From: Pseudomonadota bacterium
GTDB lineage: Bacteria > Desulfobacterota > Binatia > UBA1149
DNA: 64,000 bases
Assembly (NCBI GenBank): GCA_014382245.1
Contig: JACNKC010000074.1
Span: 1 to 64,000 of the forward strand
Reading direction: 5' to 3'
Shown: piece by piece, positions 1 through 64,000 of the stretch
Layout of the letters: each line of letters starts with the position of its first letter
How positions within the stretch are numbered: the first letter of the stretch is position 1
The notes under the pieces: model-generated
Database searches by the model: none
What the model was told of the DNA's origin: nothing
Seen by the model: only the letters and a program-made list of their open reading frames with translations
Program-made: the position numbers and the translations under genes

Positions 1-1
1 G

Positions 2-432
2 CGCGGCGAACTCGTGGTGCAGGCCTGCGTTGACTGCGGGCGCCTGAGGTTTCCGCCCCGCCCGATGTGCCCCGACTGCAGTCGCTGGATACGGGTTGGC
101 AGGAACTCTCGGGTAGAGGTCAGCTGTGGTCGTACTGCGTGGCACACCCCCCGTTGCTGCCGGCCTTTGAAAAAGACGCGCCCTACAACGTAGCCGTCAT
201 CCAGCTCGACGAGGCGCCCACGCTCCGGATATTCGGCAGGGTTGTTCGTGGCGGCGCGGCCAGCGGTAGCGGCGAGGCGCGCGAGCCCGTTGATCCCAGC
301 CTGCTGGTCATAGGGGCCCGCCTGCAGGTTGTCTTTGAAAAAGTAGCCGACGACGTTGCCCTGCCGCTGCTTTTATTGGAAGACGACCTTGCCTGGCCCG
401 CTTTACTGGGCACCGCCGGCGGGAAACATTAA
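2..432 (+). CDS. DUF35-type zinc-ribbon/OB-fold protein, 5' partial, with an apparent frameshift
   Basis: The beginning lies outside the window. The reading frame starting at base 2 encodes a rubredoxin-like zinc ribbon with two CxxC pairs (Cys codons at 26, 35, 68 and 77). The rest of the family signature, an ELSGRGQLWSYCV strand followed by an OB-fold ending VVFEKVADDVALPLLL, is in the frame beginning at 67. The two halves join only if one base is missing near 77-85, so this is either a broken gene or a sequencing error. DUF35 proteins bind acyl-CoA and partner thiolases or thiolase-like aldolases. The thiolase gene 40 bp downstream fits that role. Family assignment is fairly sure; functionality is not. 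Confidence 0.7.
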
Positions 433-471
433 AGGCTTGAAACCCGAGAGGGGTAGAAGAGGAGAGACCAC

Positions 472-1623
472 ATGCCCGAAGCATACATAGTAGATGCGCT
501 GAGAACGCCGGTCGGACGGCGCCGTGGCGGCTTGAGCCAGGTGCACCCTGCCGACCTGGGCGCGCATAGCCTGCGCGCGTTGATGGATCGCAACGACGTT
601 GATCCCGCCGCCATCGAAGACGTGGTTTTCGGTTGCGTTGACACCATCGGTCCACAGGCCGGTGACATTGCGCGCACCTGTTGGCTGGCAGCCGGCCTGC
701 CCGACGAGGTGCCGGGAACGACCGTCGATCGCCAATGCGGCAGCGCCCAGCAGGCTGTGCACTTTGCGGCCCAGGCCGTGATGAGCGGCACGAGCGACCT
801 CGTGGTTGCCGGTGGCGTACAGAACATGAGCCAGGTCCCGATTTCCTCGTCGATGCTGGCGGGCCAGGAATACGGTCACGAGGATCCTTTTTCGCAGTCG
901 AAGGGCTGGGTGGAGCGCTACGGTACCCAGGAAGTGTCACAGTTTCGCTCGGCCGAGATGATCGCCGAAAAGTGGGAGTGCTCGCGCGAGGAAATGGAGG
1001 AGTTTGCCTACCAGAGCCACCAGCGCGCCATAAAGGCCCAGGACGAGGGGCATTTTGATCGCGAGATCGTTCCGCTCGAAGGCGTCACCGCCGACGAGGG
1101 ACCGCGCCGAGACACCTCGCTTGAAAAAATGGCGACGCTGAAGACGCTGAGCGAGGGCGGGCGCGTAACGGCAGCGGTGGCCAGCCAGATATCCGACGCG
1201 AGCTCGGCGCTGCTCATAGCCAGTGAAGGCGCAGTGAAGGAACACGGGCTCAAGCCGCGGGCGCGCATTCATCACTTGAGCGTGCGCGGGGCCGACCCGG
1301 TGTGGATGCTCACCGCGCCCATGCCCGCCACGCGCTGGGCACTGGAGAAAACCGGCATGACGCTGGACGATATTGACCTCGTAGAAATCAACGAGGCTTT
1401 CGCGCCGGTGGTGATGGCCTGGGCCAAGGAGCTCGAGGCCGACATGGACAAGGTCAACGTCAGCGGCGGTGCCATCTCGCTGGGTCACCCGCTGGGTGCC
1501 ACCGGGGCGCGGCTGATGACCACGCTGCTGCACGAGCTCGAGCGCACGGGCGGCCGCTACGGTCTGCAGACCATGTGCGAGGGCGGCGGCCAGGCCAACG
1601 TGACCATAATCGAGCGCGTGTAA
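472..1623 (+). CDS. Thiolase (acetyl-CoA acetyltransferase family)
   Basis: A 383-aa protein of normal thiolase length, cytoplasmic, that would cleave 3-oxoacyl-CoA with CoA or run the condensation in reverse. The nucleophile is Cys89 in DRQCGSAQQA. The NEAFAPV motif, His339 in GHPLGATGARL and Cys369 in MCEGGGQAN complete the classical catalytic set, so it should be a true thiolase rather than an SCP2-type aldolase partner. A purine-rich AGGAGAG ribosome site precedes the ATG. It follows the DUF35 gene and leads into SDR, acyl-CoA dehydrogenase and SDR genes on the same strand, a beta-oxidation-like operon. The chain-length or ring substrate cannot be read from sequence. Confidence 0.93.
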   Translation: MPEAYIVDALRTPVGRRRGGLSQVHPADLGAHSLRALMDRNDVDPAAIEDVVFGCVDTIGPQAGDIARTCWLAAGLPDEVPGTTVDRQCGSAQQAVHFAAQAVMSGTSDLVVAGGVQNMSQVPISSSMLAGQEYGHEDPFSQSKGWVERYGTQEVSQFRSAEMIAEKWECSREEMEEFAYQSHQRAIKAQDEGHFDREIVPLEGVTADEGPRRDTSLEKMATLKTLSEGGRVTAAVASQISDASSALLIASEGAVKEHGLKPRARIHHLSVRGADPVWMLTAPMPATRWALEKTGMTLDDIDLVEINEAFAPVVMAWAKELEADMDKVNVSGGAISLGHPLGATGARLMTTLLHELERTGGRYGLQTMCEGGGQANVTIIERV

Positions 1624-1654
1624 CGGGACAGCTGGACGGGGAGAAGACGACGAG

Positions 1655-2557
1655 ATGGGTATCTGCGAAGGAAGGGTGGCCGTTGTCACCGGCGCGGGCC
1701 GTGGCCTGGGCCGTGAGCACGCGCTTGAGCTCGGCCGCCAAGGCGCGGCCGTGGTCGTGAACGACATAGGCGCCGAACTCGACGGCAGTGGCGGGTCTAG
1801 CGGCCCGGCCGGCGAAGTCGTAGAGATCATTCGCGCTGCGGGCGGCCAGGCGGTGGCCAACGCCGGCGACGTGGCCGACTGGGACGGGGCTGGCTCGCTG
1901 CTTGCCACCGCCCTCGAGAGTTTCGGCCGTCTTGACGTGGTGGTCAACAACGCCGGCATCGTCCGCGACCGTATGTTTGCCAACGCCACCGTCGAAGAGT
2001 TCGACGCGGTGTTGCGCGTGCACTTGCGCGGCCACTTCTGCGTGGCGCGCCACGCGGCTGCCCACTGGCGCGACTGCGCCAAGGCCGGCGACGACGTCGA
2101 CGCGCGCATCATCAACACCAGCTCGGGTGCGGGCCTGCAGGGCAGCATCGCCCAGTCGGTGTACTCGGCGGCCAAGGGGGCCATAGCTTCGATGACACTG
2201 GTACAGGCCGCTGAACTGGGTCGTTATGGCATCACGGCCAACGCGATCGCGCCATCGGCGCGCACGCGCATGACCGAGGGAGCGTTTGCCGACATGATGA
2301 AAGCCCCCGAAGAAGGCTTTGATGCCATGAACCCGGCCAACGTGTCGCCCTTGGTGGCGTGGCTGGCGAGCCCGGCGGCGCGTGACGTCACGGGCCGGGT
2401 GTTCGAAGTGGACGGCGGTCGCGTGAGCCTGTGCGACGGCTGGCGCACGGGCGTTGAGGTCGACTGCGGGCAGCGCTGGGAGCCCTCGGACCTGGGAGGG
2501 GCAGTGGCGGGCCTGGTAGAAAAGAGCGAGCCTCCGCAGAAGGTCTACGGTACCTGA
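1655..2557 (+). CDS. SDR-family 3-hydroxyacyl-CoA dehydrogenase-like protein
   Basis: A 300-aa short-chain dehydrogenase. The NAD(P)-binding TGAGRGLG motif is at residues 12-19, NNAG at 98-101, the catalytic Ser in NTSSG near 156, and Tyr170/Lys174 in YSAAK. The start (GRGLGREHAL, then VVVNDIG) resembles the dehydrogenase domain of MFE-2-type multifunctional beta-oxidation enzymes, which act on (3R)-hydroxyacyl-CoA and steroid side chains. That substrate is inferred from the family resemblance and from the thiolase and acyl-CoA dehydrogenase on either side. The C-terminus extends about 40 residues beyond the core, typical for this subgroup. The gene starts 31 bp after the thiolase stop. Confidence 0.88.
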   Translation: MGICEGRVAVVTGAGRGLGREHALELGRQGAAVVVNDIGAELDGSGGSSGPAGEVVEIIRAAGGQAVANAGDVADWDGAGSLLATALESFGRLDVVVNNAGIVRDRMFANATVEEFDAVLRVHLRGHFCVARHAAAHWRDCAKAGDDVDARIINTSSGAGLQGSIAQSVYSAAKGAIASMTLVQAAELGRYGITANAIAPSARTRMTEGAFADMMKAPEEGFDAMNPANVSPLVAWLASPAARDVTGRVFEVDGGRVSLCDGWRTGVEVDCGQRWEPSDLGGAVAGLVEKSEPPQKVYGT

Positions 2558-2582
2558 CTCAAGGTCAGGCGGGGAAAGGCAA

Positions 2583-3743
2583 CTGGATTTTTCACTGACA
2601 GCCGAGCAGCAGGAACTGCGCCGCAGCGCGCGCGAGTTTCTTGCCGACCAGTCCTCATCCGGGCAGGTTCGTGAGGCCATGCAGGGCGAGCTCGGTAGGG
2701 ACCAGGGCGTGTGGCAGCGCGTGTCGGGCGAGATGGGCTGGACGGCCGTGGCATTGCCCGAACAGTACGGAGGTTACGGCCTGGGTGCGGTCGAGTTGTC
2801 GGTGCTCATGGAGGAGATGGGCGCGGCGTTGTTGTGCGCACCGTTTTTCTCGACGGTTTGCCTGGCCGCCAACGCCTTGTTGCTGGCCGGCAGCGAAGAG
2901 CAGAAGCAACAGTGGCTGCCTCGCATAGCCGCGGGCAAAATAAGCGCGGCGTTGGCCTTTGCCGAGAACGACGGTTCACGCGACGCTGGCGGAATAAAAG
3001 CGACTGCTACTGCCGACGGTGACGGCTGGCGCCTTGACGGCGTTAAATCTTTCGTCGTTGACGGGGCCACGGCCGACCTCCTGGTGGTCGCCGCGTGCGA
3101 GGCCGGCGGTGGCTCCCGGGATAACATAGCGCTTTTCCTTGTCGAGGCCGGCGCCGACGGCCTGGCCTGCGTCGCGACACCGGGCATGGATCATACCCGT
3201 CGCCTGGCCCGCGTTGAGCTCAATGGCGTGCTGCTCGAGGCCGACGCGCGCATGGTCGGTGGCTGGGCCGAGCTTGAAGACACGCTTGATCTCGCCGCGG
3301 TGGCACTGGCTGCTGAGCAGCTTGGTGGCGCGTCGCGGGTGCTCGACAGCACGGTGGCCTACGCAAAAGAGCGCCGCCAGTTCGGCCGGCCCATAGGTGG
3401 CTTCCAGGCCATCAAGCACAAGCTGGCCGACGTCATGGTCAAGGTCGAGAGCGCACGCTCGGCGGCCTACTACGCTGCCTGGGCCGCCTCGGTCGGCGAC
3501 CCCGCGCTGCCGCGCCTGGCTTCGCTGGCGCTGTCTTACTGCAGCGAGTCCTTTTTCACGGCTGCGGCCGAATCGATACAGGTGCACGGCGGGGTGGGTT
3601 TTTCCTGGGAATACGATTGCCACCTGTACTTCAAGCGCGCGCGCGCCGGGGCTACGCTGCTGGGCGACCCCGACTGGCACCGCGAGCGCATAGCCCGACT
3701 GTTGGGTATAGGATGTGCGGACAGGGCAGGCTTGGAGGCTTGA
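2583..3743 (+). CDS. Acyl-CoA dehydrogenase with an apparent CTG start
   Basis: A FAD-dependent acyl-CoA dehydrogenase of 386 aa when read from the CTG at 2583, beginning (M)DFSLTAEQQELRRSAREF, the standard family N-terminus. No ATG, GTG or TTG lies in this frame between the upstream gene's stop at 2557 and 2583. The first ATG (2679) would remove the first 32 residues, including that conserved helix. A GGGGAAAGG ribosome site ends just before the CTG. The C-terminal half carries YAKERRQFGRPIGGFQAIKH and IQVHGGVGFSWEYD, both typical. It would introduce the alpha-beta double bond before the hydratase, SDR and thiolase steps. Confidence 0.88.
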   Translation: MDFSLTAEQQELRRSAREFLADQSSSGQVREAMQGELGRDQGVWQRVSGEMGWTAVALPEQYGGYGLGAVELSVLMEEMGAALLCAPFFSTVCLAANALLLAGSEEQKQQWLPRIAAGKISAALAFAENDGSRDAGGIKATATADGDGWRLDGVKSFVVDGATADLLVVAACEAGGGSRDNIALFLVEAGADGLACVATPGMDHTRRLARVELNGVLLEADARMVGGWAELEDTLDLAAVALAAEQLGGASRVLDSTVAYAKERRQFGRPIGGFQAIKHKLADVMVKVESARSAAYYAAWAASVGDPALPRLASLALSYCSESFFTAAAESIQVHGGVGFSWEYDCHLYFKRARAGATLLGDPDWHRERIARLLGIGCADRAGLEA

Positions 3744-3745
3744 CG

Positions 3746-4531
3746 ATGGCAGATAAACTCGACTTCAGTGGCAAGGTCGTCGTCGTAACCGGCGGCGGCA
3801 AGGGTGTGGGCCGGGGCATCAGCCAGTGTTTTCTCGAGGCAGGGGCCGAGCTGCTCATCTGCGGTCGCACGCGCCCCGATGTCTTGCCGTCGGTCGACGG
3901 TCGCGAGGCCGTGTTCGTTGAGGCTGACGTCCGTGACCCCGATGCCAGCGCGGCCGTCATCGAGGCCGCGGTAGACAGCCACGGCCGACTCGACGTGCTC
4001 GTCAACAACGCCGGTGGCGCGCCGGCCACCGAGGCTGCAACGGCCTCGCCCAGGTTCTCCGAGTCGATAGTGCGCCTCAACCTGTTGGCGGCGCTCAACT
4101 GCGCGCAGCAGGCCAACGTTGTCATGCAGCGACAGGAAGAAGGCGGCGTTATCGTAAACATTTCGAGCGTGAGCGCGCTCAGGCCTTCGCCGGGCACGGC
4201 GGCTTACGGGGCAGCCAAGGCTGGGCTGTTGAGCCTGACCGAATCGCTGGCCGTTGAGTGGGCCCCCCGTGTGCGGGTCAACGCCGTAATCGGCGGCATG
4301 GTGCGCACCGAGCAGGCGCACCTGCACTACGGCGATGAAGAGGGCATAGCCTCGGTCGCAGCCACGGTGCCGCTTGGGCGGCTGGCCGACCCTTCGGACC
4401 TGGGCGATGCCTGTGTGTTCCTGGCCTCGCCGATGGCGGCCTACATAAGCGGCGCCGGTCTGCTCGTGCACGGTGGGGGCGAAAAACCCGCCTTCCTGGG
4501 CGCTGCTGCCAACACCTCGGGCTCAAAATAG
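3746..4531 (+). CDS. SDR-family oxidoreductase
   Basis: A 261-aa short-chain dehydrogenase with TGGGKGVG at residues 15-22, NNAG at 87-90, Tyr154/Lys158 in YGAAK and a C-terminal ISGAGLLVHGGGE segment. The ATG at 3746 is chosen because the protein then begins MADKLDFSGKVVVVTGG; upstream in-frame sequence is only the tail of the dehydrogenase gene. A TTGGAGG ribosome site overlaps that gene's stop, so translation is probably coupled. It is the last gene of the acyl-CoA cluster and probably acts on a hydroxy- or oxo-acyl-CoA intermediate. The exact substrate is unknown. Confidence 0.88.
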   Translation: MADKLDFSGKVVVVTGGGKGVGRGISQCFLEAGAELLICGRTRPDVLPSVDGREAVFVEADVRDPDASAAVIEAAVDSHGRLDVLVNNAGGAPATEAATASPRFSESIVRLNLLAALNCAQQANVVMQRQEEGGVIVNISSVSALRPSPGTAAYGAAKAGLLSLTESLAVEWAPRVRVNAVIGGMVRTEQAHLHYGDEEGIASVAATVPLGRLADPSDLGDACVFLASPMAAYISGAGLLVHGGGEKPAFLGAAANTSGSK

Positions 4532-4562
4532 CTCTTTTCGCGGCGAAAAAGGGTGATTCACC

Positions 4563-4592
4563 TTGACGAACCCGCTGCCGGTTTCCTATTGT
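4563..4592 (+). promoter_or_regulatory. Candidate sigma-70 promoter for the M14 peptidase gene
   Basis: TTGACG (4563-4568) and TATTGT (4587-4592) are separated by 18 bp, 35 bp upstream of the ATG at 4627. They match five and four bases of the consensus hexamers. The site lies in the short gap after the acyl-CoA cluster, so the peptidase probably has its own transcript. Confidence 0.45.
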
Positions 4593-4626
4593 TGAAGTTG
4601 CGCTGACCGGGGCGCCCCCCCCCCTC

Positions 4627-6930
4627 ATGAGACGGCTTAAAATTCTGGCCCTGCTGTTGGTACCGTTCCTGGGCGGGGTCGCAGTCTTTCCAACTCCCGC
4701 CCCGGCCCAACCGTGGACCCTGGAGCTCGCGCTACCCGCCGCAGGACAACAGCACTCGGCTGCCGAACGACGCGCGTGGTTCGGCTGGCTTAGCGATCAC
4801 GGCATGCACGCGGGTCGCTGTGGCTACGACGCCGACACCGGCAGCGCCGTGGTCGATGTGCCCGACGCGCGCGCGTTGGCAGAGCTGGTTGAGGCCGGCT
4901 TCGTGGTGCTGCGTTCGTTTGACGACGCGCCGCTTGAGCCGGGTCGTACGCAGTCCGAGTACTACGATCCCTCGGAGATAGAGGCGCTGCTCACGCAGGC
5001 GGCCGCCAACTACCCGTCCATCACCCGGCTGTTCGTGGTGGGTACGAGCTGGGAGGGACGCGACATCTACGGCCTTGAGATTTCCGACAACCCGGGCGTA
5101 GACGAGGACGAGCCGTCGCTGTTGTTCAGCAGCCAGCACCACTCGCGCGAGGTAGCCACTCCGCACGTGGCCATGGACGTTGTAGACACCCTGACAGCCG
5201 GCTACGGAGTGGACGCTACGATTACCGCCTGGGTCAACGACTACAAGACCGTGGTCGTGCCGGTGGTAAACCCCGACGGCACCCAGCACGTCTTTGACGT
5301 GGATTCGCTGTGGCGCAAGAACCGCCAGACCTACGGGGGCTCGTGTACGGGCGTTGACCTCAACCGCAACTACCCCTACCTGTGGGGCCCCTCGGGTTGC
5401 GGCAGCGGCTCGTCGTGCTCGATGGAGACCTACCGAGGACCGTCGGCTTCGTCCGAACTCGAGAGCTCGGCCATGGCTGCTCTCAGCGACCAGTGGCACT
5501 TTACGACCGCCATAAGCTGGCACGCCTACGGCCAGTTCATCGACTACCCTTATGCCTGCAGCAACGGTGCGGCCAACGAGATCATGCCCGAGCACGACGT
5601 CATCCACGAAATGATGCACGGCATGGCCGACGCCATCGACGCAGTCGATTCCACGCCCCGCTTTGACGTTTACTCGCCGGCTTCGGGCGGACCCATAAGT
5701 GGCGACGACACGAGCTGGTACTACGCCTACCATGGTACCTACGCCATGCTGGTGGAGGTGGGACAGGCCTTTGAGCCGGCGTTTGCCGACGTGCCGGCCA
5801 TCGTGACGCGTAACCGCGCCGGCTGGCAGTACCTCTACGACAGGCTGGACGGTGCGCGCCTGGACGTACACACCACCGACTCGGCAACCGGCCTGCCCAT
5901 GGAGGCCACGGTGACGCTCGTGGATTACGTCTTCGATACGGGTGAGCTTGCACGCAACACCTTTCTGCCCTTTGGCCGCTGGACTTACATGCTGCCCGCC
6001 AACGCGACTTACACCGTGCAGGCCTCGGCGGCCGGCTACGTCACCCAGCAGAAGGCCGTGGTGGTAGGCACGGCGCCGGCGTCGGTCAGTATCGCCCTGG
6101 TGGCCGACAACTGTGGCAACGGCGTGATCGACGCGGGCGAGCAGTGCGACGGCGCGAACCTGGCAGGGCAGGACTGCGTGGGCCTGGGGTACCTGGCCGG
6201 GACCTTGGCCTGCGGCGGTGACTGCCTGTTCGATACCTCGGCTTGCTCGAACTCGATCTGTGGCAACGACACCGTCGAGGGCAGCGAGCAGTGTGATGGT
6301 AGCGATGACGCGGCTTGCCCGGGTTTGTGCATAGCCGCCGGGCTGGCCGGCGAGTGCAGTTGCCCGGTGGACTCGACCTGCGACAACAGCGACGGTTCGC
6401 GTGACCTCGCCGGGCGGCCCAGGTTTAAGCTTTCGGGCCTGGGCGACGGCGTACCGGGCAACGAGCGGATGTTGCTCAAGGGAGAGTTGACGCTACCGGT
6501 AGGCGCATCGTTCGCCGACATTAATCTTGGCAGCAACGGCCTGCTGCTGTCGCTTGAGGCCGCCGTTGGTTCATCGCTGGCCGAGGTCGCGCTGCCTTCG
6601 GGGGCTTATACTGGCAAGGGCACGCGCGGCTGGCGCGTGAACGGCTCGGGCACGAAGTGGAAGTACAGTGACAAAACCGGCAGCCCCGTGGGCGGCGTAG
6701 ACAAGGTGATGCTTGTTGATCGTTCCAGGAAGACTCCGGGCACCGCCAGGCTGATCATAAAGGCCCGCGACGGTAGCTATCCGCTCGTGCAGGGTGACGA
6801 GCCGCCGCTGCTGACCGTGGTGCTCGGCGGCGCCGCCGCAGCGGCCGCCGACCTGTGCACCGAGAGCGCTTTCGTGCTCGCCGACTGCCGCTTCAATGGC
6901 CCGGGCACGAAGCTCAGCTGCAAGCAGTAG
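4627..6930 (+). CDS. Secreted M14-family zinc carboxypeptidase with Cys-rich C-terminal region
   Basis: A 767-aa exported metallocarboxypeptidase. A signal peptide (residues 1-28, ending TPAPAQ) precedes the catalytic domain at about 110-410. Zinc and catalytic residues are visible: His172/Glu175 in HHSRE, the LNRNYP substrate-binding segment near 245-250, His299 in SWHAYG, and the catalytic Glu in AMLVEVGQAFEP. A carboxypeptidase-regulatory-like beta domain follows. Then come two CGN-type Cys-rich modules (CGNGVIDAGEQCDG and CGNDTVEGSEQCDG) and a C-terminal beta-rich region. It would trim C-terminal residues from external peptides. A 10-C run (4615-4624) occupies the ribosome-site position and no Shine-Dalgarno is visible. 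Confidence 0.9.
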   Translation: MRRLKILALLLVPFLGGVAVFPTPAPAQPWTLELALPAAGQQHSAAERRAWFGWLSDHGMHAGRCGYDADTGSAVVDVPDARALAELVEAGFVVLRSFDDAPLEPGRTQSEYYDPSEIEALLTQAAANYPSITRLFVVGTSWEGRDIYGLEISDNPGVDEDEPSLLFSSQHHSREVATPHVAMDVVDTLTAGYGVDATITAWVNDYKTVVVPVVNPDGTQHVFDVDSLWRKNRQTYGGSCTGVDLNRNYPYLWGPSGCGSGSSCSMETYRGPSASSELESSAMAALSDQWHFTTAISWHAYGQFIDYPYACSNGAANEIMPEHDVIHEMMHGMADAIDAVDSTPRFDVYSPASGGPISGDDTSWYYAYHGTYAMLVEVGQAFEPAFADVPAIVTRNRAGWQYLYDRLDGARLDVHTTDSATGLPMEATVTLVDYVFDTGELARNTFLPFGRWTYMLPANATYTVQASAAGYVTQQKAVVVGTAPASVSIALVADNCGNGVIDAGEQCDGANLAGQDCVGLGYLAGTLACGGDCLFDTSACSNSICGNDTVEGSEQCDGSDDAACPGLCIAAGLAGECSCPVDSTCDNSDGSRDLAGRPRFKLSGLGDGVPGNERMLLKGELTLPVGASFADINLGSNGLLLSLEAAVGSSLAEVALPSGAYTGKGTRGWRVNGSGTKWKYSDKTGSPVGGVDKVMLVDRSRKTPGTARLIIKARDGSYPLVQGDEPPLLTVVLGGAAAAAADLCTESAFVLADCRFNGPGTKLSCKQ

Positions 6931-6943
6931 CCGCGGGGCTCGA

Positions 6944-7489
6944 CTATACAGGCCCCAACGGTATCGGAATACCAGGCGGCGTGGCGATCGCGATTCGGTC
7001 TCCCGTCCGGACGACACCGCCCGATACGACTACGGCCATGACGCCCGCCTGGCGAATCAACGCGCCCGAGGTGTCGCGCGAAACTACGCGGTTCAGCAAG
7101 CCCTTCTGAAACGCCTCGATCTGGTTGCAGGGATTCCTAAGGCCTGTCACTGCGACCAGGGCGTCGGCGCCGAACTTAAGCAAGGTGCCAGTGGGCAGGC
7201 CAAGAAGATCGATGCCGCGGGTGGTGACATTCTCGCCGAGGTTGCCCGCCTCTACGACATGTCCCAAGCTTCGGAGTTCGTCGTGGAGCTCGGCTTGCAG
7301 CAGGTGGACCTGGCGGAGGTTCGGTTGCTCGGGGTCGGACCGAACTCGTGAGCGATGCTTAACGCGGGCTCCGTTGTGAGCGTCGCCGGCAACACCCAGC
7401 CCCGCGACAAGGATGATTTCCTGGACGGTGGCCTTGCTGAAGGAGTGTTCCGTGGATCGATGTACGGCGATCACGTTCGGCCCGGTCAT
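6944..7489 (-). CDS. MOSC-domain protein
   Basis: A 181-aa protein read from ATG at 7487-7489 (MTGPNVIAVH). MOSC domains are beta-strand-rich and bind sulfur or a molybdenum cofactor through a conserved Cys, here in LRNPCNQIE near residue 121. GVAGDAHNG and AGNLGENVTT are typical family motifs. The start overlaps the stop of the upstream carbonic-anhydrase-like gene by 4 nt, so the two are translationally coupled. In-frame sequence upstream of this ATG runs antisense through that neighbour and was not included. It converges with the M14 peptidase gene with a 13-bp gap. The substrate is unknown. Confidence 0.88.
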   Translation of the reverse strand: MTGPNVIAVHRSTEHSFSKATVQEIILVAGLGVAGDAHNGARVKHRSRVRSDPEQPNLRQVHLLQAELHDELRSLGHVVEAGNLGENVTTRGIDLLGLPTGTLLKFGADALVAVTGLRNPCNQIEAFQKGLLNRVVSRDTSGALIRQAGVMAVVVSGGVVRTGDRIAIATPPGIPIPLGPV

Positions 7490-7890
7490 GATTTTACTTG
7501 CGAATGGCCACCCTGGATCTCGGAGGTATCCCGGTTCTCGTCGACCCACAAGCCTATTACCTCCAGTTCCTGGCAGTGTTGTTGCAGGAAGGCGATCGAA
7601 TCCCTGATATGGGCCAGCTGCTCGGCTTTTGGAGCCGGGTTGCCGGCACAATCGTGATGCCCCACAACAGCGATGCCCACAGAATCATGATTGGAAACAG
7701 AGATGCGGAGTTTCGCGAGAATCGATTCAACCGAGCGGCTATCGCGCTGGGCTGAAAGAAGCAGGTTCGGCCCTGTTTCCGTGATCAAGTCAACGTAGTC
7801 CGCGTCGAAGCGAGTCTGCAGGTACTTGATAACGGGTAACTGGATCCGCCCATCGATGCAGCTGATTGCTGTACAGAATTTTTTTGGCAT
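7486..7890 (-). CDS. Small beta-carbonic-anhydrase-like protein
   Basis: A 134-aa protein with the zinc-ligand layout of beta-class carbonic anhydrases: Cys11-x-Asp13-x-Arg15 in SCIDGR, and His78-x-x-Cys81 in GHHDCAG. At 134 aa it is much shorter than the usual 180-220 aa and lacks the N-terminal helices. It could be a minimal CO2 hydratase or a related zinc protein of other function. It overlaps the downstream MOSC gene by 4 nt and follows the EthD-like gene by 29 bp. The ligand set is seen directly; the activity is inferred. Confidence 0.75.
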   Translation of the reverse strand: MPKKFCTAISCIDGRIQLPVIKYLQTRFDADYVDLITETGPNLLLSAQRDSRSVESILAKLRISVSNHDSVGIAVVGHHDCAGNPAPKAEQLAHIRDSIAFLQQHCQELEVIGLWVDENRDTSEIQGGHSQVKS

Positions 7891-7919
7891 TTTCTTTTGT
7901 GGCTAACGTGGCTCCAGGA

Positions 7920-8621
7920 TTATTTGTCGGGTACGTCGGTCATGATTACCGTCGTGCTGCGTTCCAGGTCTACGAAGCGCGCGACGTCGTCCAGGATTAT
8001 CTGCTGGCTTTCTTCATCGTTGTACAATCTGTTGGCGAGATCATCAGGGCTGTCGAAGTACAGCACGGCTACGCCATCCCAGGATGGCGTCTTTGCCGTG
8101 AGCACTTCCTCGACGACGTTCTGTTGGTAGGCGGCCATACCGGGGTGGTGTTTGAGAGCCAGCGGTGCGTGTCGGTCGCGCCAGTGATGGTCAAACTGTT
8201 CGTGGTCAGGTTCGGCGATACGGTGCATGGCCGACACCATCACTACGCCCGCGTCTGCCCGGCTGTCGCTTCCAGGACGCGGAACGCGTGGTTTCGGCCA
8301 TCGGCTTCGGACGAGCAGGGCGTGCAGGTCAGTGGCGCCGTCCGGGCCGTCGCCCAGCTCTGCCCTGATGGCCTGCGCGAGGTTGCGCGCCTGGTGCTCG
8401 TCTCTCACGGCCACCGACACCAGCGTGTCGAAGGGATCGCGGGCCGTCACCTGCTGGTCGATCGCCACGAGCACTCTCCTGTCGCTGCTGCCCGGCGATC
8501 CCTGCAGCAGTGGCACGAGCCGACGGCCGATAGCCTCGCTGTCACCGTTATCTGCCCGCCCGGGAGCCTTAAGCAGCAGCATGAGTTCCAGCTCTTCGGT
8601 CACTTGTTCGTCCACCCCCAT
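7920..8621 (-). CDS. EthD-domain protein
   Basis: A 233-aa soluble protein. The C-terminal half has the EthD/dimeric alpha-beta-barrel pattern, with HHWRDRHAPLALKHHPGMAAYQQN near residues 140-170 and a WDGVAVLYFDSPDDL strand. EthD proteins accompany monooxygenase or aromatic-degradation systems but rarely have a proven reaction. The N-terminal half looks like a second, diverged copy of the same fold. It leads the minus-strand set with the carbonic-anhydrase-like and MOSC genes and diverges from the outer-membrane protein gene across about 265 bp. Confidence 0.78.
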   Translation of the reverse strand: MGVDEQVTEELELMLLLKAPGRADNGDSEAIGRRLVPLLQGSPGSSDRRVLVAIDQQVTARDPFDTLVSVAVRDEHQARNLAQAIRAELGDGPDGATDLHALLVRSRWPKPRVPRPGSDSRADAGVVMVSAMHRIAEPDHEQFDHHWRDRHAPLALKHHPGMAAYQQNVVEEVLTAKTPSWDGVAVLYFDSPDDLANRLYNDEESQQIILDDVARFVDLERSTTVIMTDVPDK

Positions 8622-8886
8622 GTGAGCGCCCGCTTCTTCTGTGCTTTACACGGGGTCGCATACCGGGAGCATCTGACAGATAGAGCAAAACGTGGTTCTT
8701 GGCCAACGGCTGGATAGTCTGGATCCGCCCTGCTTGCCTCGCGGCGAGTCCAGTGGGCACTTCCGGTACCTTGTTGGCCCTCCAGTTTTTGACTAAACTA
8801 CGTGAGCAGGCTGGACGCCCTTCGACAACCTGGCTTCCGGGCTACTGCCACCGCGCGTGCAGTGAATGGACAAGGAAAAACGAAGG

Positions 8887-9900
8887 ATGAAATTTTTAAC
8901 GAGATCGCTCTTGACCGTGCTGGCAGTGGCGGCTGCTGGCCTTGCAACGGCAGCAGGAGCATACGCCTGTGACTTGTGCTCGGTGTATACCACCGTGGCA
9001 ATGGAACAGATCAAGGCTGGCCCGCGCGTAGGGCTGGCCACCCAGTTCAGCAGCTTGAAGAGTTTGCGGGAGGCGGGAGAGGAGGTCGACAACGACGCGG
9101 GAGAGATGCTGCGCAGCTCGATAACCCAGCTGCTCGTTGGCTATAACTTCAACCCCAGCTGGGGAGTGCAGGCCAGTGTTCCGTGGATAGAGCGGCGCTT
9201 TCGCCAGGAAATTGAAACCGGCACGACGAGTGGTCGTGAAGACGGCCTGGGCGACATTGCGCTGACCGGGCGCTGGGTGGCGTTGGACAACATTGGCGAG
9301 AACCAGACCGTGCTGCGTGCGACCTTGCGCGGTGGCATCAAGTTGCCCACCGGCGACAGCGATCTCCTGGCCGAGGAAGAGCACGGCGAGGAACACGGCG
9401 AGGAACTGGGCGCGGGGGCGCGATTTTCTTCCCACGACGAGTTCCACGAAGGAGGTTTGCACGGGCACGATCTCGCGCTGGGCACGGGGTCGGTCGACTA
9501 CCTGCTTGGCGCCGATATGTTTGCGAGTCGCGGCCGCGCGTTCGTGTCCCTGGCGGTGGACTACAGCTTGCGCACGGAAGGAGACCACGACTATCGCCAC
9601 GCTGATGACCTGACCGTCAGCGCCGGACCCGGCGTTTTTTTTACCCACGGGCCAACCGAGCATCGGATGGCGATGCAGCTGGTGGCGACCATGCAGAGCA
9701 AGGGCCAGGATACCCAGGCGGGTGAGAAGGTAGCCGGTTCGGCGTTGACCGCTGTCTACCTGGGGCCGCGAATTCTGTACTCCTGGCGTACTTCCCTGGT
9801 GGCGCATCTTGAGCTCGACCTGCCCACGGTGCTCAACAACTCGGGCTTGTCGCTGGTGCCCGACTACAGGTTGAGGGCGGGGCTCAGCTGGTTGCTGTAG
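8887..9900 (+). CDS. Outer-membrane beta-barrel protein with a His-rich loop
   Basis: A 337-aa exported protein when started at ATG 8887 (MKFLTRSLLTVLAVAAAG, signal peptide ending AGAYA). An AAGGA ribosome site lies 10 nt upstream; an in-frame ATG at 8866 would add seven charged residues. The mature protein begins with CDLCSVYTT, then alternates short amphipathic strands ending in a C-terminal hydrophobic residue, as in transporter-like or phenol-degradation-type barrels. A Glu/His-rich stretch near residues 165-200 (EEEHGEEHGEELG, then EFHEGGLHGHD) looks able to bind metal. Metal sensing or transport is a guess. Confidence 0.75.
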   Translation: MKFLTRSLLTVLAVAAAGLATAAGAYACDLCSVYTTVAMEQIKAGPRVGLATQFSSLKSLREAGEEVDNDAGEMLRSSITQLLVGYNFNPSWGVQASVPWIERRFRQEIETGTTSGREDGLGDIALTGRWVALDNIGENQTVLRATLRGGIKLPTGDSDLLAEEEHGEEHGEELGAGARFSSHDEFHEGGLHGHDLALGTGSVDYLLGADMFASRGRAFVSLAVDYSLRTEGDHDYRHADDLTVSAGPGVFFTHGPTEHRMAMQLVATMQSKGQDTQAGEKVAGSALTAVYLGPRILYSWRTSLVAHLELDLPTVLNNSGLSLVPDYRLRAGLSWLL

Positions 9901-9989
9901 GCCGGACTGTTCGCCATTTGCGCATCGCCAGGCGCAGACGGGGGGCAGGCCTGCTGGTCAACGGTCGGCGTGTCTGCCACAATCGCCCG

Positions 9990-11126
9990 ATGGCCATGTC
10001 AGACAAAGACCGGGAACGTAACCGGCAGACCAGTATCAACCCTGCTTTCAATGCAGTGGCCCGCGATGATTTCGCGGCCATGCTTAACTCGGACCGCTAC
10101 CTCGATCGCGCGCCCGAATTCGAGACGCTGATCGCGCGTACCCACGAGCACTTCTGGAACCCCGACGACCCCGACTACATAGACTTTGACATCGCTGCTC
10201 CCACCGATGTACCGCTTATTCCGATCAGCCAGATTCCCGAACGCCACTCGGCAATATGGGACACACTGGACGAGGGGCAGCAGATCAATTTTGCCAACCA
10301 GACCACGCTCATGCGTATAAGCGGCGTGCTGCACGGCGAGCAGGGCGCGCTCAGTATCTCGACCGGGCTGGCCGACATGCTGCTCGACGCGGGGGCGGCC
10401 GAGTACGCGACCAACCAGGCCCGCGAAGAGGCCCGCCACGTGCAGGGTTTTGCGCGTTATCTCCACTCGCGCTTCGGCGAGGTCACACCGCCCACCCAAA
10501 CGCTGGATCGCGTGCTCAATCGCATAGTGGGTACCAACATTATCTACGAGAAGCTCATCGGCATGCAGATGGTCATCGAGGGCATAGCCATGGGCATATT
10601 TGCCGGCCTGTACCAGGAGGCCAACGACCCGGTACTCAGCCGCCTGGCCCAGCTGGTGATGACAGACGAGGCTTTTCACCATCGCTTCGGGCAGATCTGG
10701 GCACGCCTGAACGTACCCGGTGTGGGTGAAGAGATACGCAACGAGCTCGAAGACTACAGCCGCGACATGTTCGAGGACCTGCTTTTCAACCTCGTGGGCG
10801 CAGACCAGCGCCGCGGACTGTACGAGCGCTGCGGCATAGATCCCGACTTCGCGGTGGCGGCCATGTCGGAGGCCATAACCGACGATACCCGGCGCAGCTT
10901 CATGCGTGACAGTAGCAATATCTTTCGCACGCTGATCAAGACGCTGTATTCCGGCGGCTTGATCACCGAGCGCACGATGCCGTTTTACAGCATGTGGGTC
11001 GACATGGACGAGATCGCCGGCGAGGGCGAGTGGAACATCGGCCAGGCGATTGCGGAGGAAGGCATCGCCGAACTCAAGCAGATCAACGAGGGCAAGCGGT
11101 CGGTAATACGGCCCATCGTTAACTGA
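9990..11126 (+). CDS. Ferritin-like di-iron protein (AurF-like oxygenase superfamily)
   Basis: A 378-aa helical protein read from ATG 9990. Four metal-ligand helices are visible: GEQGAL, EEARHVQGF (ExxH), MVIEGIAMG and TDEAFHHRFG (DExxHH). This is the carboxylate-bridged di-iron signature of the ferritin-like superfamily, closest in feel to AurF-type N-oxygenases and other uncharacterised oxidases. It would activate O2 to oxidise a small substrate; the substrate is unknown. The ORF extends upstream to 9918, but that part is Arg-rich and unlike the family. A terminator hairpin follows the stop. Confidence 0.8.
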   Translation: MAMSDKDRERNRQTSINPAFNAVARDDFAAMLNSDRYLDRAPEFETLIARTHEHFWNPDDPDYIDFDIAAPTDVPLIPISQIPERHSAIWDTLDEGQQINFANQTTLMRISGVLHGEQGALSISTGLADMLLDAGAAEYATNQAREEARHVQGFARYLHSRFGEVTPPTQTLDRVLNRIVGTNIIYEKLIGMQMVIEGIAMGIFAGLYQEANDPVLSRLAQLVMTDEAFHHRFGQIWARLNVPGVGEEIRNELEDYSRDMFEDLLFNLVGADQRRGLYERCGIDPDFAVAAMSEAITDDTRRSFMRDSSNIFRTLIKTLYSGGLITERTMPFYSMWVDMDEIAGEGEWNIGQAIAEEGIAELKQINEGKRSVIRPIVN

Positions 11127-11153
11127 GCCAGTAACACCCAGTGTTTTCTCTCA

Positions 11154-11182
11154 CCCCCCGATCGGGGGGCACTGTTGTTTTT
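11154..11182 (+). terminator. Terminator after the di-iron protein gene
   Basis: CCCCCC (11154-11159), a GATC loop and GGGGGG (11164-11169) form a perfect hairpin, followed by a T-rich stretch ending TTTTT at 11178-11182. It sits 28 bp after the stop codon at 11126. Confidence 0.65.
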
Positions 11183-11222
11183 GCCTTGACGCAACAACGC
11201 GTGTGGTGGCATGTTTAAGGTT

Positions 11223-11244
11223 GGCCGCCTGCCAATTGGCGGCC
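11223..11244 (+). promoter_or_regulatory. Inverted repeat in the leader of the CX4CH secreted protein gene
   Basis: GGCCGCC (11223-11229) and GGCGGCC (11238-11244) form a 7-bp hairpin around TGCCAATT, ending 12 bp before a strong AGGAGGG ribosome site (11256-11262). It may be an operator or an RNA stem controlling ribosome access; nothing in the sequence decides between these. Confidence 0.4.
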
Positions 11245-11272
11245 GGATAATTCACAGGAGGGAATTCCCATC

Positions 11273-12844
11273 ATGACGCCAGCCCAGAACTTCGTCGCGG
11301 TCTTTGCCGTGGCAGTGTTTCTCGTACCCACCACGCTCCCTGCGCACGTTACGCAGCCGTCCAAGGACGCGCAGAAGTGCCGCAAGACCATCAACAAGAA
11401 CGTAGGTAAGTACATGAACACGGCCCTCAAAGAGTTGGGTTCCTGCTACAAGAGCGCCATGGGCAAGGGTACGCCCGCCTTGGCTTCTGACTGCGGCAGC
11501 GTCGCGACGGGAGACCTGAAGGGCAAGATTGCCGGAGCCGAAAGCAAGGCGCTGGCGGGTATAAGTGGCAAGTGTGTTTCTACCCTCGGCGAGACCGGTG
11601 CCCTGTCGTCCTGCCCCTGGCCCTGCGACTCGGTGGGCGCCATAGCGGGTTTTTCGGACCTCGCTTCCTGCCAGGTCTGTCTTGCCAGGACCGAGGCCGA
11701 GGCCATGACAGTGGCTACCTTCGGCAGCGCCGACGTGAGCCTGTCCAAGGACCAGCAGGGTTGTCTCAACACCATGTCCAAGGGCGGTGGCAAGATGGCG
11801 AAGACCGTACTCAAGACGATCGCGAAGTGCTACGAGTCGGTGGATAAGGGCAAGTCTTCGGCCGACTGCAGCGACCTCGCCCAGGCCGATGCCAAGGGTA
11901 AGATCACCAAGGCCGCTGGTAAGTTGGCCGACGGGGTGGCCAAGAAGTGTAGCGACGCCACCCTGGCTTCCCTCGACGCTTGTGCGGGCGCGGCCAGCTC
12001 AGTGGCCCTGGCCCAGGCCTGCATGGGGGCGCTCTACCAGGATGGGTCGGTCAGCTCTGCGCACAGCATAACCGGATCCTGCGGTACCGATGGCACTTGT
12101 GACAACGCCGACGAGGGCGCCACTACCTGCCCGGTCGATTGCAGTCAGGTAAGCGAAGAAGTGCAGGACATCTTCACGGACAGCTGTGCCACGCTCGGAT
12201 GCCATAGCGCGGCCACTTCGCTCCCCGGGGCGGGGCTCGTGCTGTCGGCGGGCGTCTCGGGTGCGCAAACCATAAACGTAGCCTCTACAGAACAGATTGC
12301 CACCGACCGGGTCGAGCCGGGGGATCTCGTGAACAGCTGGCTTTACACCAAGATTACCCAGAACCCGCCGCCCCTCGGCTTAGCCATGCCGCCACTTGCA
12401 GCCCTGTCAGCTCCCGACATCACCACGATCGCTGACTGGATAAACGCCGTCACCGACTGTGGTGACGGCACCTGCGACGCCGCCGGTGGAGAGAATCTCA
12501 CCAACTGCTCGATGGACTGCGGACCGCGTCTGCCCGACGCCGTGCAGGCCATAATGGACACGAATTGCGCCACCTCGGGCTGCCACGATTCGTTCACGGC
12601 CTTCCAGGGACTCGACCTTTCTGCCGGTGGTGCGGGATCGGCGCTTGTCGGGGTAGCTTCCACGCAGGTCGCATCCACCCTGGTGATTCCGGGTGACTCC
12701 GTATCGAGTTATTTCTACGAGAAAGTTGCTCTGGCAACGCCGGGATTTGGTTTGCAGATGCCTTTCGGTCTGCCGGCTTTGTCGTTTGCTGACAAGCAGG
12801 CGATACAGGATTGGATAGACAACGGCGCCCTGACCCAGTGGTAG
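11273..12844 (+). CDS. Secreted protein with two CX4CH cytochrome-like domains
   Basis: A 523-aa protein with a signal peptide (about residues 1-25). Residues 30-270 form a Lys/Cys-rich helical region with regularly spaced Cys and GK motifs, repeated twice. Two modules follow, each opening with a DGTCD...C..DC calcium-loop-like segment and then a domain containing CATLGCH (305-311) or CATSGCH (432-438), an LxLSAG strand, an (E/I)PGD(L/S)V turn and a terminal DWI helix. This is the layout of secreted planctomycete- and delta-type c-cytochrome domains, except that the heme motif is CX4CH instead of CXXCH. Heme binding is plausible, not shown. The N-terminal module recurs in the 974-aa protein at 52448-55372. 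Confidence 0.72.
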   Translation: MTPAQNFVAVFAVAVFLVPTTLPAHVTQPSKDAQKCRKTINKNVGKYMNTALKELGSCYKSAMGKGTPALASDCGSVATGDLKGKIAGAESKALAGISGKCVSTLGETGALSSCPWPCDSVGAIAGFSDLASCQVCLARTEAEAMTVATFGSADVSLSKDQQGCLNTMSKGGGKMAKTVLKTIAKCYESVDKGKSSADCSDLAQADAKGKITKAAGKLADGVAKKCSDATLASLDACAGAASSVALAQACMGALYQDGSVSSAHSITGSCGTDGTCDNADEGATTCPVDCSQVSEEVQDIFTDSCATLGCHSAATSLPGAGLVLSAGVSGAQTINVASTEQIATDRVEPGDLVNSWLYTKITQNPPPLGLAMPPLAALSAPDITTIADWINAVTDCGDGTCDAAGGENLTNCSMDCGPRLPDAVQAIMDTNCATSGCHDSFTAFQGLDLSAGGAGSALVGVASTQVASTLVIPGDSVSSYFYEKVALATPGFGLQMPFGLPALSFADKQAIQDWIDNGALTQW

Positions 12845-12848
12845 GAGC

Positions 12849-12887
12849 AAAAAGGGGGAGGCGCTGCGTTGTTGCCGCGCCTCCCCC
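12849..12887 (-). terminator. Terminator of the porin gene (minus strand)
   Basis: An 11-bp perfect stem (12854-12864 with 12877-12887) around a 12-nt loop, followed on the minus strand by TTTTT (12849-12853). It lies about 40 bp past the porin stop. On the plus strand the same hairpin follows the CX4CH protein stop but lacks a T-tract. Confidence 0.8.
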
Positions 12888-12928
12888 ACTCCTATCGGGG
12901 AATCCCCCCAGAGTTCAGAGCCTGGAGC

Positions 12929-14026
12929 TTAGATCTGGATCTGCATACCCAGGCGCACACTGTTGAAGCTGTCGCCGCTACCGGCAGGATCCTCTTCTCC
13001 GAACACCAACGAAATACGGCTGTTGTGGCCGTCCATGATGTAGTTGACCCCGAGCTCCCATAGCTCGGTCGCGTCTGTGTCGGCCTCGTTCTCGAACTCC
13101 TGCCAACGGAACATCGGCTGCCACTGTCCTTCCAGCGGGCCTATGCTGCTCGTTTCCGGGCAGAGCCAGCTGGCGAGCACGAAAAAACCGTCGCCTTCAG
13201 CCGTGCCACCCGTGGCGCCATCGGAGTCGTAGTCGTAGAACGCGCCTTCCAGCGTGGCTACGCCCATCTCGAGGTTCTTCTCGGCCAGGACGTCGATGTT
13301 CCAGCCGTTGAAGTCACCCGTTCCGCCCGAGATGCCGTCACCCGCGCCGTCGGACTGGCTCATGGCTACGAGGCCGATCGCGAGTACGTCCTTCGACCCG
13401 TAGTAGGTGCTCGAGTTGTAGTAGCCCGGCTCGGGATCCCACAGGTTCAAGGTGAGACGGCCGGCAAACAGCGGGTTGTCTTCGTCGTTGTTGACACCCT
13501 GCGAACCCTCGAAGGCGCCCACCTGGTACTTGAAGGCACCGCCGCCGGTCTGTCCCCACACCGCTACGCCGTTGTCGCGCCCGGCAAAAATGGCAGGGTA
13601 CTTCTGGGCGATGGGGAAGGTCCAGGCATTGAGGAAATACGGCCCGCTCAGGTTGCTGCGATCCGACGGGGGCAGGAAACGCCCACCCCAGACTTCAAAC
13701 AGATCGTTGAGCTTTACCTTCACCACTGCGTCGAGCAGCTTCACGTCGTCTTCGGTGGCGTCCACGTTGCCCTCGAAGCTGATGTAGTCGTTCAACGATC
13801 CCGAGCCGTACAGGCGCAGGGTCTCCAGGTTGAAGTCGTTTGAGCGATCGGCGCCACTGGGTGCGCCGTCTTCGACGCTGTTGTAGCTGGCCCTCAATCC
13901 TGCCCCGAGGCTGTAGGATCCGTTGCCCACGTCCTGGCTGATCCCGGCCTGGGCGGCCACGACCGAAAGCCCGAACAGCAGGGCCACGGCGAGGCCGGTA
14001 CCGGCTGATTTTCTGTATACGTTCAC
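12929..14026 (-). CDS. Outer-membrane porin (OprO/OprP or FmdC-like)
   Basis: A 365-aa barrel starting at GTG 14024-14026, with a good GGGAGG site 10 nt upstream. A signal peptide (MNVYRKSAGTGLAVALLFG, cleavage after AAQA) precedes a series of amphipathic strands, including FEVWGGRFLPPSDRSN and GVAVWGQTGGGAFKYQVGAF. This is the layout of phosphate-selective-type and short-chain amide/urea porins. It ends in a C-terminal hydrophobic strand (SVRLGMQIQI) as barrel proteins do. The gene diverges from urtA across a shared 388-bp control region, so urea or amide passage across the outer membrane is the likely role, inferred from context. Confidence 0.8.
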   Translation of the reverse strand: MNVYRKSAGTGLAVALLFGLSVVAAQAGISQDVGNGSYSLGAGLRASYNSVEDGAPSGADRSNDFNLETLRLYGSGSLNDYISFEGNVDATEDDVKLLDAVVKVKLNDLFEVWGGRFLPPSDRSNLSGPYFLNAWTFPIAQKYPAIFAGRDNGVAVWGQTGGGAFKYQVGAFEGSQGVNNDEDNPLFAGRLTLNLWDPEPGYYNSSTYYGSKDVLAIGLVAMSQSDGAGDGISGGTGDFNGWNIDVLAEKNLEMGVATLEGAFYDYDSDGATGGTAEGDGFFVLASWLCPETSSIGPLEGQWQPMFRWQEFENEADTDATELWELGVNYIMDGHNSRISLVFGEEDPAGSGDSFNSVRLGMQIQI

Positions 14027-14105
14027 TGTTTAGTTTCCTCCCTTTTTTTGCCGGTCTCCCGGCGTGCTTCCTGATGACTCGCGTGTAGTGGTAACTCGCG
14101 TGCAG

Positions 14106-14121
14106 TGCAATTTTGATACCG
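14106..14121 (-). promoter_or_regulatory. Possible sigma-54 promoter for the porin
   Basis: Read on the minus strand it is CGGTATC, AAAA, TTGCA. The GG and GC doublets keep exact -24/-12 spacing and TTGCA is perfect, but the -24 half is weak. It would give a leader of about 70 nt before the porin GTG. Confidence 0.3.
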
Positions 14122-14190
14122 CCCGCGGCCTGCCCGCCGGCACCCGCGGGCTGTCTTTTGCCGGCCACCGGGAGGCCAACGGGGGCACCG

Positions 14191-14211
14191 ACTGCCTGAT
14201 GATCAGGCAGT
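14191..14211. promoter_or_regulatory. Perfect 21-bp dyad upstream of the urea operon
   Basis: ACTGCCTGAT, one central G, then ATCAGGCAGT: a perfect inverted repeat 80 bp upstream of the sigma-54 site, where an enhancer-binding activator would sit. It could equally be an operator for a different regulator. Confidence 0.55.
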
Positions 14212-14290
14212 GGTCTGCTCTTGCATGCAGCAGTTACCAGCAGCCCGGGCCGCTGCGGGCCCGTATAACGGCCAGAAAACAGGCCTGCCG

Positions 14291-14307
14291 TTGGCCCCTT
14301 TATTGCT
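14291..14307 (+). promoter_or_regulatory. Sigma-54 promoter of the urea operon
   Basis: TTGGCCCC, TTTA, TTGCT places GG and GC exactly ten bases apart as RpoN requires and matches most of the TTGGCACG-N4-TTGCW consensus. It lies about 110 bp before the urtA ATG. Nitrogen control through an NtrC-type activator is the expected reading. Confidence 0.6.
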
Positions 14308-14414
14308 CTGCAAGGGGCAGGGGAGATGTGTGACAGCCGGGCTGGACGGGCTCTCGTCCGAGGCCCGCAATGACCGGGACTTAATTTAAAATGACAAAAG
14401 GAGGAATACTGAAG

Positions 14415-15698
14415 ATGTTCAGCTACAAGAAGGTGGCGCTGTTGGCCGCGGGCGCTTTGATATGCGTGGGCGTGGCGGCGGGTTCAGCCCAGGCAAAGAA
14501 AGACACCATAAAGGTGGGCGTGCTGCACTCGCTGTCGGGAACGATGGCGATAAGCGAAGTGACGCTCAAGGACACGGTCCTTATGATGATCGACGACCTC
14601 AACCGCAACGGCGGCTTGCTGGGTCGCGAAGTGGAGGCCGTGGTCGTTGACCCGGCATCGGACTGGCCGCTGTTTGCAGAGAAGGCCAGGGAGCTGGTCG
14701 AGCAGAAAAAGGTCGACGTTGTATTCGGCTGTTGGACATCGGTGAGCCGCAAGTCGGTGCTGCCGGTTTTCGAAGAGCTCAACGGGCTGCTGTTCTACCC
14801 CGTGCAGTACGAGGGCGAAGAGTCTTCGCGCAACGTGTTCTACACGGGCGCGGCGCCCAACCAGCAGGCCATCCCCGCGGTGGAATACCTGATGGGCGAA
14901 GAAGGCGGCGAGGCCGAGCGTTGGGTACTGCTGGGGACCGACTACGTGTACCCCCGCACCACCAATAAGATCCTGCGTGCGTTCCTGCGCAAGAAGGGAG
15001 TGAAGTCATCCGACATAATGGAAGAATACACCCCGTTTGGTCACTCGGACTGGCAGACCATCGTCAGCCGCGTGAAGAAGTTCGCTAATGCAGGCAAGCG
15101 CACGGCCGTGGTGTCGACCATTAACGGTGACGCCAACGTTCCCTTCTACAAGGAACTGGCCAACCAGGGCATTTCGGCAGAGGACATTCCGGTCGTTGCT
15201 TTTTCGGTGGGCGAAGAGGAACTGTCGGGCATAGACACGAGCAACCTCGTGGGCCACCTGGCTTCGTGGAACTACTTCATGTCGGTCGATTCTGCCGAGA
15301 ATGAGTCCTTCATCAAGAGTTGGCAGAAGTTCATCAAGAACAAGAAGCGCGTGACCAACGACCCCATGGAGGCCCACTACATAGGCTTCAAGATGTGGGC
15401 GCAGGCGGTTCGCCAAGCGGGCTCGACCGATGTCGACGCCGTCAGGCAGGCCATGTACGGGCAGGAAGTACGCTCGCTCAGCGGCTACGACGTGGTGATG
15501 AACACCAACCACCACTTGTCCAAGCCGGTGATGATAGGCGAGATCACGTCCGATGGGCAGTTCGACATCGTGTGGCAGACCGACGAGACGATCAAGGCTG
15601 ACGCCTGGAGCCCTTTCATTCCTGAGAGCGCCAAGCTTACGGCCGACTGGTCGTATCCCTGGGTTTGCGGCAATTGCACCAAGCCGAAGTTTAACTAG
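14415..15698 (+). CDS. urtA: Urea ABC transporter substrate-binding protein
   Basis: A 427-aa periplasmic binding protein. ATG 14415 is chosen because AGGAGG lies just upstream and the product begins MFSYKKVALLAAGALICVGV, a signal peptide ending SAQA. The mature domain starts IKVGVLHSLSGTMAISE and includes FGCWTSVSRKSVLPVFEE and FYPVQYEGEESSRNVFYTGA, which identify UrtA among branched-chain-amino-acid-type binding proteins. It ends with VCGNCTKPKFN. It captures urea for UrtBCDE. Two strong intergenic hairpins separate it from urtB and may hold its expression above that of the membrane parts. Confidence 0.95.
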   Translation: MFSYKKVALLAAGALICVGVAAGSAQAKKDTIKVGVLHSLSGTMAISEVTLKDTVLMMIDDLNRNGGLLGREVEAVVVDPASDWPLFAEKARELVEQKKVDVVFGCWTSVSRKSVLPVFEELNGLLFYPVQYEGEESSRNVFYTGAAPNQQAIPAVEYLMGEEGGEAERWVLLGTDYVYPRTTNKILRAFLRKKGVKSSDIMEEYTPFGHSDWQTIVSRVKKFANAGKRTAVVSTINGDANVPFYKELANQGISAEDIPVVAFSVGEEELSGIDTSNLVGHLASWNYFMSVDSAENESFIKSWQKFIKNKKRVTNDPMEAHYIGFKMWAQAVRQAGSTDVDAVRQAMYGQEVRSLSGYDVVMNTNHHLSKPVMIGEITSDGQFDIVWQTDETIKADAWSPFIPESAKLTADWSYPWVCGNCTKPKFN

Positions 15699-15715
15699 GG
15701 TCTCGATTCAACTAT

Positions 15716-15737
15716 GCCACCCCCGTGGGGGGGTGGC
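15716..15737 (+). promoter_or_regulatory. First hairpin between urtA and urtB
   Basis: GCCACCCCC (15716-15724) pairs perfectly with GGGGGTGGC (15729-15737) around a 4-nt loop, 18 bp after the urtA stop. No T-run follows, so mRNA 3'-end protection or partial termination is more likely than a full stop. Confidence 0.55.
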
Positions 15738-15748
15738 TGCAGAAACAA

Positions 15749-15782
15749 GCCCGGGGAGGCGGCAGGCGCCGTCTCCCCGGGC
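15749..15782 (+). promoter_or_regulatory. Second hairpin between urtA and urtB
   Basis: A 14-bp stem, 15749-15762 with 15769-15782, with a single G-U wobble and a 6-nt loop. No T-run follows. Such stems after a binding-protein gene commonly stabilise its message relative to distal genes. Confidence 0.6.
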
Positions 15783-15837
15783 GACATTCCAAGCCGGCAC
15801 GTCGTCCGTCGTTCAGGAAATCACCGAGCAAGATGGG

Positions 15838-17502
15838 ATGATGAGAAACTACCGCAACTACTTCTCTCGCCCGGCTTCTGCCCTCCTGCTGTTGCTGGCA
15901 ATGGCGGCACCCTTACAGGCTTCTCCTTCCGAAGCCGTATCTTTTGAAGTCGCGGCTGCCGGCCTGGCTTCGTCGAGTTACAGCGATCGCATGGAGGCCA
16001 TAAATGCCCTTGGCGCCCTGGGTGATCCCCGCGCCTCGGGCTTGCTGGGTTCCATGCTCGAGAGCCGGCTGTACCGACGCGTGTCGGACGACCGTCTGGT
16101 CGATGCCCGTCGCGAGGGCAGTGTCTACCTGCTCAGCGATCCCAGCACGGGCGAGCCCCTGGGCGAAGCCGGCTCGCGCGACATACGCAAGATAATGGTC
16201 AACAACTCGCTGCGCGGTGCGATCCGTGCAGTTCTGAGCCGCATGGACCTGTTCAGCGAGGACCTTGAGCGTCGTCGTACGGCGGTGGAGGCGGCCACCG
16301 GTTATCCTTCGAGCGAGATGGCCGACTCGCTGGCGCAGGCACTGGCCAACGAAGACGATACCGATCTCAAGGCCGCCATGGAGATAGCGCTGGCGACTTC
16401 GCGGCTGCTCAGCACTGACGCCGCCATGAGATTGGCCGGTCTGGAGACGCTGTCGAAAACCACGAGCTCCGAGGTGCGCACCATGGTTTCCCGCCTGACC
16501 GAAACCGACGCCGACGGCGAGTTCTACGAACCCGACCCGCGTGTGCGCGGGGTGGCGGCAAGCATCATGGCCGACATGGAGGCCCGGATGCGCATGCTTG
16601 AGAACGTGGGCAAGCTCTACCAGGGCCTGAGCCTGGGCTCGGTGCTGCTCATCGCCGCGGTGGGGCTGGCCATCACCTTCGGCGTGATGGGCGTCATCAA
16701 CATGGCCCACGGCGAGATGATCATGCTGGGTGCCTACAGCACCTTCGTGGTCCAGGAGCTGTTTCGCGACTACCTTCCCGCCGATCTCTTTCATCTCTAC
16801 CTGCCGGTGGCGGTGCCGGTGGCTTTTCTCGTGACCGGCCTGGTGGGCGTAGCGCTCGAGCGTGGCATCATACGATTTCTTTACGGCCGCCCGCTCGAAA
16901 CCCTGCTGGCGACCTGGGGCGTGAGCCTGGTCCTTCAGCAGGCGGTGCGCACGGTGTTCGGGGCGCCCAACCGCGCTGTTGAAAATCCCTTCTGGATGAC
17001 CGGCGGTTTCGAACTGGCTGGCGTGGTAACGCTGACCTGGAACCGGCTGGTCGTGATCGCCTTTGCGCTGGCAGTGCTGGCCGCGCTCGGCCTGCTGCTG
17101 CGCTACACGGCCCTGGGCCTGCAGATGAGAGCCGTGACGCAGAACCGGGAGATGGCTTCGGCGATGGGCATAAAAACCGGTCGCGTGGATTATCTCACTT
17201 TCGGCCTGGGCTCGGCCATCGCGGGCGTGGCCGGCGTCGCCTTGAGCCAGGTTGGTAACGTGAGCCCCAACCTGGGCCAGTCCTACATCATTGATTCCTT
17301 CATGGTTGTGGTCTTCGGCGGGGTGGGAAGCCTGTGGGGAACACTGACCGGGGCGATGAGCCTGGGCGTGATAAACAAGTTTCTCGAACCCGTGGCAGGA
17401 GCGGTGCTGGGTAAGATCCTGGTGCTGGTGTTCATCATCATCTTTATACAGCGACGACCGCGCGGACTGTTCGCCATGAGCGGCCGCGCGGCCGAAGACT
17501 GA
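15838..17502 (+). CDS. urtB: Urea ABC transporter permease UrtB
   Basis: A 554-aa protein when started at ATG 15838 (MMRNYRNYF). A signal-like segment is followed by an N-terminal helical region of about 240 residues with HEAT-like repeats (DRMEAINALGALGDPRASGL). Then comes the LivH-type membrane domain from about residue 265, with eight or more hydrophobic segments and GVMGVINMAHGEMIMLGAYS. The long N-terminal extension is usual for proteobacterial UrtB. In-frame sequence before 15838 overlaps urtA and the hairpins and is not protein-like. It forms the channel with UrtC. Confidence 0.93.
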   Translation: MMRNYRNYFSRPASALLLLLAMAAPLQASPSEAVSFEVAAAGLASSSYSDRMEAINALGALGDPRASGLLGSMLESRLYRRVSDDRLVDARREGSVYLLSDPSTGEPLGEAGSRDIRKIMVNNSLRGAIRAVLSRMDLFSEDLERRRTAVEAATGYPSSEMADSLAQALANEDDTDLKAAMEIALATSRLLSTDAAMRLAGLETLSKTTSSEVRTMVSRLTETDADGEFYEPDPRVRGVAASIMADMEARMRMLENVGKLYQGLSLGSVLLIAAVGLAITFGVMGVINMAHGEMIMLGAYSTFVVQELFRDYLPADLFHLYLPVAVPVAFLVTGLVGVALERGIIRFLYGRPLETLLATWGVSLVLQQAVRTVFGAPNRAVENPFWMTGGFELAGVVTLTWNRLVVIAFALAVLAALGLLLRYTALGLQMRAVTQNREMASAMGIKTGRVDYLTFGLGSAIAGVAGVALSQVGNVSPNLGQSYIIDSFMVVVFGGVGSLWGTLTGAMSLGVINKFLEPVAGAVLGKILVLVFIIIFIQRRPRGLFAMSGRAAED

Positions 17503-17528
17503 GCGATGGCGAAGCTCGTAACGACACG

Positions 17529-18698
17529 ATGAACTGGCAGGAAAACAGGTTGATATCGGTTATGGACCGGCGCGGCTGGGCCCGATTTGGTGGCCTGTTG
17601 GCGTTGGCTTGCCTTGTGCCCGCTCTCAACCTCGCCTTTGAAGACGGCTCGGTCCTGCACCTGTCGGGTTACACCGTGACCCTGCTGGGCAAGTATCTCT
17701 GCTACGCCCTGCTGGCGCTGAGTCTTGACCTGGTGTGGGGCTACGCCGGCGCGCTGAGCCTGGGCCACGGCGCCTTCTTTGCGCTCGGTGGCTATTCGAT
17801 GGGCATGTACCTGATGCGGCAGATCGGCACGCGAGGTGTCTACGGCAACGCGCTGCTACCCGACTTCATGGTTTTTCTCGACTGGAAAGAGCTGCCCTGG
17901 TACTGGCTGGGCTTTGACCATTTCTGGTTCGCCCTGCCGATGATGATGCTTGTCCCGGGCCTGCTGGCGCTGGTGTTCGGCTGGTTCGCATTTCGTTCGC
18001 GGGTGTCGGGAGTTTACTTTGCAATCATCACCCAGGCCATGACCTACGCGCTGCTGCTTGCGTTCTTTCGCAACGACATGGGCTTTGGCGGCAACAACGG
18101 CATGACCGATTTCAAGGAGCTCGCGGGCATGGACCTGCAGCTGGCCACCACAAGGGCGGGCCTGTACATGGCTTCGTTACTGGCGCTGGCCGGGGGCTAC
18201 CTCGTGAGCCGCATGGTGGTGTCGTCCAAGCTCGGCCGGGTGGCCACAGGTATACGCGACGCTGAGAGCAGGCTGCGTTTTCTCGGCTACCGGGTGGAAA
18301 ACTTCAAGCTGTTTCTCTTCGTGCTCTCGGCCATGATGGCCGGCTTGGCGGGGGCTCTCTACGTACCGCAGGTCGGCATCATCAACCCCGGCGAGTTTTC
18401 GCCGGCCAACTCCATAGAGGTAGCCATCTGGGTGGCCGTGGGTGGCCGCGGCACGCTCTACGGTGCGATAGCAGGAGCGCTGGCGGTGAACGGTTTCAAG
18501 ACCGTGCTCACCGGTTTGATGCCCAACGCGTGGTTGTTCTTTCTCGGCTCGTTGTTCGTGGTGGTGACCCTGGCCATGCCAGGCGGCCTGGTGGGCGTGG
18601 TGGCCAGCCTGCGCTCCCGTCGTGAAAAACGATGGGCTGTCTCTCGCGTGGACACCAGCGAAGTAGCCGGCGAGCAGGGGGACACGCAGGATGGCTGA
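17529..18698 (+). CDS. urtC: Urea ABC transporter permease UrtC
   Basis: A 389-aa LivM-type permease with about ten hydrophobic segments, GYAGALSLGHGAFFALGGYS, and an ABC-contact region around GIRDAESRLRFLGYRVENFK. NNGMTDF and PGEFSPANSIEVAIWVAVGGRG are typical of UrtC. It pairs with UrtB in the inner membrane. The gene starts 26 bp after urtB and its end overlaps urtD by 8 nt. Confidence 0.94.
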   Translation: MNWQENRLISVMDRRGWARFGGLLALACLVPALNLAFEDGSVLHLSGYTVTLLGKYLCYALLALSLDLVWGYAGALSLGHGAFFALGGYSMGMYLMRQIGTRGVYGNALLPDFMVFLDWKELPWYWLGFDHFWFALPMMMLVPGLLALVFGWFAFRSRVSGVYFAIITQAMTYALLLAFFRNDMGFGGNNGMTDFKELAGMDLQLATTRAGLYMASLLALAGGYLVSRMVVSSKLGRVATGIRDAESRLRFLGYRVENFKLFLFVLSAMMAGLAGALYVPQVGIINPGEFSPANSIEVAIWVAVGGRGTLYGAIAGALAVNGFKTVLTGLMPNAWLFFLGSLFVVVTLAMPGGLVGVVASLRSRREKRWAVSRVDTSEVAGEQGDTQDG

Positions 18699-19473
18699 CG
18701 GCAGCGTAAGCCAGGGAAGGGTCAAACCGGTCGCCGCCGGTTCCATGCTCTACCTTGACGGGGTCACGGTGAGCTTTGACGGCTTCAAGGCACTCGACAA
18801 CCTGAGCCTTGTGCTTGCCCCCGGCGAACTGCGTTGCATTATCGGGCCCAACGGAGCAGGCAAGACCACGATGATGGACGTGGTTACCGGGCGCACGAAG
18901 CCGGACAAGGGCGAGGTTATTTTTGACGGAGGGATGAGCCTGCTGCCACTCGACGAAGCGGCGATAGCCGAGCTCGGCATAGGCCGTAAGTTCCAGGCGC
19001 CCACCGTGTTCGAGGCTCTCAGCGTGTTCGAGAACCTGGAGCTGGCGCTCAGGAACGACCGCTCGGTGTTCGCTACGCTGGCTGCCGTGCTGAGCACGGA
19101 GCAACACGAGCGCATAGAAGAAGTATTGCAGACCATCGACCTGCTCGGCGTTCGCTTCGACGACGCGGCTACCCTCAGCCACGGGCAGAAGCAGTGGCTG
19201 GAGATCGGCATGCTGCTGGTGCAGGATCAGAAGCTGATGTTGGTAGACGAGCCTGCAGCTGGCATGACCACCGGTGAACGCGAGCGCACCGTAGAGCTGC
19301 TCACGTCCATAGCCGGCGAGCGCACGGTTGCGGTGGTGGAGCACGACATGGAGTTTGTCCGCGCACTCGACAGCAAGGTGAGCGTTCTGCACGAAGGCCG
19401 CCTGCTGGCCGAGGGGAGTATAGACACCGTGCAGGCCAACGAAGAAGTAATCGAGGTCTATCTTGGTCGCTGA
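18691..19473 (+). CDS. urtD: Urea ABC transporter ATPase UrtD
   Basis: A 260-aa LivG-type ATPase. Walker A is GPNGAGKTT, the signature is LSHGQKQWLEIGM, and Walker B is KLMLVDEPAAGM with the switch His in VVEHDMEFV. A 20-residue N-terminal tail precedes the nucleotide-binding domain. LSHGQ replaces the usual LSGGQ, common in this subfamily. Its start overlaps the end of urtC. Confidence 0.94.
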   Translation: MADGSVSQGRVKPVAAGSMLYLDGVTVSFDGFKALDNLSLVLAPGELRCIIGPNGAGKTTMMDVVTGRTKPDKGEVIFDGGMSLLPLDEAAIAELGIGRKFQAPTVFEALSVFENLELALRNDRSVFATLAAVLSTEQHERIEEVLQTIDLLGVRFDDAATLSHGQKQWLEIGMLLVQDQKLMLVDEPAAGMTTGERERTVELLTSIAGERTVAVVEHDMEFVRALDSKVSVLHEGRLLAEGSIDTVQANEEVIEVYLGR

Positions 19474-19497
19474 TCGCAACACTGGAAGACGGGTCCC

Positions 19498-20193
19498 ATG
19501 CTGAGCGTAAAGGATCTGCACCTGTTCTACGGGGCGAGCCACTGCCTGCGGGGCGTGTCGCTCGACGTTCGTCCGGGCGAGGTCACCTGCCTGCTCGGGC
19601 GCAACGGGGTTGGCAAAACGAGCCTGCTCAGGGCGATTTTCGGGCTGGAGGTGGCGGCGCGCGGCAGCATCATCTGGCGCGGCAAAGAAGTGACCAGCAT
19701 GCCCGTGCACGAGCGCGCCCGGTCGGGCATGGCGCTGGTGCCGCAGGGACGCGAGATATTTCCGCGCCTGACCGTCGAAGAGAATCTCCAGACCGGTTAC
19801 TCGGGTATGGACAAGATAGACAGACACGTTCCCAACGAGGTCTGGTCGCTGTTCCCAGTGCTCGACGAAATGCGTTCGCGCCGGGGTGGCGACCTGTCGG
19901 GCGGCCAGCAGCAGCAGTTGGCCATCGCGCGCGCGCTGGTTACCCGGCCCGGGCTGCTGGTGCTCGACGAGCCGACCGAAGGCATACAGCCTTCGGTCAT
20001 CAAGCAGATAGAGGAAGTCATCTGCATGCTGGCCTCTCGCGGCGAGATAGCCATACTGCTCGTGGAGCAGTACTTCGATTTCGCCCGCCGCCTGGCCGAC
20101 AGCTACGCGGTAATGGAAGGCGGCCGGCTGGTAGTAGAAGGGCGCGGCGCGGACATGGACGAGGCCGAGGTCCGCGCCCACCTGACGGTATGA
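19498..20193 (+). CDS. urtE: Urea ABC transporter ATPase UrtE
   Basis: A 231-aa LivF-type ATPase: Walker A GRNGVGKTS, signature LSGGQQQQLAIARAL, Walker B LLVLDEPTEGI, switch His replaced by Gln in LLVEQYFDF as usual for LivF/UrtE proteins. GREIFPRLTVEENL marks the subfamily. The last 4 nt overlap the start of ureD (ATGA), joining transporter and urease genes into one operon. Confidence 0.94.
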   Translation: MLSVKDLHLFYGASHCLRGVSLDVRPGEVTCLLGRNGVGKTSLLRAIFGLEVAARGSIIWRGKEVTSMPVHERARSGMALVPQGREIFPRLTVEENLQTGYSGMDKIDRHVPNEVWSLFPVLDEMRSRRGGDLSGGQQQQLAIARALVTRPGLLVLDEPTEGIQPSVIKQIEEVICMLASRGEIAILLVEQYFDFARRLADSYAVMEGGRLVVEGRGADMDEAEVRAHLTV

Positions 20194-21098
20194 CGACGGC
20201 AGTCACAGCGGCAAACACGGGAGCGGCGCCCCCGGTAGTCGCGTCCCCTGGAAGCGCGGCGCCGCTGCCGGCGGCTGCCACCGAGGGCGAGGTCTCGCTG
20301 GCGCTGGCCGTCAAGCGCTCGGACACTGTCGTCACCCGGCGTTACCAGCGCGCGCCCTTGCGTGTCTTCACCCCGCGCTCGGACGAGAGTGGCCTGCTGC
20401 AGGCCGTCGTCGCCAACATTTCGGGTGGCCTGGTCGGTGGCGACCGCCTCGGGGTCAAGGTTGAGCTGGGCCCCGGTGCGCGGGCGCTGGTGCTTGGGCA
20501 GGCGGCTGAGAAAGTGTACCGGGCACTGCCTGGCAGCCACTGCAGTCTCGACACCCGCCTCGAGGTGGGCGAGGGTGGCTGGTTGGAGTACATGCCGCAG
20601 GGAACCATACTGTTCGACGGTTGTCGGTTGCGGCGGCAGACAACCGTTTGCGTACAGGGTGACGCCCGCGCCCTGGTCGGTGAAATGCTGGTCCTGGGAA
20701 GGGTGTCGTCGGGCGAGGAACTGGCCGACGTGGCTTTCAACGAAAGCTGGACGGTGAAGGTCGACGGTCGACTGGCCTGGGCCGATCGACTGCGCCTGCC
20801 CGAGGGGCAGGCCTGGCTGCTCTCGGCGAGCGCAGGTTTCGGCGGGGCACGGGCACTGGCCACGCTGCTCTACCTTGCCCCGGACGCGGCCGGGCAGCTT
20901 GATACGGCAAGGCAGGTGATAGCAGACTGCGCGCAGGGAACGAGGGCGTCGGTGTCCTGTCCCGGACCGTTGCTCGTGCTGCGCTTGCTCGACGAGGATC
21001 CGGCCCGTTTGCGCGAGGCGCTGGGCAGGTGTTGGGCCGCGCTGAGGCAACGACTCGTGGGCCTGGCAGAGCTGACGCCGACCGTGTGGTCGGCCTGA
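20190..21098 (+). CDS. ureD: Urease accessory protein UreD
   Basis: A 302-aa protein of the UreD/UreH family. It has a low-complexity Ala/Pro N-terminus (1-35), then [43 protein letters not shown] and [14 protein letters not shown], which are the family hallmarks. UreD is the scaffold that docks UreFG onto apo-urease for nickel loading. It is coupled to urtE by a 4-nt overlap. Confidence 0.93.
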
Positions 21099-21129
21099 TC
21101 GGGTTGTTCCGGGAGAGGAGATTGAAGCG

Positions 21130-21432
21130 ATGAATCTTACACCGAGGGAACGCGACAAGCTGCTGCTGGCCACCGCAGCCATGGTGGCCAGGCGCCGGCT
21201 GGAGCGCGGCGTCAAGCTCAATTACCCGGAGGTCGTCGCCTTGGTGACCGACTTCGTGCTCGAAGGCGCTCGCGACGGCTGCACCGTGGCCGAGTTGATG
21301 GAGGCGGGTGCCACCGTGATCTCAAGAGAGCAGGTCATGGACGGCGTGGCCGAAATGGTTGACGAGGTACAGGTCGAGGCGACCTTTCCCGACGGCACCA
21401 AGCTGGTGACCGTGCACGAGCCAGTGCGATGA
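21130..21432 (+). CDS. ureA: Urease subunit gamma
   Basis: A 100-aa protein of exact family length, starting [20 protein letters not shown] and containing [25 protein letters not shown] and [15 protein letters not shown]. It is the small structural subunit of the cytosolic urease. An AGAGGAG ribosome site lies upstream. Gamma and beta subunits are separate genes, the usual bacterial arrangement. Confidence 0.96.
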
Positions 21433-21481
21433 GGGCGCCGGTGGTAAGGACTGTGCGACCAATCGACGAGGGGGGCGAGCA

Positions 21482-21820
21482 GTGAAGCCGGGAGAAATCA
21501 TAACCGCTGAGGGCAGCATCGTTATCAACGAGGGATCGCAGGCCACCACGCTGAAGGTGGCCAATACCGGCGACCGCCCGGTCCAGGTCGGCTCGCATTA
21601 TCATTTTTACGAGGTCAACGAGGCCCTCGACTTCGACCGCGAGGCGGCGCTGGGGCAACGGCTCGACATACCCGCTGGCACGGCCGTGCGTTTTGAGCCC
21701 GGGCAGTCTCGGAAGGTAGACCTGGTGCCTTACCGTGGCTCGCGCGAGGTCTACGGTTTTAACGGTAAGGTCATGGGGCCGCTGGCGGCCCAGGGCAGTG
21801 GCGACGGGGGAGGCAACTGA
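21482..21820 (+). CDS. ureB: Urease subunit beta
   Basis: A 112-aa protein starting at GTG 21482 behind [62 protein letters not shown] and [16 protein letters not shown] are textbook UreB. One base separates its stop from the ureC ATG. Confidence 0.96.
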
Positions 21821-21821
21821 C

Positions 21822-23531
21822 ATGGCGCGCGAGATTTCGAGACGGGCTTACGCCGACATGTACGGCCCCACGGTTGGTGACCGCGTGCGCCTGGCCGATA
21901 CCGAGCTGATCATCGAGGTGGAGGAAGACCGCACCACCTACGGCGAGGAAGTAAAATTCGGCGGCGGCAAGGTCATACGCGACGGCATGGGGCAGTCGCA
22001 GGCCACCCGGGCCGAGGGCGCGGTCGACACCGTGATTACCAACGCGCTCATCCTCGACCACTGGGGCGTTGTGAAGGCCGACATCGGTATACGCGACGGA
22101 CGCATCGCGGCGATAGGCAAGGCCGGCAACCCGCAGGTGCAGCCGGGCGTCGACATAATCATCGGCCCGTCCACGGAGGCCATAGCCGGCGAGGGCAAGA
22201 TACTGACGGCCGGCGGACTCGACGTCCACATACATTTCATCTGCCCGCAGCAGGTGGACGACGCGATTGCCAGCGGCATAACCACCATGATGGGCGGCGG
22301 CACGGGCCCCGCCACGGGCACCAACGCGACCACCTGCACGCCCGGGGCCTGGCACATAGGCCGGATGTTGCAGGCCGCCGAGGGACTGGCGGTCAACCTT
22401 GGTTTTTTTGCCAAGGGTAACGCGAGCAGGCCCGAGGGGCTGCGCGAGCAGGTGCTGGCCGGCGCTTGCGGGCTCAAGCTGCACGAAGACTGGGGCACGA
22501 CTCCCGCGGCCATCGACTGCTGCCTGTCGGTGGCCGACGAGAGCGACGTGCAGGTGGCCATACACACCGACACGCTCAACGAATCGGGTTTCGTTGAGAA
22601 CACCCTGGCCGCGTTCAAGGACCGCACGATTCATACTTTTCACACCGAGGGGGCCGGCGGCGGACACGCGCCCGACATAATCAAGGTGTGCGGTTACGCC
22701 AATGTGCTGCCGTCGTCCACCAACCCGACGCGCCCGTTCACGGTAAACACCCTCGACGAGCATCTCGACATGCTCATGGTCTGCCATCACCTCGATCGCA
22801 ACATTCCCGAGGACGTGGCGTTTGCCGAGAGTCGCATACGCCGCGAGACCATAGCCGCCGAGGACATACTGCACGACCGCGGCGCGTTCTCGATGATAGC
22901 CTCTGACAGCCAGGCCATGGGCCGCGTGGGCGAAGTCATAACTCGCACCTGGCAGACTGCCGACAAGATGAAGCGCCAGTTCGGCGCCCTGCCCGGCGAT
23001 AAGGGCGACAACGACAACCTCAGGGCGCGGCGCTACGTGGCCAAGTACACCATCAACCCGGCCATCACGCACGGCATCTCTGATCACGTGGGTTCGGTCG
23101 AGGTCGGGCGCCTGGCCGACCTCGTGCTGTGGGACCCCGCGTTCTTTGGCGTGAAGCCGGCGCTGATCATCAAGTCGGGCAGCATCTCGTCGGCGGTGAT
23201 GGGAGACCCCAACGCGAGCATTCCTACCCCGCAGCCGGAGTACCACCGCCCGATGTTCGGCGCGCTTGGGCGGGCGCTGACCGAAAGCTCGGTGAGCTTC
23301 GTCAGCCGCGCGGCGCTGGATGCCGGGCTCGGCGAGTCGCTGGGGCTGGCGCGCCAACTGCTTGCGGTCAGCAACACGCGCGATATCGGCAAGAAGGACA
23401 TGCTGCTCAACGACGCCACGCCCGAGCTGGAAGTCGACCCCGAAACTTACGAGGTCAGGGCCGACGGCGAGCTGCTGACCTGTGAACCCGCCACCGAGCT
23501 GCCCATGGCGCAAAGGTACTTTCTTTACTGA
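21822..23531 (+). CDS. ureC: Urease subunit alpha
   Basis: The 569-aa catalytic subunit, hydrolysing urea to ammonia and carbamate. ATG 21822 gives [20 protein letters not shown]. Nickel ligands are intact: His136 and His138 in DVHIHF, the carbamylated Lys219 in GLKLHEDWG, His in [10 protein letters not shown], His in [13 protein letters not shown], and Asp in [11 protein letters not shown]. The flap His322/His323 is in MVCHHLDR. It should be active once loaded by UreDEFG. The frame stays open upstream into ureB, but that part is not UreC. Confidence 0.97.
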
Positions 23532-23542
23532 GCACCGACGCT

Positions 23543-24043
23543 ATGCGAGCGAGCACAACAGCCGACGTTTCTGATCGCGCCACGACCAGGGCGGTAGAGC
23601 ACCTACCGGCCCACGAACGTACGGATCAGCAGGTGGGCGATGAAATCGAGCTGGGTTTTCACGACAGGCACCGTCGGCGCTTGCGACTTGTCAGCAGCGG
23701 CGGGCGCGACCTGCTGCTGGATCTCGACCGCGCCGTGGCCATGCGCGACGGTGACCTGCTGCGACTCGATGACGGCAGTTGGCTGAGGGTTGTCGCCGCT
23801 GCCGAGGAATTGGTAGAGGTGAGCGCCGCCGATGAGGGCAGCTTGCTCAGGCTCGCCTGGCACGTGGGCAATCGTCACATACCGGCCCAGCTCGACGGCC
23901 AACGCTTCTTCATAGGCCGGGACCACGTTATCGAGGGCATGCTCGAGGGCCTCGGCGCCACTCTGCGGGTCTGTCGTAGACCGTTCGACGCTGAGACGGG
24001 CGCTTATCATTCGCACGCAGGCGAAGGCAGCCATGATCACTGA
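23543..24043 (+). CDS. ureE: Urease accessory nickel chaperone UreE
   Basis: A 166-aa metallochaperone. The peptide-binding domain includes DRHRRRLRL and GDLLRLDDG. The metal-binding domain carries WHVGNRHIPAQ with the conserved His, and RDHVIEGMLEGLGA. The C-terminal tail HSHAGEGSHDH is a short His-rich nickel reservoir. An N-terminal tail of about 25 residues is unconserved. The 3' end overlaps ureF by 11 nt. Confidence 0.93.
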   Translation: MRASTTADVSDRATTRAVEHLPAHERTDQQVGDEIELGFHDRHRRRLRLVSSGGRDLLLDLDRAVAMRDGDLLRLDDGSWLRVVAAAEELVEVSAADEGSLLRLAWHVGNRHIPAQLDGQRFFIGRDHVIEGMLEGLGATLRVCRRPFDAETGAYHSHAGEGSHDH

Positions 24044-24734
24044 CGACGCGACGCTGTACCGGCTCATGGCCTGGAACTCTCCGGCCTTTCCTACGGGCGG
24101 GTTCTCTTATTCGCACGGCTTGGAGTTTGCCATCGAGCAGGGCCTGGTGAACGACGCCGACGCGCTGGGTGAATGGTTGCGGGCGGTGGTGGCCCACGGC
24201 TCGGGATGGAGCGACTCGGTGTTGTTTGCCGCGGCCTGGCAGGCGGCATCGCGCGGCGGCCTTGAAAACGACGAGCTCGCCGAGATCGTGGAGCTGGCGG
24301 CCGTGCTGCGTGGCAGCTCGGAGCTGGCCTTGGAGTCGTCGCAGCAGGGCGAGGCTTTTGCCGTCACCGTGGCCGAGTGCTGGAAGGACGAGGGATTGGC
24401 GGCCTGGCAGGCGGGTCTGAAGGCAAGGGGGGTGGTGCTGGTCTCGCCCCTGGCCTCGGCGATGGCCTGCTGGATAGCCGGTATGCCCTGCAAGGTGGCG
24501 CTGCTGGGCTGGCTGCAGGGTTTTGTAGCCAACCTCGTTTCGGCCGGCGTAAGATTGGTGCCGCTGGGGCAGGCAGGTGGGCAGCGGGTGCTGAAATCAC
24601 TCGAAACGACGGTCATCGAAACCAGGGACCGGGCGCTGGCTTCGACGCTCGACGATCTAGGGTCGGCAAGCCCGGTGGTCGACTGGGCTTCGGCCTGTCA
24701 CGAAACGCAGTACACCCGGCTGTTCAGGTCTTGA
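24033..24734 (+). CDS. ureF: Urease accessory protein UreF
   Basis: A 233-aa helical protein with the family opening RLMAWNSPAFPTGGFSYSHG and central SSQQGEAFAVTVAECW. UreF activates UreG GTPase within the UreDFG complex. The length is normal. It overlaps ureE by 11 nt and is followed 27 bp later by ureG. Confidence 0.93.
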   Translation: MITDDATLYRLMAWNSPAFPTGGFSYSHGLEFAIEQGLVNDADALGEWLRAVVAHGSGWSDSVLFAAAWQAASRGGLENDELAEIVELAAVLRGSSELALESSQQGEAFAVTVAECWKDEGLAAWQAGLKARGVVLVSPLASAMACWIAGMPCKVALLGWLQGFVANLVSAGVRLVPLGQAGGQRVLKSLETTVIETRDRALASTLDDLGSASPVVDWASACHETQYTRLFRS

Positions 24735-24761
24735 GGTCGGGCCGGGAACGGAGGATAAGCA

Positions 24762-25454
24762 ATGAGCGTGAAGGACAAAAACGGCAGTGACCCCGGTGGC
24801 AACGGCCCCTTGAGGGTGGGCGTAGGCGGGCCGGTGGGCTCGGGCAAGACGGCGCTCATCGAGCAGCTCTGCCGTCGCATGCGTGATGACTACGACCTGT
24901 TTGTTGTCACCAACGATATATACACCCGCGAGGATCAGCTCATACTCACCCGCTCGGGAGCGCTGGCGGCCGAGCGCATTGATGGAGTGGAGACCGGCGG
25001 CTGTCCGCACACCGCCATACGAGAGGACGCGTCGATCAACCTCGCCGCCATAGCGCGGATGAACGAAAAGTTTCCCCGTGCCGAGTTGTGTTTCGTGGAG
25101 TCGGGCGGTGACAACCTGGCGGCTACCTTCAGCCCCGAACTGGCAGACCTGACGGTCTACGTTATCGACGTAGCCGCCGGCGAAAAGATTCCCCGCAAGG
25201 GCGGGCCCGGCATCACGAGGTCAGACCTGCTGGTGATCAACAAGACCGATCTTGCGCCCTTGGTCGGTGCCGACCTCGGGGTGATGGAGCGCGACGCTTT
25301 GAGAATGCGAGGGGAACGTCCGTTCGTGTTCACCTGCTTGAAGGAAGGCGGCGGGGCCGACCGGGTGGTGGAGTTTATTGTTCACGCCGGTGGACTCGAT
25401 GTCGCGGCAGCAGAACCGGGAAGTGGCCAGGCCGAGGCCACGGCGAGCAACTGA
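24762..25454 (+). CDS. ureG: Urease accessory GTPase UreG
   Basis: A 230-aa SIMIBI GTPase with P-loop [18 protein letters not shown], the nickel-binding CPH motif in [30 protein letters not shown], and [16 protein letters not shown] for guanine recognition. It delivers nickel to apo-urease. An Ala/Gly-rich tail ends the protein. GGAGG lies upstream of the ATG. Confidence 0.95.
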
Positions 25455-25466
25455 GGAGGAATAAGT

Positions 25467-25673
25467 ATGAACAGGAAGGTAGTAATCTTGACCCTGGCGG
25501 CACTGTTGTTGCCGTTCGTCGCCCAGGCCCACCCCTTGCCCACGGGGGCATTCGCGGGAGTGATGCACTGGCTCTCGGCACCCGACCACGCACTGCTGCT
25601 GTCGGCCGCAGTACTGCTGCCCGCGGTGGTCGCGGCGATCGTAAAAAGACTGACGTCGCCCCCGGTCAGTTGA
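25467..25673 (+). CDS. 68-aa membrane protein resembling the N-terminus of HupE/UreJ
   Basis: A strong AGGAGGAATAAGT ribosome site 12 bp after ureG supports translation. Residues 1-21 are a signal peptide ending VAQA. The mature part HPLPTGAFAGVMHWLSAPDH, followed by a hydrophobic helix, matches the start of HupE/UreJ nickel permeases (AHP...GF.HP..G.DH pattern), including the His and Asp-His. Full HupE proteins are about 190-200 aa with six helices, so this is a one-helix remnant or a purpose-built miniature. A role in nickel supply is inferred from the motif and the urease neighbours. Confidence 0.68.
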   Translation: MNRKVVILTLAALLLPFVAQAHPLPTGAFAGVMHWLSAPDHALLLSAAVLLPAVVAAIVKRLTSPPVS

Positions 25674-25992
25674 GGGTAGCGCGGGGTTCGTAGACCCCGT
25701 CCTCGAGGGCACCGAACAGCATGTCTATGCCGGGGTGCCCCACCGGTCCGTGCTCGGCGTCGTTGAGCAGGTTCTGCTCCGAGACGTAGGCCACGTATGG
25801 TCCGTCTTCGTTCTCGGCCAGCAGGTGGTAGTAGGGCTGGTCCTTGCGCGGGCGCAAGTCCTCGGGGATCGACTGCCACCACTCCTCGCTGTTGGCGAAC
25901 TCCGGGTCGACGTCAAAAATGACTCCCCTGAACGGGAAGACCCGGTGGCGCACCACCTCTCCCAGTCTGAACCTTGCTACGGTATCGGGCAT
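25666..25992 (-). CDS. hspQ: Heat-shock protein HspQ (hemimethylated-DNA-binding YccV family)
   Basis: A 108-aa protein with FRLGEVVRHRVFPFRGVIFD, DVDPEFANSEEWWQSIPED, KDQPYYHLLAE and YVAYVSEQNL, diagnostic for the HspQ/YccV fold. HspQ is a small specificity factor for Lon protease and also binds hemimethylated DNA in vitro. It converges with the small membrane protein gene, overlapping it by 8 nt, and diverges from the acyl-CoA synthetase. Confidence 0.9.
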   Translation of the reverse strand: MPDTVARFRLGEVVRHRVFPFRGVIFDVDPEFANSEEWWQSIPEDLRPRKDQPYYHLLAENEDGPYVAYVSEQNLLNDAEHGPVGHPGIDMLFGALEDGVYEPRATLN

Positions 25993-26121
25993 ACATAAAG
26001 GCTAATCACTGTTGGGGCATCCGTCAACTGGCACGCTGCGTTGCTCTCATTTGCCACTTTTGCACCGCTTTCGGCTTGGTATTGCCTCCGCCATCAGGCG
26101 GGGTTAGCGTCGGCGGCTGAC

Positions 26122-28014
26122 ATGACACACCACGCCGATGCCATAGAAGCCCTTTCTCATCTCGACCAGCGACTCGATCCTCCCGGCAACGTGCTCAAGG
26201 CCGCCAGGGTGAAAGATGACCAGGCCTGGTATCGTAGCTGGGAGAAGGACCCCGCGGCCTTCTGGGAGAAGGCCGCCGACGAACTGCACTGGTTCGGGCG
26301 CTGGCAGCAGGCGATGCAGATAGACGGCAGTCGCCATCGCTGGTTCGTGGGCGGCCGGACCAATCTTTCTTACAACTGTCTCGAGCGTAATATCGAGCGC
26401 GGCCTGGGCGACAAGGTGGCGTTGCACGCCGAGTGCGAAGACCAGCCGCCGCGTGACTACAGCTACTCTGAAATACTGGAGCAGGTTTCCCGCACGGCCA
26501 ACGTCTTGCGAGGCCTGGGCGTGGGCGAGGGCGACCGAGTGGTTATCTACATGCCGCTCAGTCCCGAGGGCTTGTTTACCATGCAGGCCTGCGTGCGACT
26601 GGGCGCCGTGCACTCGGTTGTATACGCGGGTATGGGAGAGCAGGCACTGCGCCACCGCGTAGAGGACTCGGGCGCGCGCGTGCTGGTGTGCGCCGATCTG
26701 ACCTACCGTCGTGGTGCTGTAGTGCCGCTCAAGCTTATTGTCGATGCGGCGCTGGCCGGCCTGGAGCAGGTGGAGCACGTGCTCGTCTGGCGGCGTGACG
26801 AAGCCACCCCCCTGGCTCCCGGCGAGCTGGATTTCGAGCGCGAACTGGCGGCGGCCGAGCCTTCCTGCGCGGCGGTCGCGGTGGACGCCGAGCACCCGGC
26901 CTTCATGCTCTACACCTCGGGTACCACCGGCAGCCCAAAGGGCGTGGTGCACGTGCACGGCGGCTACGCGGTGGGCGTACACCTGCTCATGACCCACTAC
27001 TTTGACGTGAGCGAGAGCGACACCTGGTGGTCCACGTCCGACATCGGCTGGATCGTGGGCCACTCTTACATCTGCTACGGTCCCATGATGGCCGGTGCCA
27101 CGCAGGTCATACGCGAAGGCGCGCCCGACTACCCCGACGCTGGTATCACCTGGCAGCTGGTAGACAAGTACTCGGTCACGGCGCTGTTCACCGCGCCCAC
27201 GGCGGTACGCATGTTCATGCGCGCGGGCGAGAAGGCGCTGGCCGACAGCGATCGCTCGACGCTGCGACTGCTGTTCTGCGCCGGTGAGCCTTTCAACCCC
27301 GAGGCATGGGCGTGGGCCGCAAAGAACCTCGCGCCCGCGGGTCACGTGGTCGACAACTACTGGCAGACCGAGATCGCTAGCCCGATGATAGGAACCTTCG
27401 CCTGCATGCAGGGCCGCCCGGGCTGGGCGGGCCGCGCCATGCCAGGCATCAAGCTGAAGGTCGTCGACGAAGCCGGCGGGTGCATGGACGACGGCGAAGG
27501 CGGCACTCTGGTCATGGAGCAACCCGTACCCTGGATGATGCAGACCATCTGGCAGGACGACGAGCGCTACCAGTCCTGCTTCAGCGAGCGACTGGGCGGT
27601 TACGTGACCGGCGATATCGCGGTTCGCGATAACGAGGGCTACTGGGCTGTGCTCGGACGGTCGGACGACGTGCTCAACGTTGCCGGGCACCGAATCGGAA
27701 CCGCCGACGTGGAGAGTTCGCTCATCTCTCACCCGGCGGTAGTCGAGTCGGCTGCCATCGGCTTGCCCGACGAGCTCAAGGGTGAGCGCATCAAGGTGTT
27801 CGTGGTGGCCGTCAACGGTTACGAACAGGGGGCCGATCTGTCCGATGAACTCAGGCAGCACGTTTCCCGGGAGCTCGGCCCGATAGCCCGCCCCTCGGAG
27901 TTGGACTTTGTGGATACGCTTCCGAAAACTCGTTCGGGAAAGATCATGCGCCGGCTCTTGCGCGCCCGCGAACTGGGACTGGACGAGGGTGATACGTCTA
28001 CGCTTGAAGACTGA
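26122..28014 (+). CDS. Acetyl/propionyl-CoA synthetase-type AMP-forming ligase
   Basis: A 630-aa ACS-type enzyme activating a short-chain acid with ATP and CoA. ATG 26122 (MTHHADAIEALSHL) is preferred over the TTG at 26041, whose added residues are not family-like. Motifs: YTSGTTGSPKGVVHVHGGYA, DNYWQTEIASP, GYVTGDIAVRDNEGYWAVLGR, and the C-terminal LPKTRSGKIMRRLLR with the catalytic, acetylation-prone Lys. ACS enzymes run about 630-650 aa. Acetate versus propionate preference cannot be fixed here. Confidence 0.9.
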   Translation: MTHHADAIEALSHLDQRLDPPGNVLKAARVKDDQAWYRSWEKDPAAFWEKAADELHWFGRWQQAMQIDGSRHRWFVGGRTNLSYNCLERNIERGLGDKVALHAECEDQPPRDYSYSEILEQVSRTANVLRGLGVGEGDRVVIYMPLSPEGLFTMQACVRLGAVHSVVYAGMGEQALRHRVEDSGARVLVCADLTYRRGAVVPLKLIVDAALAGLEQVEHVLVWRRDEATPLAPGELDFERELAAAEPSCAAVAVDAEHPAFMLYTSGTTGSPKGVVHVHGGYAVGVHLLMTHYFDVSESDTWWSTSDIGWIVGHSYICYGPMMAGATQVIREGAPDYPDAGITWQLVDKYSVTALFTAPTAVRMFMRAGEKALADSDRSTLRLLFCAGEPFNPEAWAWAAKNLAPAGHVVDNYWQTEIASPMIGTFACMQGRPGWAGRAMPGIKLKVVDEAGGCMDDGEGGTLVMEQPVPWMMQTIWQDDERYQSCFSERLGGYVTGDIAVRDNEGYWAVLGRSDDVLNVAGHRIGTADVESSLISHPAVVESAAIGLPDELKGERIKVFVVAVNGYEQGADLSDELRQHVSRELGPIARPSELDFVDTLPKTRSGKIMRRLLRARELGLDEGDTSTLED

Positions 28015-28543
28015 ACCCAGCGCGAGGCCGCGGCACGCCCTGCCAGGCCTGCTCGTGGTGGCGGCGTGGTTGCTGCCGGTCTTGGTCCTGGCGCCCGCCC
28101 TGGTTCCAGCCAGCGAACAGTCGGCGGTCGTTGGCAGGGCCGAAGTCGTGGACGGCGACAGCCTGCTGGTGGGAGCCGTCAAGGTCAGGCTTTTTGGTAT
28201 CGACGCGCCCGAAGTGGGCCAGTACTGCGAGGGTTCGGATGGTTCGCGCTGGCCCTGCGGTCAACACGCCACCGTGGCCCTGGACCGGTTGGCCGGCGGC
28301 CGCGCGGTTAGCTGCGAGGTGAAAGACACCGACAGCTGGGGACGCAAGGTCTGTGTATGCAAGCTGGGCGACGGCCGCGATCTTTCGGAGGCCATGGTCA
28401 CCGCCGGTTGGGCGTTGGCCTATCGTCGTTTCAGTAACGACTACGTTGACGACGAAACCCGCGCCGAGTCACGGGGCGTGGGTATATGGCGGGGGAGCAT
28501 GGTCCCCCCGTGGAAGTGGCGCGCCGATCGCCGCGGCCACTGA
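27989..28543 (+). CDS. Secreted or membrane-anchored thermonuclease (SNase-like)
   Basis: About 184 aa from GTG 27989, overlapping the ligase end by 26 nt; TTG 28004 is an alternative. A hydrophobic segment near residues 20-45 should export or anchor it. The SNase fold follows: AEVVDGDSLLVG with calcium-binding Asp residues, VRLFGIDAPE with the catalytic Arg, DSWGRKVC and a closing WRADR. Cys in YCEG and WPCG suit the periplasm. It would cut DNA or RNA nonspecifically. Start choice is uncertain. Confidence 0.82.
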   Translation: MIRLRLKTEPSARPRHALPGLLVVAAWLLPVLVLAPALVPASEQSAVVGRAEVVDGDSLLVGAVKVRLFGIDAPEVGQYCEGSDGSRWPCGQHATVALDRLAGGRAVSCEVKDTDSWGRKVCVCKLGDGRDLSEAMVTAGWALAYRRFSNDYVDDETRAESRGVGIWRGSMVPPWKWRADRRGH

Positions 28544-28549
28544 GGCCCG

Positions 28550-29947
28550 TCAGCCGTCGCCCTGGCTACCGGGACCGGCACCGAGGTTGTATTTCTTGAG
28601 CTTGTACCACAAGCTGCGCTCGCTTATGCCAAGCTCCCGAGCTGTACGGGCCTTGTTGTCGTTGCAGCGTTCGAGGGCGATGCGTATCGTTTCCGACTCC
28701 ACCGTTTCTATAGCCTCTGCCAAGGTACCGGAATCGGCGCCGCGGGCTACCGGTGCATTGTCGTTGAGCAATCGATCGGGTACGTCGAGCAGTTGGTCGA
28801 GCAGTTCTGACGACACGCTTGGGCTTATCGCCAGCACGGTGAGTCTTTCGCAGATGTTGCGAAGTTCACGCACGTTTCCAGGCCAGGAGTAGTTCTCCAG
28901 CATCTGCAGTGCGCCGGCGTCCAGCTCGGGTACGTCGCGCCCGTTGCGTCGGGCTGCCTGTGCGAGAAAGCTTTCTGCCAACGGACCCACGTCGTCCAGG
29001 CGCTCCCTGAGCGGTGGGATGTTCAGGGTGAGCACGTTGAGCCGATAGTACAGATCTTCGCGGAACTCGCCCTTTTCCATGGCGTCGTTCAGATTCCTGT
29101 GGGTGGCCGATACTATACGGGTGTCCACGTGAACCTGGTTATTACTGCCCAGGCGTTCTATGACGCCTTCTTCAAGTACTCTCAATAACTTGGCTTGCAG
29201 CTGAGGCGGCATGTCTCCGATTTCGTCGAGAAAGAGGGTACCACCCGAAGCCAACTCAAATTTTCCTACCCGGTCGGCGGTGGCTCCAGTGAACGAGCCC
29301 CTGCTGTGGCCGAACAACTCGCTTTCGAGCAGCTCGTTGGGGATGGCTGCGCAGTTGATGGGGACGAACAACCGGTTGTTGCGTTTACTCAGCCCGTGTA
29401 TGGCACGCGCCACGAGTTCTTTGCCGGTACCGGTTTCCCCCTTGATGAGAACGGTGCCCTCGGCGCTTCCCACGCGGCGGATTCGTTCGAACACTTCGCT
29501 CATTGCGGCAGACCTGCAGATCATGTCTTCGAGCCGTTGCAGTCCGGTTGACCTGAGGTAACCGTGTTCGACTTCGAGGGTGCTGGTGCGCAGTGCGCGG
29601 CGTACCAGCAGTTCGATTTCTTCAAGATTGAAGGGCTTGGTTACGTAATCATAAGCACCCCTCTTCATGGCCGACACCGCGCTGTCCACGCTTCCAAAAG
29701 CGGTCATGATGATCACCGGTCGCTCGGGGCTCTGCACCGCCGAGGCTTCGAGTACTGCCAGGCCGTCGCGGCCGGGCATCTTTAGATCGGTCAGCACGAG
29801 GTCCACGTCCTCGTCGAGTTGCTTGATGGCTGCGTCGCCGTCGCCGGCGCTGCGCACGTTCAGACCCATGGCGCCCAGGGTCGCCTCGAGGACGCGGCAG
29901 ATGCGCTCTTCGTCGTCTACAACGAGTACTGTTTTGCCTGAATTCAT
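28550..29947 (-). CDS. NtrC-family sigma-54-dependent response regulator
   Basis: 465 aa in three domains. The receiver (1-120) has Asp11/Asp12, phospho-acceptor Asp54 and Lys104. The AAA+ domain (about 145-375) has Walker A GETGTGKE, the sigma-54 contact loop GSFTGA at 217-222 (a Ser variant of GAFTGA) and Walker B LFLDEIGDMP. A Fis-type helix-turn-helix closes the protein (RTARELGISERSLWYKLKKY). No histidine kinase gene is adjacent. It is the only sigma-54 activator in the window and thus a candidate for the sigma-54 sites near urtA, though a link is unproven. A long structured leader with a terminator precedes it. Confidence 0.93.
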   Translation of the reverse strand: MNSGKTVLVVDDEERICRVLEATLGAMGLNVRSAGDGDAAIKQLDEDVDLVLTDLKMPGRDGLAVLEASAVQSPERPVIIMTAFGSVDSAVSAMKRGAYDYVTKPFNLEEIELLVRRALRTSTLEVEHGYLRSTGLQRLEDMICRSAAMSEVFERIRRVGSAEGTVLIKGETGTGKELVARAIHGLSKRNNRLFVPINCAAIPNELLESELFGHSRGSFTGATADRVGKFELASGGTLFLDEIGDMPPQLQAKLLRVLEEGVIERLGSNNQVHVDTRIVSATHRNLNDAMEKGEFREDLYYRLNVLTLNIPPLRERLDDVGPLAESFLAQAARRNGRDVPELDAGALQMLENYSWPGNVRELRNICERLTVLAISPSVSSELLDQLLDVPDRLLNDNAPVARGADSGTLAEAIETVESETIRIALERCNDNKARTARELGISERSLWYKLKKYNLGAGPGSQGDG

Positions 29948-30595
29948 TGCAGATGCCCCTTGGTGCAGTTTCTACTCTAGTCACGGCCGGGTTGTGCAGC
30001 AAGGACCGTGGGCCCGTGGCGTGACGGCAGCTCCAGTTGCTGGTCTGGAAAATCAGCCGACCAAAAAAAACGGCCCCGGCAGGGCCGGGACCGTTTTCCC
30101 CGAAAAAGAGCGGATCCAAGGTACGCGCCCGCTACCCGCTTCGTGGCTCCCGGCAGCCGGCCCCTTGGGGGGGGGATAAGGGACCGACTACCGGTAACAC
30201 CACACGACCATCCGCAAGCGGCGGCCGAAATTCCCGGCACGGCCTTAGGCGCCGTGCCAGAAAAGACGCCGCGGCGGGAAACGACCCCGACCCAGGCTCC
30301 GAGTAACCCCCAAGAAAGACCACTGCCGCATAGCCTCATCTCGGTAAACCGGGTCTTGGTCGAACCCGTCTCGCTCGCCGCGACTGCTGTACACGAAGCA
30401 ACGGCCGTGCCAGCTCCCGCAGGTCCTGTTTTCAAGGAAAAACAGTAGTTTTCGAAGGAAGTTATCAACTTGCGTGCAGCTGTTTGCAGGCTATCCCGCC
30501 GCTGTTTTGCAGGGCGCCGCGCGAGCTCTCACCCCTGTGGGGGGGGCGCTGACGCCGGTGCTGTACAACACAGCCGTGAGAGCTTAGAACGAGGT
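29948..30595. other. Divergent 648-bp non-coding region with strong RNA structure
   Basis: It lies between the response regulator and the M20 peptidase gene. I find no convincing protein in either strand. It holds a strong minus-strand terminator (30063-30095), a G9 run (30167-30175), an 8-bp hairpin (30236-30243 with 30251-30258), a CGGTAAACCG palindrome near 30342, and an AT-rich hairpin (30426-30432 with 30439-30445). It could be a regulated leader of the response regulator or a free small RNA. Confidence 0.6.
30063..30095 (-). terminator. Strong terminator inside the response-regulator leader (minus strand)
   Basis: On the minus strand an 11-bp stem (30085-30095 with 30069-30079, one G-U) and 5-nt loop run directly into a T-tract (A-run 30063-30070 on plus). 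It stands about 115 bp upstream of the regulator start, with no coding gene before it on that strand. Confidence 0.75.
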
Positions 30596-31942
30596 ATGCC
30601 AAGCGAAGTCGACGTCAACTGGCAGGAAATCCACGCCCAGGCGGTGGAACTGCTGTCCGAGTATATTCGCATCAATACCACCAATCCCCCAGGCGGCGAA
30701 GAAGCCGGGGCGTTGTTTCTCAGGGGCCTGCTCGAGTCCGAGGGCATAGCCTGCCGCATGCACGATGCCGGCAATTCGCGGGTATCGATAAGCGCCCGCC
30801 TGGAGGGCAGTGGCGGCAGCGAGACCAGCCCCCTGGTCCTGTTGTCGCACATCGACGTAGTACCGGCCGAGGCTGAACACTGGGATGTCGACCCCCTGTC
30901 GGGAGCCGTCGTGGACGGCACCATCTGGGGACGCGGGGCGCTGGACATGAAGTGCATGGGCATAATGGAGCTGCTCGTGATGGTTCTCGCCCGCCGCCAT
31001 CGCTTGCCACTGAAGCAGGATCTCGTGTTCGTGGCGGTGGCCGACGAAGAAGAGGGCGGCCTCATGGGCGTGCACTACCTCGAGCGCGAGGCGCCCGAGT
31101 TGCTCAGGTCAAGTTGGATTTTTAACGAGGGCGCTTACGGCTTCAGGGAGTTTATGGGCAAGCCCACCCGCATGTTCGGCGTGGCCCCCAGCGAGAAGAG
31201 TCCCTGCTGGATACGCCTGCGCACCCACGGCGAACCCGGTCACGGCTCGGTGCCGCACTCGAAGAACTCGCTGGTAGCGCTGGTCAAGGCCCTGGCCCGA
31301 ATCGAGGAACGCGAGAAGCGCGCACGCCTGACGGCGCCGGTGGAAGCAATGCTCAATACCCTCAAGGGGCAGGGCTTTCTGCCCGAGGATCTCGACCCGC
31401 GTGACGACGCGACGCTGGAGGCGCTGGGCGAACTCGACCCCTTCCTGCACGCGATCACCCACGACACGGTAACGCTCACCGGCGTGCACGCGGGCAGCAA
31501 GCACAATGTTATTCCGGTCAACTCCGAGTCAACGCTGGACTGCCGGCTGTTGCCCGACAGCAACCCCGACGATTTTGTAGAAGAGCTGCGCGCGGTAATC
31601 GACGACCCGGGGGTGGAGCTCGAGTTGGTGCTGCAACACGACTCGGGACAGTCGTCCATGCACACGCCGGTGACGCAGGTGATAGGCGAGGTGCTCGAAG
31701 AGCGCTACGGCAACGAGGTGTGCGTACTGCCGATGCTGTCGCCGGGCTTCACCGACTCGCACGCCTTTCGCAAGGCAGGCGGGCAGGCTTACGGGTTTAC
31801 GCCGGCCCTTCTGTCGCGCGAAGAGCTCTCGACGATACACGGACACAACGAGAGGCTGAGCGTAGAAAACCTCGCGCTGGGTACCGAGCTGTTGTTCGAG
31901 GTGACGAGGAGGCTGGCGTGCTCTGGGCCCTCGGCCCGCTGA
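30596..31942 (+). CDS. M20-family metallopeptidase
   Basis: 448 aa from ATG 30596 (MPSEVDVNWQEI), behind GAGG; the open frame further upstream is non-coding. Di-zinc ligands and catalytic residues are visible in VLLSHIDVVPAE, WGRGALDMK, the VADEEEGG catalytic Glu pair, NEGAYG, and HGHNERLS near the end. The lid domain contains THGEPGHGSVPHSKNS, and SPGFTDSHAFRKAG is typical of the dipeptidase/acylase branch. It probably hydrolyses a peptide or N-acyl amino acid in the cytoplasm. Confidence 0.9.
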   Translation: MPSEVDVNWQEIHAQAVELLSEYIRINTTNPPGGEEAGALFLRGLLESEGIACRMHDAGNSRVSISARLEGSGGSETSPLVLLSHIDVVPAEAEHWDVDPLSGAVVDGTIWGRGALDMKCMGIMELLVMVLARRHRLPLKQDLVFVAVADEEEGGLMGVHYLEREAPELLRSSWIFNEGAYGFREFMGKPTRMFGVAPSEKSPCWIRLRTHGEPGHGSVPHSKNSLVALVKALARIEEREKRARLTAPVEAMLNTLKGQGFLPEDLDPRDDATLEALGELDPFLHAITHDTVTLTGVHAGSKHNVIPVNSESTLDCRLLPDSNPDDFVEELRAVIDDPGVELELVLQHDSGQSSMHTPVTQVIGEVLEERYGNEVCVLPMLSPGFTDSHAFRKAGGQAYGFTPALLSREELSTIHGHNERLSVENLALGTELLFEVTRRLACSGPSAR

Positions 31943-31961
31943 GCACTGACCAGCGGTTCGG

Positions 31962-32471
31962 ATGATCCTGGCACGCGACAAGATCCTCGAGGCCGTACGC
32001 GACGGCGATATTATTATCGAACCGTTCGACGAGGCCCTGGTCGGGCCGGCGTCGGTTGACCTGCACCTGGCCGGTGAAATTCGCGTGATGAAGCGCGACC
32101 CCGTGGCGCTGGACGTGGTCGACGAGGTCGACTACCTCGACCATACCGAGCGGCAGCTGCTCGACGCGCCCTACGCCCTTGAGCCCGGCAACACCATCCA
32201 CGGCATTACGCTCGAAAAGATCACCCTCGCCCCCGGTATATGCGCCTGGCTCGAGGGGCGCTCGCGTTTTGCCCGGCTGGGCCTGATGGTTCACGTGACA
32301 TCCGGTTTCGTGGCCCCCGGGGTCAGTAACAGGCAGGTGCTCGAGATATCCAACGTGTCGGCCCGCACGCTGAACATCCACGCCGGCACGCGTCTTTGCC
32401 AGGTAGTGTTCCAGCGAACCGACGGCCAGGCGGTGTACGCAGGCAGGTTCTCAAAACAGGACGGATTGTAG
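31962..32471 (+). CDS. dcd: dCTP deaminase
   Basis: A 169-aa trimeric dUTPase-fold protein with DIIIEPFDEALVGPASVDLHL, the catalytic-loop equivalent EGRSRFARLGLMVHVTSGFV, and NIHAGTRLCQVVFQRTDGQAVY. It converts dCTP to dUTP for thymidylate synthesis. The segment after VTSGFVAPGV lacks the usual DPGW form, so a dUTPase-like or bifunctional activity is possible. The length is slightly under the usual 173-190 aa. It follows the M20 gene by 19 bp. Confidence 0.88.
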   Translation: MILARDKILEAVRDGDIIIEPFDEALVGPASVDLHLAGEIRVMKRDPVALDVVDEVDYLDHTERQLLDAPYALEPGNTIHGITLEKITLAPGICAWLEGRSRFARLGLMVHVTSGFVAPGVSNRQVLEISNVSARTLNIHAGTRLCQVVFQRTDGQAVYAGRFSKQDGL

Positions 32472-32501
32472 CGGTAGCGAAGGCGACCCGGTCGAAGTTG
32501 C

Positions 32502-33062
32502 TCAGTGAATGCCGCTGGCCGGTGCCAGGGCTTCGGGGTCAACGCCCAGCAGTCTTACCGAGGCTTCCCACTGGTACTCGCAGGGGGTGTCGAACACGAG
32601 ATCGGCCGAAAGGGGAGCGTTTACCCAGCTTCCGCTCGTGAGTTCAGATTCAAGCTGGCCTGGTCCCCAGCCGGCGTAGCCCAGCAGCACGCGCATGCGC
32701 GGGGGCGGTCGTGATACGAGCACCGACAGTGCCTCGGGCGCAGCCGTGAGGTGCACGCCGTCAAAGACCTCCCGCGTCGCGGGTTCGCCAAGTCCGGGTA
32801 CGGGCTCGTGTATAACCCAGCCGGTTTCGGGCTGCACCGGGCCGCCCGTCCACACCCCCGCCTGCTCGTCTCCGCACCAGTCCATTTCGAGACTGGAGAT
32901 GAGATTGCATACAAGGTCGTCGGTGGGTCTGTTCAAGACCAACCCGAACGAGCCTTCCTCGTTGTGCTCGGCCACGAGGATGACGGAACGCCGGAAATTC
33001 GGGTCGTTGAGCTGCGGCATTGCGACGAGTATCCCCGGCGCAATAGCAAGTTCGGCGGCCAT
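32502..33062 (-). CDS. YqgE/AlgH family protein (UPF0301)
   Basis: 186 aa with [55 protein letters not shown] and [15 protein letters not shown], the defining motifs. The molecular function is unsettled; in Pseudomonas AlgH influences alginate regulation, but most members are conserved cytoplasmic proteins of unknown role. It converges with dcd, 30 bp apart. Confidence 0.9.
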
Positions 33063-33149
33063 GCACCAATAGTTACCCCCTCTTGGTACGGGTCGGCAAG
33101 ACTGTTTTTTCTACGGGGTGTCGCAGGTGCCGTAAACAGCGGTATTAGG

Positions 33150-33168
33150 GGTCAGATTTATTTTGACC
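33150..33168. repeat. Short GGTCA/TGACC inverted repeat
   Basis: GGTCA (33150-33154) and TGACC (33164-33168) flank ATTTATTT-like sequence in the 172-bp gap between hemY and the YqgE gene. It recalls the GGGGTCAGA repeats seen in some environmental genomes. Only one copy is seen here. Confidence 0.25.
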
Positions 33169-33234
33169 GGGAATTCCGCGAGGAGAGCGGGCGGGGGTGG
33201 CGGCGATCAAATACCCGAAAAGGTGGTGCTGGGC

Positions 33235-34647
33235 CTACCCGAACAGGTGGGCTGCCATGCACTCGGCGGCAAGCTCGGCCGAGTGCACGCAATCGGGTAT
33301 GCCTATGCCACGGTAACCGTTGCCGGCCAGGGCCAGGCCGGGCAGGGCTTCCACGTGTTTTTCTATACGGGCCACCCGTTGCAGGTGGCCGCGGCCGTAC
33401 TGGGCCATGGCCCGGGGATGGCGCGAAATTCGTACGTGCAGAGGCGGGCCCTTGAGTTCCAGCAGTTCGGAGAGATCATGGGTGACGGCCGCCAGCAGTT
33501 GCTCGTCGTCGAGCAGGGCTGCCCCGGGCTGCATGGCGCCACCGGCGAAGGCCCTGAGAAGCACCTGGTCAGAGGGGGCTCGGCCGGGAAACTTTTCGTG
33601 GCTGAAGGTACAGGCCAGCAGTGTGCGGCCTTCGACAGCCGGTACGACAAAGCCGAAGCCGTCCAGCGGGTGAGTCACGTCGCGGCGGGCGAAGGCCAGG
33701 TTGATGGTCGCCGTCGAGGCGTAATCAATGGCGTTGAGCTCGGTCGTGAGATCGGCGGCAATTCCGGCCGTCAGCTGGCCCGTAGCGTGGCTCGGCAGTG
33801 CCAGGCACAGCGCGTCAGCCCGCAGCTGCAGCCCCGGGCCGCCCAGCAGGTAGCCATCACCGTCGCGTTTCAGGCTCTCCACCCGCTGCCCGGTACGAAC
33901 GCAGCCGTCTGGCAGGGCTTTTACCAATGCCGCGGGCAATTCGCCCATCCCGTCGGCCAGGCTTACGAAAAGGTCGTAGCGTGGCCCGGTGGTACTGGCC
34001 GGGGGCATCGCGCGGCGCGCCCTGTACATGCCCAGTATCAGGCTGCGGTGCTTGCGCTCCATATCGATGAAGCGGGGCATGGTGGCCTGCAGGCTCAACT
34101 TTTCAGGGTCGGAGGTGTAGATGCCGCCCACCAGGGGCTGCGCGGCGCGCTCCAGGGCTTCGTTGCCCAGTCTCCGCCTGACGAACTCGGCCAGGGTCTC
34201 ATCGCTGCCGTCGTCGCTGCTTTGCCCGCCTCTTGGCAGCAACAGGTCCATTCCCATGCGTAGCTTGCCCAGCGGCGAGAACAGCGGCGTGGTGAGAAAG
34301 GGCGCAAGGCGCGTCGGTGCGAGCATCTGAAAACCGTCGGGGATGGGGTGCAGGCGGTGGCCGCGGGCTATGAAGCTGCGCCGCCGTTGGCCGGTGCCCA
34401 GGACCCGCTGCTCCAGGCCCAGCTCGCGGCACAAGGCCAGCGCCCAGGGTTTCTCGCTCAGGAAGGAGTCCGGCCCGAGCTCGCAGATAAAGCCGTCGAC
34501 GTTTTTGGTGTTTATCACTCCGCCGACGCGGTCGTCTGCTTCGAGCACCGTTATGTCGAGATCACGCTCTCGGCGTGCGGCTTCGCGCTGCAGGTACCAG
34601 GCCGTCGCCAGTCCCGAGATTCCCGCGCCTACGACAAGGGCCTGCAT
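33235..34647 (-). CDS. hemY: Protoporphyrinogen oxidase (HemY type)
   Basis: A 470-aa FAD protein. The dinucleotide fold opens MQALVVGAGISGLATAWYLQ, with FICELGPDSFLSEKPWAL, PLVGGIYTSDPEKLSLQATM, and a C-terminal GLALAGNGYRGIGIPDCV typical of oxygen-dependent protoporphyrinogen IX oxidase. It makes protoporphyrin IX, the penultimate heme step, so heme synthesis here is the aerobic kind. Its ATG overlaps the hemDE stop by 1 nt (TGATG), giving tight coupling. Confidence 0.92.
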   Translation of the reverse strand: MQALVVGAGISGLATAWYLQREAARRERDLDITVLEADDRVGGVINTKNVDGFICELGPDSFLSEKPWALALCRELGLEQRVLGTGQRRRSFIARGHRLHPIPDGFQMLAPTRLAPFLTTPLFSPLGKLRMGMDLLLPRGGQSSDDGSDETLAEFVRRRLGNEALERAAQPLVGGIYTSDPEKLSLQATMPRFIDMERKHRSLILGMYRARRAMPPASTTGPRYDLFVSLADGMGELPAALVKALPDGCVRTGQRVESLKRDGDGYLLGGPGLQLRADALCLALPSHATGQLTAGIAADLTTELNAIDYASTATINLAFARRDVTHPLDGFGFVVPAVEGRTLLACTFSHEKFPGRAPSDQVLLRAFAGGAMQPGAALLDDEQLLAAVTHDLSELLELKGPPLHVRISRHPRAMAQYGRGHLQRVARIEKHVEALPGLALAGNGYRGIGIPDCVHSAELAAECMAAHLFG

Positions 34648-36638
34648 CAGTTGCGCAGTCCGAACTCGTGCACCGCGTCGACCAGCGCGATGACGTTGTC
34701 TACCGGTGTGCCCGGCAATACGCCGTGCCCGAGGTTGAAAATGAAGCCGTCGCGGTTGCCCACTGCCGTCAGCACGTCGCGGCAGGCGCTGCGCACGGCT
34801 TCGGGTCCGGCGAAGAGTATGGCAGGGTCCATGTTGCCCTGCAGCGCGAGGTCGCTGAAGCGCCGTGAAGCCTCGGCGAGGTCGCTGCGATGGTCTATGC
34901 CCAGCACGCTTCCACCAGCCTCGACCTGCAGGTCGAGCAGGGCCGAGGTGCCGGTGCCAAAGTGTAAGCTGGGGGTCGACGGCGGCAGTGCGTCGAACAC
35001 GGAGCGCGTGTGGGGCAGCACGAACTCGCGGTACTCATCGGGCGACAGGCAGCCCACCCAGCTGTCGAACAACTGCACGGCCTGGACACCGGCCTCGACC
35101 TGGGCCGAGAGATAGCGCGCCACTGAGCGCGAGATAAGCGCCATCATGGCGTCCCAGGCGCCGCGGTCGCTGTGCATCAGGCGCTTTGTGTGCTCGTAGT
35201 TACGCGAGCCGCCGCCCTCGATGATATAGGAGGCAAGAGTAAAAGGCGCACCGCTGAAGCCTATCAATGGCAAGCCCGCGGGCAGCTCACTGCGCGTGCG
35301 CCTGATCGCGTCCATGACGAAAGGCAGCGACTCGTTGGGGTCGACCTCCTGCAGACGGTCTACGTCGGAAGCATCCCGGATCACGTGCTGCAGGCGCGGG
35401 CCGTCACCCCGGCTGTAGGTCAGTCCCAGTCCCATGGGCTCGACGATCAGCAGGATGTCTGAAAACAGTATGGCTGCGTCTACTCCGAGCCTCGCTGCGG
35501 CGGTGACCGCTACCTCGGCTGACAGCTCGGAGTTCTTGCACAGGTCCATGAACGGGGTTCTCGCGCGCAGCTCGCGGTACTCGCGCATGTAGCGACCGGC
35601 CTGCCGCATCAACCATACCGGTACGCGTTCCACGGGTTCTCTTCTGCAGGCTCGCATGAAGAGGCTTTGTTCGGGATCGTCGCTCGCGAACTCCCGGCGG
35701 CCGGCCGTCGGCGGTGGCCTGGGAACTGACTGGCGTCGGCGTTGCTCGAGCAACGGTAGCGCCTGCTCGGCTGCCGCCTTTACCAGGGCGCCCAGCTTGC
35801 CGCGCTCGGGTTGCACGTCGACGCGTATGCCCAGTTCACCCAGTGTCTGGCTGCACACCGGGCCGATCGACGCGACTACTACTTCTTTGAGCGCCTGCCG
35901 CAGTTGGTCAACGATGTCGGCAGCCGAAGCGATTTCGATAACGTTGCGGGCCTGCATCGAACTGGTAAACAGCAACACGTCGGCCGTGCCCGAGATGATT
36001 TCGCGCAGCCCGTCGAGCAGTGGCCTCGTGTTCTCCGGGGGCGCCCAGCGGTAGACCGCTACGTTCAAGGGCGTGGCCCCGCGCTCGGCCAGTCCACTGG
36101 CGAGCTGCGGGCTGCCGACGCCGTACTCCTGCACGGCAACGGTCTTGCCTTCGAGGGAAAACGTTGACTGGTTTGCGTCGAAGGCAGCGAGCACCTCCTG
36201 CCAGGTGTTGGGTTCTTCGGCGCGAAGGTCCACCCGGACACCGAGTTCGCCCAGCGCCCGGAGTGGTTTAGGGCCGCGCACTGCCACGGTGGTTCCTTTC
36301 AGCGCGGCCACGAGCTCGTCGCGTTGGTGCACTGTCTCCATGGCCGCAAACAGGTGCCGGGTACCGACACCGGTCAGGAAGACCACCGCGTCCACGCGGC
36401 CGGCGAGCAGCTGGCCTGCAAAGCTGATGGCCGGCCCGTTGTCGCTGAGTTCGACTTCGCGCATCGCTGGCGCGCTGATCGCGATGCCTCCCGATTTTTC
36501 GACCAGAGTTCCGCACTCGCTGGCTAAACGGGATTCGAAGTAGACCACCCGCAGGCCGCCAAAGCCTTCTGGGCTTGAACTGTTTGCACCGCCCTTAGCG
36601 GCCTTAGCGGCCTGGTCGCTGGAAGCCGAAATCACCAC
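34647..36638 (-). CDS. hemDE: Fused uroporphyrinogen-III synthase / uroporphyrinogen decarboxylase
   Basis: 663 aa. Residues about 28-298 are a two-lobed HemD, closing hydroxymethylbilane to uroporphyrinogen III (TGVGTRHLFAAM, VRGPKPLRALGELGV, LFTSSMQARNVIEIA, ASIGPVCSQTLGELG). A Pro/Arg-rich linker (299-320) leads to full-length HemE (325-663), with MRQAGRYMREYRE at 344, GFSGAPFTLASYIIEGG and FDSWVGCLSPDEYREFV. HemE then decarboxylates to coproporphyrinogen III. Two consecutive steps are thus in one chain, in pathway order. It starts at GTG 36636-36638 behind AAGGGGGG. Confidence 0.93.
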   Translation of the reverse strand: MVISASSDQAAKAAKGGANSSSPEGFGGLRVVYFESRLASECGTLVEKSGGIAISAPAMREVELSDNGPAISFAGQLLAGRVDAVVFLTGVGTRHLFAAMETVHQRDELVAALKGTTVAVRGPKPLRALGELGVRVDLRAEEPNTWQEVLAAFDANQSTFSLEGKTVAVQEYGVGSPQLASGLAERGATPLNVAVYRWAPPENTRPLLDGLREIISGTADVLLFTSSMQARNVIEIASAADIVDQLRQALKEVVVASIGPVCSQTLGELGIRVDVQPERGKLGALVKAAAEQALPLLEQRRRQSVPRPPPTAGRREFASDDPEQSLFMRACRREPVERVPVWLMRQAGRYMREYRELRARTPFMDLCKNSELSAEVAVTAAARLGVDAAILFSDILLIVEPMGLGLTYSRGDGPRLQHVIRDASDVDRLQEVDPNESLPFVMDAIRRTRSELPAGLPLIGFSGAPFTLASYIIEGGGSRNYEHTKRLMHSDRGAWDAMMALISRSVARYLSAQVEAGVQAVQLFDSWVGCLSPDEYREFVLPHTRSVFDALPPSTPSLHFGTGTSALLDLQVEAGGSVLGIDHRSDLAEASRRFSDLALQGNMDPAILFAGPEAVRSACRDVLTAVGNRDGFIFNLGHGVLPGTPVDNVIALVDAVHEFGLRN

Positions 36639-36880
36639 CCTACTGTAACCCCCCTTATCCGTTTAGCCAAAAGCGAAAAGCAGTGCTTATCAGTGACCCG
36701 CTTGAGCCGCTCTACCTACCCGAAAGGGTGTCACCCAGGTGGGCAAAGTTTGCCGCCGGGCTAACACCCCCTGCCTATTCTGTGGTAGCCTTCCCCTTGG
36801 CTTGCTCCAGCTGGGTCGAAAACGAGGCAGAGAAAAGGCTTGTTTTCAGGCGGCGGGCGCGCAGGACGGGAGGGTCAGAT

Positions 36881-37315
36881 ATGAAAACGATTGGTGACGT
36901 AATGACTCACGGTGTGGCGAAACTCCAGACCATCGATCCCGCGAGTACGGTCAAGCAGGCGGTTGATCTTCTCAACCAGCACAACATCGGAGCGCTGCCT
37001 GTCTGCGACGCGGGTGGGAGCCTGGTCGGTATCATAACAGAGCGCGACGTCCTCAGGCTCTGCGGCAGCGATCGTATTGCCGGTCTCGGCACGCAGATGG
37101 TCAGCGAAGTCATGACACCCTCACCGCTGGTAGGTGTGCCCGACGACTCGGTGGCCTACGTTATGAGGATAATGACCGAGCACCGTATCAGGCATCTGCC
37201 GGTAATGGACGGCCGAAGGCTGGTGGGCATAACCTCGATAGGCGACGTGGTGAAGGCCCAGCTCGAGGAGACCAACGCCGAGGTGAGTTACCTGCGCGAG
37301 TACGTCGGCGGCTGA
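36881..37315 (+). CDS. Two-CBS-domain protein
   Basis: 144 aa from ATG 36881 (MKTIGDVMTHGVAKLQTI), behind GGGAGGG; upstream in-frame sequence is not CBS-like. Two CBS motifs: residues 8-60 with NIGALPVCD and GIITERDVLR, and 74-128 with RIRHLPVMDGRRLVGITSIGDVV. The pair forms a Bateman module that binds an adenine nucleotide. Stand-alone proteins of this kind act as energy sensors; the partner is unknown. Confidence 0.9.
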   Translation: MKTIGDVMTHGVAKLQTIDPASTVKQAVDLLNQHNIGALPVCDAGGSLVGIITERDVLRLCGSDRIAGLGTQMVSEVMTPSPLVGVPDDSVAYVMRIMTEHRIRHLPVMDGRRLVGITSIGDVVKAQLEETNAEVSYLREYVGG

Positions 37316-37382
37316 CCCCGGCCGCGCGAGGTGCCTGCGCCGGGCTTGACCACCGCAGGCGAAAGCGGGAAGCTGCCGCGCG

Positions 37383-38204
37383 GTGAGCTTCGCTACGTTT
37401 ACAGGTATAGACCCGCGCCCGTACGCTCGCGGCCTCGCAGCCGCGCTTGCCTGCGCGCTCATGTCGGGGCTGTTACTGCCGGCCGACTCGCCTGCGCTCA
37501 TCCTCAACATCGAGAAGGAGCGGCGGGCCGAAGGCGGTGAGGGTCTCAGTCGCAGGCTGAACCTGAGCGCTGCGCTGCGATCGGGCAACGTGGACCTGGT
37601 CGATTTCGGCCTGGGCCTGAGGCTTGAAAAGTGGGACGAGCATAGTTCCTGGCTGCTGATCGCCGGCGGCAGGGTGGCCGAGAAAGACAACAGTACTTTC
37701 GTGCAGGAAGGCCAGGTTCACGTTCGCCGTAACTTCAGGAGCGACCAGCGGCTGGACCCCGAGGTATTTGCGCAGCTGCAGACCAACGAGTTCGCCGATC
37801 TCGAAATGCGAGCCCTCCTGGGTGGCGGTGTGAGGATGCGACTGGAGAGTGTAGAGGGCAGCAGTGCCTGGTTGGGGTACGGCGCGATGGTCGAGAGCGA
37901 GTTGCTCGACGTTGACCCCGGCTCCGGTGAAGATTCCTCGGTGTCAGTCTTGCGACTCAACACTTACCTGTCCTTATCGCGAGCAGTAGGCGAGAGCGCC
38001 GACTTTTCTGCCACGGTTTTCGTGCAACCACGCGTGGACGATCCCGGCGACCTGCGCGCGATGGCCGAGCTCCTGCTCGAGACGCGGGTCACCGAGGGCA
38101 TAGGCCTGGACCTCTCGCTGTCACTTGAGCACGACAGCCGGCCTCCGGGTGACGTGGAGCAGACCGACGTCCAGCTGCGCAACACCCTGGTGTTTGACTG
38201 GTAG
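37383..38204 (+). CDS. DUF481-type outer-membrane protein
   Basis: 273 aa starting at GTG 37383. A hydrophobic N-terminal segment (residues 15-38) is a signal peptide. Alternating strands such as RLNLSAALRSGNVDLVDFGLG and LRNTLVFDW match the DUF481/YdiY salt-induced outer-membrane family, ending in Trp as barrel proteins do. It is likely a small barrel of unknown cargo. It converges with the AsmA gene, 3 bp apart. Confidence 0.7.
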   Translation: MSFATFTGIDPRPYARGLAAALACALMSGLLLPADSPALILNIEKERRAEGGEGLSRRLNLSAALRSGNVDLVDFGLGLRLEKWDEHSSWLLIAGGRVAEKDNSTFVQEGQVHVRRNFRSDQRLDPEVFAQLQTNEFADLEMRALLGGGVRMRLESVEGSSAWLGYGAMVESELLDVDPGSGEDSSVSVLRLNTYLSLSRAVGESADFSATVFVQPRVDDPGDLRAMAELLLETRVTEGIGLDLSLSLEHDSRPPGDVEQTDVQLRNTLVFDW

Positions 38205-38207
38205 CGG

Positions 38208-40439
38208 TCAGGGGTTCTTTGCGGGCGGCGGCGGGGGCGAGGGCTCCTCGACGTCGACGCCTATAATTTTTCCGAAGCGCTCTATCACCGAGACCAGGCC
38301 GCCCGTGCCTTGCGCGACAAGTCCGGTCGCCAGGCCGACACTGTTTTCTACGACCTTGCCTGCGAGTTTTCCCCCTGGCAGGATCTCGGCTGCTTCGCTG
38401 CCTTCCGCCAGTATGCGCCCGGCCGCGTCGGGGATCACGTTGAGCACGGTCGACACGACCGCCCTCGGGTGAACCGCAACATCGGGATCCTCGAAGTCGC
38501 CCGACACCGACACTGGCACGTAGGTCCAGCCCTCGCTGTCCTTGAGATAGGGCATCAGTATGCCCGCCGACAGCAGCTCACGTTTTTCGCCCGGGCCGAT
38601 TCCTATCCACAGGTCGAAGTCCATGCTGGTGTCGAAGCCCACGCTCCCGCGCAGGGCCAGCTGGCCTACGCTGTTGCCGAACACCGCCAAGGGGCTCTGG
38701 ACGCGCCTGTCTCGTAGCTGGAAGTCCCCACCGGAGTCCACCATTTCCAGCTCTGCCAGCGGGGCGATGCCGGTCTTGCGGGCGAGCTCCTTCATGAAAG
38801 CCGAGTCGCGGAAGCCGGCTCGCGGTACCGCGAGCGACGCGTCGGCGCGCAGCCCGGTCAGCAACTCCTCGCCCGTGCCGGCTCCCGACACCGAACCCTC
38901 GAGGTTGAATACGCCCTCAAGCGTCCCCCATGAAGGCGGCAGGTGACGCTGCACGGCCAGCTTGATATCGGCGCCGGTGAGTTTGCCCGCGGCTTTCCAA
39001 GCCGGCCCAGGAGATGAACCAGTACCGAGCGTTGCCTCCGTCTTCCTCGGCGAGAAGTCCACGTGCGCGGTTAGATCGCCGAGGCTTCCACCGTAGAGAT
39101 CGGCCTCGGCTTCGTAAAGGCGGAGCACTCCTCTGCCGTACTCAACCTTGCCGGAGGCTTGCTCGAACTCCAGGCCTGGGAGGATCACGGCTCCGGCGCG
39201 AAAGTTGCCGCGCGCCGTGATGGGGACTTCGCGGGGATCGCGCCGCAGGGGACGCTCGCCCTTCCACTCCCTGCTCCATTCGCCGACTTTAACCAGGTCG
39301 AGGCGGTCGAGGTCGAGTTCTACGGCCAGCGCGAGGTCGTTGCCCAGGCTGCCCTCGAAGCCCAGGTCAGCCGTGAGCCTTCCCGATTGGCTCGCCCAGC
39401 CGGGGCCGAAAACCGCCGTCGCTACGCTGGCTAACTCGGCGTCCCTGACCAGCAGCTTGCCGGAGTAACGATCCGGTTTGCCGCCGGGAAACAGGTCGGC
39501 CGCACCGTCGAGCGTACCGCCAGCTACTGAACCGGTGAGCCCGCGTATCCGCAGACGCCCCGCTTCGCTGACGGCCAGGCCCGAGAGTCGGCTCATTTCC
39601 AGCCCGCGCCAGCTGAGCTTGCCCAGTTCGAGCCTGGCTTCACCTGGCGCCGGCGCCGGCAGTTGCGGCGGCAGGTCGCCGCGCCACGCGGTGGCGAAGG
39701 CCACCATGCGCTCGAGGTCGAGGCCCGAGAGGCGCAGGAACTTTTTGCCGTGGTTGCGTAACTCGAAGTCACGCCGGGGACCGCCGGGAAACAAGAGTGT
39801 TCCCGTGGCTTCGAGCGGCCACGCGCCGTGTGCCGGTTTCCAGCGAGCTCTTTCTATCGACACCGTCGCCGCGGCGTCGTCGTCTGGCGGCAGCAAGAAA
39901 ATATGACTGTCGCTGATAACAATCTGCTTGAGCTGCAGTGATACCGAAGCGCCGCCGGGCGGTGACTGCCGGTCGCTGTTGTCGCCCGCGCGTATGCTGG
40001 GCGGCCGGCTGAGCGAGTCGGCGTTGAGTTCACCCGAGCGAGACCTGCGCAGGGTCATTGTCAGTCCGCTGAGCGAGAGCGAATCGATTTCGAGTCGCGC
40101 TTCGAACAGCGCGGCGAGATTTATTCCCAGGCGGACCTCGTCGACCTGGAGAAACGGGCCGTCGCCTGGAGCCCAGTCGGGATCCTCGGATAAGCTGACC
40201 CCGCGCAGCCACAGTGAACTGGTCTTGAAATCCAGCTCGTCCACCTGCAGGCGTCGCCCGAGCCTGGCCTCGACCGCCGGCAGCAGGTTGCTGTTAACCC
40301 ATTCGGCGTCCAGCAGCAGCTGGCTGATCAGCAGGGGCACCGCCAGGGCGACGACCAGTACCAGCAGCGCCAGCCCTACCATCAGCCTGCCGGCCACTCC
40401 ACCTTTTTGCTTCTTCGATGTCACAGTTCGACGTTTCAC
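38208..40439 (-). CDS. AsmA-family inner-membrane protein
   Basis: 743 aa read from GTG 40437-40439; the frame is open to 40526, but that part overlaps the divergent gene's leader. One transmembrane helix ([20 protein letters not shown]) is followed by a long periplasmic beta-groove with AsmA motifs at its N-terminus ([39 protein letters not shown]) and the conserved C-terminal beta repeats. AsmA-like proteins are thought to move phospholipids to the outer membrane. The exact start is uncertain. Confidence 0.78.
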
Positions 40440-40502
40440 CGCTCCCGGTGTTTCAATGGTGGCTACGCGGAGGCGAAAGCGCCAACGCAAAGGAGTAATT
40501 TT

Positions 40503-42806
40503 ATGCGTTGCCGCACCAAGGTTCACTACCTCCTACCGCTGGTTTTGTCTGCCTTCCTCCCCCTGGCGGCATCCTGTACGGCTCCCGAGGGGCCCGCGTC
40601 GAGGGGGTGGGAGGTGCCGGCGGCCCAGCCCGGGGGCGAAACACGTCCCGCGGCTGTGCTCGACGACATACGGGAGGCGCTCGATGGCCTGCCGGCCGGT
40701 TACGCGCCACGCACCCACCACCTGGGGGAAGACGGCTCGCCTGAATTCAGCAATCGCCTGTCCATGGAGGGCAGCCCCTACCTGATCCAGCACGCCCACA
40801 ACCCGGTGGACTGGTACCCCTGGGGCGACGAGGCGTTCGAGGCTGCGCGGCGCCTGGGTCGGCCGGTGTTGCTCAGCGTTGGCTACTCGACCTGCCACTG
40901 GTGCCACGTCATGGAGCGCGAGTCCTTCGAAGACCTGGAGATCGCGGCTTTCATAAATTCGCATTTCGTCGCCGTAAAAGTTGATCGTGAAGAACGGCCG
41001 GACGTTGACGCGGTGTACATGGACGCGGTGCACGCGCTGGCCGGGCGCGGCGGCTGGCCGATGACAGTGATGCTGACGCCGGATCGCGAGCCGTTCTTTG
41101 CCGGTACGTACTTTCCGGCGCGCGACGGTGACCGAGGTGCCCGTCGCGGCTTTCTCAGCATTCTGAAAACACTGTCGGACAACTACGCCGACAATCCCGA
41201 CGCTGTCGTAGAGCAGGCGGCCCGCGTGACCGCGCGGCTGCGGGCCTCGGCCCGGGCCGCGGCCCCGGCGGGAGTACCGGGTGACGAGCTTTTGCAGAAA
41301 GCCGTGCAGTCGCTGTCGGCTTCCTTCGACCAGCAGTGGGGCGGTTTCGGTCGCGCGCCCAAGTTTCCGCGCAGTGCGACCCTGGATATGCTGCTGCGTT
41401 ATCACCGTCGCAGCGGCGACGAGCGTGCCCTGGAGATGGTTGTCATCACCCTCGAGCGCATGTTGCAGGGCGGCGTCTATGACCAGGTGGGCGGGGGTTT
41501 TCATCGTTATTCCACCGACTCGCGCTGGCTGGTGCCGCACTTTGAAAAGATGCTTTACGATAACGCGCTCATCGCCTCGACGCTGGTGGAGGCCTGGCAG
41601 GTAACAGGCCGCGACGACTTCGCCCGGGTGGCCCGCGAGATACTCGACTACGTGTTGCGTGAGATGACCGACGAGGCCGGCGGGTTTTACTCGGCCACCG
41701 ACGCTGACAGCCCGGCACCCGGCGGTCACGAAGAAGAAGGCTTGTATTTCACCTGGACGCCGGGCGAGCTCGACGAGGCCCTGGGAAAAGACGAAGGCGA
41801 ATTTGCCCGCAACTACTGGGGCGTTACCGAGGGCGGCAATTTTGAAGGCCGAAGCATTCTCTACGTTGATCGCCTGGCCGCCGCCGTGGACCGCGAACGG
41901 CTCGACGCCATACGCGCGCGGCTGTACGAGCTGCGCGCCGACAGGCAGCCCCCGGGCCTGGACGACAAGGTACTCACGGCATGGAACGGACTCATGATCT
42001 CGGCGCTGGCCAAGGCCGGGCGTGCCCTGGGCGAGCAGCGTTACGTCGACGCGGCCGTCAGGGCGGGTGAGTTCCTGCTGTCGCAGCTGCGCTACGGCAA
42101 CCGCCTGCGGCGTTCATGGAAATCGGGCAAGGCACGGCACGATGGCGTGCTCGATGACTACGCCTTCCTGGCGGCAGCCCTGCTCGATCTTTACGAAACC
42201 GACCACGACCGGCGCTGGTTGGAGCTGGCGCTTGAGCTGCAGGGTGGCGCCGACGAGGAGTTCCTCGACGAGACCGAGGGTGGCTATTTTCTATCGCCGG
42301 CGAGCGGAGAGAAGCTGCTGGTGCGCAAGAAGCCGACTTACGACGGCGCACGTCCCTCGGGTAACTCGGTCATGATTTCGAACCTCATGCGCCTGTACGA
42401 GTTCACGACCGACGAGCAGTGGAAAGAACGCGCCGAGCGCGCGCTGGCCGCGTTCTCTACGGCCCTGGCGCGTTACCCGGCCGGTAGTCCTCGCATGCTG
42501 TCGGCGCTGGACTACTACCTCGACAGCCCGAAGGAGGTCATCCTCGTGCGCGCGGCCGACGACGACGATCTCGGCCCCTTCACCGCGGCTCTCAGTCGTA
42601 CCTACCTGCCCAACTGCATTGTCGCTGCGGTCACCGAGGGGGAGCAGGCCCGCGAACTCGCGGGACTCGTGCCGCTGGTAGGAGGGAAGACTGCGATCGA
42701 TGGCAAGGTGACGGCCTACGTCTGCGAGAACCGGGTGTGCAAGTTTCCGACGACCGACCCAGGGAAATTCGCCGAGTTGATCTCGACAGTCAAGAGTTAC
42801 GAGTAG
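40503..42806 (+). CDS. DUF255/thioredoxin-like lipoprotein (YyaL, SSP411 family)
   Basis: 767 aa from ATG 40503 behind AAAGGAG. The N-terminus ([18 protein letters not shown]) is a signal with a lipobox-like cleavage before Cys. The DUF255 domain (about 90-250) has [20 protein letters not shown], then [16 protein letters not shown] with a CHWC redox-like motif. A large (alpha/alpha)6-barrel region follows ([34 protein letters not shown]). Most family members lack an export signal, so a membrane-anchored version is unusual. The function is unknown. Confidence 0.88.
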
Positions 42807-42839
42807 ACAGTCTGCCCCCTTCAGACGGGAAAAATAGAA

Positions 42840-42882
42840 CCCCGGCAGATCAAGGAGAAAGGGGAGCCCGAATCTGCCGGGG
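42840..42882 (+). terminator. Large hairpin after the DUF255 gene
   Basis: CCCCGGCAGAT and ATCTGCCGGGG pair perfectly around a 21-nt purine-rich loop, 34 bp past the stop. The lack of a T-tract makes Rho-assisted or processing-type 3'-end formation more likely than simple intrinsic termination. Confidence 0.5.
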
Positions 42883-43070
42883 CTCCGTTCCCAGCCACCA
42901 AGGGGGGGCGGCAGCCGGGAAATCACTATCGTTCTGCTTCGAAGATACGCTTTATTCCGGCAAGCGGTAGTGCCCGGCTGCAGGTTGTGCCGCATGTGCC
43001 ACTGCCGGTGGAAGAGCGAAGGCCGTTGCGCTAATCAACCGCGGCCAATACAAAGGTTTTCGGCGGCAGT

Positions 43071-43099
43071 TGTAACGATGATGTGTAGTTTTCGTATAA
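43071..43099 (+). promoter_or_regulatory. Candidate ECF sigma-factor promoter (autoregulation)
   Basis: TGTAACG (43071-43077) and CGTATAA (43093-43099), 15 bp apart, resemble the GTAAC / CGT promoter elements of ECF sigma factors, about 60 bp before the sigma gene GTG. ECF factors commonly transcribe their own gene. Confidence 0.45.
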
Positions 43100-43159
43100 C
43101 GAACAGAGGACGAGGCAGCTGTGTAAAAGGCCCCTTGCAATGCTGCTCCGGGATGGAAC

Positions 43160-43690
43160 GTGGCTGAGCTGTCGGCACTCATGGCCCAGGTTCAGCGCGG
43201 CAATGAGCAGGCCTACAGGGAGTTGCTCGGCGACGTTTACCCGCTGTTGCTTCGTTATCTCGGCCGTCGCCTGGGTGGTCCGGAGGCGGCCGAAGACGTT
43301 TGCCAGGAGATACTGATGACCGTACACCGAGTACGCCATACTTTTACACCGGGGCGCCCCTTCGAGCCCTGGTTGTACTCCATCGCCCGTAGTCGATTGA
43401 TCGATCACTACCGCCGCGAGGGGCGCCGATCGATCGTTGTCGCCGACACCGAAAGGGTCGAAGTCGAGCAGGCCGAGCCTCCTGCCGAGGGCATGGAGCG
43501 ACTCGCGGCTGCGCTGGCTACCCTGCCCGCTATCCAGCAGAGGGCTTTCAGCCTGCTCAAGATCGAGGGCCTGGACACGGTCACTGCCGCCGAGCGCGAG
43601 GGCATCTCGGTGTCGGCTCTCAAGGTGCGTGCGCACAGGGCCTACCGGGCCCTGAGAGTGGCCCTGGGAGTGGAGGAGGGTGAGTTGTGA
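43160..43690 (+). CDS. ECF-type RNA polymerase sigma factor
   Basis: 176 aa from GTG 43160. Region 2 (VQRGNEQAYRELLGDVYPLLLRYLGRR, EDVCQEILMTVHRVRHTF, PWLYSIARSRLIDHYRREGR) and region 4 (LPAIQQRAFSLLKIEGLDTVTAAEREGISVSALKVRAHRAYRAL) are clear, with no region 3. The last 4 nt overlap the downstream NrsF-like gene, the arrangement of sigma/anti-sigma pairs such as Caulobacter sigF-nrsF. The stress signal is unknown. Confidence 0.92.
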   Translation: MAELSALMAQVQRGNEQAYRELLGDVYPLLLRYLGRRLGGPEAAEDVCQEILMTVHRVRHTFTPGRPFEPWLYSIARSRLIDHYRREGRRSIVVADTERVEVEQAEPPAEGMERLAAALATLPAIQQRAFSLLKIEGLDTVTAAEREGISVSALKVRAHRAYRALRVALGVEEGEL

Positions 43691-44370
43691 GCTGCCGTGA
43701 AGACAAGCCTTCCGTGTCGGTAACGATCGATGCCCTGGCCGCAGGGCTGGAGCCGGTCCGCCCGGCGAGGCCCGCGCTCATGTACCTGGTTTGCCTGTTC
43801 GCCGGGGCGGTTTCGGTGGCTTGTACCCTTTCCCTTATGGGTGGCAGGGCGGACCTGTCCGAGCGCCTGGCGTCGGGTTCGTTTCTCGGCCTGGCCGGGG
43901 TGCTGATGGTCGCGTCGGTCGTAACGCCGCTGCTGGCTGTCCGCCTGGGTTTTCCCGGTCGGCAGGTCAACGGGCGCCTGGCCGGTGGGCTCGCTGCTCT
44001 GCCCGCCTTGCTGGCGGTAGCCGTTTGCCTGTTGTTGCCTTGGAATCCGGGGTCGGACCCATCGACTGCGCTCGTTGGCGGACTTTCGACCTGCAGCATG
44101 GGCATAGTCATGGCCGCGGCCGTTCCCTGGCTGGCTACGCTGGTGGTGTTGGCCAGCCTCGCCCCGCTCGACGCCGAGTGGGCGGGTCTGCTCGCCGGAC
44201 TGGGCGCGTTGTTTGCGGGCGCGCTATCCTTTCACTTCGTTTGCCCTTCGACCAACAGTTTTCACCTGGCCACTGCCCACTACATGCCCCTGTTGCTCGC
44301 GGCGCCCGCGGTCGCGCTTCCGGCATGCGCGTTGTTCCGCTGGATAACCAGGCGAAGGGCGCGCCCGTAG
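43687..44370 (+). CDS. NrsF-like membrane anti-sigma factor (DUF1109)
   Basis: 227 aa starting at GTG 43687. Six hydrophobic segments begin near residue 31. The C-terminal part HFVCPSTNSFHLATAHYMP has the Cys/His pattern of DUF1109/NrsF proteins, which hold an ECF sigma factor at the membrane until oxidation or metal stress. The 4-nt overlap with the sigma gene supports a dedicated pair. NrsF function is inferred from family and context. Confidence 0.78.
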   Translation: MSCREDKPSVSVTIDALAAGLEPVRPARPALMYLVCLFAGAVSVACTLSLMGGRADLSERLASGSFLGLAGVLMVASVVTPLLAVRLGFPGRQVNGRLAGGLAALPALLAVAVCLLLPWNPGSDPSTALVGGLSTCSMGIVMAAAVPWLATLVVLASLAPLDAEWAGLLAGLGALFAGALSFHFVCPSTNSFHLATAHYMPLLLAAPAVALPACALFRWITRRRARP

Positions 44371-44407
44371 CCTGCGGCCTGATCGCTGTGCCGACTGCAG
44401 CTGCGGA

Positions 44408-44815
44408 CTACAGGCCCAGTAGCGCGTGGTCGCGCATCATGCAGCGGTCCATGACCACGTCCATGCCCGCGCCTGCTGCGCGCGCGGCTGCTTGTTCGTC
44501 TACTACGCCGTCCTGCAACCACACGGCGGGGATTCCTGCTTCGATGGCCGCGTCGACCACCTCGCTCGCGTAGTCAGAGCGTCGAAACACTTGCACGAGG
44601 TCCACCGGGGATGGTATGGCGGCCAGGTCGGGCCAGCAACGGCACCCGAGCACGCTTGCCACGCGGGGGTTGACGGGCACGACTTCGTAACCGGCGGCTT
44701 GCAGGTAGGCCGCCACGCGCTGCGAGTCCCGGGCGGGGTTGTCTGACAGCCCAACCACGGCAATGCTGCGGCAGTTGGTCAACAGCCGCCTGGCGATTTC
44801 TGGTACCGCTTCCAC
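44408..44815 (-). CDS. CoA-binding-domain protein (YccU-like)
   Basis: 135 aa from GTG 44813-44815. The Rossmann fold has [51 protein letters not shown] and [19 protein letters not shown], all typical of succinyl-CoA-synthetase-like CoA-binding proteins of about 135-140 aa. Upstream ATGs in frame would overlap the start of ispG and give an overlong protein. The biochemical role is unknown. Confidence 0.82.
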
Positions 44816-44876
44816 CCGCGTCGACGTTAGCGCTTGTCGGAGGCTTTTCCTATTCTCTATGCTGGCCAAACCGCCT

Positions 44877-46028
44877 ATGGACATCAAACGAAAAAACACC
44901 CGCGCTGTCGCCGTAGGCACGGTAGTAATAGGCGATGGCAATCCCATCGCCGTGCAGAGCATGACCGCCACGCCTACGAGCGACGCGGCGGCCACGCTCG
45001 AGCAGGTCAACGTGCTGCACGCGGCTGGCGCCGATCTCGTGAGGGTGGCCGTAGACAGTCGCGCTGATGCCGACTCGTTGGCCGACATACGCAAGGGCAC
45101 AGGTGCCAACCTGGTGGTCGACCTGCAGGAGAACTACCGCCTCGCAGCAAGGGTCGCGCCCTGGGTGGACAAGTTGCGCTATAACCCCGGGCATCTCTAT
45201 CACCACGAGCGCGAGCGATCCTGGCAGGACAAGGTCCGCATGATCGCGGGTGTCGCCGCAGACAACGACTGCGCGCTGCGGGTCGGCGTCAACTGCGGCT
45301 CGGTGGATCCTGAGCTCGCCGAGAGATACGGGCCCGACGACGCGGTTACCCCCATGGTGGAAAGCGCCACCGCGCACTCGGACTTTCTCGACTCGATCGG
45401 CTTTACCCGCTACTGCGTATCGCTCAAGGACTCCGACCCCGCCCAGGTGGTCGACGCCAACCTGCGCTTCAGTGAACAGCGCCCCGGGGTACCACTGCAC
45501 CTGGGCGTTACCGAGGCCGGCCTTCCACCCGACGGGGTCATCAAGACGCGTATCGCTTTTGAGCAGTTACTGGCCCGCGGCGTGGGCGACACCCTGCGCG
45601 TGTCGCTCACCGTACCCAACGATCGCAAGCGCGAAGAAATCGAGGCCGCGCGTACCATCCTCGCCGACGTGGCTGCAGGCCGCGTGCGCAGCGTGGTCGA
45701 CTACGGCCTGCCCGGGCTCAACATCATCAGCTGCCCGAGTTGCTCGCGGGTAGAGAACGAGGCTTTCGTGCAGCTGGCCGAAGACGTACGCGAGCTCACG
45801 GCTTATGCCCGCGATCACAGGCTCACCATTGCCATCATGGGTTGCAGGGTAAACGGCCCCGGAGAGACCGATGACGCTGACCTCGGGCTGTGGTGCGCGC
45901 CGACCTTTGTGAACCTCAAGCGTGGGCCCGAGAGCCTGGGCTCGTATCCCTATGAAGAGATACTGCCGCGCCTGCGCGCCGAACTCGACCAGATCATTGC
46001 TTCGCAGGTCGCGGCCGGGGGAGCTTGA
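44877..46028 (+). CDS. ispG: 4-hydroxy-3-methylbut-2-enyl diphosphate synthase
   Basis: 383 aa from ATG 44877 ([20 protein letters not shown]). It is the [4Fe-4S] enzyme of the MEP isoprenoid pathway, converting MEcPP to [42 protein letters not shown] and GCRVNGPGE supply the substrate and cluster-binding Cys pattern. The frame upstream of 44877 is antisense to the CoA-binding gene and is excluded. The last 4 nt overlap the next gene. Confidence 0.94.
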
Positions 46029-46528
46029 GAGAGTTGGCAGCCCGCGTTGAAGCACTGTTCGTGGCGGTTCGCGGAAGCGAGCCCATGTTGCGCGTGGACC
46101 GCGTGACTGCCCTGGCCGGCCGCGGGCTGGACGGCGACCGTTACTGTGAGCGCAGCGGTTACTGGACCAGCGTTGACGAATGCCAGGTTACCTTGATAAG
46201 CGCCGAGGATCTTGACGCCATCACCAGCGACACGGGCGTGGCCGTGGGCGAGGGGCAGCACCGGCGCAATATCGTCGTGCGCGGTACGATAGGGGGCGGC
46301 GCGGTAGGGGGAGCTGGCCTGCAAGCGCTGGCCGGGCAGCGCTTCAGGCTGGGCAGCGCGCTGTTCGAGTATGACCGGCCTCGTCCGCCCTGCGCTTACA
46401 TCGAGGCACTCACCGAGCCGGGCATGACCCGTTCGCTGCTCGGCCGCGGTGGCATCTGCGTGCGCGTGATCGAGGACGGTAGCGTGGGCGAGGGCGACGA
46501 GATCGTGGTAGCAGAGTCGCGCGGCTGA
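46025..46528 (+). CDS. MOSC-domain protein (second)
   Basis: 167 aa from a TTG start that overlaps the ispG stop (TTGA), so it is translated by coupling. [18 protein letters not shown] and the conserved Cys in [17 protein letters not shown] define a MOSC domain. Single-domain proteins of this size bind sulfur or molybdopterin-type cofactors. The partner and substrate are unknown. It differs in sequence from the MOSC protein at 6944-7489. Confidence 0.85.
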
Positions 46529-46531
46529 ACG

Positions 46532-47155
46532 ATGGTCTTAGCGGTTACGAAACCCAGTGCGCATCGACTGCTGCCGGCTACCGCCACGTTGCTGGTCCTG
46601 CTGGTGGCGGCTTCCCTGGGTGGGGCTGACTCGGGCGAGGATTCGGCACGGATCGTGATCAGGGTTACCGGGGCGCTGTCGAGCCTGCTGTTCGTGTTGG
46701 CCTGGGCGGCGGCACCTCTTGCGCATCTCAGTGGAAAACGCTGGGCGCGCTCGCTGCTGGCTTCGCGCCGGCGAGTGGGCCTGGGCATGGCCATGTCGCA
46801 CGGCGTTCACCTGCTGGCGCTGCTCACGCTGGCCCAGCTGGTCGAGCTGGGGGTGGACCCGCTCACCCTGCTAGCCGGCGGCGGGGGTTTCGTGGTCATA
46901 GCCCTGATGGCTGCCAGCAGTAGCGACGCCGCGGTCGCAACGCTGGGCAGGAAGCGCTGGCTGCTGCTTCATCGCAGCGGCATGCCGTATCTCTGGGTGG
47001 TGTTCACCTTTACCTGGGCGGGGGGAGCCGCGGACAGACCGGTGGCCGCGGTGGGAACGGCCGTGATGCTGGCGCTCGCGGCGCTGAGGATTTACGCTCG
47101 CCTGCAGGCGAGCCGCTCGAGCAGCGGCGGCTGCGCGACCGTGGGAGCAGGATAG
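46532..47155 (+). CDS. Ferric-reductase-like transmembrane protein
   Basis: 207 aa with about six hydrophobic segments. Conserved His in MSHGVHLLALL and LLLHRSGMPYLW sit on facing helices, as in YedZ/MsrQ and ferric-reductase-like heme-binding membrane domains. It would pass electrons through heme b; the redox partner is not nearby. It starts 3 bp after the MOSC stop and is probably co-transcribed. Confidence 0.75.
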   Translation: MVLAVTKPSAHRLLPATATLLVLLVAASLGGADSGEDSARIVIRVTGALSSLLFVLAWAAAPLAHLSGKRWARSLLASRRRVGLGMAMSHGVHLLALLTLAQLVELGVDPLTLLAGGGGFVVIALMAASSSDAAVATLGRKRWLLLHRSGMPYLWVVFTFTWAGGAADRPVAAVGTAVMLALAALRIYARLQASRSSSGGCATVGAG

Positions 47156-47157
47156 AC

Positions 47158-47568
47158 ATGGAAATAAACGGAATAGCTCACGTGATGTTGACGGTGAGCG
47201 ACTTCGAGGCCTGCAGGGTCTTCTGGGGCCGCCTTCTGCCTGAGCTCGGGCTGACGCCGCTCATAGACAGTGCCGACAACTACTACTGCATAGGCGGCCG
47301 CACCGCTATCGGAATACAGAGAGGTAATGTCGGCGATCGCTTTGACCAACAGCGCAGCGGCTTGCACCACGTCTGCCTGCGCGCGCGCGAACGCCAGGAC
47401 GTAGACTCGCTGCACGAGCTCCTCGTCGAGATGGGCGCCACCGTTGTTCACCCGCCGCGCGAAGACGAGTGGGCACCCGGCTACTACTCTCTGTTGTTCG
47501 AAGATCCCGACGGCATCCGAGTGGAGATGAACCACGTGCCCGGCAAGGGTTGGCTCAAGAAGGACTGA
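47158..47568 (+). CDS. VOC-family (glyoxalase/dioxygenase-like) protein
   Basis: 136 aa with GIAHVMLTVSDFEACRVFW (metal-ligand His), SGLHHVCLRARERQDVDSL (second His) and SLLFEDPDGIRVEMNHVP (Glu), the vicinal-oxygen-chelate pattern. The reaction is not deducible. It starts 2 bp after the reductase-like gene and converges with the symporter, overlapping it by 14 nt. Confidence 0.88.
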   Translation: MEINGIAHVMLTVSDFEACRVFWGRLLPELGLTPLIDSADNYYCIGGRTAIGIQRGNVGDRFDQQRSGLHHVCLRARERQDVDSLHELLVEMGATVVHPPREDEWAPGYYSLLFEDPDGIRVEMNHVPGKGWLKKD

Positions 47569-49378
47569 GCGCCCCCCCTGGGCTGGAGCCTTCGGGCTCG
47601 CGTATACGGTCGATGAGCCGTTGCACGGTTGGCCCAGGCGGTTTGCAGAAAGGCACCAGCAGCAAGGCCGCTGCAAAGTTGAGGAGCATGCCCACCGAGC
47701 CTATGGCCTGGGCACTTATGCCGAAGCACCAGGCCGGCATGCCGAAGAAGCGGTTGCCTATGATGTAGGCGGCAGTAAAGCCGATGCCCACCACCATGCC
47801 GCTCACGGCAGGCACGGTGCCCACGCGGCGAGAAAAAATACCCATCACCAGGGCCGGAAAGAAACTCGCTGCCGCCAGTCCGAAGGCAAACGCGACCACC
47901 TCGGCTACGAAGCCCGGTGGATAGATTCCAAATATTCCCGCCACCACCACGGCCAGTCCTATGGTGGCCCGTCCCACGGCCAGTCGCCTGGCCTCCGACG
48001 CTTGCGGGTTGATGATGCGGTAGTAAAGATCGTGGGCGACGCTCGACGACACGACCAGCAGCAAGCCGCTGGCGGTCGACAGCGCCGCCGCCAGCCCGCC
48101 GGCTGCCATGAGCGCTATGATCCACGCCGACAGTCCGGCCATTTCGGGCGTAGCCAGCACTATGATGTCGCGGTCGGGTCCCGACAGGCCGGCCTCGCGC
48201 AGTTCGGGTCGCACGTCTTCGCCGCCGGCACCGTCCAGCCAGCGCTGGTGGCTGGTGGCCAGTGCCTGCATGCGCGCTGCCGCCATGCTACCGCTCCTGA
48301 ACACCTCGTTGTCGTCACCGGCCGAGTAACGAAGGCGGTTGTCGCCGTCGTCGAACCAGGCGATGAGCCCGGTCTGTTCCCAGCTCTCGAACCAGGCCGG
48401 CAGTTCCTGTCGGCTCTGCCCCTGCAGGCTGTCTATCATGTAGTAGCGAGCAAACGCGGCCGTGGCCGGTGCGGTGAGATAGAGCATCGAGATGAAAAAC
48501 AGCGCCCAGAATGCGCTCCAGCGCGCGGCCTTCACATTCTTGACGGTGTAAAAACGCACCAGCACGTGCGGCAGGCCGGCCGTGCCCACCATGAGCGCGA
48601 GCGCAGTAAGGCCCACGTTGAGCCGGTTCCAGCGCTGCGAGGCAAAGGCATCGGTGTAGCTGGCAAAGCCGAGGTCGGCGTGGACCTGGTTGAGCTTGTC
48701 GAGCAGGTACACGCCACCACCCGACGCGCTGTCGAGCAGCTCGGCACCCATGCCCACCTGCGGCAACGGGTGGCCGGTCAGGCGTATGCTGATGGCTATG
48801 GCCGGCACGAGGAAGGCGGTGATGAGCACCCAGTACTGGGCCACCTGCGTCCAGGTAATGCCCTTCATGCCGCCCAGGGTGGCGTAGACGAAGACTATGG
48901 CCATGCCTATGAAGACGCCCACGTTGATGTCGACTTCCAGGAAGCGCGAGAAGACCACGCCCACGCCGCGCATCTGTCCGGCTACGTAAACAAAACTGAT
49001 GAACACGGCGCACAGTACGGCTACCACGCGCGCTAGGTCCGAATCGTAGCGGTCGCCGATGAAGTCGGGCACCGTGAACTTGCCGAACTTGCGCAGGTAG
49101 GGCGCCAGCAGCAGGGCCAGCAGCACGTAGCCGCCCGTCCAGCCCATGAGGTACACGCCGCCCGAGTAGCCCATCATGGAAATCAATCCGGCCATGGAGA
49201 TGAACGATGCGGCGCTCATCCAGTCGGCGGCAGTGGCCATGCCGTTGGCCATCGCGGGCACTCCGCGCCCAGCCACGAAAAACCCGCGGGTGTCGCGCAC
49301 GCGGCTTCGCCACGCGATGCCCAGGTACAGCGAAAAGCTCAGGCCCACGAAGAGGTAGGTCCATGCCGAAACGCTCAC
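47555..49378 (-). CDS. Sodium:solute symporter (SSS family, VC_2705 type)
   Basis: 607 aa with about 13 hydrophobic segments. FVAGRGVPAMANGMATAADWMSAASFI, GYSGGVYLMGWTGGYVLLALLLAP and GTAGLPHVLVRFYTVKNVKAARWS are typical of the ActP/VC_2705 branch that takes up small organic acids. A loop of about 75 residues in the middle is charged. The 4-nt overlap with the DUF4212 gene upstream forms the standard two-subunit arrangement. Confidence 0.92.
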   Translation of the reverse strand: MSVSAWTYLFVGLSFSLYLGIAWRSRVRDTRGFFVAGRGVPAMANGMATAADWMSAASFISMAGLISMMGYSGGVYLMGWTGGYVLLALLLAPYLRKFGKFTVPDFIGDRYDSDLARVVAVLCAVFISFVYVAGQMRGVGVVFSRFLEVDINVGVFIGMAIVFVYATLGGMKGITWTQVAQYWVLITAFLVPAIAISIRLTGHPLPQVGMGAELLDSASGGGVYLLDKLNQVHADLGFASYTDAFASQRWNRLNVGLTALALMVGTAGLPHVLVRFYTVKNVKAARWSAFWALFFISMLYLTAPATAAFARYYMIDSLQGQSRQELPAWFESWEQTGLIAWFDDGDNRLRYSAGDDNEVFRSGSMAAARMQALATSHQRWLDGAGGEDVRPELREAGLSGPDRDIIVLATPEMAGLSAWIIALMAAGGLAAALSTASGLLLVVSSSVAHDLYYRIINPQASEARRLAVGRATIGLAVVVAGIFGIYPPGFVAEVVAFAFGLAAASFFPALVMGIFSRRVGTVPAVSGMVVGIGFTAAYIIGNRFFGMPAWCFGISAQAIGSVGMLLNFAAALLLVPFCKPPGPTVQRLIDRIREPEGSSPGGALSPS

Positions 49379-49659
49379 TTGCCCGCCCCCCCGTTACGCT
49401 CTTCCTGCAGCTCGCGGTGGTGGCGGTCGTCCACGCGGTTCATGAGGGCCGCGTATACAGCGATCAACAACACGAAGACGATAATGCTGCCCTGCTGGGC
49501 GAACCAGAAACCCAGGGGGAAACCACCGAGGCGGATCTCGTTGAGGGCCGGCGCGCCGATTATACCCAGGCCGAAGCTCGCCACCGCCCAGATGAGCAGC
49601 AAGACGGCCATGATCTTGAGGTTGGTGCGCCAGTAGCGCGCGGCGATAGAATCTTTCAT
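49375..49659 (-). CDS. DUF4212 small subunit of a sodium symporter
   Basis: 94 aa with two transmembrane segments (residues 15-37 and 50-72). YWRTNLKIMAVLLLIWAVASFGLGI and GFPLGFWFAQQGSIIVFVLL are diagnostic for DUF4212, the small partner of VC_2705-type symporters. It is translated first and overlaps the large subunit by 4 nt. Confidence 0.92.
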   Translation of the reverse strand: MKDSIAARYWRTNLKIMAVLLLIWAVASFGLGIIGAPALNEIRLGGFPLGFWFAQQGSIIVFVLLIAVYAALMNRVDDRHHRELQEERNGGAGK

Positions 49660-49763
49660 AAGGGGATACGTTCCTTCCGGTTCCCGGGGAGGGCAACCGG
49701 TGCGCGCCCTGTGTCCGCGGGCGAGACTGGAAGGTATACGTCTTTGCGGGTAGAAGGTAGACC

Positions 49764-50522
49764 ATGGAACTTAAAGGAAAAAAGGCGCTTGTAACCGGCG
49801 GTGGCGTTGGCATAGGACGGGCCACGGCGCTGGCACTGGCGGCGGCCGGCTGCCACGTGGCGGTAAACTACTCGCGCTCGCGCGAGGACTGCGAGGCCAC
49901 CGCGGCTGAGATCGAAGGGCTGGGCGTCAAGTCGCTTGCCGTCAAGGCCGACGTGGGCAACGACGAGCAGGTGCGAGCGATGGTGGCCGAGACGGTAGAA
50001 GTACTGGGAGGTCTCGACGTGCTGGTCAATAACGCGGGCGTGACCTGCTTCGTGTCCCACGACGATCTCGAGGGCGTGAGCGACGAGGACTGGGAACGTA
50101 TCTTTGACACCAACGTGCGCGGCACCTTCTACTGCACGCGCGCGGCGGCCAATGCGCTCAAGGCCGGTGAGGGCGGCGCGGTGGTCAACCTGTCGAGCGT
50201 GGCCGGCGTCTACGGCATGGGCAGTTCGATTCCCTACTGTGCTTCGAAGGCCGCTATCAACAGCCTCACGGTAACTACCTCGAGGGTCATGGCCCCCGAG
50301 GTCAGGGTCAACGCCGTGGCGCCGGGCTTCGTTGACACCCGTTGGTGGAAGGACCGCGAACACTACGACGTCATCAAGCAGATGGCAGCCGAGGCCACCC
50401 CGCTCAAGCGCGTGGCGGGCCCCGACGACGTGGCGCAAACCATCATGGGCTTGCTGCGGGCCGACATGGTGACGGGCGACATCGTGGTGATGGACGGCGG
50501 AATGGGCCAGTCACACGGCTGA
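49764..50522 (+). CDS. SDR-family 3-oxoacyl reductase-like protein
   Basis: 252 aa resembling FabG: TGGGVGIGRATALALAAAG, NNAG near 90, NLSSVAGVYGMGSSIPYCASKAAI with the Ser-Tyr-Lys triad, and VAPGFVDTRWW. It probably reduces a 3-oxoacyl-CoA or similar carbonyl with NAD(P)H. It is followed 13 bp later by a fatty acyl-CoA synthetase, suggesting a lipid or hydrocarbon acid substrate. Confidence 0.88.
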   Translation: MELKGKKALVTGGGVGIGRATALALAAAGCHVAVNYSRSREDCEATAAEIEGLGVKSLAVKADVGNDEQVRAMVAETVEVLGGLDVLVNNAGVTCFVSHDDLEGVSDEDWERIFDTNVRGTFYCTRAAANALKAGEGGAVVNLSSVAGVYGMGSSIPYCASKAAINSLTVTTSRVMAPEVRVNAVAPGFVDTRWWKDREHYDVIKQMAAEATPLKRVAGPDDVAQTIMGLLRADMVTGDIVVMDGGMGQSHG

Positions 50523-50535
50523 GAGAGGAGAGCTG

Positions 50536-52329
50536 ATGTTCGAAGGACTGTCGAGAGAATTGAGGACGATAAGGGTCCTTGGCAGGACCGGCCTGAAGAT
50601 GCTGCGCTTCAAGCCCGGCGGCACGCACACGGTGGCCGGCCAGCTCGAAGAGCAGGTCGACCGTACACCTTCGGCCACCGCGCTGCGTTTCGAGGGTGAA
50701 TCGGTGAGTTACCGGAACATGGACGAGGCCGCCAACCGGGTGGCGGCCTGGGCGCGTTCGCAGGGGGTGGGGCACGGCGACGTCGTGGCGCTGCTGATGG
50801 AGAACCGCCCCGAGTTCATAATCACCTGGTTCGGATTGGCCAAGCTCGGTGCAGTGACCGCGCTGATCAACACCAACCTCGCGGGTGCCCAGCTGGCCCA
50901 CGCGATCACGGTGTCGGGCGCGCGCGAGCTCGTGGTTGACGCCACGCTGGCCGAGCGCTGGACCGAGATCGCCCACGAGTTGCAGGACGCGCCCCGCGCC
51001 TGGGTGAGCTGCGGCGAACACGAGGGCTGTTTGCCGCTGGACCCGGTGCTGGCCACCGCTTCGAGCGAAAGACTGCCAGCCTCGCTGCGCGATAACGCCC
51101 GTTCGCGTGACGATCTTTTCTATATCTACACCTCGGGTACCACGGGCAATCCCAAGGCCGCTCACTTCAGTAACTTTCGTTTCCTCGGAGTAGGCGCGGC
51201 CTACACCGTGTTGGCCGAGGCTGGGCCCAACGACAAAGTGTATTGCGTGCTGCCCCTGTATCACTCGAGCGGTGGCGTGATCGCGGTCGCGACGGCGTTG
51301 CTCAACGGCGGCTGCCTGGTCATCAGGCGGCGTTTTTCAGCGTCGGCGTTCTGGCGCGAGTGCACTGAAGAAGGTGTCACCATCTTCCTGTACATCGGCG
51401 AGCTGTGCCGCTACCTGCTCCACGGTGAGCCGAGCGAATACGATCGCGCGCACTCGGTCAGGTGCGCGGTGGGCAACGGCCTGCGGCCCGACATCTGGGA
51501 AGAGTTCCGCGATCGCTTCGGCCTGGCCGAAATACGCGAGTTCTACGGTGCCACCGAGGCCAACTTTGCGCTCATAAACGTAGATAACACCGTGGGCTCG
51601 GTAGGGCGCGTGCCGGCCTGGGCCAAGCCCATGCTGCCCGTGGAGCTGGTGCGCTACGACGTCGAGTCCGATTCCCATCCGCGCGGGGCAGGCGACTTTA
51701 TGATCGCCTGTGGCGTCGACGAGGTGGGCGAGGCCGTGTGTCGCATGCCGGCCGACAAGGGCCGCCCGGTGGCCGACTTCGAAGGCTACACCGACAAGGA
51801 GGCCTCGGAGCGCAAGGTATTGAGGGACGTGTTCGAGAGCGGCGACCGCTGGTACCGCAGTGGTGACCTGCTCAGGCGCGACGCCAATGGCTACTTCTAC
51901 TTCGTAGATCGCATCGGCGATACCTTTCGCTGGAAGGGCGAGAACGTATCGACCAACGAGGTGGCCGAGCAGCTCACGGCCTGCGCGGGAGTGAGCGAGG
52001 CCACGGTCTACGGTGTAGAGGTACCGGGCGCGGACGGCAGGGCCGGCATGGCGGCGCTGGTCGTTGACGGCGAACTCGACCTCGCGAAGCTCTACAGCGA
52101 GGTGACGGGTTCACTGGCGGCTTACGCGCAGCCGCTGTTCCTGCGCCTGGTGGAGGTCGTGGACGTGACGGGTACCTTCAAACACCGCAAGACAGACATG
52201 GTACGCGAGGGCTTTGACCCCGCCGTGGTGGCCGACCCGTTGCTGTTTCGCGACGACGAGGCCGGCTGCTACGCGCCGCTCGACGAGGCACTGCGGAAAC
52301 AGATAGTAGACGGCAGGATCAGGGTCTGA
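50536..52329 (+). CDS. Very-long-chain acyl-CoA synthetase (FATP/FadD6-like)
   Basis: 597 aa. The AMP-binding motif is YIYTSGTTGNPKAAHFSN; REFYGATEANFALINVDN and DTFRWKGENVSTNEVAEQL are characteristic of fatty-acid-transport/very-long-chain synthetases rather than of classical FadD. LYHSSGGVIAVATALLNGGC fits the same branch. It activates a long or branched fatty acid for oxidation or lipid synthesis. GAGAGGAGAG precedes the ATG. Confidence 0.92.
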   Translation: MFEGLSRELRTIRVLGRTGLKMLRFKPGGTHTVAGQLEEQVDRTPSATALRFEGESVSYRNMDEAANRVAAWARSQGVGHGDVVALLMENRPEFIITWFGLAKLGAVTALINTNLAGAQLAHAITVSGARELVVDATLAERWTEIAHELQDAPRAWVSCGEHEGCLPLDPVLATASSERLPASLRDNARSRDDLFYIYTSGTTGNPKAAHFSNFRFLGVGAAYTVLAEAGPNDKVYCVLPLYHSSGGVIAVATALLNGGCLVIRRRFSASAFWRECTEEGVTIFLYIGELCRYLLHGEPSEYDRAHSVRCAVGNGLRPDIWEEFRDRFGLAEIREFYGATEANFALINVDNTVGSVGRVPAWAKPMLPVELVRYDVESDSHPRGAGDFMIACGVDEVGEAVCRMPADKGRPVADFEGYTDKEASERKVLRDVFESGDRWYRSGDLLRRDANGYFYFVDRIGDTFRWKGENVSTNEVAEQLTACAGVSEATVYGVEVPGADGRAGMAALVVDGELDLAKLYSEVTGSLAAYAQPLFLRLVEVVDVTGTFKHRKTDMVREGFDPAVVADPLLFRDDEAGCYAPLDEALRKQIVDGRIRV

Positions 52330-52364
52330 CGCTGGCCGGAGAGCCGCGCAGCTGGGGCTCGCAG

Positions 52365-52401
52365 AAAAAAGGGCCCGCACTGCGCGTGGCAGCACGGGCC
52401 C
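52365..52401 (-). terminator. Terminator of the 974-aa protein gene (minus strand)
   Basis: GGGCCCG (52371-52377) and CGGGCCC (52395-52401), with an inner CTGC/GCAG pairing, run on the minus strand into TTTTTT (52365-52370). It lies 47 bp past the stop codon. Confidence 0.75.
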
Positions 52402-52408
52402 GGTAATG

Positions 52409-52432
52409 CCCGGGGCCGTTTCCCCGGGGTTT
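52409..52432 (+). terminator. Terminator of the acyl-CoA synthetase gene
   Basis: CCCGGGG (52409-52415) pairs with CCCCGGG (52422-52428) around a 6-nt loop and is followed by GTTTA. The T-tract is short. Confidence 0.5.
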
Positions 52433-52447
52433 ACTCGTTGCGCGACC

Positions 52448-55372
52448 TCAGGGCAGCACCCCGTTGGATATGTTGATCCCGATCTCGTGGTTGCGGGCCG
52501 GGCCGCCGAATCCCGCGCCCGAATTAATCGCCGGTGACGTGGTGGCCGTGTAACAGTAGATGCTGATCGACTGGTAGTTGTCGGCGTTGCCAGAAATCAG
52601 GCCGGTTCCCTCTATCAACGGGGCAAAACATTCCAGGTTCGTTTCGATACAGTCGGCGGCTCCAATGAAATCATCGTCGTTTCCAAGGAAACCGTCGAGG
52701 CCAGCTTCGCATTGGCGGCGTTCTTCGCAAGGCCCCTCACAGCTGTCGCCCACTTCGCAGTCTGCCTGGCTCGTGCAGGGAGTACCGGCGGTGACGCAGG
52801 TGGCATTACAACCCGCCCCGATGCTGGATTTATCACAGACGCGGAAGGCGTGCCCCTCGCCCGTGCAACTCGTCTCGGTGGGCCCCGTGGAACATTCGCG
52901 GTCCTGGGGCCACGGATCCCCGGTCTTGAGTTCGCACAGCGGTACGCAGAGTCCACCGGGGCAGGCATCCACGCAGGATCCGGTTCCGCAGGTGGCGCTG
53001 CTGGTGCAGGCAGCGTGCTCGGTCGCGGGGTCGCCCTCACAATGGCTGGGGTTCACGCAGCTGCTACCGGGGCAGTCGGAGTCCTCGTCGCAGGCACGGC
53101 CCGCGTTAGCACCCCCTGCGCAGCTGGCGAAGAATCCGCTACTGGTGGCGTCTGCGCATCCACCGCCCGAATTTATCCCCGCGTTGCAACCCGGGTTGCA
53201 TGAGTTGACCTGCGTAGGCACGCCACCCGCATCCGGGCAGGGGCAGTCATACAATTCGTAACCAGCCGACGAGCAGGGCACGCCGTCGACAGCAGCGTCC
53301 AGGGACAGGGAGTGAGAGGTCTTGGGCAAGTGGCGTATGCGTAGCCCGAACTCACCCGATATGGTCTTGCCCTCGTCGGGCGGGCAGTCGTTAGACACCG
53401 AGCCGAAGACCGGATCAACGTCGCCCACCTCGCAGGCGATTCCGTTATTGGCATACCCCGCGCCACCAAAGCAGATATCAGACAGGTTACAGCTGCTGCC
53501 CGGGCAGTCGGCTGACGCGATTGTGCAGGTTTCACCTCCCGGGCAGTCGCTGCTGAAGCGGCACTCGTCACCGCTGGTACTACAGCTGCCACTGCAAGGC
53601 AGGCCTTCGAAGGTGCCGCCGTCGCAGAAGCCGCCGCACACCGGGCAAGGGGTGGCGGTATTTATGCCCAGGTAAACCTTGCTGTTAGCTTCGTAGAAGT
53701 ACTGGCTGGCGCCGGTCTGCATGTCCTGCGTCCCTGTAACATCGGTAGCCATTTTCTGCAGCGTGCAAACTGGCGTTCCACCGTTAGATACCGGAAAGGG
53801 GCTGCTGCTTAGAAGGAACACGCAGTCGGCGCTTCGGTCGCACTGGCCACGACATATTTCGTTAGCTCCGCAGTCGGCCTGCGAGCTGCAGTTGCTGACC
53901 GGGCTCCCACCCGAGTCGTAGCACTGGGCCTGGCAGTCGTCGTGGTCGGTGCAGCTCGCACCGGCATCACTGTTGAATGAATCGCAGGTTCGGCAGTCTT
54001 CGTCCCTGAGGCAATCGCCCACGCCGGGTGTGTTTGAGCAAGTGGGCCTGGTGGTTGCCGTTACCGTGCAGAGGGGGTCAGCCGAGCTACCAGTGCAGGT
54101 GTTGTTGGTCAGCTCACTGCAGTCGCAGCCCGTCCTGTCCAGTACAAACCCGCCCTTGTTTGGTGTGGCCTGGTCGTGCGAGCCGCCTATCCAGCCAGCG
54201 TCAGAGTCCGAGGCAATAGCGTCGGCTTGTATCCGATAGCGCGACACGTTTCCACAGGTGCACTGAAAAAGGTCGCCCGGTGGAAAACACAGCCCGGGAC
54301 AGGAAGAGTCGTCGACACCGTCACACTCCTCTCCCAGTAGCATACTGCTGCTCGGCCCCTGGTTTATGACATTATCGCCGCAGACCGCCGTGGGAGGGTA
54401 AGCGGCTTCAACTATCGACCGTGTTGAGTAGCTGCGGTCCGGGGCCAACTCCTGGGAATCGCCCAGCTCAGCCGCCGCGGCTGCCACGCAATCCTGGGCG
54501 TCCGCTATCGAGGTGACGCCACCTACCCCCTCTCCGCACAGGTCTAGTTCGAGGATATCGGAAGCAGTGCATTTCTTCGCTATGTCAGCGCGCAGCTTGG
54601 CGTCGGCCTTGCTTATTTTGCCCGCCAGCTTGGCGTCGTCGGTGGTGCAGGTACGTGGGTTGCCCAGCGTCTTGCCGTTGTTGATCGAATCGCGGCACTT
54701 GGCCACCCCCTTTGCTACCGTAGAGGCAAGCTTCACTGCTGACTTGGAGATCGTTGACAGGCACTTGCCCGTCTCCTTCGAAAGACCGTCGGCGTTGCCT
54801 ATGGATCCGTATACCAGGTCAACGAGATCAGAGCCGCTTGCAGAACCGAGCTGGCCGGCACACTCGCCTAGCTGCGAGCCGTTCAGGAGTGCTTCACCCA
54901 GCGTCGATTCGCAGAACGGGCCCGGGTAGTTGATAGTGGCCATGTCGAAGGCACCGTCGCCCTTGCATAGTTCGTTGGCCGCTCCAGCGAGCGGGGGACA
55001 GAGGTTGTCGGCAACGCAGTCGATTTCCGACACCGTGCAGGTGCTGCCGCAGCTCTTGGCGGCAGTCGCCGTGGCCTTGGCCTTGGCCTTGTCTATTTTT
55101 GCCTGGCCCTTGGCGTCAGGGCACGAGCCCACGGCTTTTCCGCTTATGTCGGCGTCGCGGCACTTGGCCAGTGACTTGGCCGTGGTCGAGGCGGCCTTGG
55201 TGGCAGCCTTGGACACCTTTGAAACGCACTTGCCTTCGAGCTTGCTGGTAAGAGCGGCTGCGGACGCGCTGGTCGGTTGGAGCACTACGCCGCCGGTAAA
55301 GACGGCCACGGTGGAGAGTAGCGAAGCCACGGCCAGATGGGTTAGCAAAGAAGAGTGGTATACGTTTTTCAT
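52448..55372 (-). CDS. Large secreted Cys-rich protein
   Basis: 974 aa with a signal sequence (about residues 10-37). Residues 45-330 hold two copies of a Lys/Cys helical module (CVSKVSKAATKAASTTAKSL and CLSTISKSAVKLASTVAKGV, each followed by KCRD), as in the protein at 11273-12844. A CGDNVINQG...EECDG module comes near 340, as in the M14 peptidase. A very Cys-rich region (about 400-880) follows, with many C..D.DC..C and CxxxC pairs. The protein ends in a beta-rich domain (AINSGAGFGGPARNHEIGIN). It should be a disulphide-rubbery surface or extracellular protein. No enzyme motif is seen. A GGAGG site precedes the ATG. Confidence 0.78.
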   Translation of the reverse strand: MKNVYHSSLLTHLAVASLLSTVAVFTGGVVLQPTSASAAALTSKLEGKCVSKVSKAATKAASTTAKSLAKCRDADISGKAVGSCPDAKGQAKIDKAKAKATATAAKSCGSTCTVSEIDCVADNLCPPLAGAANELCKGDGAFDMATINYPGPFCESTLGEALLNGSQLGECAGQLGSASGSDLVDLVYGSIGNADGLSKETGKCLSTISKSAVKLASTVAKGVAKCRDSINNGKTLGNPRTCTTDDAKLAGKISKADAKLRADIAKKCTASDILELDLCGEGVGGVTSIADAQDCVAAAAAELGDSQELAPDRSYSTRSIVEAAYPPTAVCGDNVINQGPSSSMLLGEECDGVDDSSCPGLCFPPGDLFQCTCGNVSRYRIQADAIASDSDAGWIGGSHDQATPNKGGFVLDRTGCDCSELTNNTCTGSSADPLCTVTATTRPTCSNTPGVGDCLRDEDCRTCDSFNSDAGASCTDHDDCQAQCYDSGGSPVSNCSSQADCGANEICRGQCDRSADCVFLLSSSPFPVSNGGTPVCTLQKMATDVTGTQDMQTGASQYFYEANSKVYLGINTATPCPVCGGFCDGGTFEGLPCSGSCSTSGDECRFSSDCPGGETCTIASADCPGSSCNLSDICFGGAGYANNGIACEVGDVDPVFGSVSNDCPPDEGKTISGEFGLRIRHLPKTSHSLSLDAAVDGVPCSSAGYELYDCPCPDAGGVPTQVNSCNPGCNAGINSGGGCADATSSGFFASCAGGANAGRACDEDSDCPGSSCVNPSHCEGDPATEHAACTSSATCGTGSCVDACPGGLCVPLCELKTGDPWPQDRECSTGPTETSCTGEGHAFRVCDKSSIGAGCNATCVTAGTPCTSQADCEVGDSCEGPCEERRQCEAGLDGFLGNDDDFIGAADCIETNLECFAPLIEGTGLISGNADNYQSISIYCYTATTSPAINSGAGFGGPARNHEIGINISNGVLP

Positions 55373-55483
55373 TGCGGCAATTTCCTCCAGCAGGGCGTTG
55401 CTGTCAGGCTTGGGCCTTTCCGCTCGGCACCGGGCTGCACCTACAGTTCATGGGCTCGGGTCAAAGCAGACACGCCCGGTACT

Positions 55484-55513
55484 AGCCTAGGAAATTGGGC
55501 GCCGATCTGTCAA
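55484..55513 (-). promoter_or_regulatory. Sigma-70 promoter for the 974-aa protein gene
   Basis: On the minus strand TTGACA (55508-55513, perfect -35), an 18-bp spacer and TAGGCT (55484-55489). It lies about 110 bp upstream of the ATG at 55372. Confidence 0.5.
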
Positions 55514-55643
55514 GCGGAAAATCATCCAGCTCTGCCCGCGGGGGCATTCGCGAGAAGAAAGTCGGCTCGACGCACCCCCGGCCGGGGGGGTAGGTCGGCT
55601 GCTGTGCCCTGGGCCTGTCCGCCGCCCGCCGGGTGACAGGGGC

Positions 55644-56024
55644 CTACCTGGAACGCAGCAGGGCGTTGAAGCGGTCGAGGTTGACCACGCCAAGGTAAAC
55701 GTGGAGCACGGCCAGCAGCGCGGCCACCGCTATGCCGGCCGGATCGAGGAAAGCGTGGAAGGCCATGATGTTTACCGTCACCGGCGCCAGCAGAACCAAC
55801 GCCAGTGGCACGAACAAGCCGGTCAACAGCAGGAAGCCGCACACGGTCTCGACCACCCCAACCATCGGGAATATGTAGCCGGAGGCAGCCAGTGCTCCGA
55901 GGAAATCGGCCGCCGCACCGTGGTGCTCGGGCGTGGGCATGAAGTGCAGGAACTTGTTGAGGCCGAACACGAACATCGCCAGGCCTAACAGAATTCGTAT
56001 AACCATCGTCAATCGCGTTTCCAT
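55644..56024 (-). CDS. DoxX-family membrane protein
   Basis: 126 aa with four hydrophobic segments. MVIRILLGLAMFVFGLNKFLHFMP and LGALAASGYIFPMVGVVETVCG are typical DoxX motifs. Members occur in small redox or sulfur-related membrane complexes, and the role here is unknown. About 100 bp of non-coding sequence separates it from the pdxH stop. Confidence 0.85.
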   Translation of the reverse strand: METRLTMVIRILLGLAMFVFGLNKFLHFMPTPEHHGAAADFLGALAASGYIFPMVGVVETVCGFLLLTGLFVPLALVLLAPVTVNIMAFHAFLDPAGIAVAALLAVLHVYLGVVNLDRFNALLRSR

Positions 56025-56121
56025 TGTTGCTCTCCCCCGGGGCCTCCATTGTCTGCGTCGGCGTGGCCTTGGTCAACAGCACGGCCCTCGGTGTGATCGG
56101 CGGTGCGGTTAAACGTGGCCT

Positions 56122-56700
56122 TCAGGGTTGCAGCAGGCGGCTGGTCCACTGCCCGTTTCGCCTTACGAACAATTCCCGGTGGTGCAGACGTGGTTCCCGC
56201 CGCGTCCAGAATTCGATGCGCCGAGGCTTGATCGAGTACCCCTTCCAGTAGTCGGGGCGCTTGATGTCCCGGCCCTCGCTGTCTTTCTCGAGGTGATGAT
56301 ACTCGGCCATCAGCCGTGAGCGGTCGAACAGCGTCCGGCTCTGTTGTGATACGGCCGCGGCCAGCTGGCTGCCGCGGGGACGGGTGGCCCAGTACTTGTC
56401 GGCCGTCGCGGCCGACAGTAGCGTGGCGTTTCCTTCTATGCGTACCTGTCGCCCTGTAGCGTCCCAGTAGAACGCCAGCGCGGCGGCCGGGTTGTTGCGC
56501 AGCTGCTCTCCCTTGTCGCTCCGGGCGTTGGTATAGAAAACAAAACCGTCGGGGCCGGCCTGCTTGAGCAACAGGTAGCGCAGCGTTGGGCGGCCGTGGC
56601 TGTCTACCGTGGCCATGGCGCAGGCTTCGGGAAGGGCTACGCCAGCTCGCTTGGCTTCGGAGTACCAGCGATTGAATCGTTTTACGGGGTCTATGGCCAT
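56122..56700 (-). CDS. pdxH: Pyridoxamine 5'-phosphate oxidase
   Basis: 192 aa FMN protein. AMATVDSHGRPTLRYLLLKQ, GFVFYTNARSDKGEQLRNNP, YWDATGRQVRIEGNA, SQQSR, DYWKGYSIKPRRIEFW and RLHHRELF cover the family from end to end. It makes pyridoxal 5'-phosphate using O2. The gene is 28 bp downstream of the GrdB-like selenoprotein on the same strand and is probably co-transcribed with it. Confidence 0.94.
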   Translation of the reverse strand: MAIDPVKRFNRWYSEAKRAGVALPEACAMATVDSHGRPTLRYLLLKQAGPDGFVFYTNARSDKGEQLRNNPAAALAFYWDATGRQVRIEGNATLLSAATADKYWATRPRGSQLAAAVSQQSRTLFDRSRLMAEYHHLEKDSEGRDIKRPDYWKGYSIKPRRIEFWTRREPRLHHRELFVRRNGQWTSRLLQP

Positions 56701-56728
56701 TGGTTTTCCTCTTCAGGGAGCAGTGTTG

Positions 56729-57559
56729 TTATACGGGGTAGCTCATCTTGTCGCCGCTGTACTCGGCCATTTCTTCGCGACCAAGTCGGGCGACTGCCTG
56801 CAGGCACAACTCCAGGTCGCGGGCCTGGCCTTGCCTGTCGCCTGGTCGACCTATGGGCGTTCCCAGTGGTCGAGGAAAGTGCAGTGTGCGCGGTACTCCG
56901 AGCTTGCGCGTCGTTTCGGGCAGCAGGGTGACCATGAGGGTGGCAATGCCGCGCGCTTCTATCGCTCTTGCTACCAGGCCGACGGCCCGGTGGCAGTAGC
57001 CTCAAGCCGGCGTGAGTATTGCGAGGTCCACTTCGTCGGAGACCATCGCTTCGGCCACTTCGGGAGCGTAGCGCTCGATGAGCTCGCCAGGGTCGGGTAT
57101 GCCGCCACTGAAACTGAAGTGACGGGGCCCCACGCTGCCTATCTTTCCGTCGGCGGCAAAGTCGTTGAGCACGGCCAGTGGCAGCATCACGCCGCTGTCC
57201 AGTTCAACGTTGTCCGTGTCGTAGAACATGTGGCTGACCAGCAGCCGGGAGGGGTCTACATCTCCCGGTATCACCCGGTAACTGCAGTCGCCTTCATCGA
57301 CAGCGAGGTTGAAGGGCTGCTGGTCGTCGAGTATGAGCCCGCCCGAGTTCACAAGGGCTACCCGGCATTGCTTCAGCGGCTTCAGTAGGGGCGAAAACGG
57401 GACTTCGCTGTGCCAGCGGTGGTTCTCGCGGGCGGCGTACCATTGGTAGATACCCGGCGTGTTGCGTTGCATCCACAGGGCGACCCGGGCCACGGCCCGT
57501 TTAGACCAGGCTACCTCGCTCGAAGAGAGTGGCGCTCGGCTGTGGGTGGGGGATTGCAT
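56729..57559 (-). CDS. GrdB-like selenoprotein with an in-frame TGA (Sec186)
   Basis: Conventional calling stops at TGA 57002-57004. Reading it as selenocysteine gives 276 aa with Sec186-Gly-Tyr-Cys189 in ILTPA-Sec-GYCHRAVGLVARA. The same frame continues through ARGIATLMVT and PRPLGTPIG to TAA, matching the full length of small proteins annotated as glycine/sarcosine/betaine/D-proline reductase selenoprotein B family. The N-terminal part has FSPLLKPLKQCRVALVNSGG and VGPRHFSFSGG. In relatives this position is Cys or Sec, as far as I recall. A hairpin follows the TGA at once. The substrate is unknown; no other glycine-reductase gene is nearby. The start ATG 57557-57559 lacks a clear ribosome site. 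Confidence 0.85.
56970..57000 (-). promoter_or_regulatory. Candidate SECIS element of the GrdB-like gene
   Basis: It begins 1 nt after the TGA. The outer stem GCUAC/GUAGC (57000-56996 with 56974-56970) is followed by a 6-nt 5' bulge (56995-56990). The inner stem CGGGCC/GGCCUG (56989-56984 with 56980-56975) has a GUC loop at 56983-56981. Folded by hand. The apical loop is about 19 nt from the TGA, similar to bacterial SECIS spacing. Confidence 0.65.
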
Positions 57560-57672
57560 GGCCCATGTTTAGCCGAGCCCAGCCAAAACTGGAAGGCGGT
57601 GGCAAGCCGGCCTTGCCAAGGGTCAACAGCGGATTACACTGCGGGTCGCGAGAACAGCTTTCGCAAGGAGAA

Positions 57673-58416
57673 ATGCCGCCCATGGGAGATCAGGAAAGCG
57701 AACAGTCACGACCACCGATAGCCGAACAGCCGCCCGCAGGCGAGAAACGCCCGGGGTCCGAGGTGTCGCTGAACATGCCACTGGCCGAGGCGATGAGCAC
57801 GCAGAGGGCGATACGCCGACTCACCGACGACCCGGTAGATGATGGCCTGGTGCTGCGCCTGGTCGAACTGGCGCTCAAGGCGCCCACCGGTTCGAACGCG
57901 CAGAACTGGGAGTTCGTGGTCGTCAGGGACCCCGCGGTCAAGGCCGCTCTGGGGCGGCAGAATATGCGTATGTGGAAAATCTACGGCGGCCTCGGTCGCT
58001 GGCTGGCGCGCAACGACGAGAGCCAGCAGCGCATTATGAATGCCGTGCAGTGGCAGGCCGATCACTTTGAAGACATACCGGTGATCGTGGTGGCCTGCCT
58101 CAGGAGCATCATTCCGCCGTGGCCTCCCATGGCAACCACTGGCTTGTACGGTTCGATCTACCCCTCGGTGCAGAACCTGTTGCTGGCCGCACGCGCGGCC
58201 GGGCTGGGCGCGGCGCTGATAACCCTGCCCCTGTGGAGCAACATAGCGGCCCGTCGTATTCTCGGCCTGCCCTGGAAGGTCACGCCCTGCGCGGTTATAC
58301 CCCTGGGCTGGCCGCGGGGACGTTACGGCCCCACCACCCGCCGCCCGGTGGGCGACGTGGTGTCGTTGGACAACTACGGCAACAGGCCCTGGGCGGGGCA
58401 GGGCGCCGGGGGATAA
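57673..58416 (+). CDS. Nitroreductase-family protein
   Basis: 247 aa from ATG 57673, behind AAGGAG. MSTQRAIRRLTDDPVDDGLVLRLVELALKAPTG and NAQNWEFVVVRDPAVK give the FMN-binding nitroreductase N-terminus. GSIYPSVQNLLLAARAAGLGAALITLPLW and VTPCAVIPLGWPRGRYGP give the core and dimer segments. It is a FMN/NAD(P)H reductase of unknown substrate. An N-terminal tail of about 30 residues is Pro/Glu-rich and unconserved. It diverges from the GrdB-like selenoprotein gene over 113 bp. Confidence 0.88.
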   Translation: MPPMGDQESEQSRPPIAEQPPAGEKRPGSEVSLNMPLAEAMSTQRAIRRLTDDPVDDGLVLRLVELALKAPTGSNAQNWEFVVVRDPAVKAALGRQNMRMWKIYGGLGRWLARNDESQQRIMNAVQWQADHFEDIPVIVVACLRSIIPPWPPMATTGLYGSIYPSVQNLLLAARAAGLGAALITLPLWSNIAARRILGLPWKVTPCAVIPLGWPRGRYGPTTRRPVGDVVSLDNYGNRPWAGQGAGG

Positions 58417-58496
58417 CTTGGCAGCGGGTCGCGGGTTGTGCTCGCGGCGCAAGAGGCCGGCTGCCGCTTACCGGCGGTACATGCTAAAGCTGCGGC

Positions 58497-58886
58497 GTGA
58501 TCAAAAATAAGCTCAACCCCGTCGCTTCTACTTCCTTGTCCCGCCTTGCGCTGGCCGTTGTACCCTTGCTGCTGGCTGGCTTGCTGGCCGGCTGCTGGCC
58601 GGTTGCCCTGGGCGGCGCTGCCGCCGGTGGTTACTACGCCGGCAAGGACGACCGCCCGGTAGGGCAGATCATAGACGACACCGGCATAGAGCTGAGCATC
58701 AAGGCTGCCTACGCCGCGGACGACGAGATAAGCGTGTGGGACATCAAGGTCGACAGCCACGACGGCAATGTAAAGTTGTTCGGCAAGGTGCCCAGCCGCA
58801 AGGTTGGTCGTAAGGCGGTCAAGCTGGCCGAAGCCGTGCGCGGAGTAGAAGATGTGGCCGACAACCTCACTGTCGACAATGAATGA
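58497..58886 (+). CDS. BON-domain lipoprotein
   Basis: 129 aa from GTG 58497. A signal with lipobox LLAGC (Cys near residue 33) would anchor it in a membrane. GGAAAGGYYAGKDDRP follows. A BON domain fills the rest: IELSIKAAYAADDEISVWDIKVDSHDGNVKLFGKV and VRGVEDVADNLTV. BON proteins such as OsmY and DolP bind phospholipid or maintain the envelope. Confidence 0.87.
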   Translation: MIKNKLNPVASTSLSRLALAVVPLLLAGLLAGCWPVALGGAAAGGYYAGKDDRPVGQIIDDTGIELSIKAAYAADDEISVWDIKVDSHDGNVKLFGKVPSRKVGRKAVKLAEAVRGVEDVADNLTVDNE

Positions 58887-58959
58887 CAACAACCGGGGTT
58901 GAGTCCGGCGCCTGCCGGCAACCAGCGCAGGCGATATAGCAAGAGGGGGATACGAGGCA

Positions 58960-59712
58960 ATGGCTACAGAAGGTAACAGTTCTTCGCGCATCGCGGCAGT
59001 GGGTAGACTGCTCGCCCTCGTGGGCATGGCCCTGGGCGTGGGCTCGGTGGCCGCGGCCTTCGTGCAGGTCATATCGCCGATGGCCGGCTTCGGTGGTTTT
59101 GCGCTGGGCGTGCTGCTGTCGTTGCTGGCGCTGGTCTGTTCGCTGCTGGGGCTTTACTCGACCCGCGCTGCTGCCGGACTCGACGGTCGTGGCGATGCGG
59201 TGTCTGGTGCCCTGGTGTCGGGCAGCATGGTCGTGGCGTTGCTGGTGGCGCTCTCGGGGCAGGGGGCCGACGCTCCGCCCATCAACGATTTTACGACCGA
59301 CATAAACGACCCCCCGGTCTTCGTGAAGGCGCTTGAGGATCCCGCCAACGAAGGCAACCCGATGGCTTACCCCGGCGAAGAGTTCGCCGCGCAGCAGCGC
59401 CAATCCGACGGCGATCTCGCCCCGCTGCTCCTCGCCCAGCCCTACGACCTGGTATTCGACCGGGTGCAGGCGGCGCTCGAGGATCTCGCGAGCACGACCG
59501 TAACCGATGTTGACAGGGCGAGCGGACGCCTGGAGGCATCGGCTACCTCGTCGATTTTTCACTTCGTGGACGATGTAGTTGTCCGGGTGCGAGCCACTGC
59601 TGAAGGTACGCAGGTAGACGTACGTTCTCGTTCTCGCGACGGGCGCGGTGACCTCGGTGTAAACGCGGCTCGCATTCGCACCGTGTTGTCGCAGGTCGCG
59701 GCTGGGCGCTGA
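58960..59712 (+). CDS. DUF1499 protein with an N-terminal membrane region
   Basis: 250 aa. Three hydrophobic segments (about 12-36, 43-67 and 81-98) precede a soluble DUF1499 domain with NDFTTDINDPPVFVKAL near 108 and FVDDVVVRVRATAEGTQVDVRSRSRDGRGDLGVNAARIR. The family function is unknown. It follows the BON lipoprotein gene in the same direction, so both may serve the envelope. Confidence 0.85.
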   Translation: MATEGNSSSRIAAVGRLLALVGMALGVGSVAAAFVQVISPMAGFGGFALGVLLSLLALVCSLLGLYSTRAAAGLDGRGDAVSGALVSGSMVVALLVALSGQGADAPPINDFTTDINDPPVFVKALEDPANEGNPMAYPGEEFAAQQRQSDGDLAPLLLAQPYDLVFDRVQAALEDLASTTVTDVDRASGRLEASATSSIFHFVDDVVVRVRATAEGTQVDVRSRSRDGRGDLGVNAARIRTVLSQVAAGR

Positions 59713-59787
59713 ACGCGCCGCTGGCCGGAAAACCGTTTGCTGCCGGTGGTCTTTTTTCAGCCGGCGGTCGCAGCTAGAACTGCCCGC

Positions 59788-60489
59788 ATGGCTGACGACA
59801 ACATAACGCTTAGCATCGAAGACGGCGTGGCCCACGTCCACATGGACGATGGCAAGGCCAACGCTTTTTCGCCCGCTGCCATAGCGAGCATCAATTCACT
59901 GCTCGACGAAGTCGATGAAAGCGACGCCGGGGCGGTGGTCATAAGCGGTCGCGAGGGGCGGTTGTCCGGCGGCTTTGATCTCAAGGTCATCACCGGCGAC
60001 CCCGAGGGCGCGTTGGCTCTCCTGACCAGCGGCATCGAGATGTTGCTGCGGCTTTACGCCAACCCGCGCCCGGTGGTGGTGGCCTGCACCGGCCACGCGG
60101 TGGCGCTGGGAGCCATGCTGCTCCTGTCGGTCGACAAGCGGGTGGGCACCGCGGGTGACTTCAAGCTGGGGCTCAACGAGACAGCCATCGGAATGAACCT
60201 GCCCTATTTTGCCTTGCTGCTGGCGCGTGAGCGCCTGGCCCGCAAGCACCTGCACGAGGCCACGCAACTGGCCCGGCTCTACAATCCCACCGAGGCGGTG
60301 GCCGTCGGCTTTCTCGACGAGGTCGTGGGGCCCGACGATGTTATTGCCGCGGCTATTGAAGACGCAGCGCGCCTGGCCCAGTTCAGCCGCGGCGCGTTTG
60401 CCCTCACTCGCAAGGATGCACGCGGGCCCGTGGTGGCCTCCATCCGCAACTGGATGGACACCGACCTGGCCGGCATGATGACCGGCTGA
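59788..60489 (+). CDS. Enoyl-CoA hydratase/isomerase-family protein
   Basis: 233 aa from ATG 59788 (MADDNITLSIEDGVAHVHMD). The crotonase oxyanion motifs are visible at GREGRLSGGFDLK and ACTGHAVALGAMLLLSVDKRV. The second catalytic Glu of classical hydratases is replaced in the NETAIGMNLP region, so isomerase, hydrolase or other crotonase chemistry is possible. The short C-terminus also fits a non-classical member. The stop TGA shares one base with the ATG of the next gene. Confidence 0.87.
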   Translation: MADDNITLSIEDGVAHVHMDDGKANAFSPAAIASINSLLDEVDESDAGAVVISGREGRLSGGFDLKVITGDPEGALALLTSGIEMLLRLYANPRPVVVACTGHAVALGAMLLLSVDKRVGTAGDFKLGLNETAIGMNLPYFALLLARERLARKHLHEATQLARLYNPTEAVAVGFLDEVVGPDDVIAAAIEDAARLAQFSRGAFALTRKDARGPVVASIRNWMDTDLAGMMTG

Positions 60490-61121
60490 TGGGGGTCAGG
60501 TTCACAGTCTGGTCGGACGTTCTTTGACCATGGTGCTATGTCGCGGCCGTGGGCCTGCGCACCCTCGAGGATGAGTTCGGCGACAAGCTGACCGTTGACT
60601 GGCGAGGCTACATGCTGCGGCCCCAACAACGCGCGACCTCGCTGGAGAAGTTTGCCGGCTACACCGCGTCCTGGGCGCGTCCCGAGTCGATGCCGGGCTC
60701 GCCGGTTTTTGCGTATCCCTGGAGCTCAGCCGAGCCACCGACCCCGTGGTCGCTGCCGTCGGGGATCGCCGTGAAGGCGGCCGCACGCCAGCAGCGCTTC
60801 ACCGACTACCACCTGGCCTTGATGAAGGCCTACTTTGAACAACACCGCGACCCCGGTAGTCGAGCCACGCTGGTCGAGGTCGCCGTCGAGCTGGGACTGG
60901 ACCAGGTTCGTTTTGAGGCTGACCTCGACGACCCGGCGCTGGAAGAAGAACTGCAGAAAGATTTCGCCGAGGCCCGCGAGCTCGGGATCACCGGCATACC
61001 GACGGTGGTGGTAGACGGCGACGTGCTCACGCTGCCAGGTGCCCAGGATCTCGACCTCTATCGGCACATCGTCAATCGCAGGCTGAAACAGGCGCAAGTC
61101 GAGCAAGGGCGGCCCGGGTAA
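60489..61121 (+). CDS. FrnE/DsbA-like selenoprotein with an in-frame TGA (Sec13)
   Basis: Conventional calling starts at GTG 60549 and loses the active site. Reading ATG 60489 (overlapping the previous stop) through TGA 60525-60527 gives 210 aa starting MGVRFTVWSDVL-Sec-PWCYVA. FrnE/2-hydroxychromene-isomerase-type proteins have WSD..CPWC here, so Sec13-Pro-Trp-Cys16 is the redox motif. The rest is intact: VDWRGYMLRP, a helical insertion, and GITGIPTVVVDG with the cis-Pro. The 1-nt overlaps on both sides support the longer frame. It probably catalyses thiol-disulphide exchange on an unknown partner. Confidence 0.9.
60532..60563 (+). promoter_or_regulatory. Candidate SECIS element of the FrnE-like gene
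   Basis: It begins 4 nt after the TGA. The outer stem GGUGC/GCACC (60532-60536 with 60559-60563) is followed by a 6-nt 5' bulge (60537-60542). The inner stem 60543-60548 with 60552-60558 has one bulged C, and the GUG loop is 60549-60551. Folded by hand. The design matches the hairpin of the GrdB-like gene. Confidence 0.65.
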
Positions 61122-62335
61122 TGAGCGGCGGCGACGAACTCCTGACTGCAGCCGGCCGCGATGCCGAGCGCTTGGTCGAGTTGCGCAGGCGCGTGCACGT
61201 CAACCCGGAGCTCGGCCTGGTCAACCCCGACACGCAGGCGTTGATACTGGGCGAGCTCGAACGGCTGGGCATCAGCGGCGCCCGCAGCGGCAAAGGCTGC
61301 AGCTCGGTGGTGGCCGACATCGTTGGCGAGGGCAAAGCTGTCGAGGGCCAGCAGTCGGCAGGGGTGGTCGCGCTCAGGGCCGACACCGACGCCCTGCCCA
61401 TGACCGAGCACAGCGGCGTCGACTTCAGCTCCCAGCGTGATGGTTGCATGCACGCCTGCGGGCACGACGCCCACGTGGCCATGCTGCTCGGAGCCGCGTC
61501 GTTGTTGCAGGAGCGGCGTGCCGACTTTGCCGGCACGGTGAGGTTGATGTTCCAGCCCGGCGAAGAGGGGCACTGGGGGGCGGTGGTCATGCTCGACGAG
61601 GGAGCCCTGGAGAGAGTAGACGCGGCCTTCGCGATACACGTTGACCCCAGCTCGCCGTCGCGGGCAGTGTCATGGCGAGAGGGCACCTTCATGGCCTCGG
61701 CCGATATCTTCGAGATTCATCTTGACGGCCGTGGGGGACACGCTTCGGTGCCGCATCTTTCGGCAGACCCGGTACCCGGTATCGGGCCGATCGTCGACGG
61801 GCTGTCGCACGCGATGGCACGCGAGACCGACCCCTACGATCGCGTTGTATTCAGTGTCACCAGGGTCGAAGCGGGCAGTACCTTCAACGTCATTCCTCCG
61901 CGTGCCACCTTGCAGGGAACCATACGCTGCCTGAGCGACGATGGACGGCAGCGCGCCCACGACCAGTTGCGCCGGGTGGTGGCGGGAGTTGCAGCCGCGC
62001 GCGGGCTCACGGCCGAGGTCGACATAGCCGAAGGCTACGGACCTACCGTTAACGACGGGTACGCGGCCCGGCTGGTTGCCGGCGTTGCCGGCGGGCTGGG
62101 CCTTCGCAGCATCGAGATGCCCGGCCCGATGATGGGTGCCGAAGATTTTTCATACGTGCTCAACCGCGTGCCGGGGGCGATGGCGTTTCTCGGTTGTCGC
62201 GTCGAAGACGGGGGCCCCCTGCATTCCGACCGCATGAAACTCGACGAGGCGGTGCTACCCGTGGGCGCGGCACTGCACTGCGCCGTGGCCCTGGCCATGC
62301 TCGCCGACGGTCGCCAACTCTTCAGGGCGCCTTGA
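61121..62335 (+). CDS. M20D-type amidohydrolase (N-acyl-amino-acid/hippurate hydrolase-like)
   Basis: 404 aa. Its ATG shares one base with the preceding stop (TAATG). RRRVHVNPELGLVN, LRADTDALPM, CMHACGHDAHVAMLLGAA, FQPGEEGHWGAVVMLDEG, GRGGHASVPHLSADPV and FNVIPPRATLQGTIR are the M20D pattern. It would cleave an amide such as an N-acyl amino acid. It ends an operon with the crotonase and the FrnE-like selenoprotein and converges with the next gene, overlapping by 14 nt. Confidence 0.92.
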   Translation: MSGGDELLTAAGRDAERLVELRRRVHVNPELGLVNPDTQALILGELERLGISGARSGKGCSSVVADIVGEGKAVEGQQSAGVVALRADTDALPMTEHSGVDFSSQRDGCMHACGHDAHVAMLLGAASLLQERRADFAGTVRLMFQPGEEGHWGAVVMLDEGALERVDAAFAIHVDPSSPSRAVSWREGTFMASADIFEIHLDGRGGHASVPHLSADPVPGIGPIVDGLSHAMARETDPYDRVVFSVTRVEAGSTFNVIPPRATLQGTIRCLSDDGRQRAHDQLRRVVAGVAAARGLTAEVDIAEGYGPTVNDGYAARLVAGVAGGLGLRSIEMPGPMMGAEDFSYVLNRVPGAMAFLGCRVEDGGPLHSDRMKLDEAVLPVGAALHCAVALAMLADGRQLFRAP

Positions 62336-63932
62336 ACAACACGCCGGGGTTCAGCATCCCGGTCGGATCCATCTCGGCGCGCGCAGCCAGCATGGCTCCA
62401 GCAAATCCGTCGGGGCGCTGTTTTTCGTACCAGGGTCGGTGGTCGCGGCCGACCGCGTGGTGGTGGGTTATGCTACCACCGAGGTCTATTACCGCCGCGG
62501 CGGCGACTGCCTTGATCTCGGCCCACTGCTGCAGCTGGGCGCCGGCGCGCGCGGGCGCGATGATCGAAAAGTAAGGAGCAGGCCCGTCGGGGTACACGTG
62601 GGTAAAGCGGCAGGTCACCTGCCCGCCTCCGCAAATGTCGGCCAGTGCCTTGTTGACGGCCTCGATGATACCTGAATGAAACTGTTCGAAGCGATCCCAG
62701 GTTATGGCGGTTTCGAAGGTCTCGCTTATAAAACCCATCGCCACCAGCGCGTCGCGCAGGTAGGGCGCCTGCAGGAAAGACTTGCGCCAGGCCCCGGCTG
62801 CTCCCTCGCGGTTGCCCGCCTGGTCGCCGCGGGTGGCCCCGGCTCCCTCGTCGTGGCTGGCGCCGTGGTCGCGACAGCACTCGAGCGCCCGTGCCATCCA
62901 GGCGTCGGGTGGGTGGTCGGCGGACTCGAAGCCGACTATGAGAACGTGGTCGTCGCCGTTGCCCGCGCCGTTGAGCGCCGCCTCTACCTTGTCGAGCAGG
63001 CGAAGGTTGGCGGGGTACAGTCCCGACTGTGACACCGCCTGCACGGCCCGCCAGGCCTGCTCGTAGTCGGTAAAACGCAGCGAGGCCGACGCCCGCATAC
63101 TGGGTCTGTCCTGCAGCCGCATCCAGGCTTCGGTTATTATTCCCAGCGTGCCCTCTGAACCTATGAACATACGGTCGGGGCTGGGGCCGGCACCCGAGCC
63201 CGGCAGGCGCCGTGACTCTATGCTCCCCGAAGGTGTTATTACCCTGAGCGATTCCACGAAGTCGTCTATGTGGGTGTACAGCGTCGCGTAGTGCCCGCCA
63301 CTGCGCGTAGCTATCCAGCCACCAAGTGTCGAGAACTCAAACGACTGGGGAAAGTGTCGCAGGGTGAGCCCGTGTGGTCGCAGCTGGTCTTCGAGAGCGG
63401 GGCCGTAGACCCCGGCCTGTATGCGCGCGGCGCGCGACTCGCGGTCGATCTCGAGCACGCGGTCCATGCGCGACAGGTCGACGGTCACTGTACCCGCATA
63501 GCTGTCGCCGACAGCCGGCTCCACGCCGCCCACCACGCTCGAGCCACCACCGAAGGGAATCACGGCCGCGCCCTGGTCACCGGCCCAGTCGAGCAACGAG
63601 CACAGCTCGTCTTCGTTGGCCGGGTAGGCAACGACGTCGGGCGGGTTGCCGAAATCACCGGCCAGCCCACGTACCACGTCGCGAAAACTACGCCCGTAGC
63701 TGTGCAGCGCGCGCTCGTATGGCGACTGCGAGCAGGCCTGCTCGAGCGACGAGGGTGGCGACAAGCGCGGCTGGCGCAGGTCGAGGTCTTCGAGCCGCGG
63801 TGGAGTGGCGGGATCGGGGGCATCGACTCCGAAGCGCTCGGCCAGCGCACCGGCGATGGCGCGACGTTGTTCTTCCGACGGCCCCTCGCCCTCGTAACCC
63901 CAGCCCCAGAAACTACGTTGCCTTACTGCCAT
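62322..63932 (-). CDS. FAD-linked oxidase resembling alkyldihydroxyacetonephosphate synthase
   Basis: 536 aa of the VAO/PCMH FAD superfamily. PPDVVAYPANEDELCSLLDWA and VIPFGGGSSVVGGVEP form the FAD-binding part. FEFSTLGGWIATRSGGHYATLYTHIDDFV, TEAWMRLQDRPS and GGSITHHHAVGRDHRPWY near the C-terminus are strongly AGPS-like, including the His-rich loop. AGPS makes the ether bond of ether lipids; bacterial relatives may instead oxidise hydroxy acids. Only 68 bp of upstream sequence remain in the window. Confidence 0.88.
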   Translation of the reverse strand: MAVRQRSFWGWGYEGEGPSEEQRRAIAGALAERFGVDAPDPATPPRLEDLDLRQPRLSPPSSLEQACSQSPYERALHSYGRSFRDVVRGLAGDFGNPPDVVAYPANEDELCSLLDWAGDQGAAVIPFGGGSSVVGGVEPAVGDSYAGTVTVDLSRMDRVLEIDRESRAARIQAGVYGPALEDQLRPHGLTLRHFPQSFEFSTLGGWIATRSGGHYATLYTHIDDFVESLRVITPSGSIESRRLPGSGAGPSPDRMFIGSEGTLGIITEAWMRLQDRPSMRASASLRFTDYEQAWRAVQAVSQSGLYPANLRLLDKVEAALNGAGNGDDHVLIVGFESADHPPDAWMARALECCRDHGASHDEGAGATRGDQAGNREGAAGAWRKSFLQAPYLRDALVAMGFISETFETAITWDRFEQFHSGIIEAVNKALADICGGGQVTCRFTHVYPDGPAPYFSIIAPARAGAQLQQWAEIKAVAAAAVIDLGGSITHHHAVGRDHRPWYEKQRPDGFAGAMLAARAEMDPTGMLNPGVLFKAP

Positions 63933-64000
63933 GCTGCCGACACTATCCGGTCGTGGGCCAACCGAAGCAATGGCAGCAGCGGCGACCGCCGCAGGTCAGC

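Follow-up and report, generated by a model that had tools for sequence, protein, structure and literature searches.

The window, a stretch of 64,000 nucleotides (contig JACNKC010000074.1), encodes on its minus strand a PrdB-like protein whose reading frame is interrupted by a single TGA codon. The features of the locus are as follows.

56729..57559, minus strand: PrdB-like selenoprotein gene, 276 aa plus a TAA stop, delimited by the frame, the family models and homologs aligning across the TGA
57002..57004, minus strand: in-frame UGA decoded as Sec186, the U in LTPA-U-GYC; orthologs in the genus, the two host paralogs and almost every homolog have this codon at the same aligned position
56993..56995, minus strand: codon of Cys189, the second residue of the UxxC motif, invariant in two alignments (A2 and A4)
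56973..56991, minus strand: bSECIS apical hairpin with an 8-bp stem and the 3-nt loop GUC, identified from the fold, the z-score against synonymous shuffles and covariation
56122..56700, minus strand: gene for a PdxH-type pyridoxamine 5'-phosphate oxidase (PNPOx_N, 7e-23), 28 bp downstream of the selenoprotein gene on the same strand

The frame begins with ATG (57559-57557) and ends with TAA (56731-56729). The TGA (57004-57002) is codon 186 of 277, and its reading as Sec gives the 276-aa product, in which the motif around Sec186 is ILTPA-U-GYCHRAVG; U186, like C189, is invariant in both alignments. The sequence-only reading had joined the two open frames into one full-length protein with these same boundaries, which proved correct; the strand, not given there, is minus.

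Taken alone, the open frame past the TGA would be weak evidence for a selenoprotein; at this base composition 90 codons remain open by chance in about 9% of cases. Homology in the same frame appears decisive, and the selenoprotein reading can be regarded as settled because the part after the TGA aligns in the same frame in relatives. Two relatives from the same genus, with 93-95% identity, keep the TGA, the length and the TAA stop. The dN/dS ratio after the TGA is 0.19-0.30 in genus pairs, indicating purifying selection, and the excess of synonymous changes in this part is significant in two of the three genus pairs (Fisher p = 0.003, 0.004 and 0.07). The host genome encodes two further paralogs with TGA at the same position (UPVC and UPFC). 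Family matches were found in 97 of 395 sampled genomes of the phylum and, as read from the match table, nearly all of those spanning the position contain exactly one in-frame TGA. The codon is present at the aligned place in all of the 61 fetched regions except one (L074:8965-9768, genome G360), where GGA (Gly) replaces it with the SECIS hairpin intact, reflecting either a sequencing error or a recent change. Among the best 80 loci of a scan of named genomes, 80 proteins carry U in the motif, two entries fitting the motif pattern imperfectly; Bacillaceae, Poribacteria, Chloroflexota and SAR324 are represented. The comparison with Cys forms, proposed from the sequence alone, was possible with homologs from Roseomonas and Haematobacter, which have Cys (TGC) at the Sec position; such forms are rare, and the family is nearly all Sec. 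In a midpoint-rooted tree the two Cys homologs nest inside the Sec forms, a placement consistent with Sec-to-Cys loss.

The hairpin lies just downstream of the UGA, its loop (GUN) beginning 18 nt past this codon, and the G is first in the apical loop, as in bSECIS elements. In the window sequence alone its stability is moderate (z -1.7 versus shuffles). For 53 homologs, comparison with synonymous-codon shuffles gives a mean z of -1.62 (s.e. 0.17) at the UGA, with small values in the rest of the gene. In 51 aligned sequences, 96.6% of cells are paired; the figure is 85.4% for shuffles and 11-48% for slid versions. The 46 double-change cells, versus 10.9 in shuffles, indicate covariation. The hairpin is absent from the two Cys homologs, and an Rfam scan for SECIS produced no family match. 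The SECIS hairpin is built into the codons of the catalytic motif and has been kept over large distances.

The host genome (2.94 Mb, 95% complete) encodes the components of the Sec machinery, namely tRNA-Sec (69 bits, anticodon TCA), SelB and an adjoining SelD. The selD gene beside SelB (L012:369-1502, G000:C125) contains an in-frame TGA of its own, in GG-U-ASKLGP, and its product is likely itself a selenoprotein. Since the UGA is conserved, the bSECIS covaries and SelB, SelD and tRNA-Sec are all encoded by the host, decoding of the UGA as Sec186 in a real selenoprotein gene is strongly supported, as the sequence-only reading had proposed together with a UxxC redox site. An alternative in which the TGA terminates the protein and what follows is a frame of its own or one in decay could appeal to the chance length of the open frame, but its probability is negligible, and it was rejected because conservation beyond the TGA refutes it, with the SECIS, the Sec machinery and the Sec/Cys exchange also against it; homologs ending at this codon and decay beyond it, both named beforehand as fatal to the Sec reading, were looked for, and the homologs continue past the TGA with the following sequence undecayed.

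Co-occurrence of the family with SelB within the phylum says little, because SelB is nearly saturated there (346 of 395 genomes), being found in 88 of the 97 family holders and 258 of the 298 other genomes (p = 0.4). Outside the phylum, all seven Bacillaceae or near-Bacillaceae genomes with an ortholog contain SelB, and B. subtilis, from the control set, is without it. In the ortholog-bearing Bacillaceae-group genomes G396-G398, which also have SelB, strong FdhA matches are listed without an in-frame TGA, and the PrdB-like protein may be one of the few uses of Sec in these organisms.

The best model for the window protein is that of PrdB, TIGR04483 (149.6 bits, 9e-44), although the score lies far below the curated cutoff of 300 bits. 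True PrdB controls reach 399.7 bits (encoded next to prdA) and 310.2 bits (Peptoclostridium, no adjacent prdA), while the scores of the host paralogs and of other stand-alone relatives range from 87 to 169 bits. The match to Pfam GRDB (PF07355; 40.1 bits, gathering cutoff 22) is confined to residues 51-183 and profile positions 212-345, and the GrdB models TIGR01917/TIGR01918 are missed, with scores of 40.5 versus a cutoff of 602.2 and 43.2 versus 65.45. The designation 'GrdB-like' given from sequence alone has to be refined, as the closest model is PrdB, whose cutoff the protein misses. A weak match to Thioredoxin_3 (E 0.16) proves nothing. Phylogenetically, the window protein clusters with a protein from one uncultured bacterium and with Bacillaceae proteins (support 100/100), its nearest relatives being the Sec forms in Bacillaceae, and the true PrdB clade is separate (100/100).

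Genome-wide searches found no member of PF09338 (PrdA/GrdE) or PF04723 (GrdA) in the host or in 24 of 25 family-holding genomes. The exception, G359, contains both families and also a full GrdB, whose own partners are encoded on the same contig. PF09338 was likewise found in none of the eight genomes with the closest orthologs, in a search without a separate positive control, the same model having matched in G359. Heme-copper oxidase subunit I is encoded in 22 of the 25 family-holding genomes (21 over the cutoff), and two COX1-type heme-copper oxidases are present in the host, which, together with the adjacent PdxH-type gene, make an aerobic host likely. These data agree with two earlier expectations, that the organism is aerobic and that the protein is not a classical Stickland enzyme, the latter being upheld by the genome-wide absence of GrdA and GrdE/PrdA, which extends the earlier remark that grdA, grdC and grdD are not in the vicinity. 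Judged from its sequence and genomic setting, the window protein is PrdB-like but not PrdB, is not a Stickland enzyme, and is a stand-alone UxxC selenoprotein.

The PdxH-type gene is probably co-transcribed with the selenoprotein gene; the order of the two is kept in two genus relatives but not outside the genus. No family-wide operon partner was recognised, as the 60 same-strand neighbours are spread over 119 Pfam families, with no Pfam family present in more than four members, and the gene context points to no substrate. Some neighbours recur locally, such as luciferase-like oxidoreductases in one clade and a sigma factor in some Bacillaceae. In Poribacteria (L134, L136, L137, L139, L150 and other loci) same-strand neighbours lie within about 150 bp of the PrdB-like gene, and three of those tested are Gfo/Idh/MocA-type oxidoreductases, located on both sides of the gene in L134. 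Inspection by eye also placed metal-efflux, MerR-like or MerA-like genes near the gene in several clades of the family (L055, L060, L061, L063, L070, L075, L104 and L110). There are no proline genes near the window gene. Elsewhere on the minus strand, the window contains a match to the Rfam 5' ureB sRNA (21974-22263, 84 bits), probably a mere reflection of the conserved ureB coding sequence, and a gene for a secreted-looking protein of 974 aa with many Cys-rich repeats (52448-55372).

The AlphaFold2 model of the protein (pLDDT 87, pTM 0.86) places U186 after a strand (179-183) and before a helix (187-202) whose first turn contains C189. Foldseek and a PDB sequence search gave no significant match, and the catalytic assignment therefore rests on the relation to PrdB and GrdB, whose chemistry (PMC13188914) is the basis of the mechanism proposed here. 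We consider it somewhat probable (about 60%) that the protein is a stand-alone PrdB-like selenoprotein in which Sec186 and Cys189 carry out reductive chemistry without PrdA/GrdE or GrdA. From the motif and homology, the two residues would form a selenolate/thiol pair. The selenolate would attack an electrophilic small substrate and cleave either a C-X bond, with X being N, S or halogen, or a bond equivalent to it. Cys189 would then resolve the intermediate to an Se-S bond, which could be reduced by cellular thiols, either thioredoxin or a low-molecular-weight thiol. Such a cycle would use neither a pyruvoyl subunit (PrdA/GrdE) nor GrdA, so that the enzyme would be neither a D-proline reductase nor a glycine reductase.

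Three other functions were considered. The position of UxxC at a helix start is also that expected if the protein handled thiol-disulfide or peroxide chemistry, in a thioredoxin- or peroxiredoxin-like role, instead of reducing a C-X bond. Its stand-alone nature, the pyridine-nucleotide disulfide oxidoreductases (4 of 60) and rhodaneses (3 of 60) among the neighbours, and the scattered contexts, including metal efflux genes and the adjacent sigma factor in some Bacillaceae, would suit this role, which is possible but the less favoured assignment, as no match to the Trx fold was obtained and the conserved residues away from UxxC (H110, D121, R198, E201, R224, G233 and G237) suggest a specific substrate pocket. 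Reductive detoxification of xenobiotic or metal-organic electrophiles seems rather unlikely. For Synergistota, a GrdB-like selenoprotein system has been put forward as the means of C-F cleavage (PMC10838667), with the GrdB-like FarB acting on fluoroacetate, and in several clades the family lies near genes recognised from sequence as metal P-type ATPases, RND efflux and MerR/MerA-like proteins; however, FarB has a GrdE-type partner, FarE, the window protein has none, and the neighbourhoods vary. Quite improbable is a function as D-proline reductase PrdB, or as the B subunit of another amino acid reductase, with a distant PrdA-like partner that escaped recognition. TIGR04483 is indeed the best model, and about 74% of the length aligns with true PrdB at 34-36% identity, most active-site columns being common to both, but the 149.6 bits fall short of the 300-bit cutoff exceeded by both controls (400 and 310 bits), the PrdA/GrdE family is absent, the PrdB clade is separate at full support, proline genes are missing from the vicinity, and the family occurs mostly in genomes with heme-copper oxidases.

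A broader proposal, put forward tentatively and at somewhat less than even odds, is that these proteins constitute a separate selenoenzyme family of oxygen-respiring bacteria, operating without pyruvoyl or GrdA-type partners and catalysing an undescribed reductive bond cleavage, and that in some Bacillaceae such a protein may be a main reason to keep the Sec machinery.

Proteins of this kind are already known: PrdB-like UxxC selenoproteins are abundant in sea-water data, with 42 genes counted in the Sargasso Sea (PMC1088965) and 235 Sec and 110 Cys forms in the GOS data (PMC2398784), and are filed as proline reductase. The accessible text of these two papers contains no statement on absent partner subunits. 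'Proline reductase' is also listed for Anaeromyxobacter and Geobacter (PMC1794560). A literature search, thin in its coverage of subscription journals, found nothing on PrdB without PrdA. What this analysis adds is the search for partner subunits, the covariation of the SECIS and the orthologs in Bacillaceae. Given that the protein lacks its partner subunit and that genes for oxygen respiration occur in most tested genomes of the phylum, the name proline reductase is very probably wrong, at least in the phylum studied and in Bacillaceae, for selenoproteins that rank among the commonest in sea-water metagenomes. The presence of orthologs in cultured Bacillaceae (Neobacillus and Cytobacillus) and in Pseudalkalibacillus makes the function of this widespread selenoenzyme testable.

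The Sargasso Sea and GOS 'proline reductase PrdB' proteins (PMC1088965, PMC2398784), published as a count under that name, resemble the window protein by their published description: they too are relatives of PrdB/pfam07355 carrying UxxC, they are abundant in surface sea water, and Sec forms outnumber Cys forms. The UGSC family selenoprotein (NF041046) also has UxxC, is common in sea-water data and weakly matches true PrdB (1e-5), but the window protein gives no match to that model. The plasmid-encoded 'glycine/sarcosine/betaine reductase selenoprotein B family protein' of Roseomonas and Haematobacter is of similar length and has no adjacent prd or grd genes, and differs in having Cys for Sec and lacking the SECIS hairpin. 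In GrdB (PF07355, TIGR01917/TIGR01918), the C-terminal part of the GRDB model covers the segment corresponding to residues 51-183 and Sec occupies the corresponding region; unlike GrdB, which has about 430 aa, the window protein has 276 aa and its genome contains no GrdA or GrdE, and the GrdB of G359 reads TSTUGTGTRCG instead of LTPA-U-GYC.

PrdB, the Sec subunit of D-proline reductase (TIGR04483), is of the same family by sequence and has UxxC at the same place, and the columns D121, P127, G152, E201, G204, T207, R224, G233 and G237 are common to both proteins. The true PrdBs examined also use TGA: it is found at the Sec position of prdB next to prdA on plasmids of Ligilactobacillus, Enterococcus and Terrisporobacter (L205, L207 and L208), the first two being lactic acid bacteria, and the same 8-bp hairpin is absent from these three genes. 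A plasmid of Peptoclostridium acidaminophilum (L204) carries a prdB that exceeds the PrdB cutoff and is not adjacent to a prdA gene. Unlike PrdB, the window protein reaches half the cutoff score, has an N-terminal extension, belongs to a separate clade, is encoded without PrdA or a prd operon, and has its relatives mostly in genomes with heme-copper oxidases.
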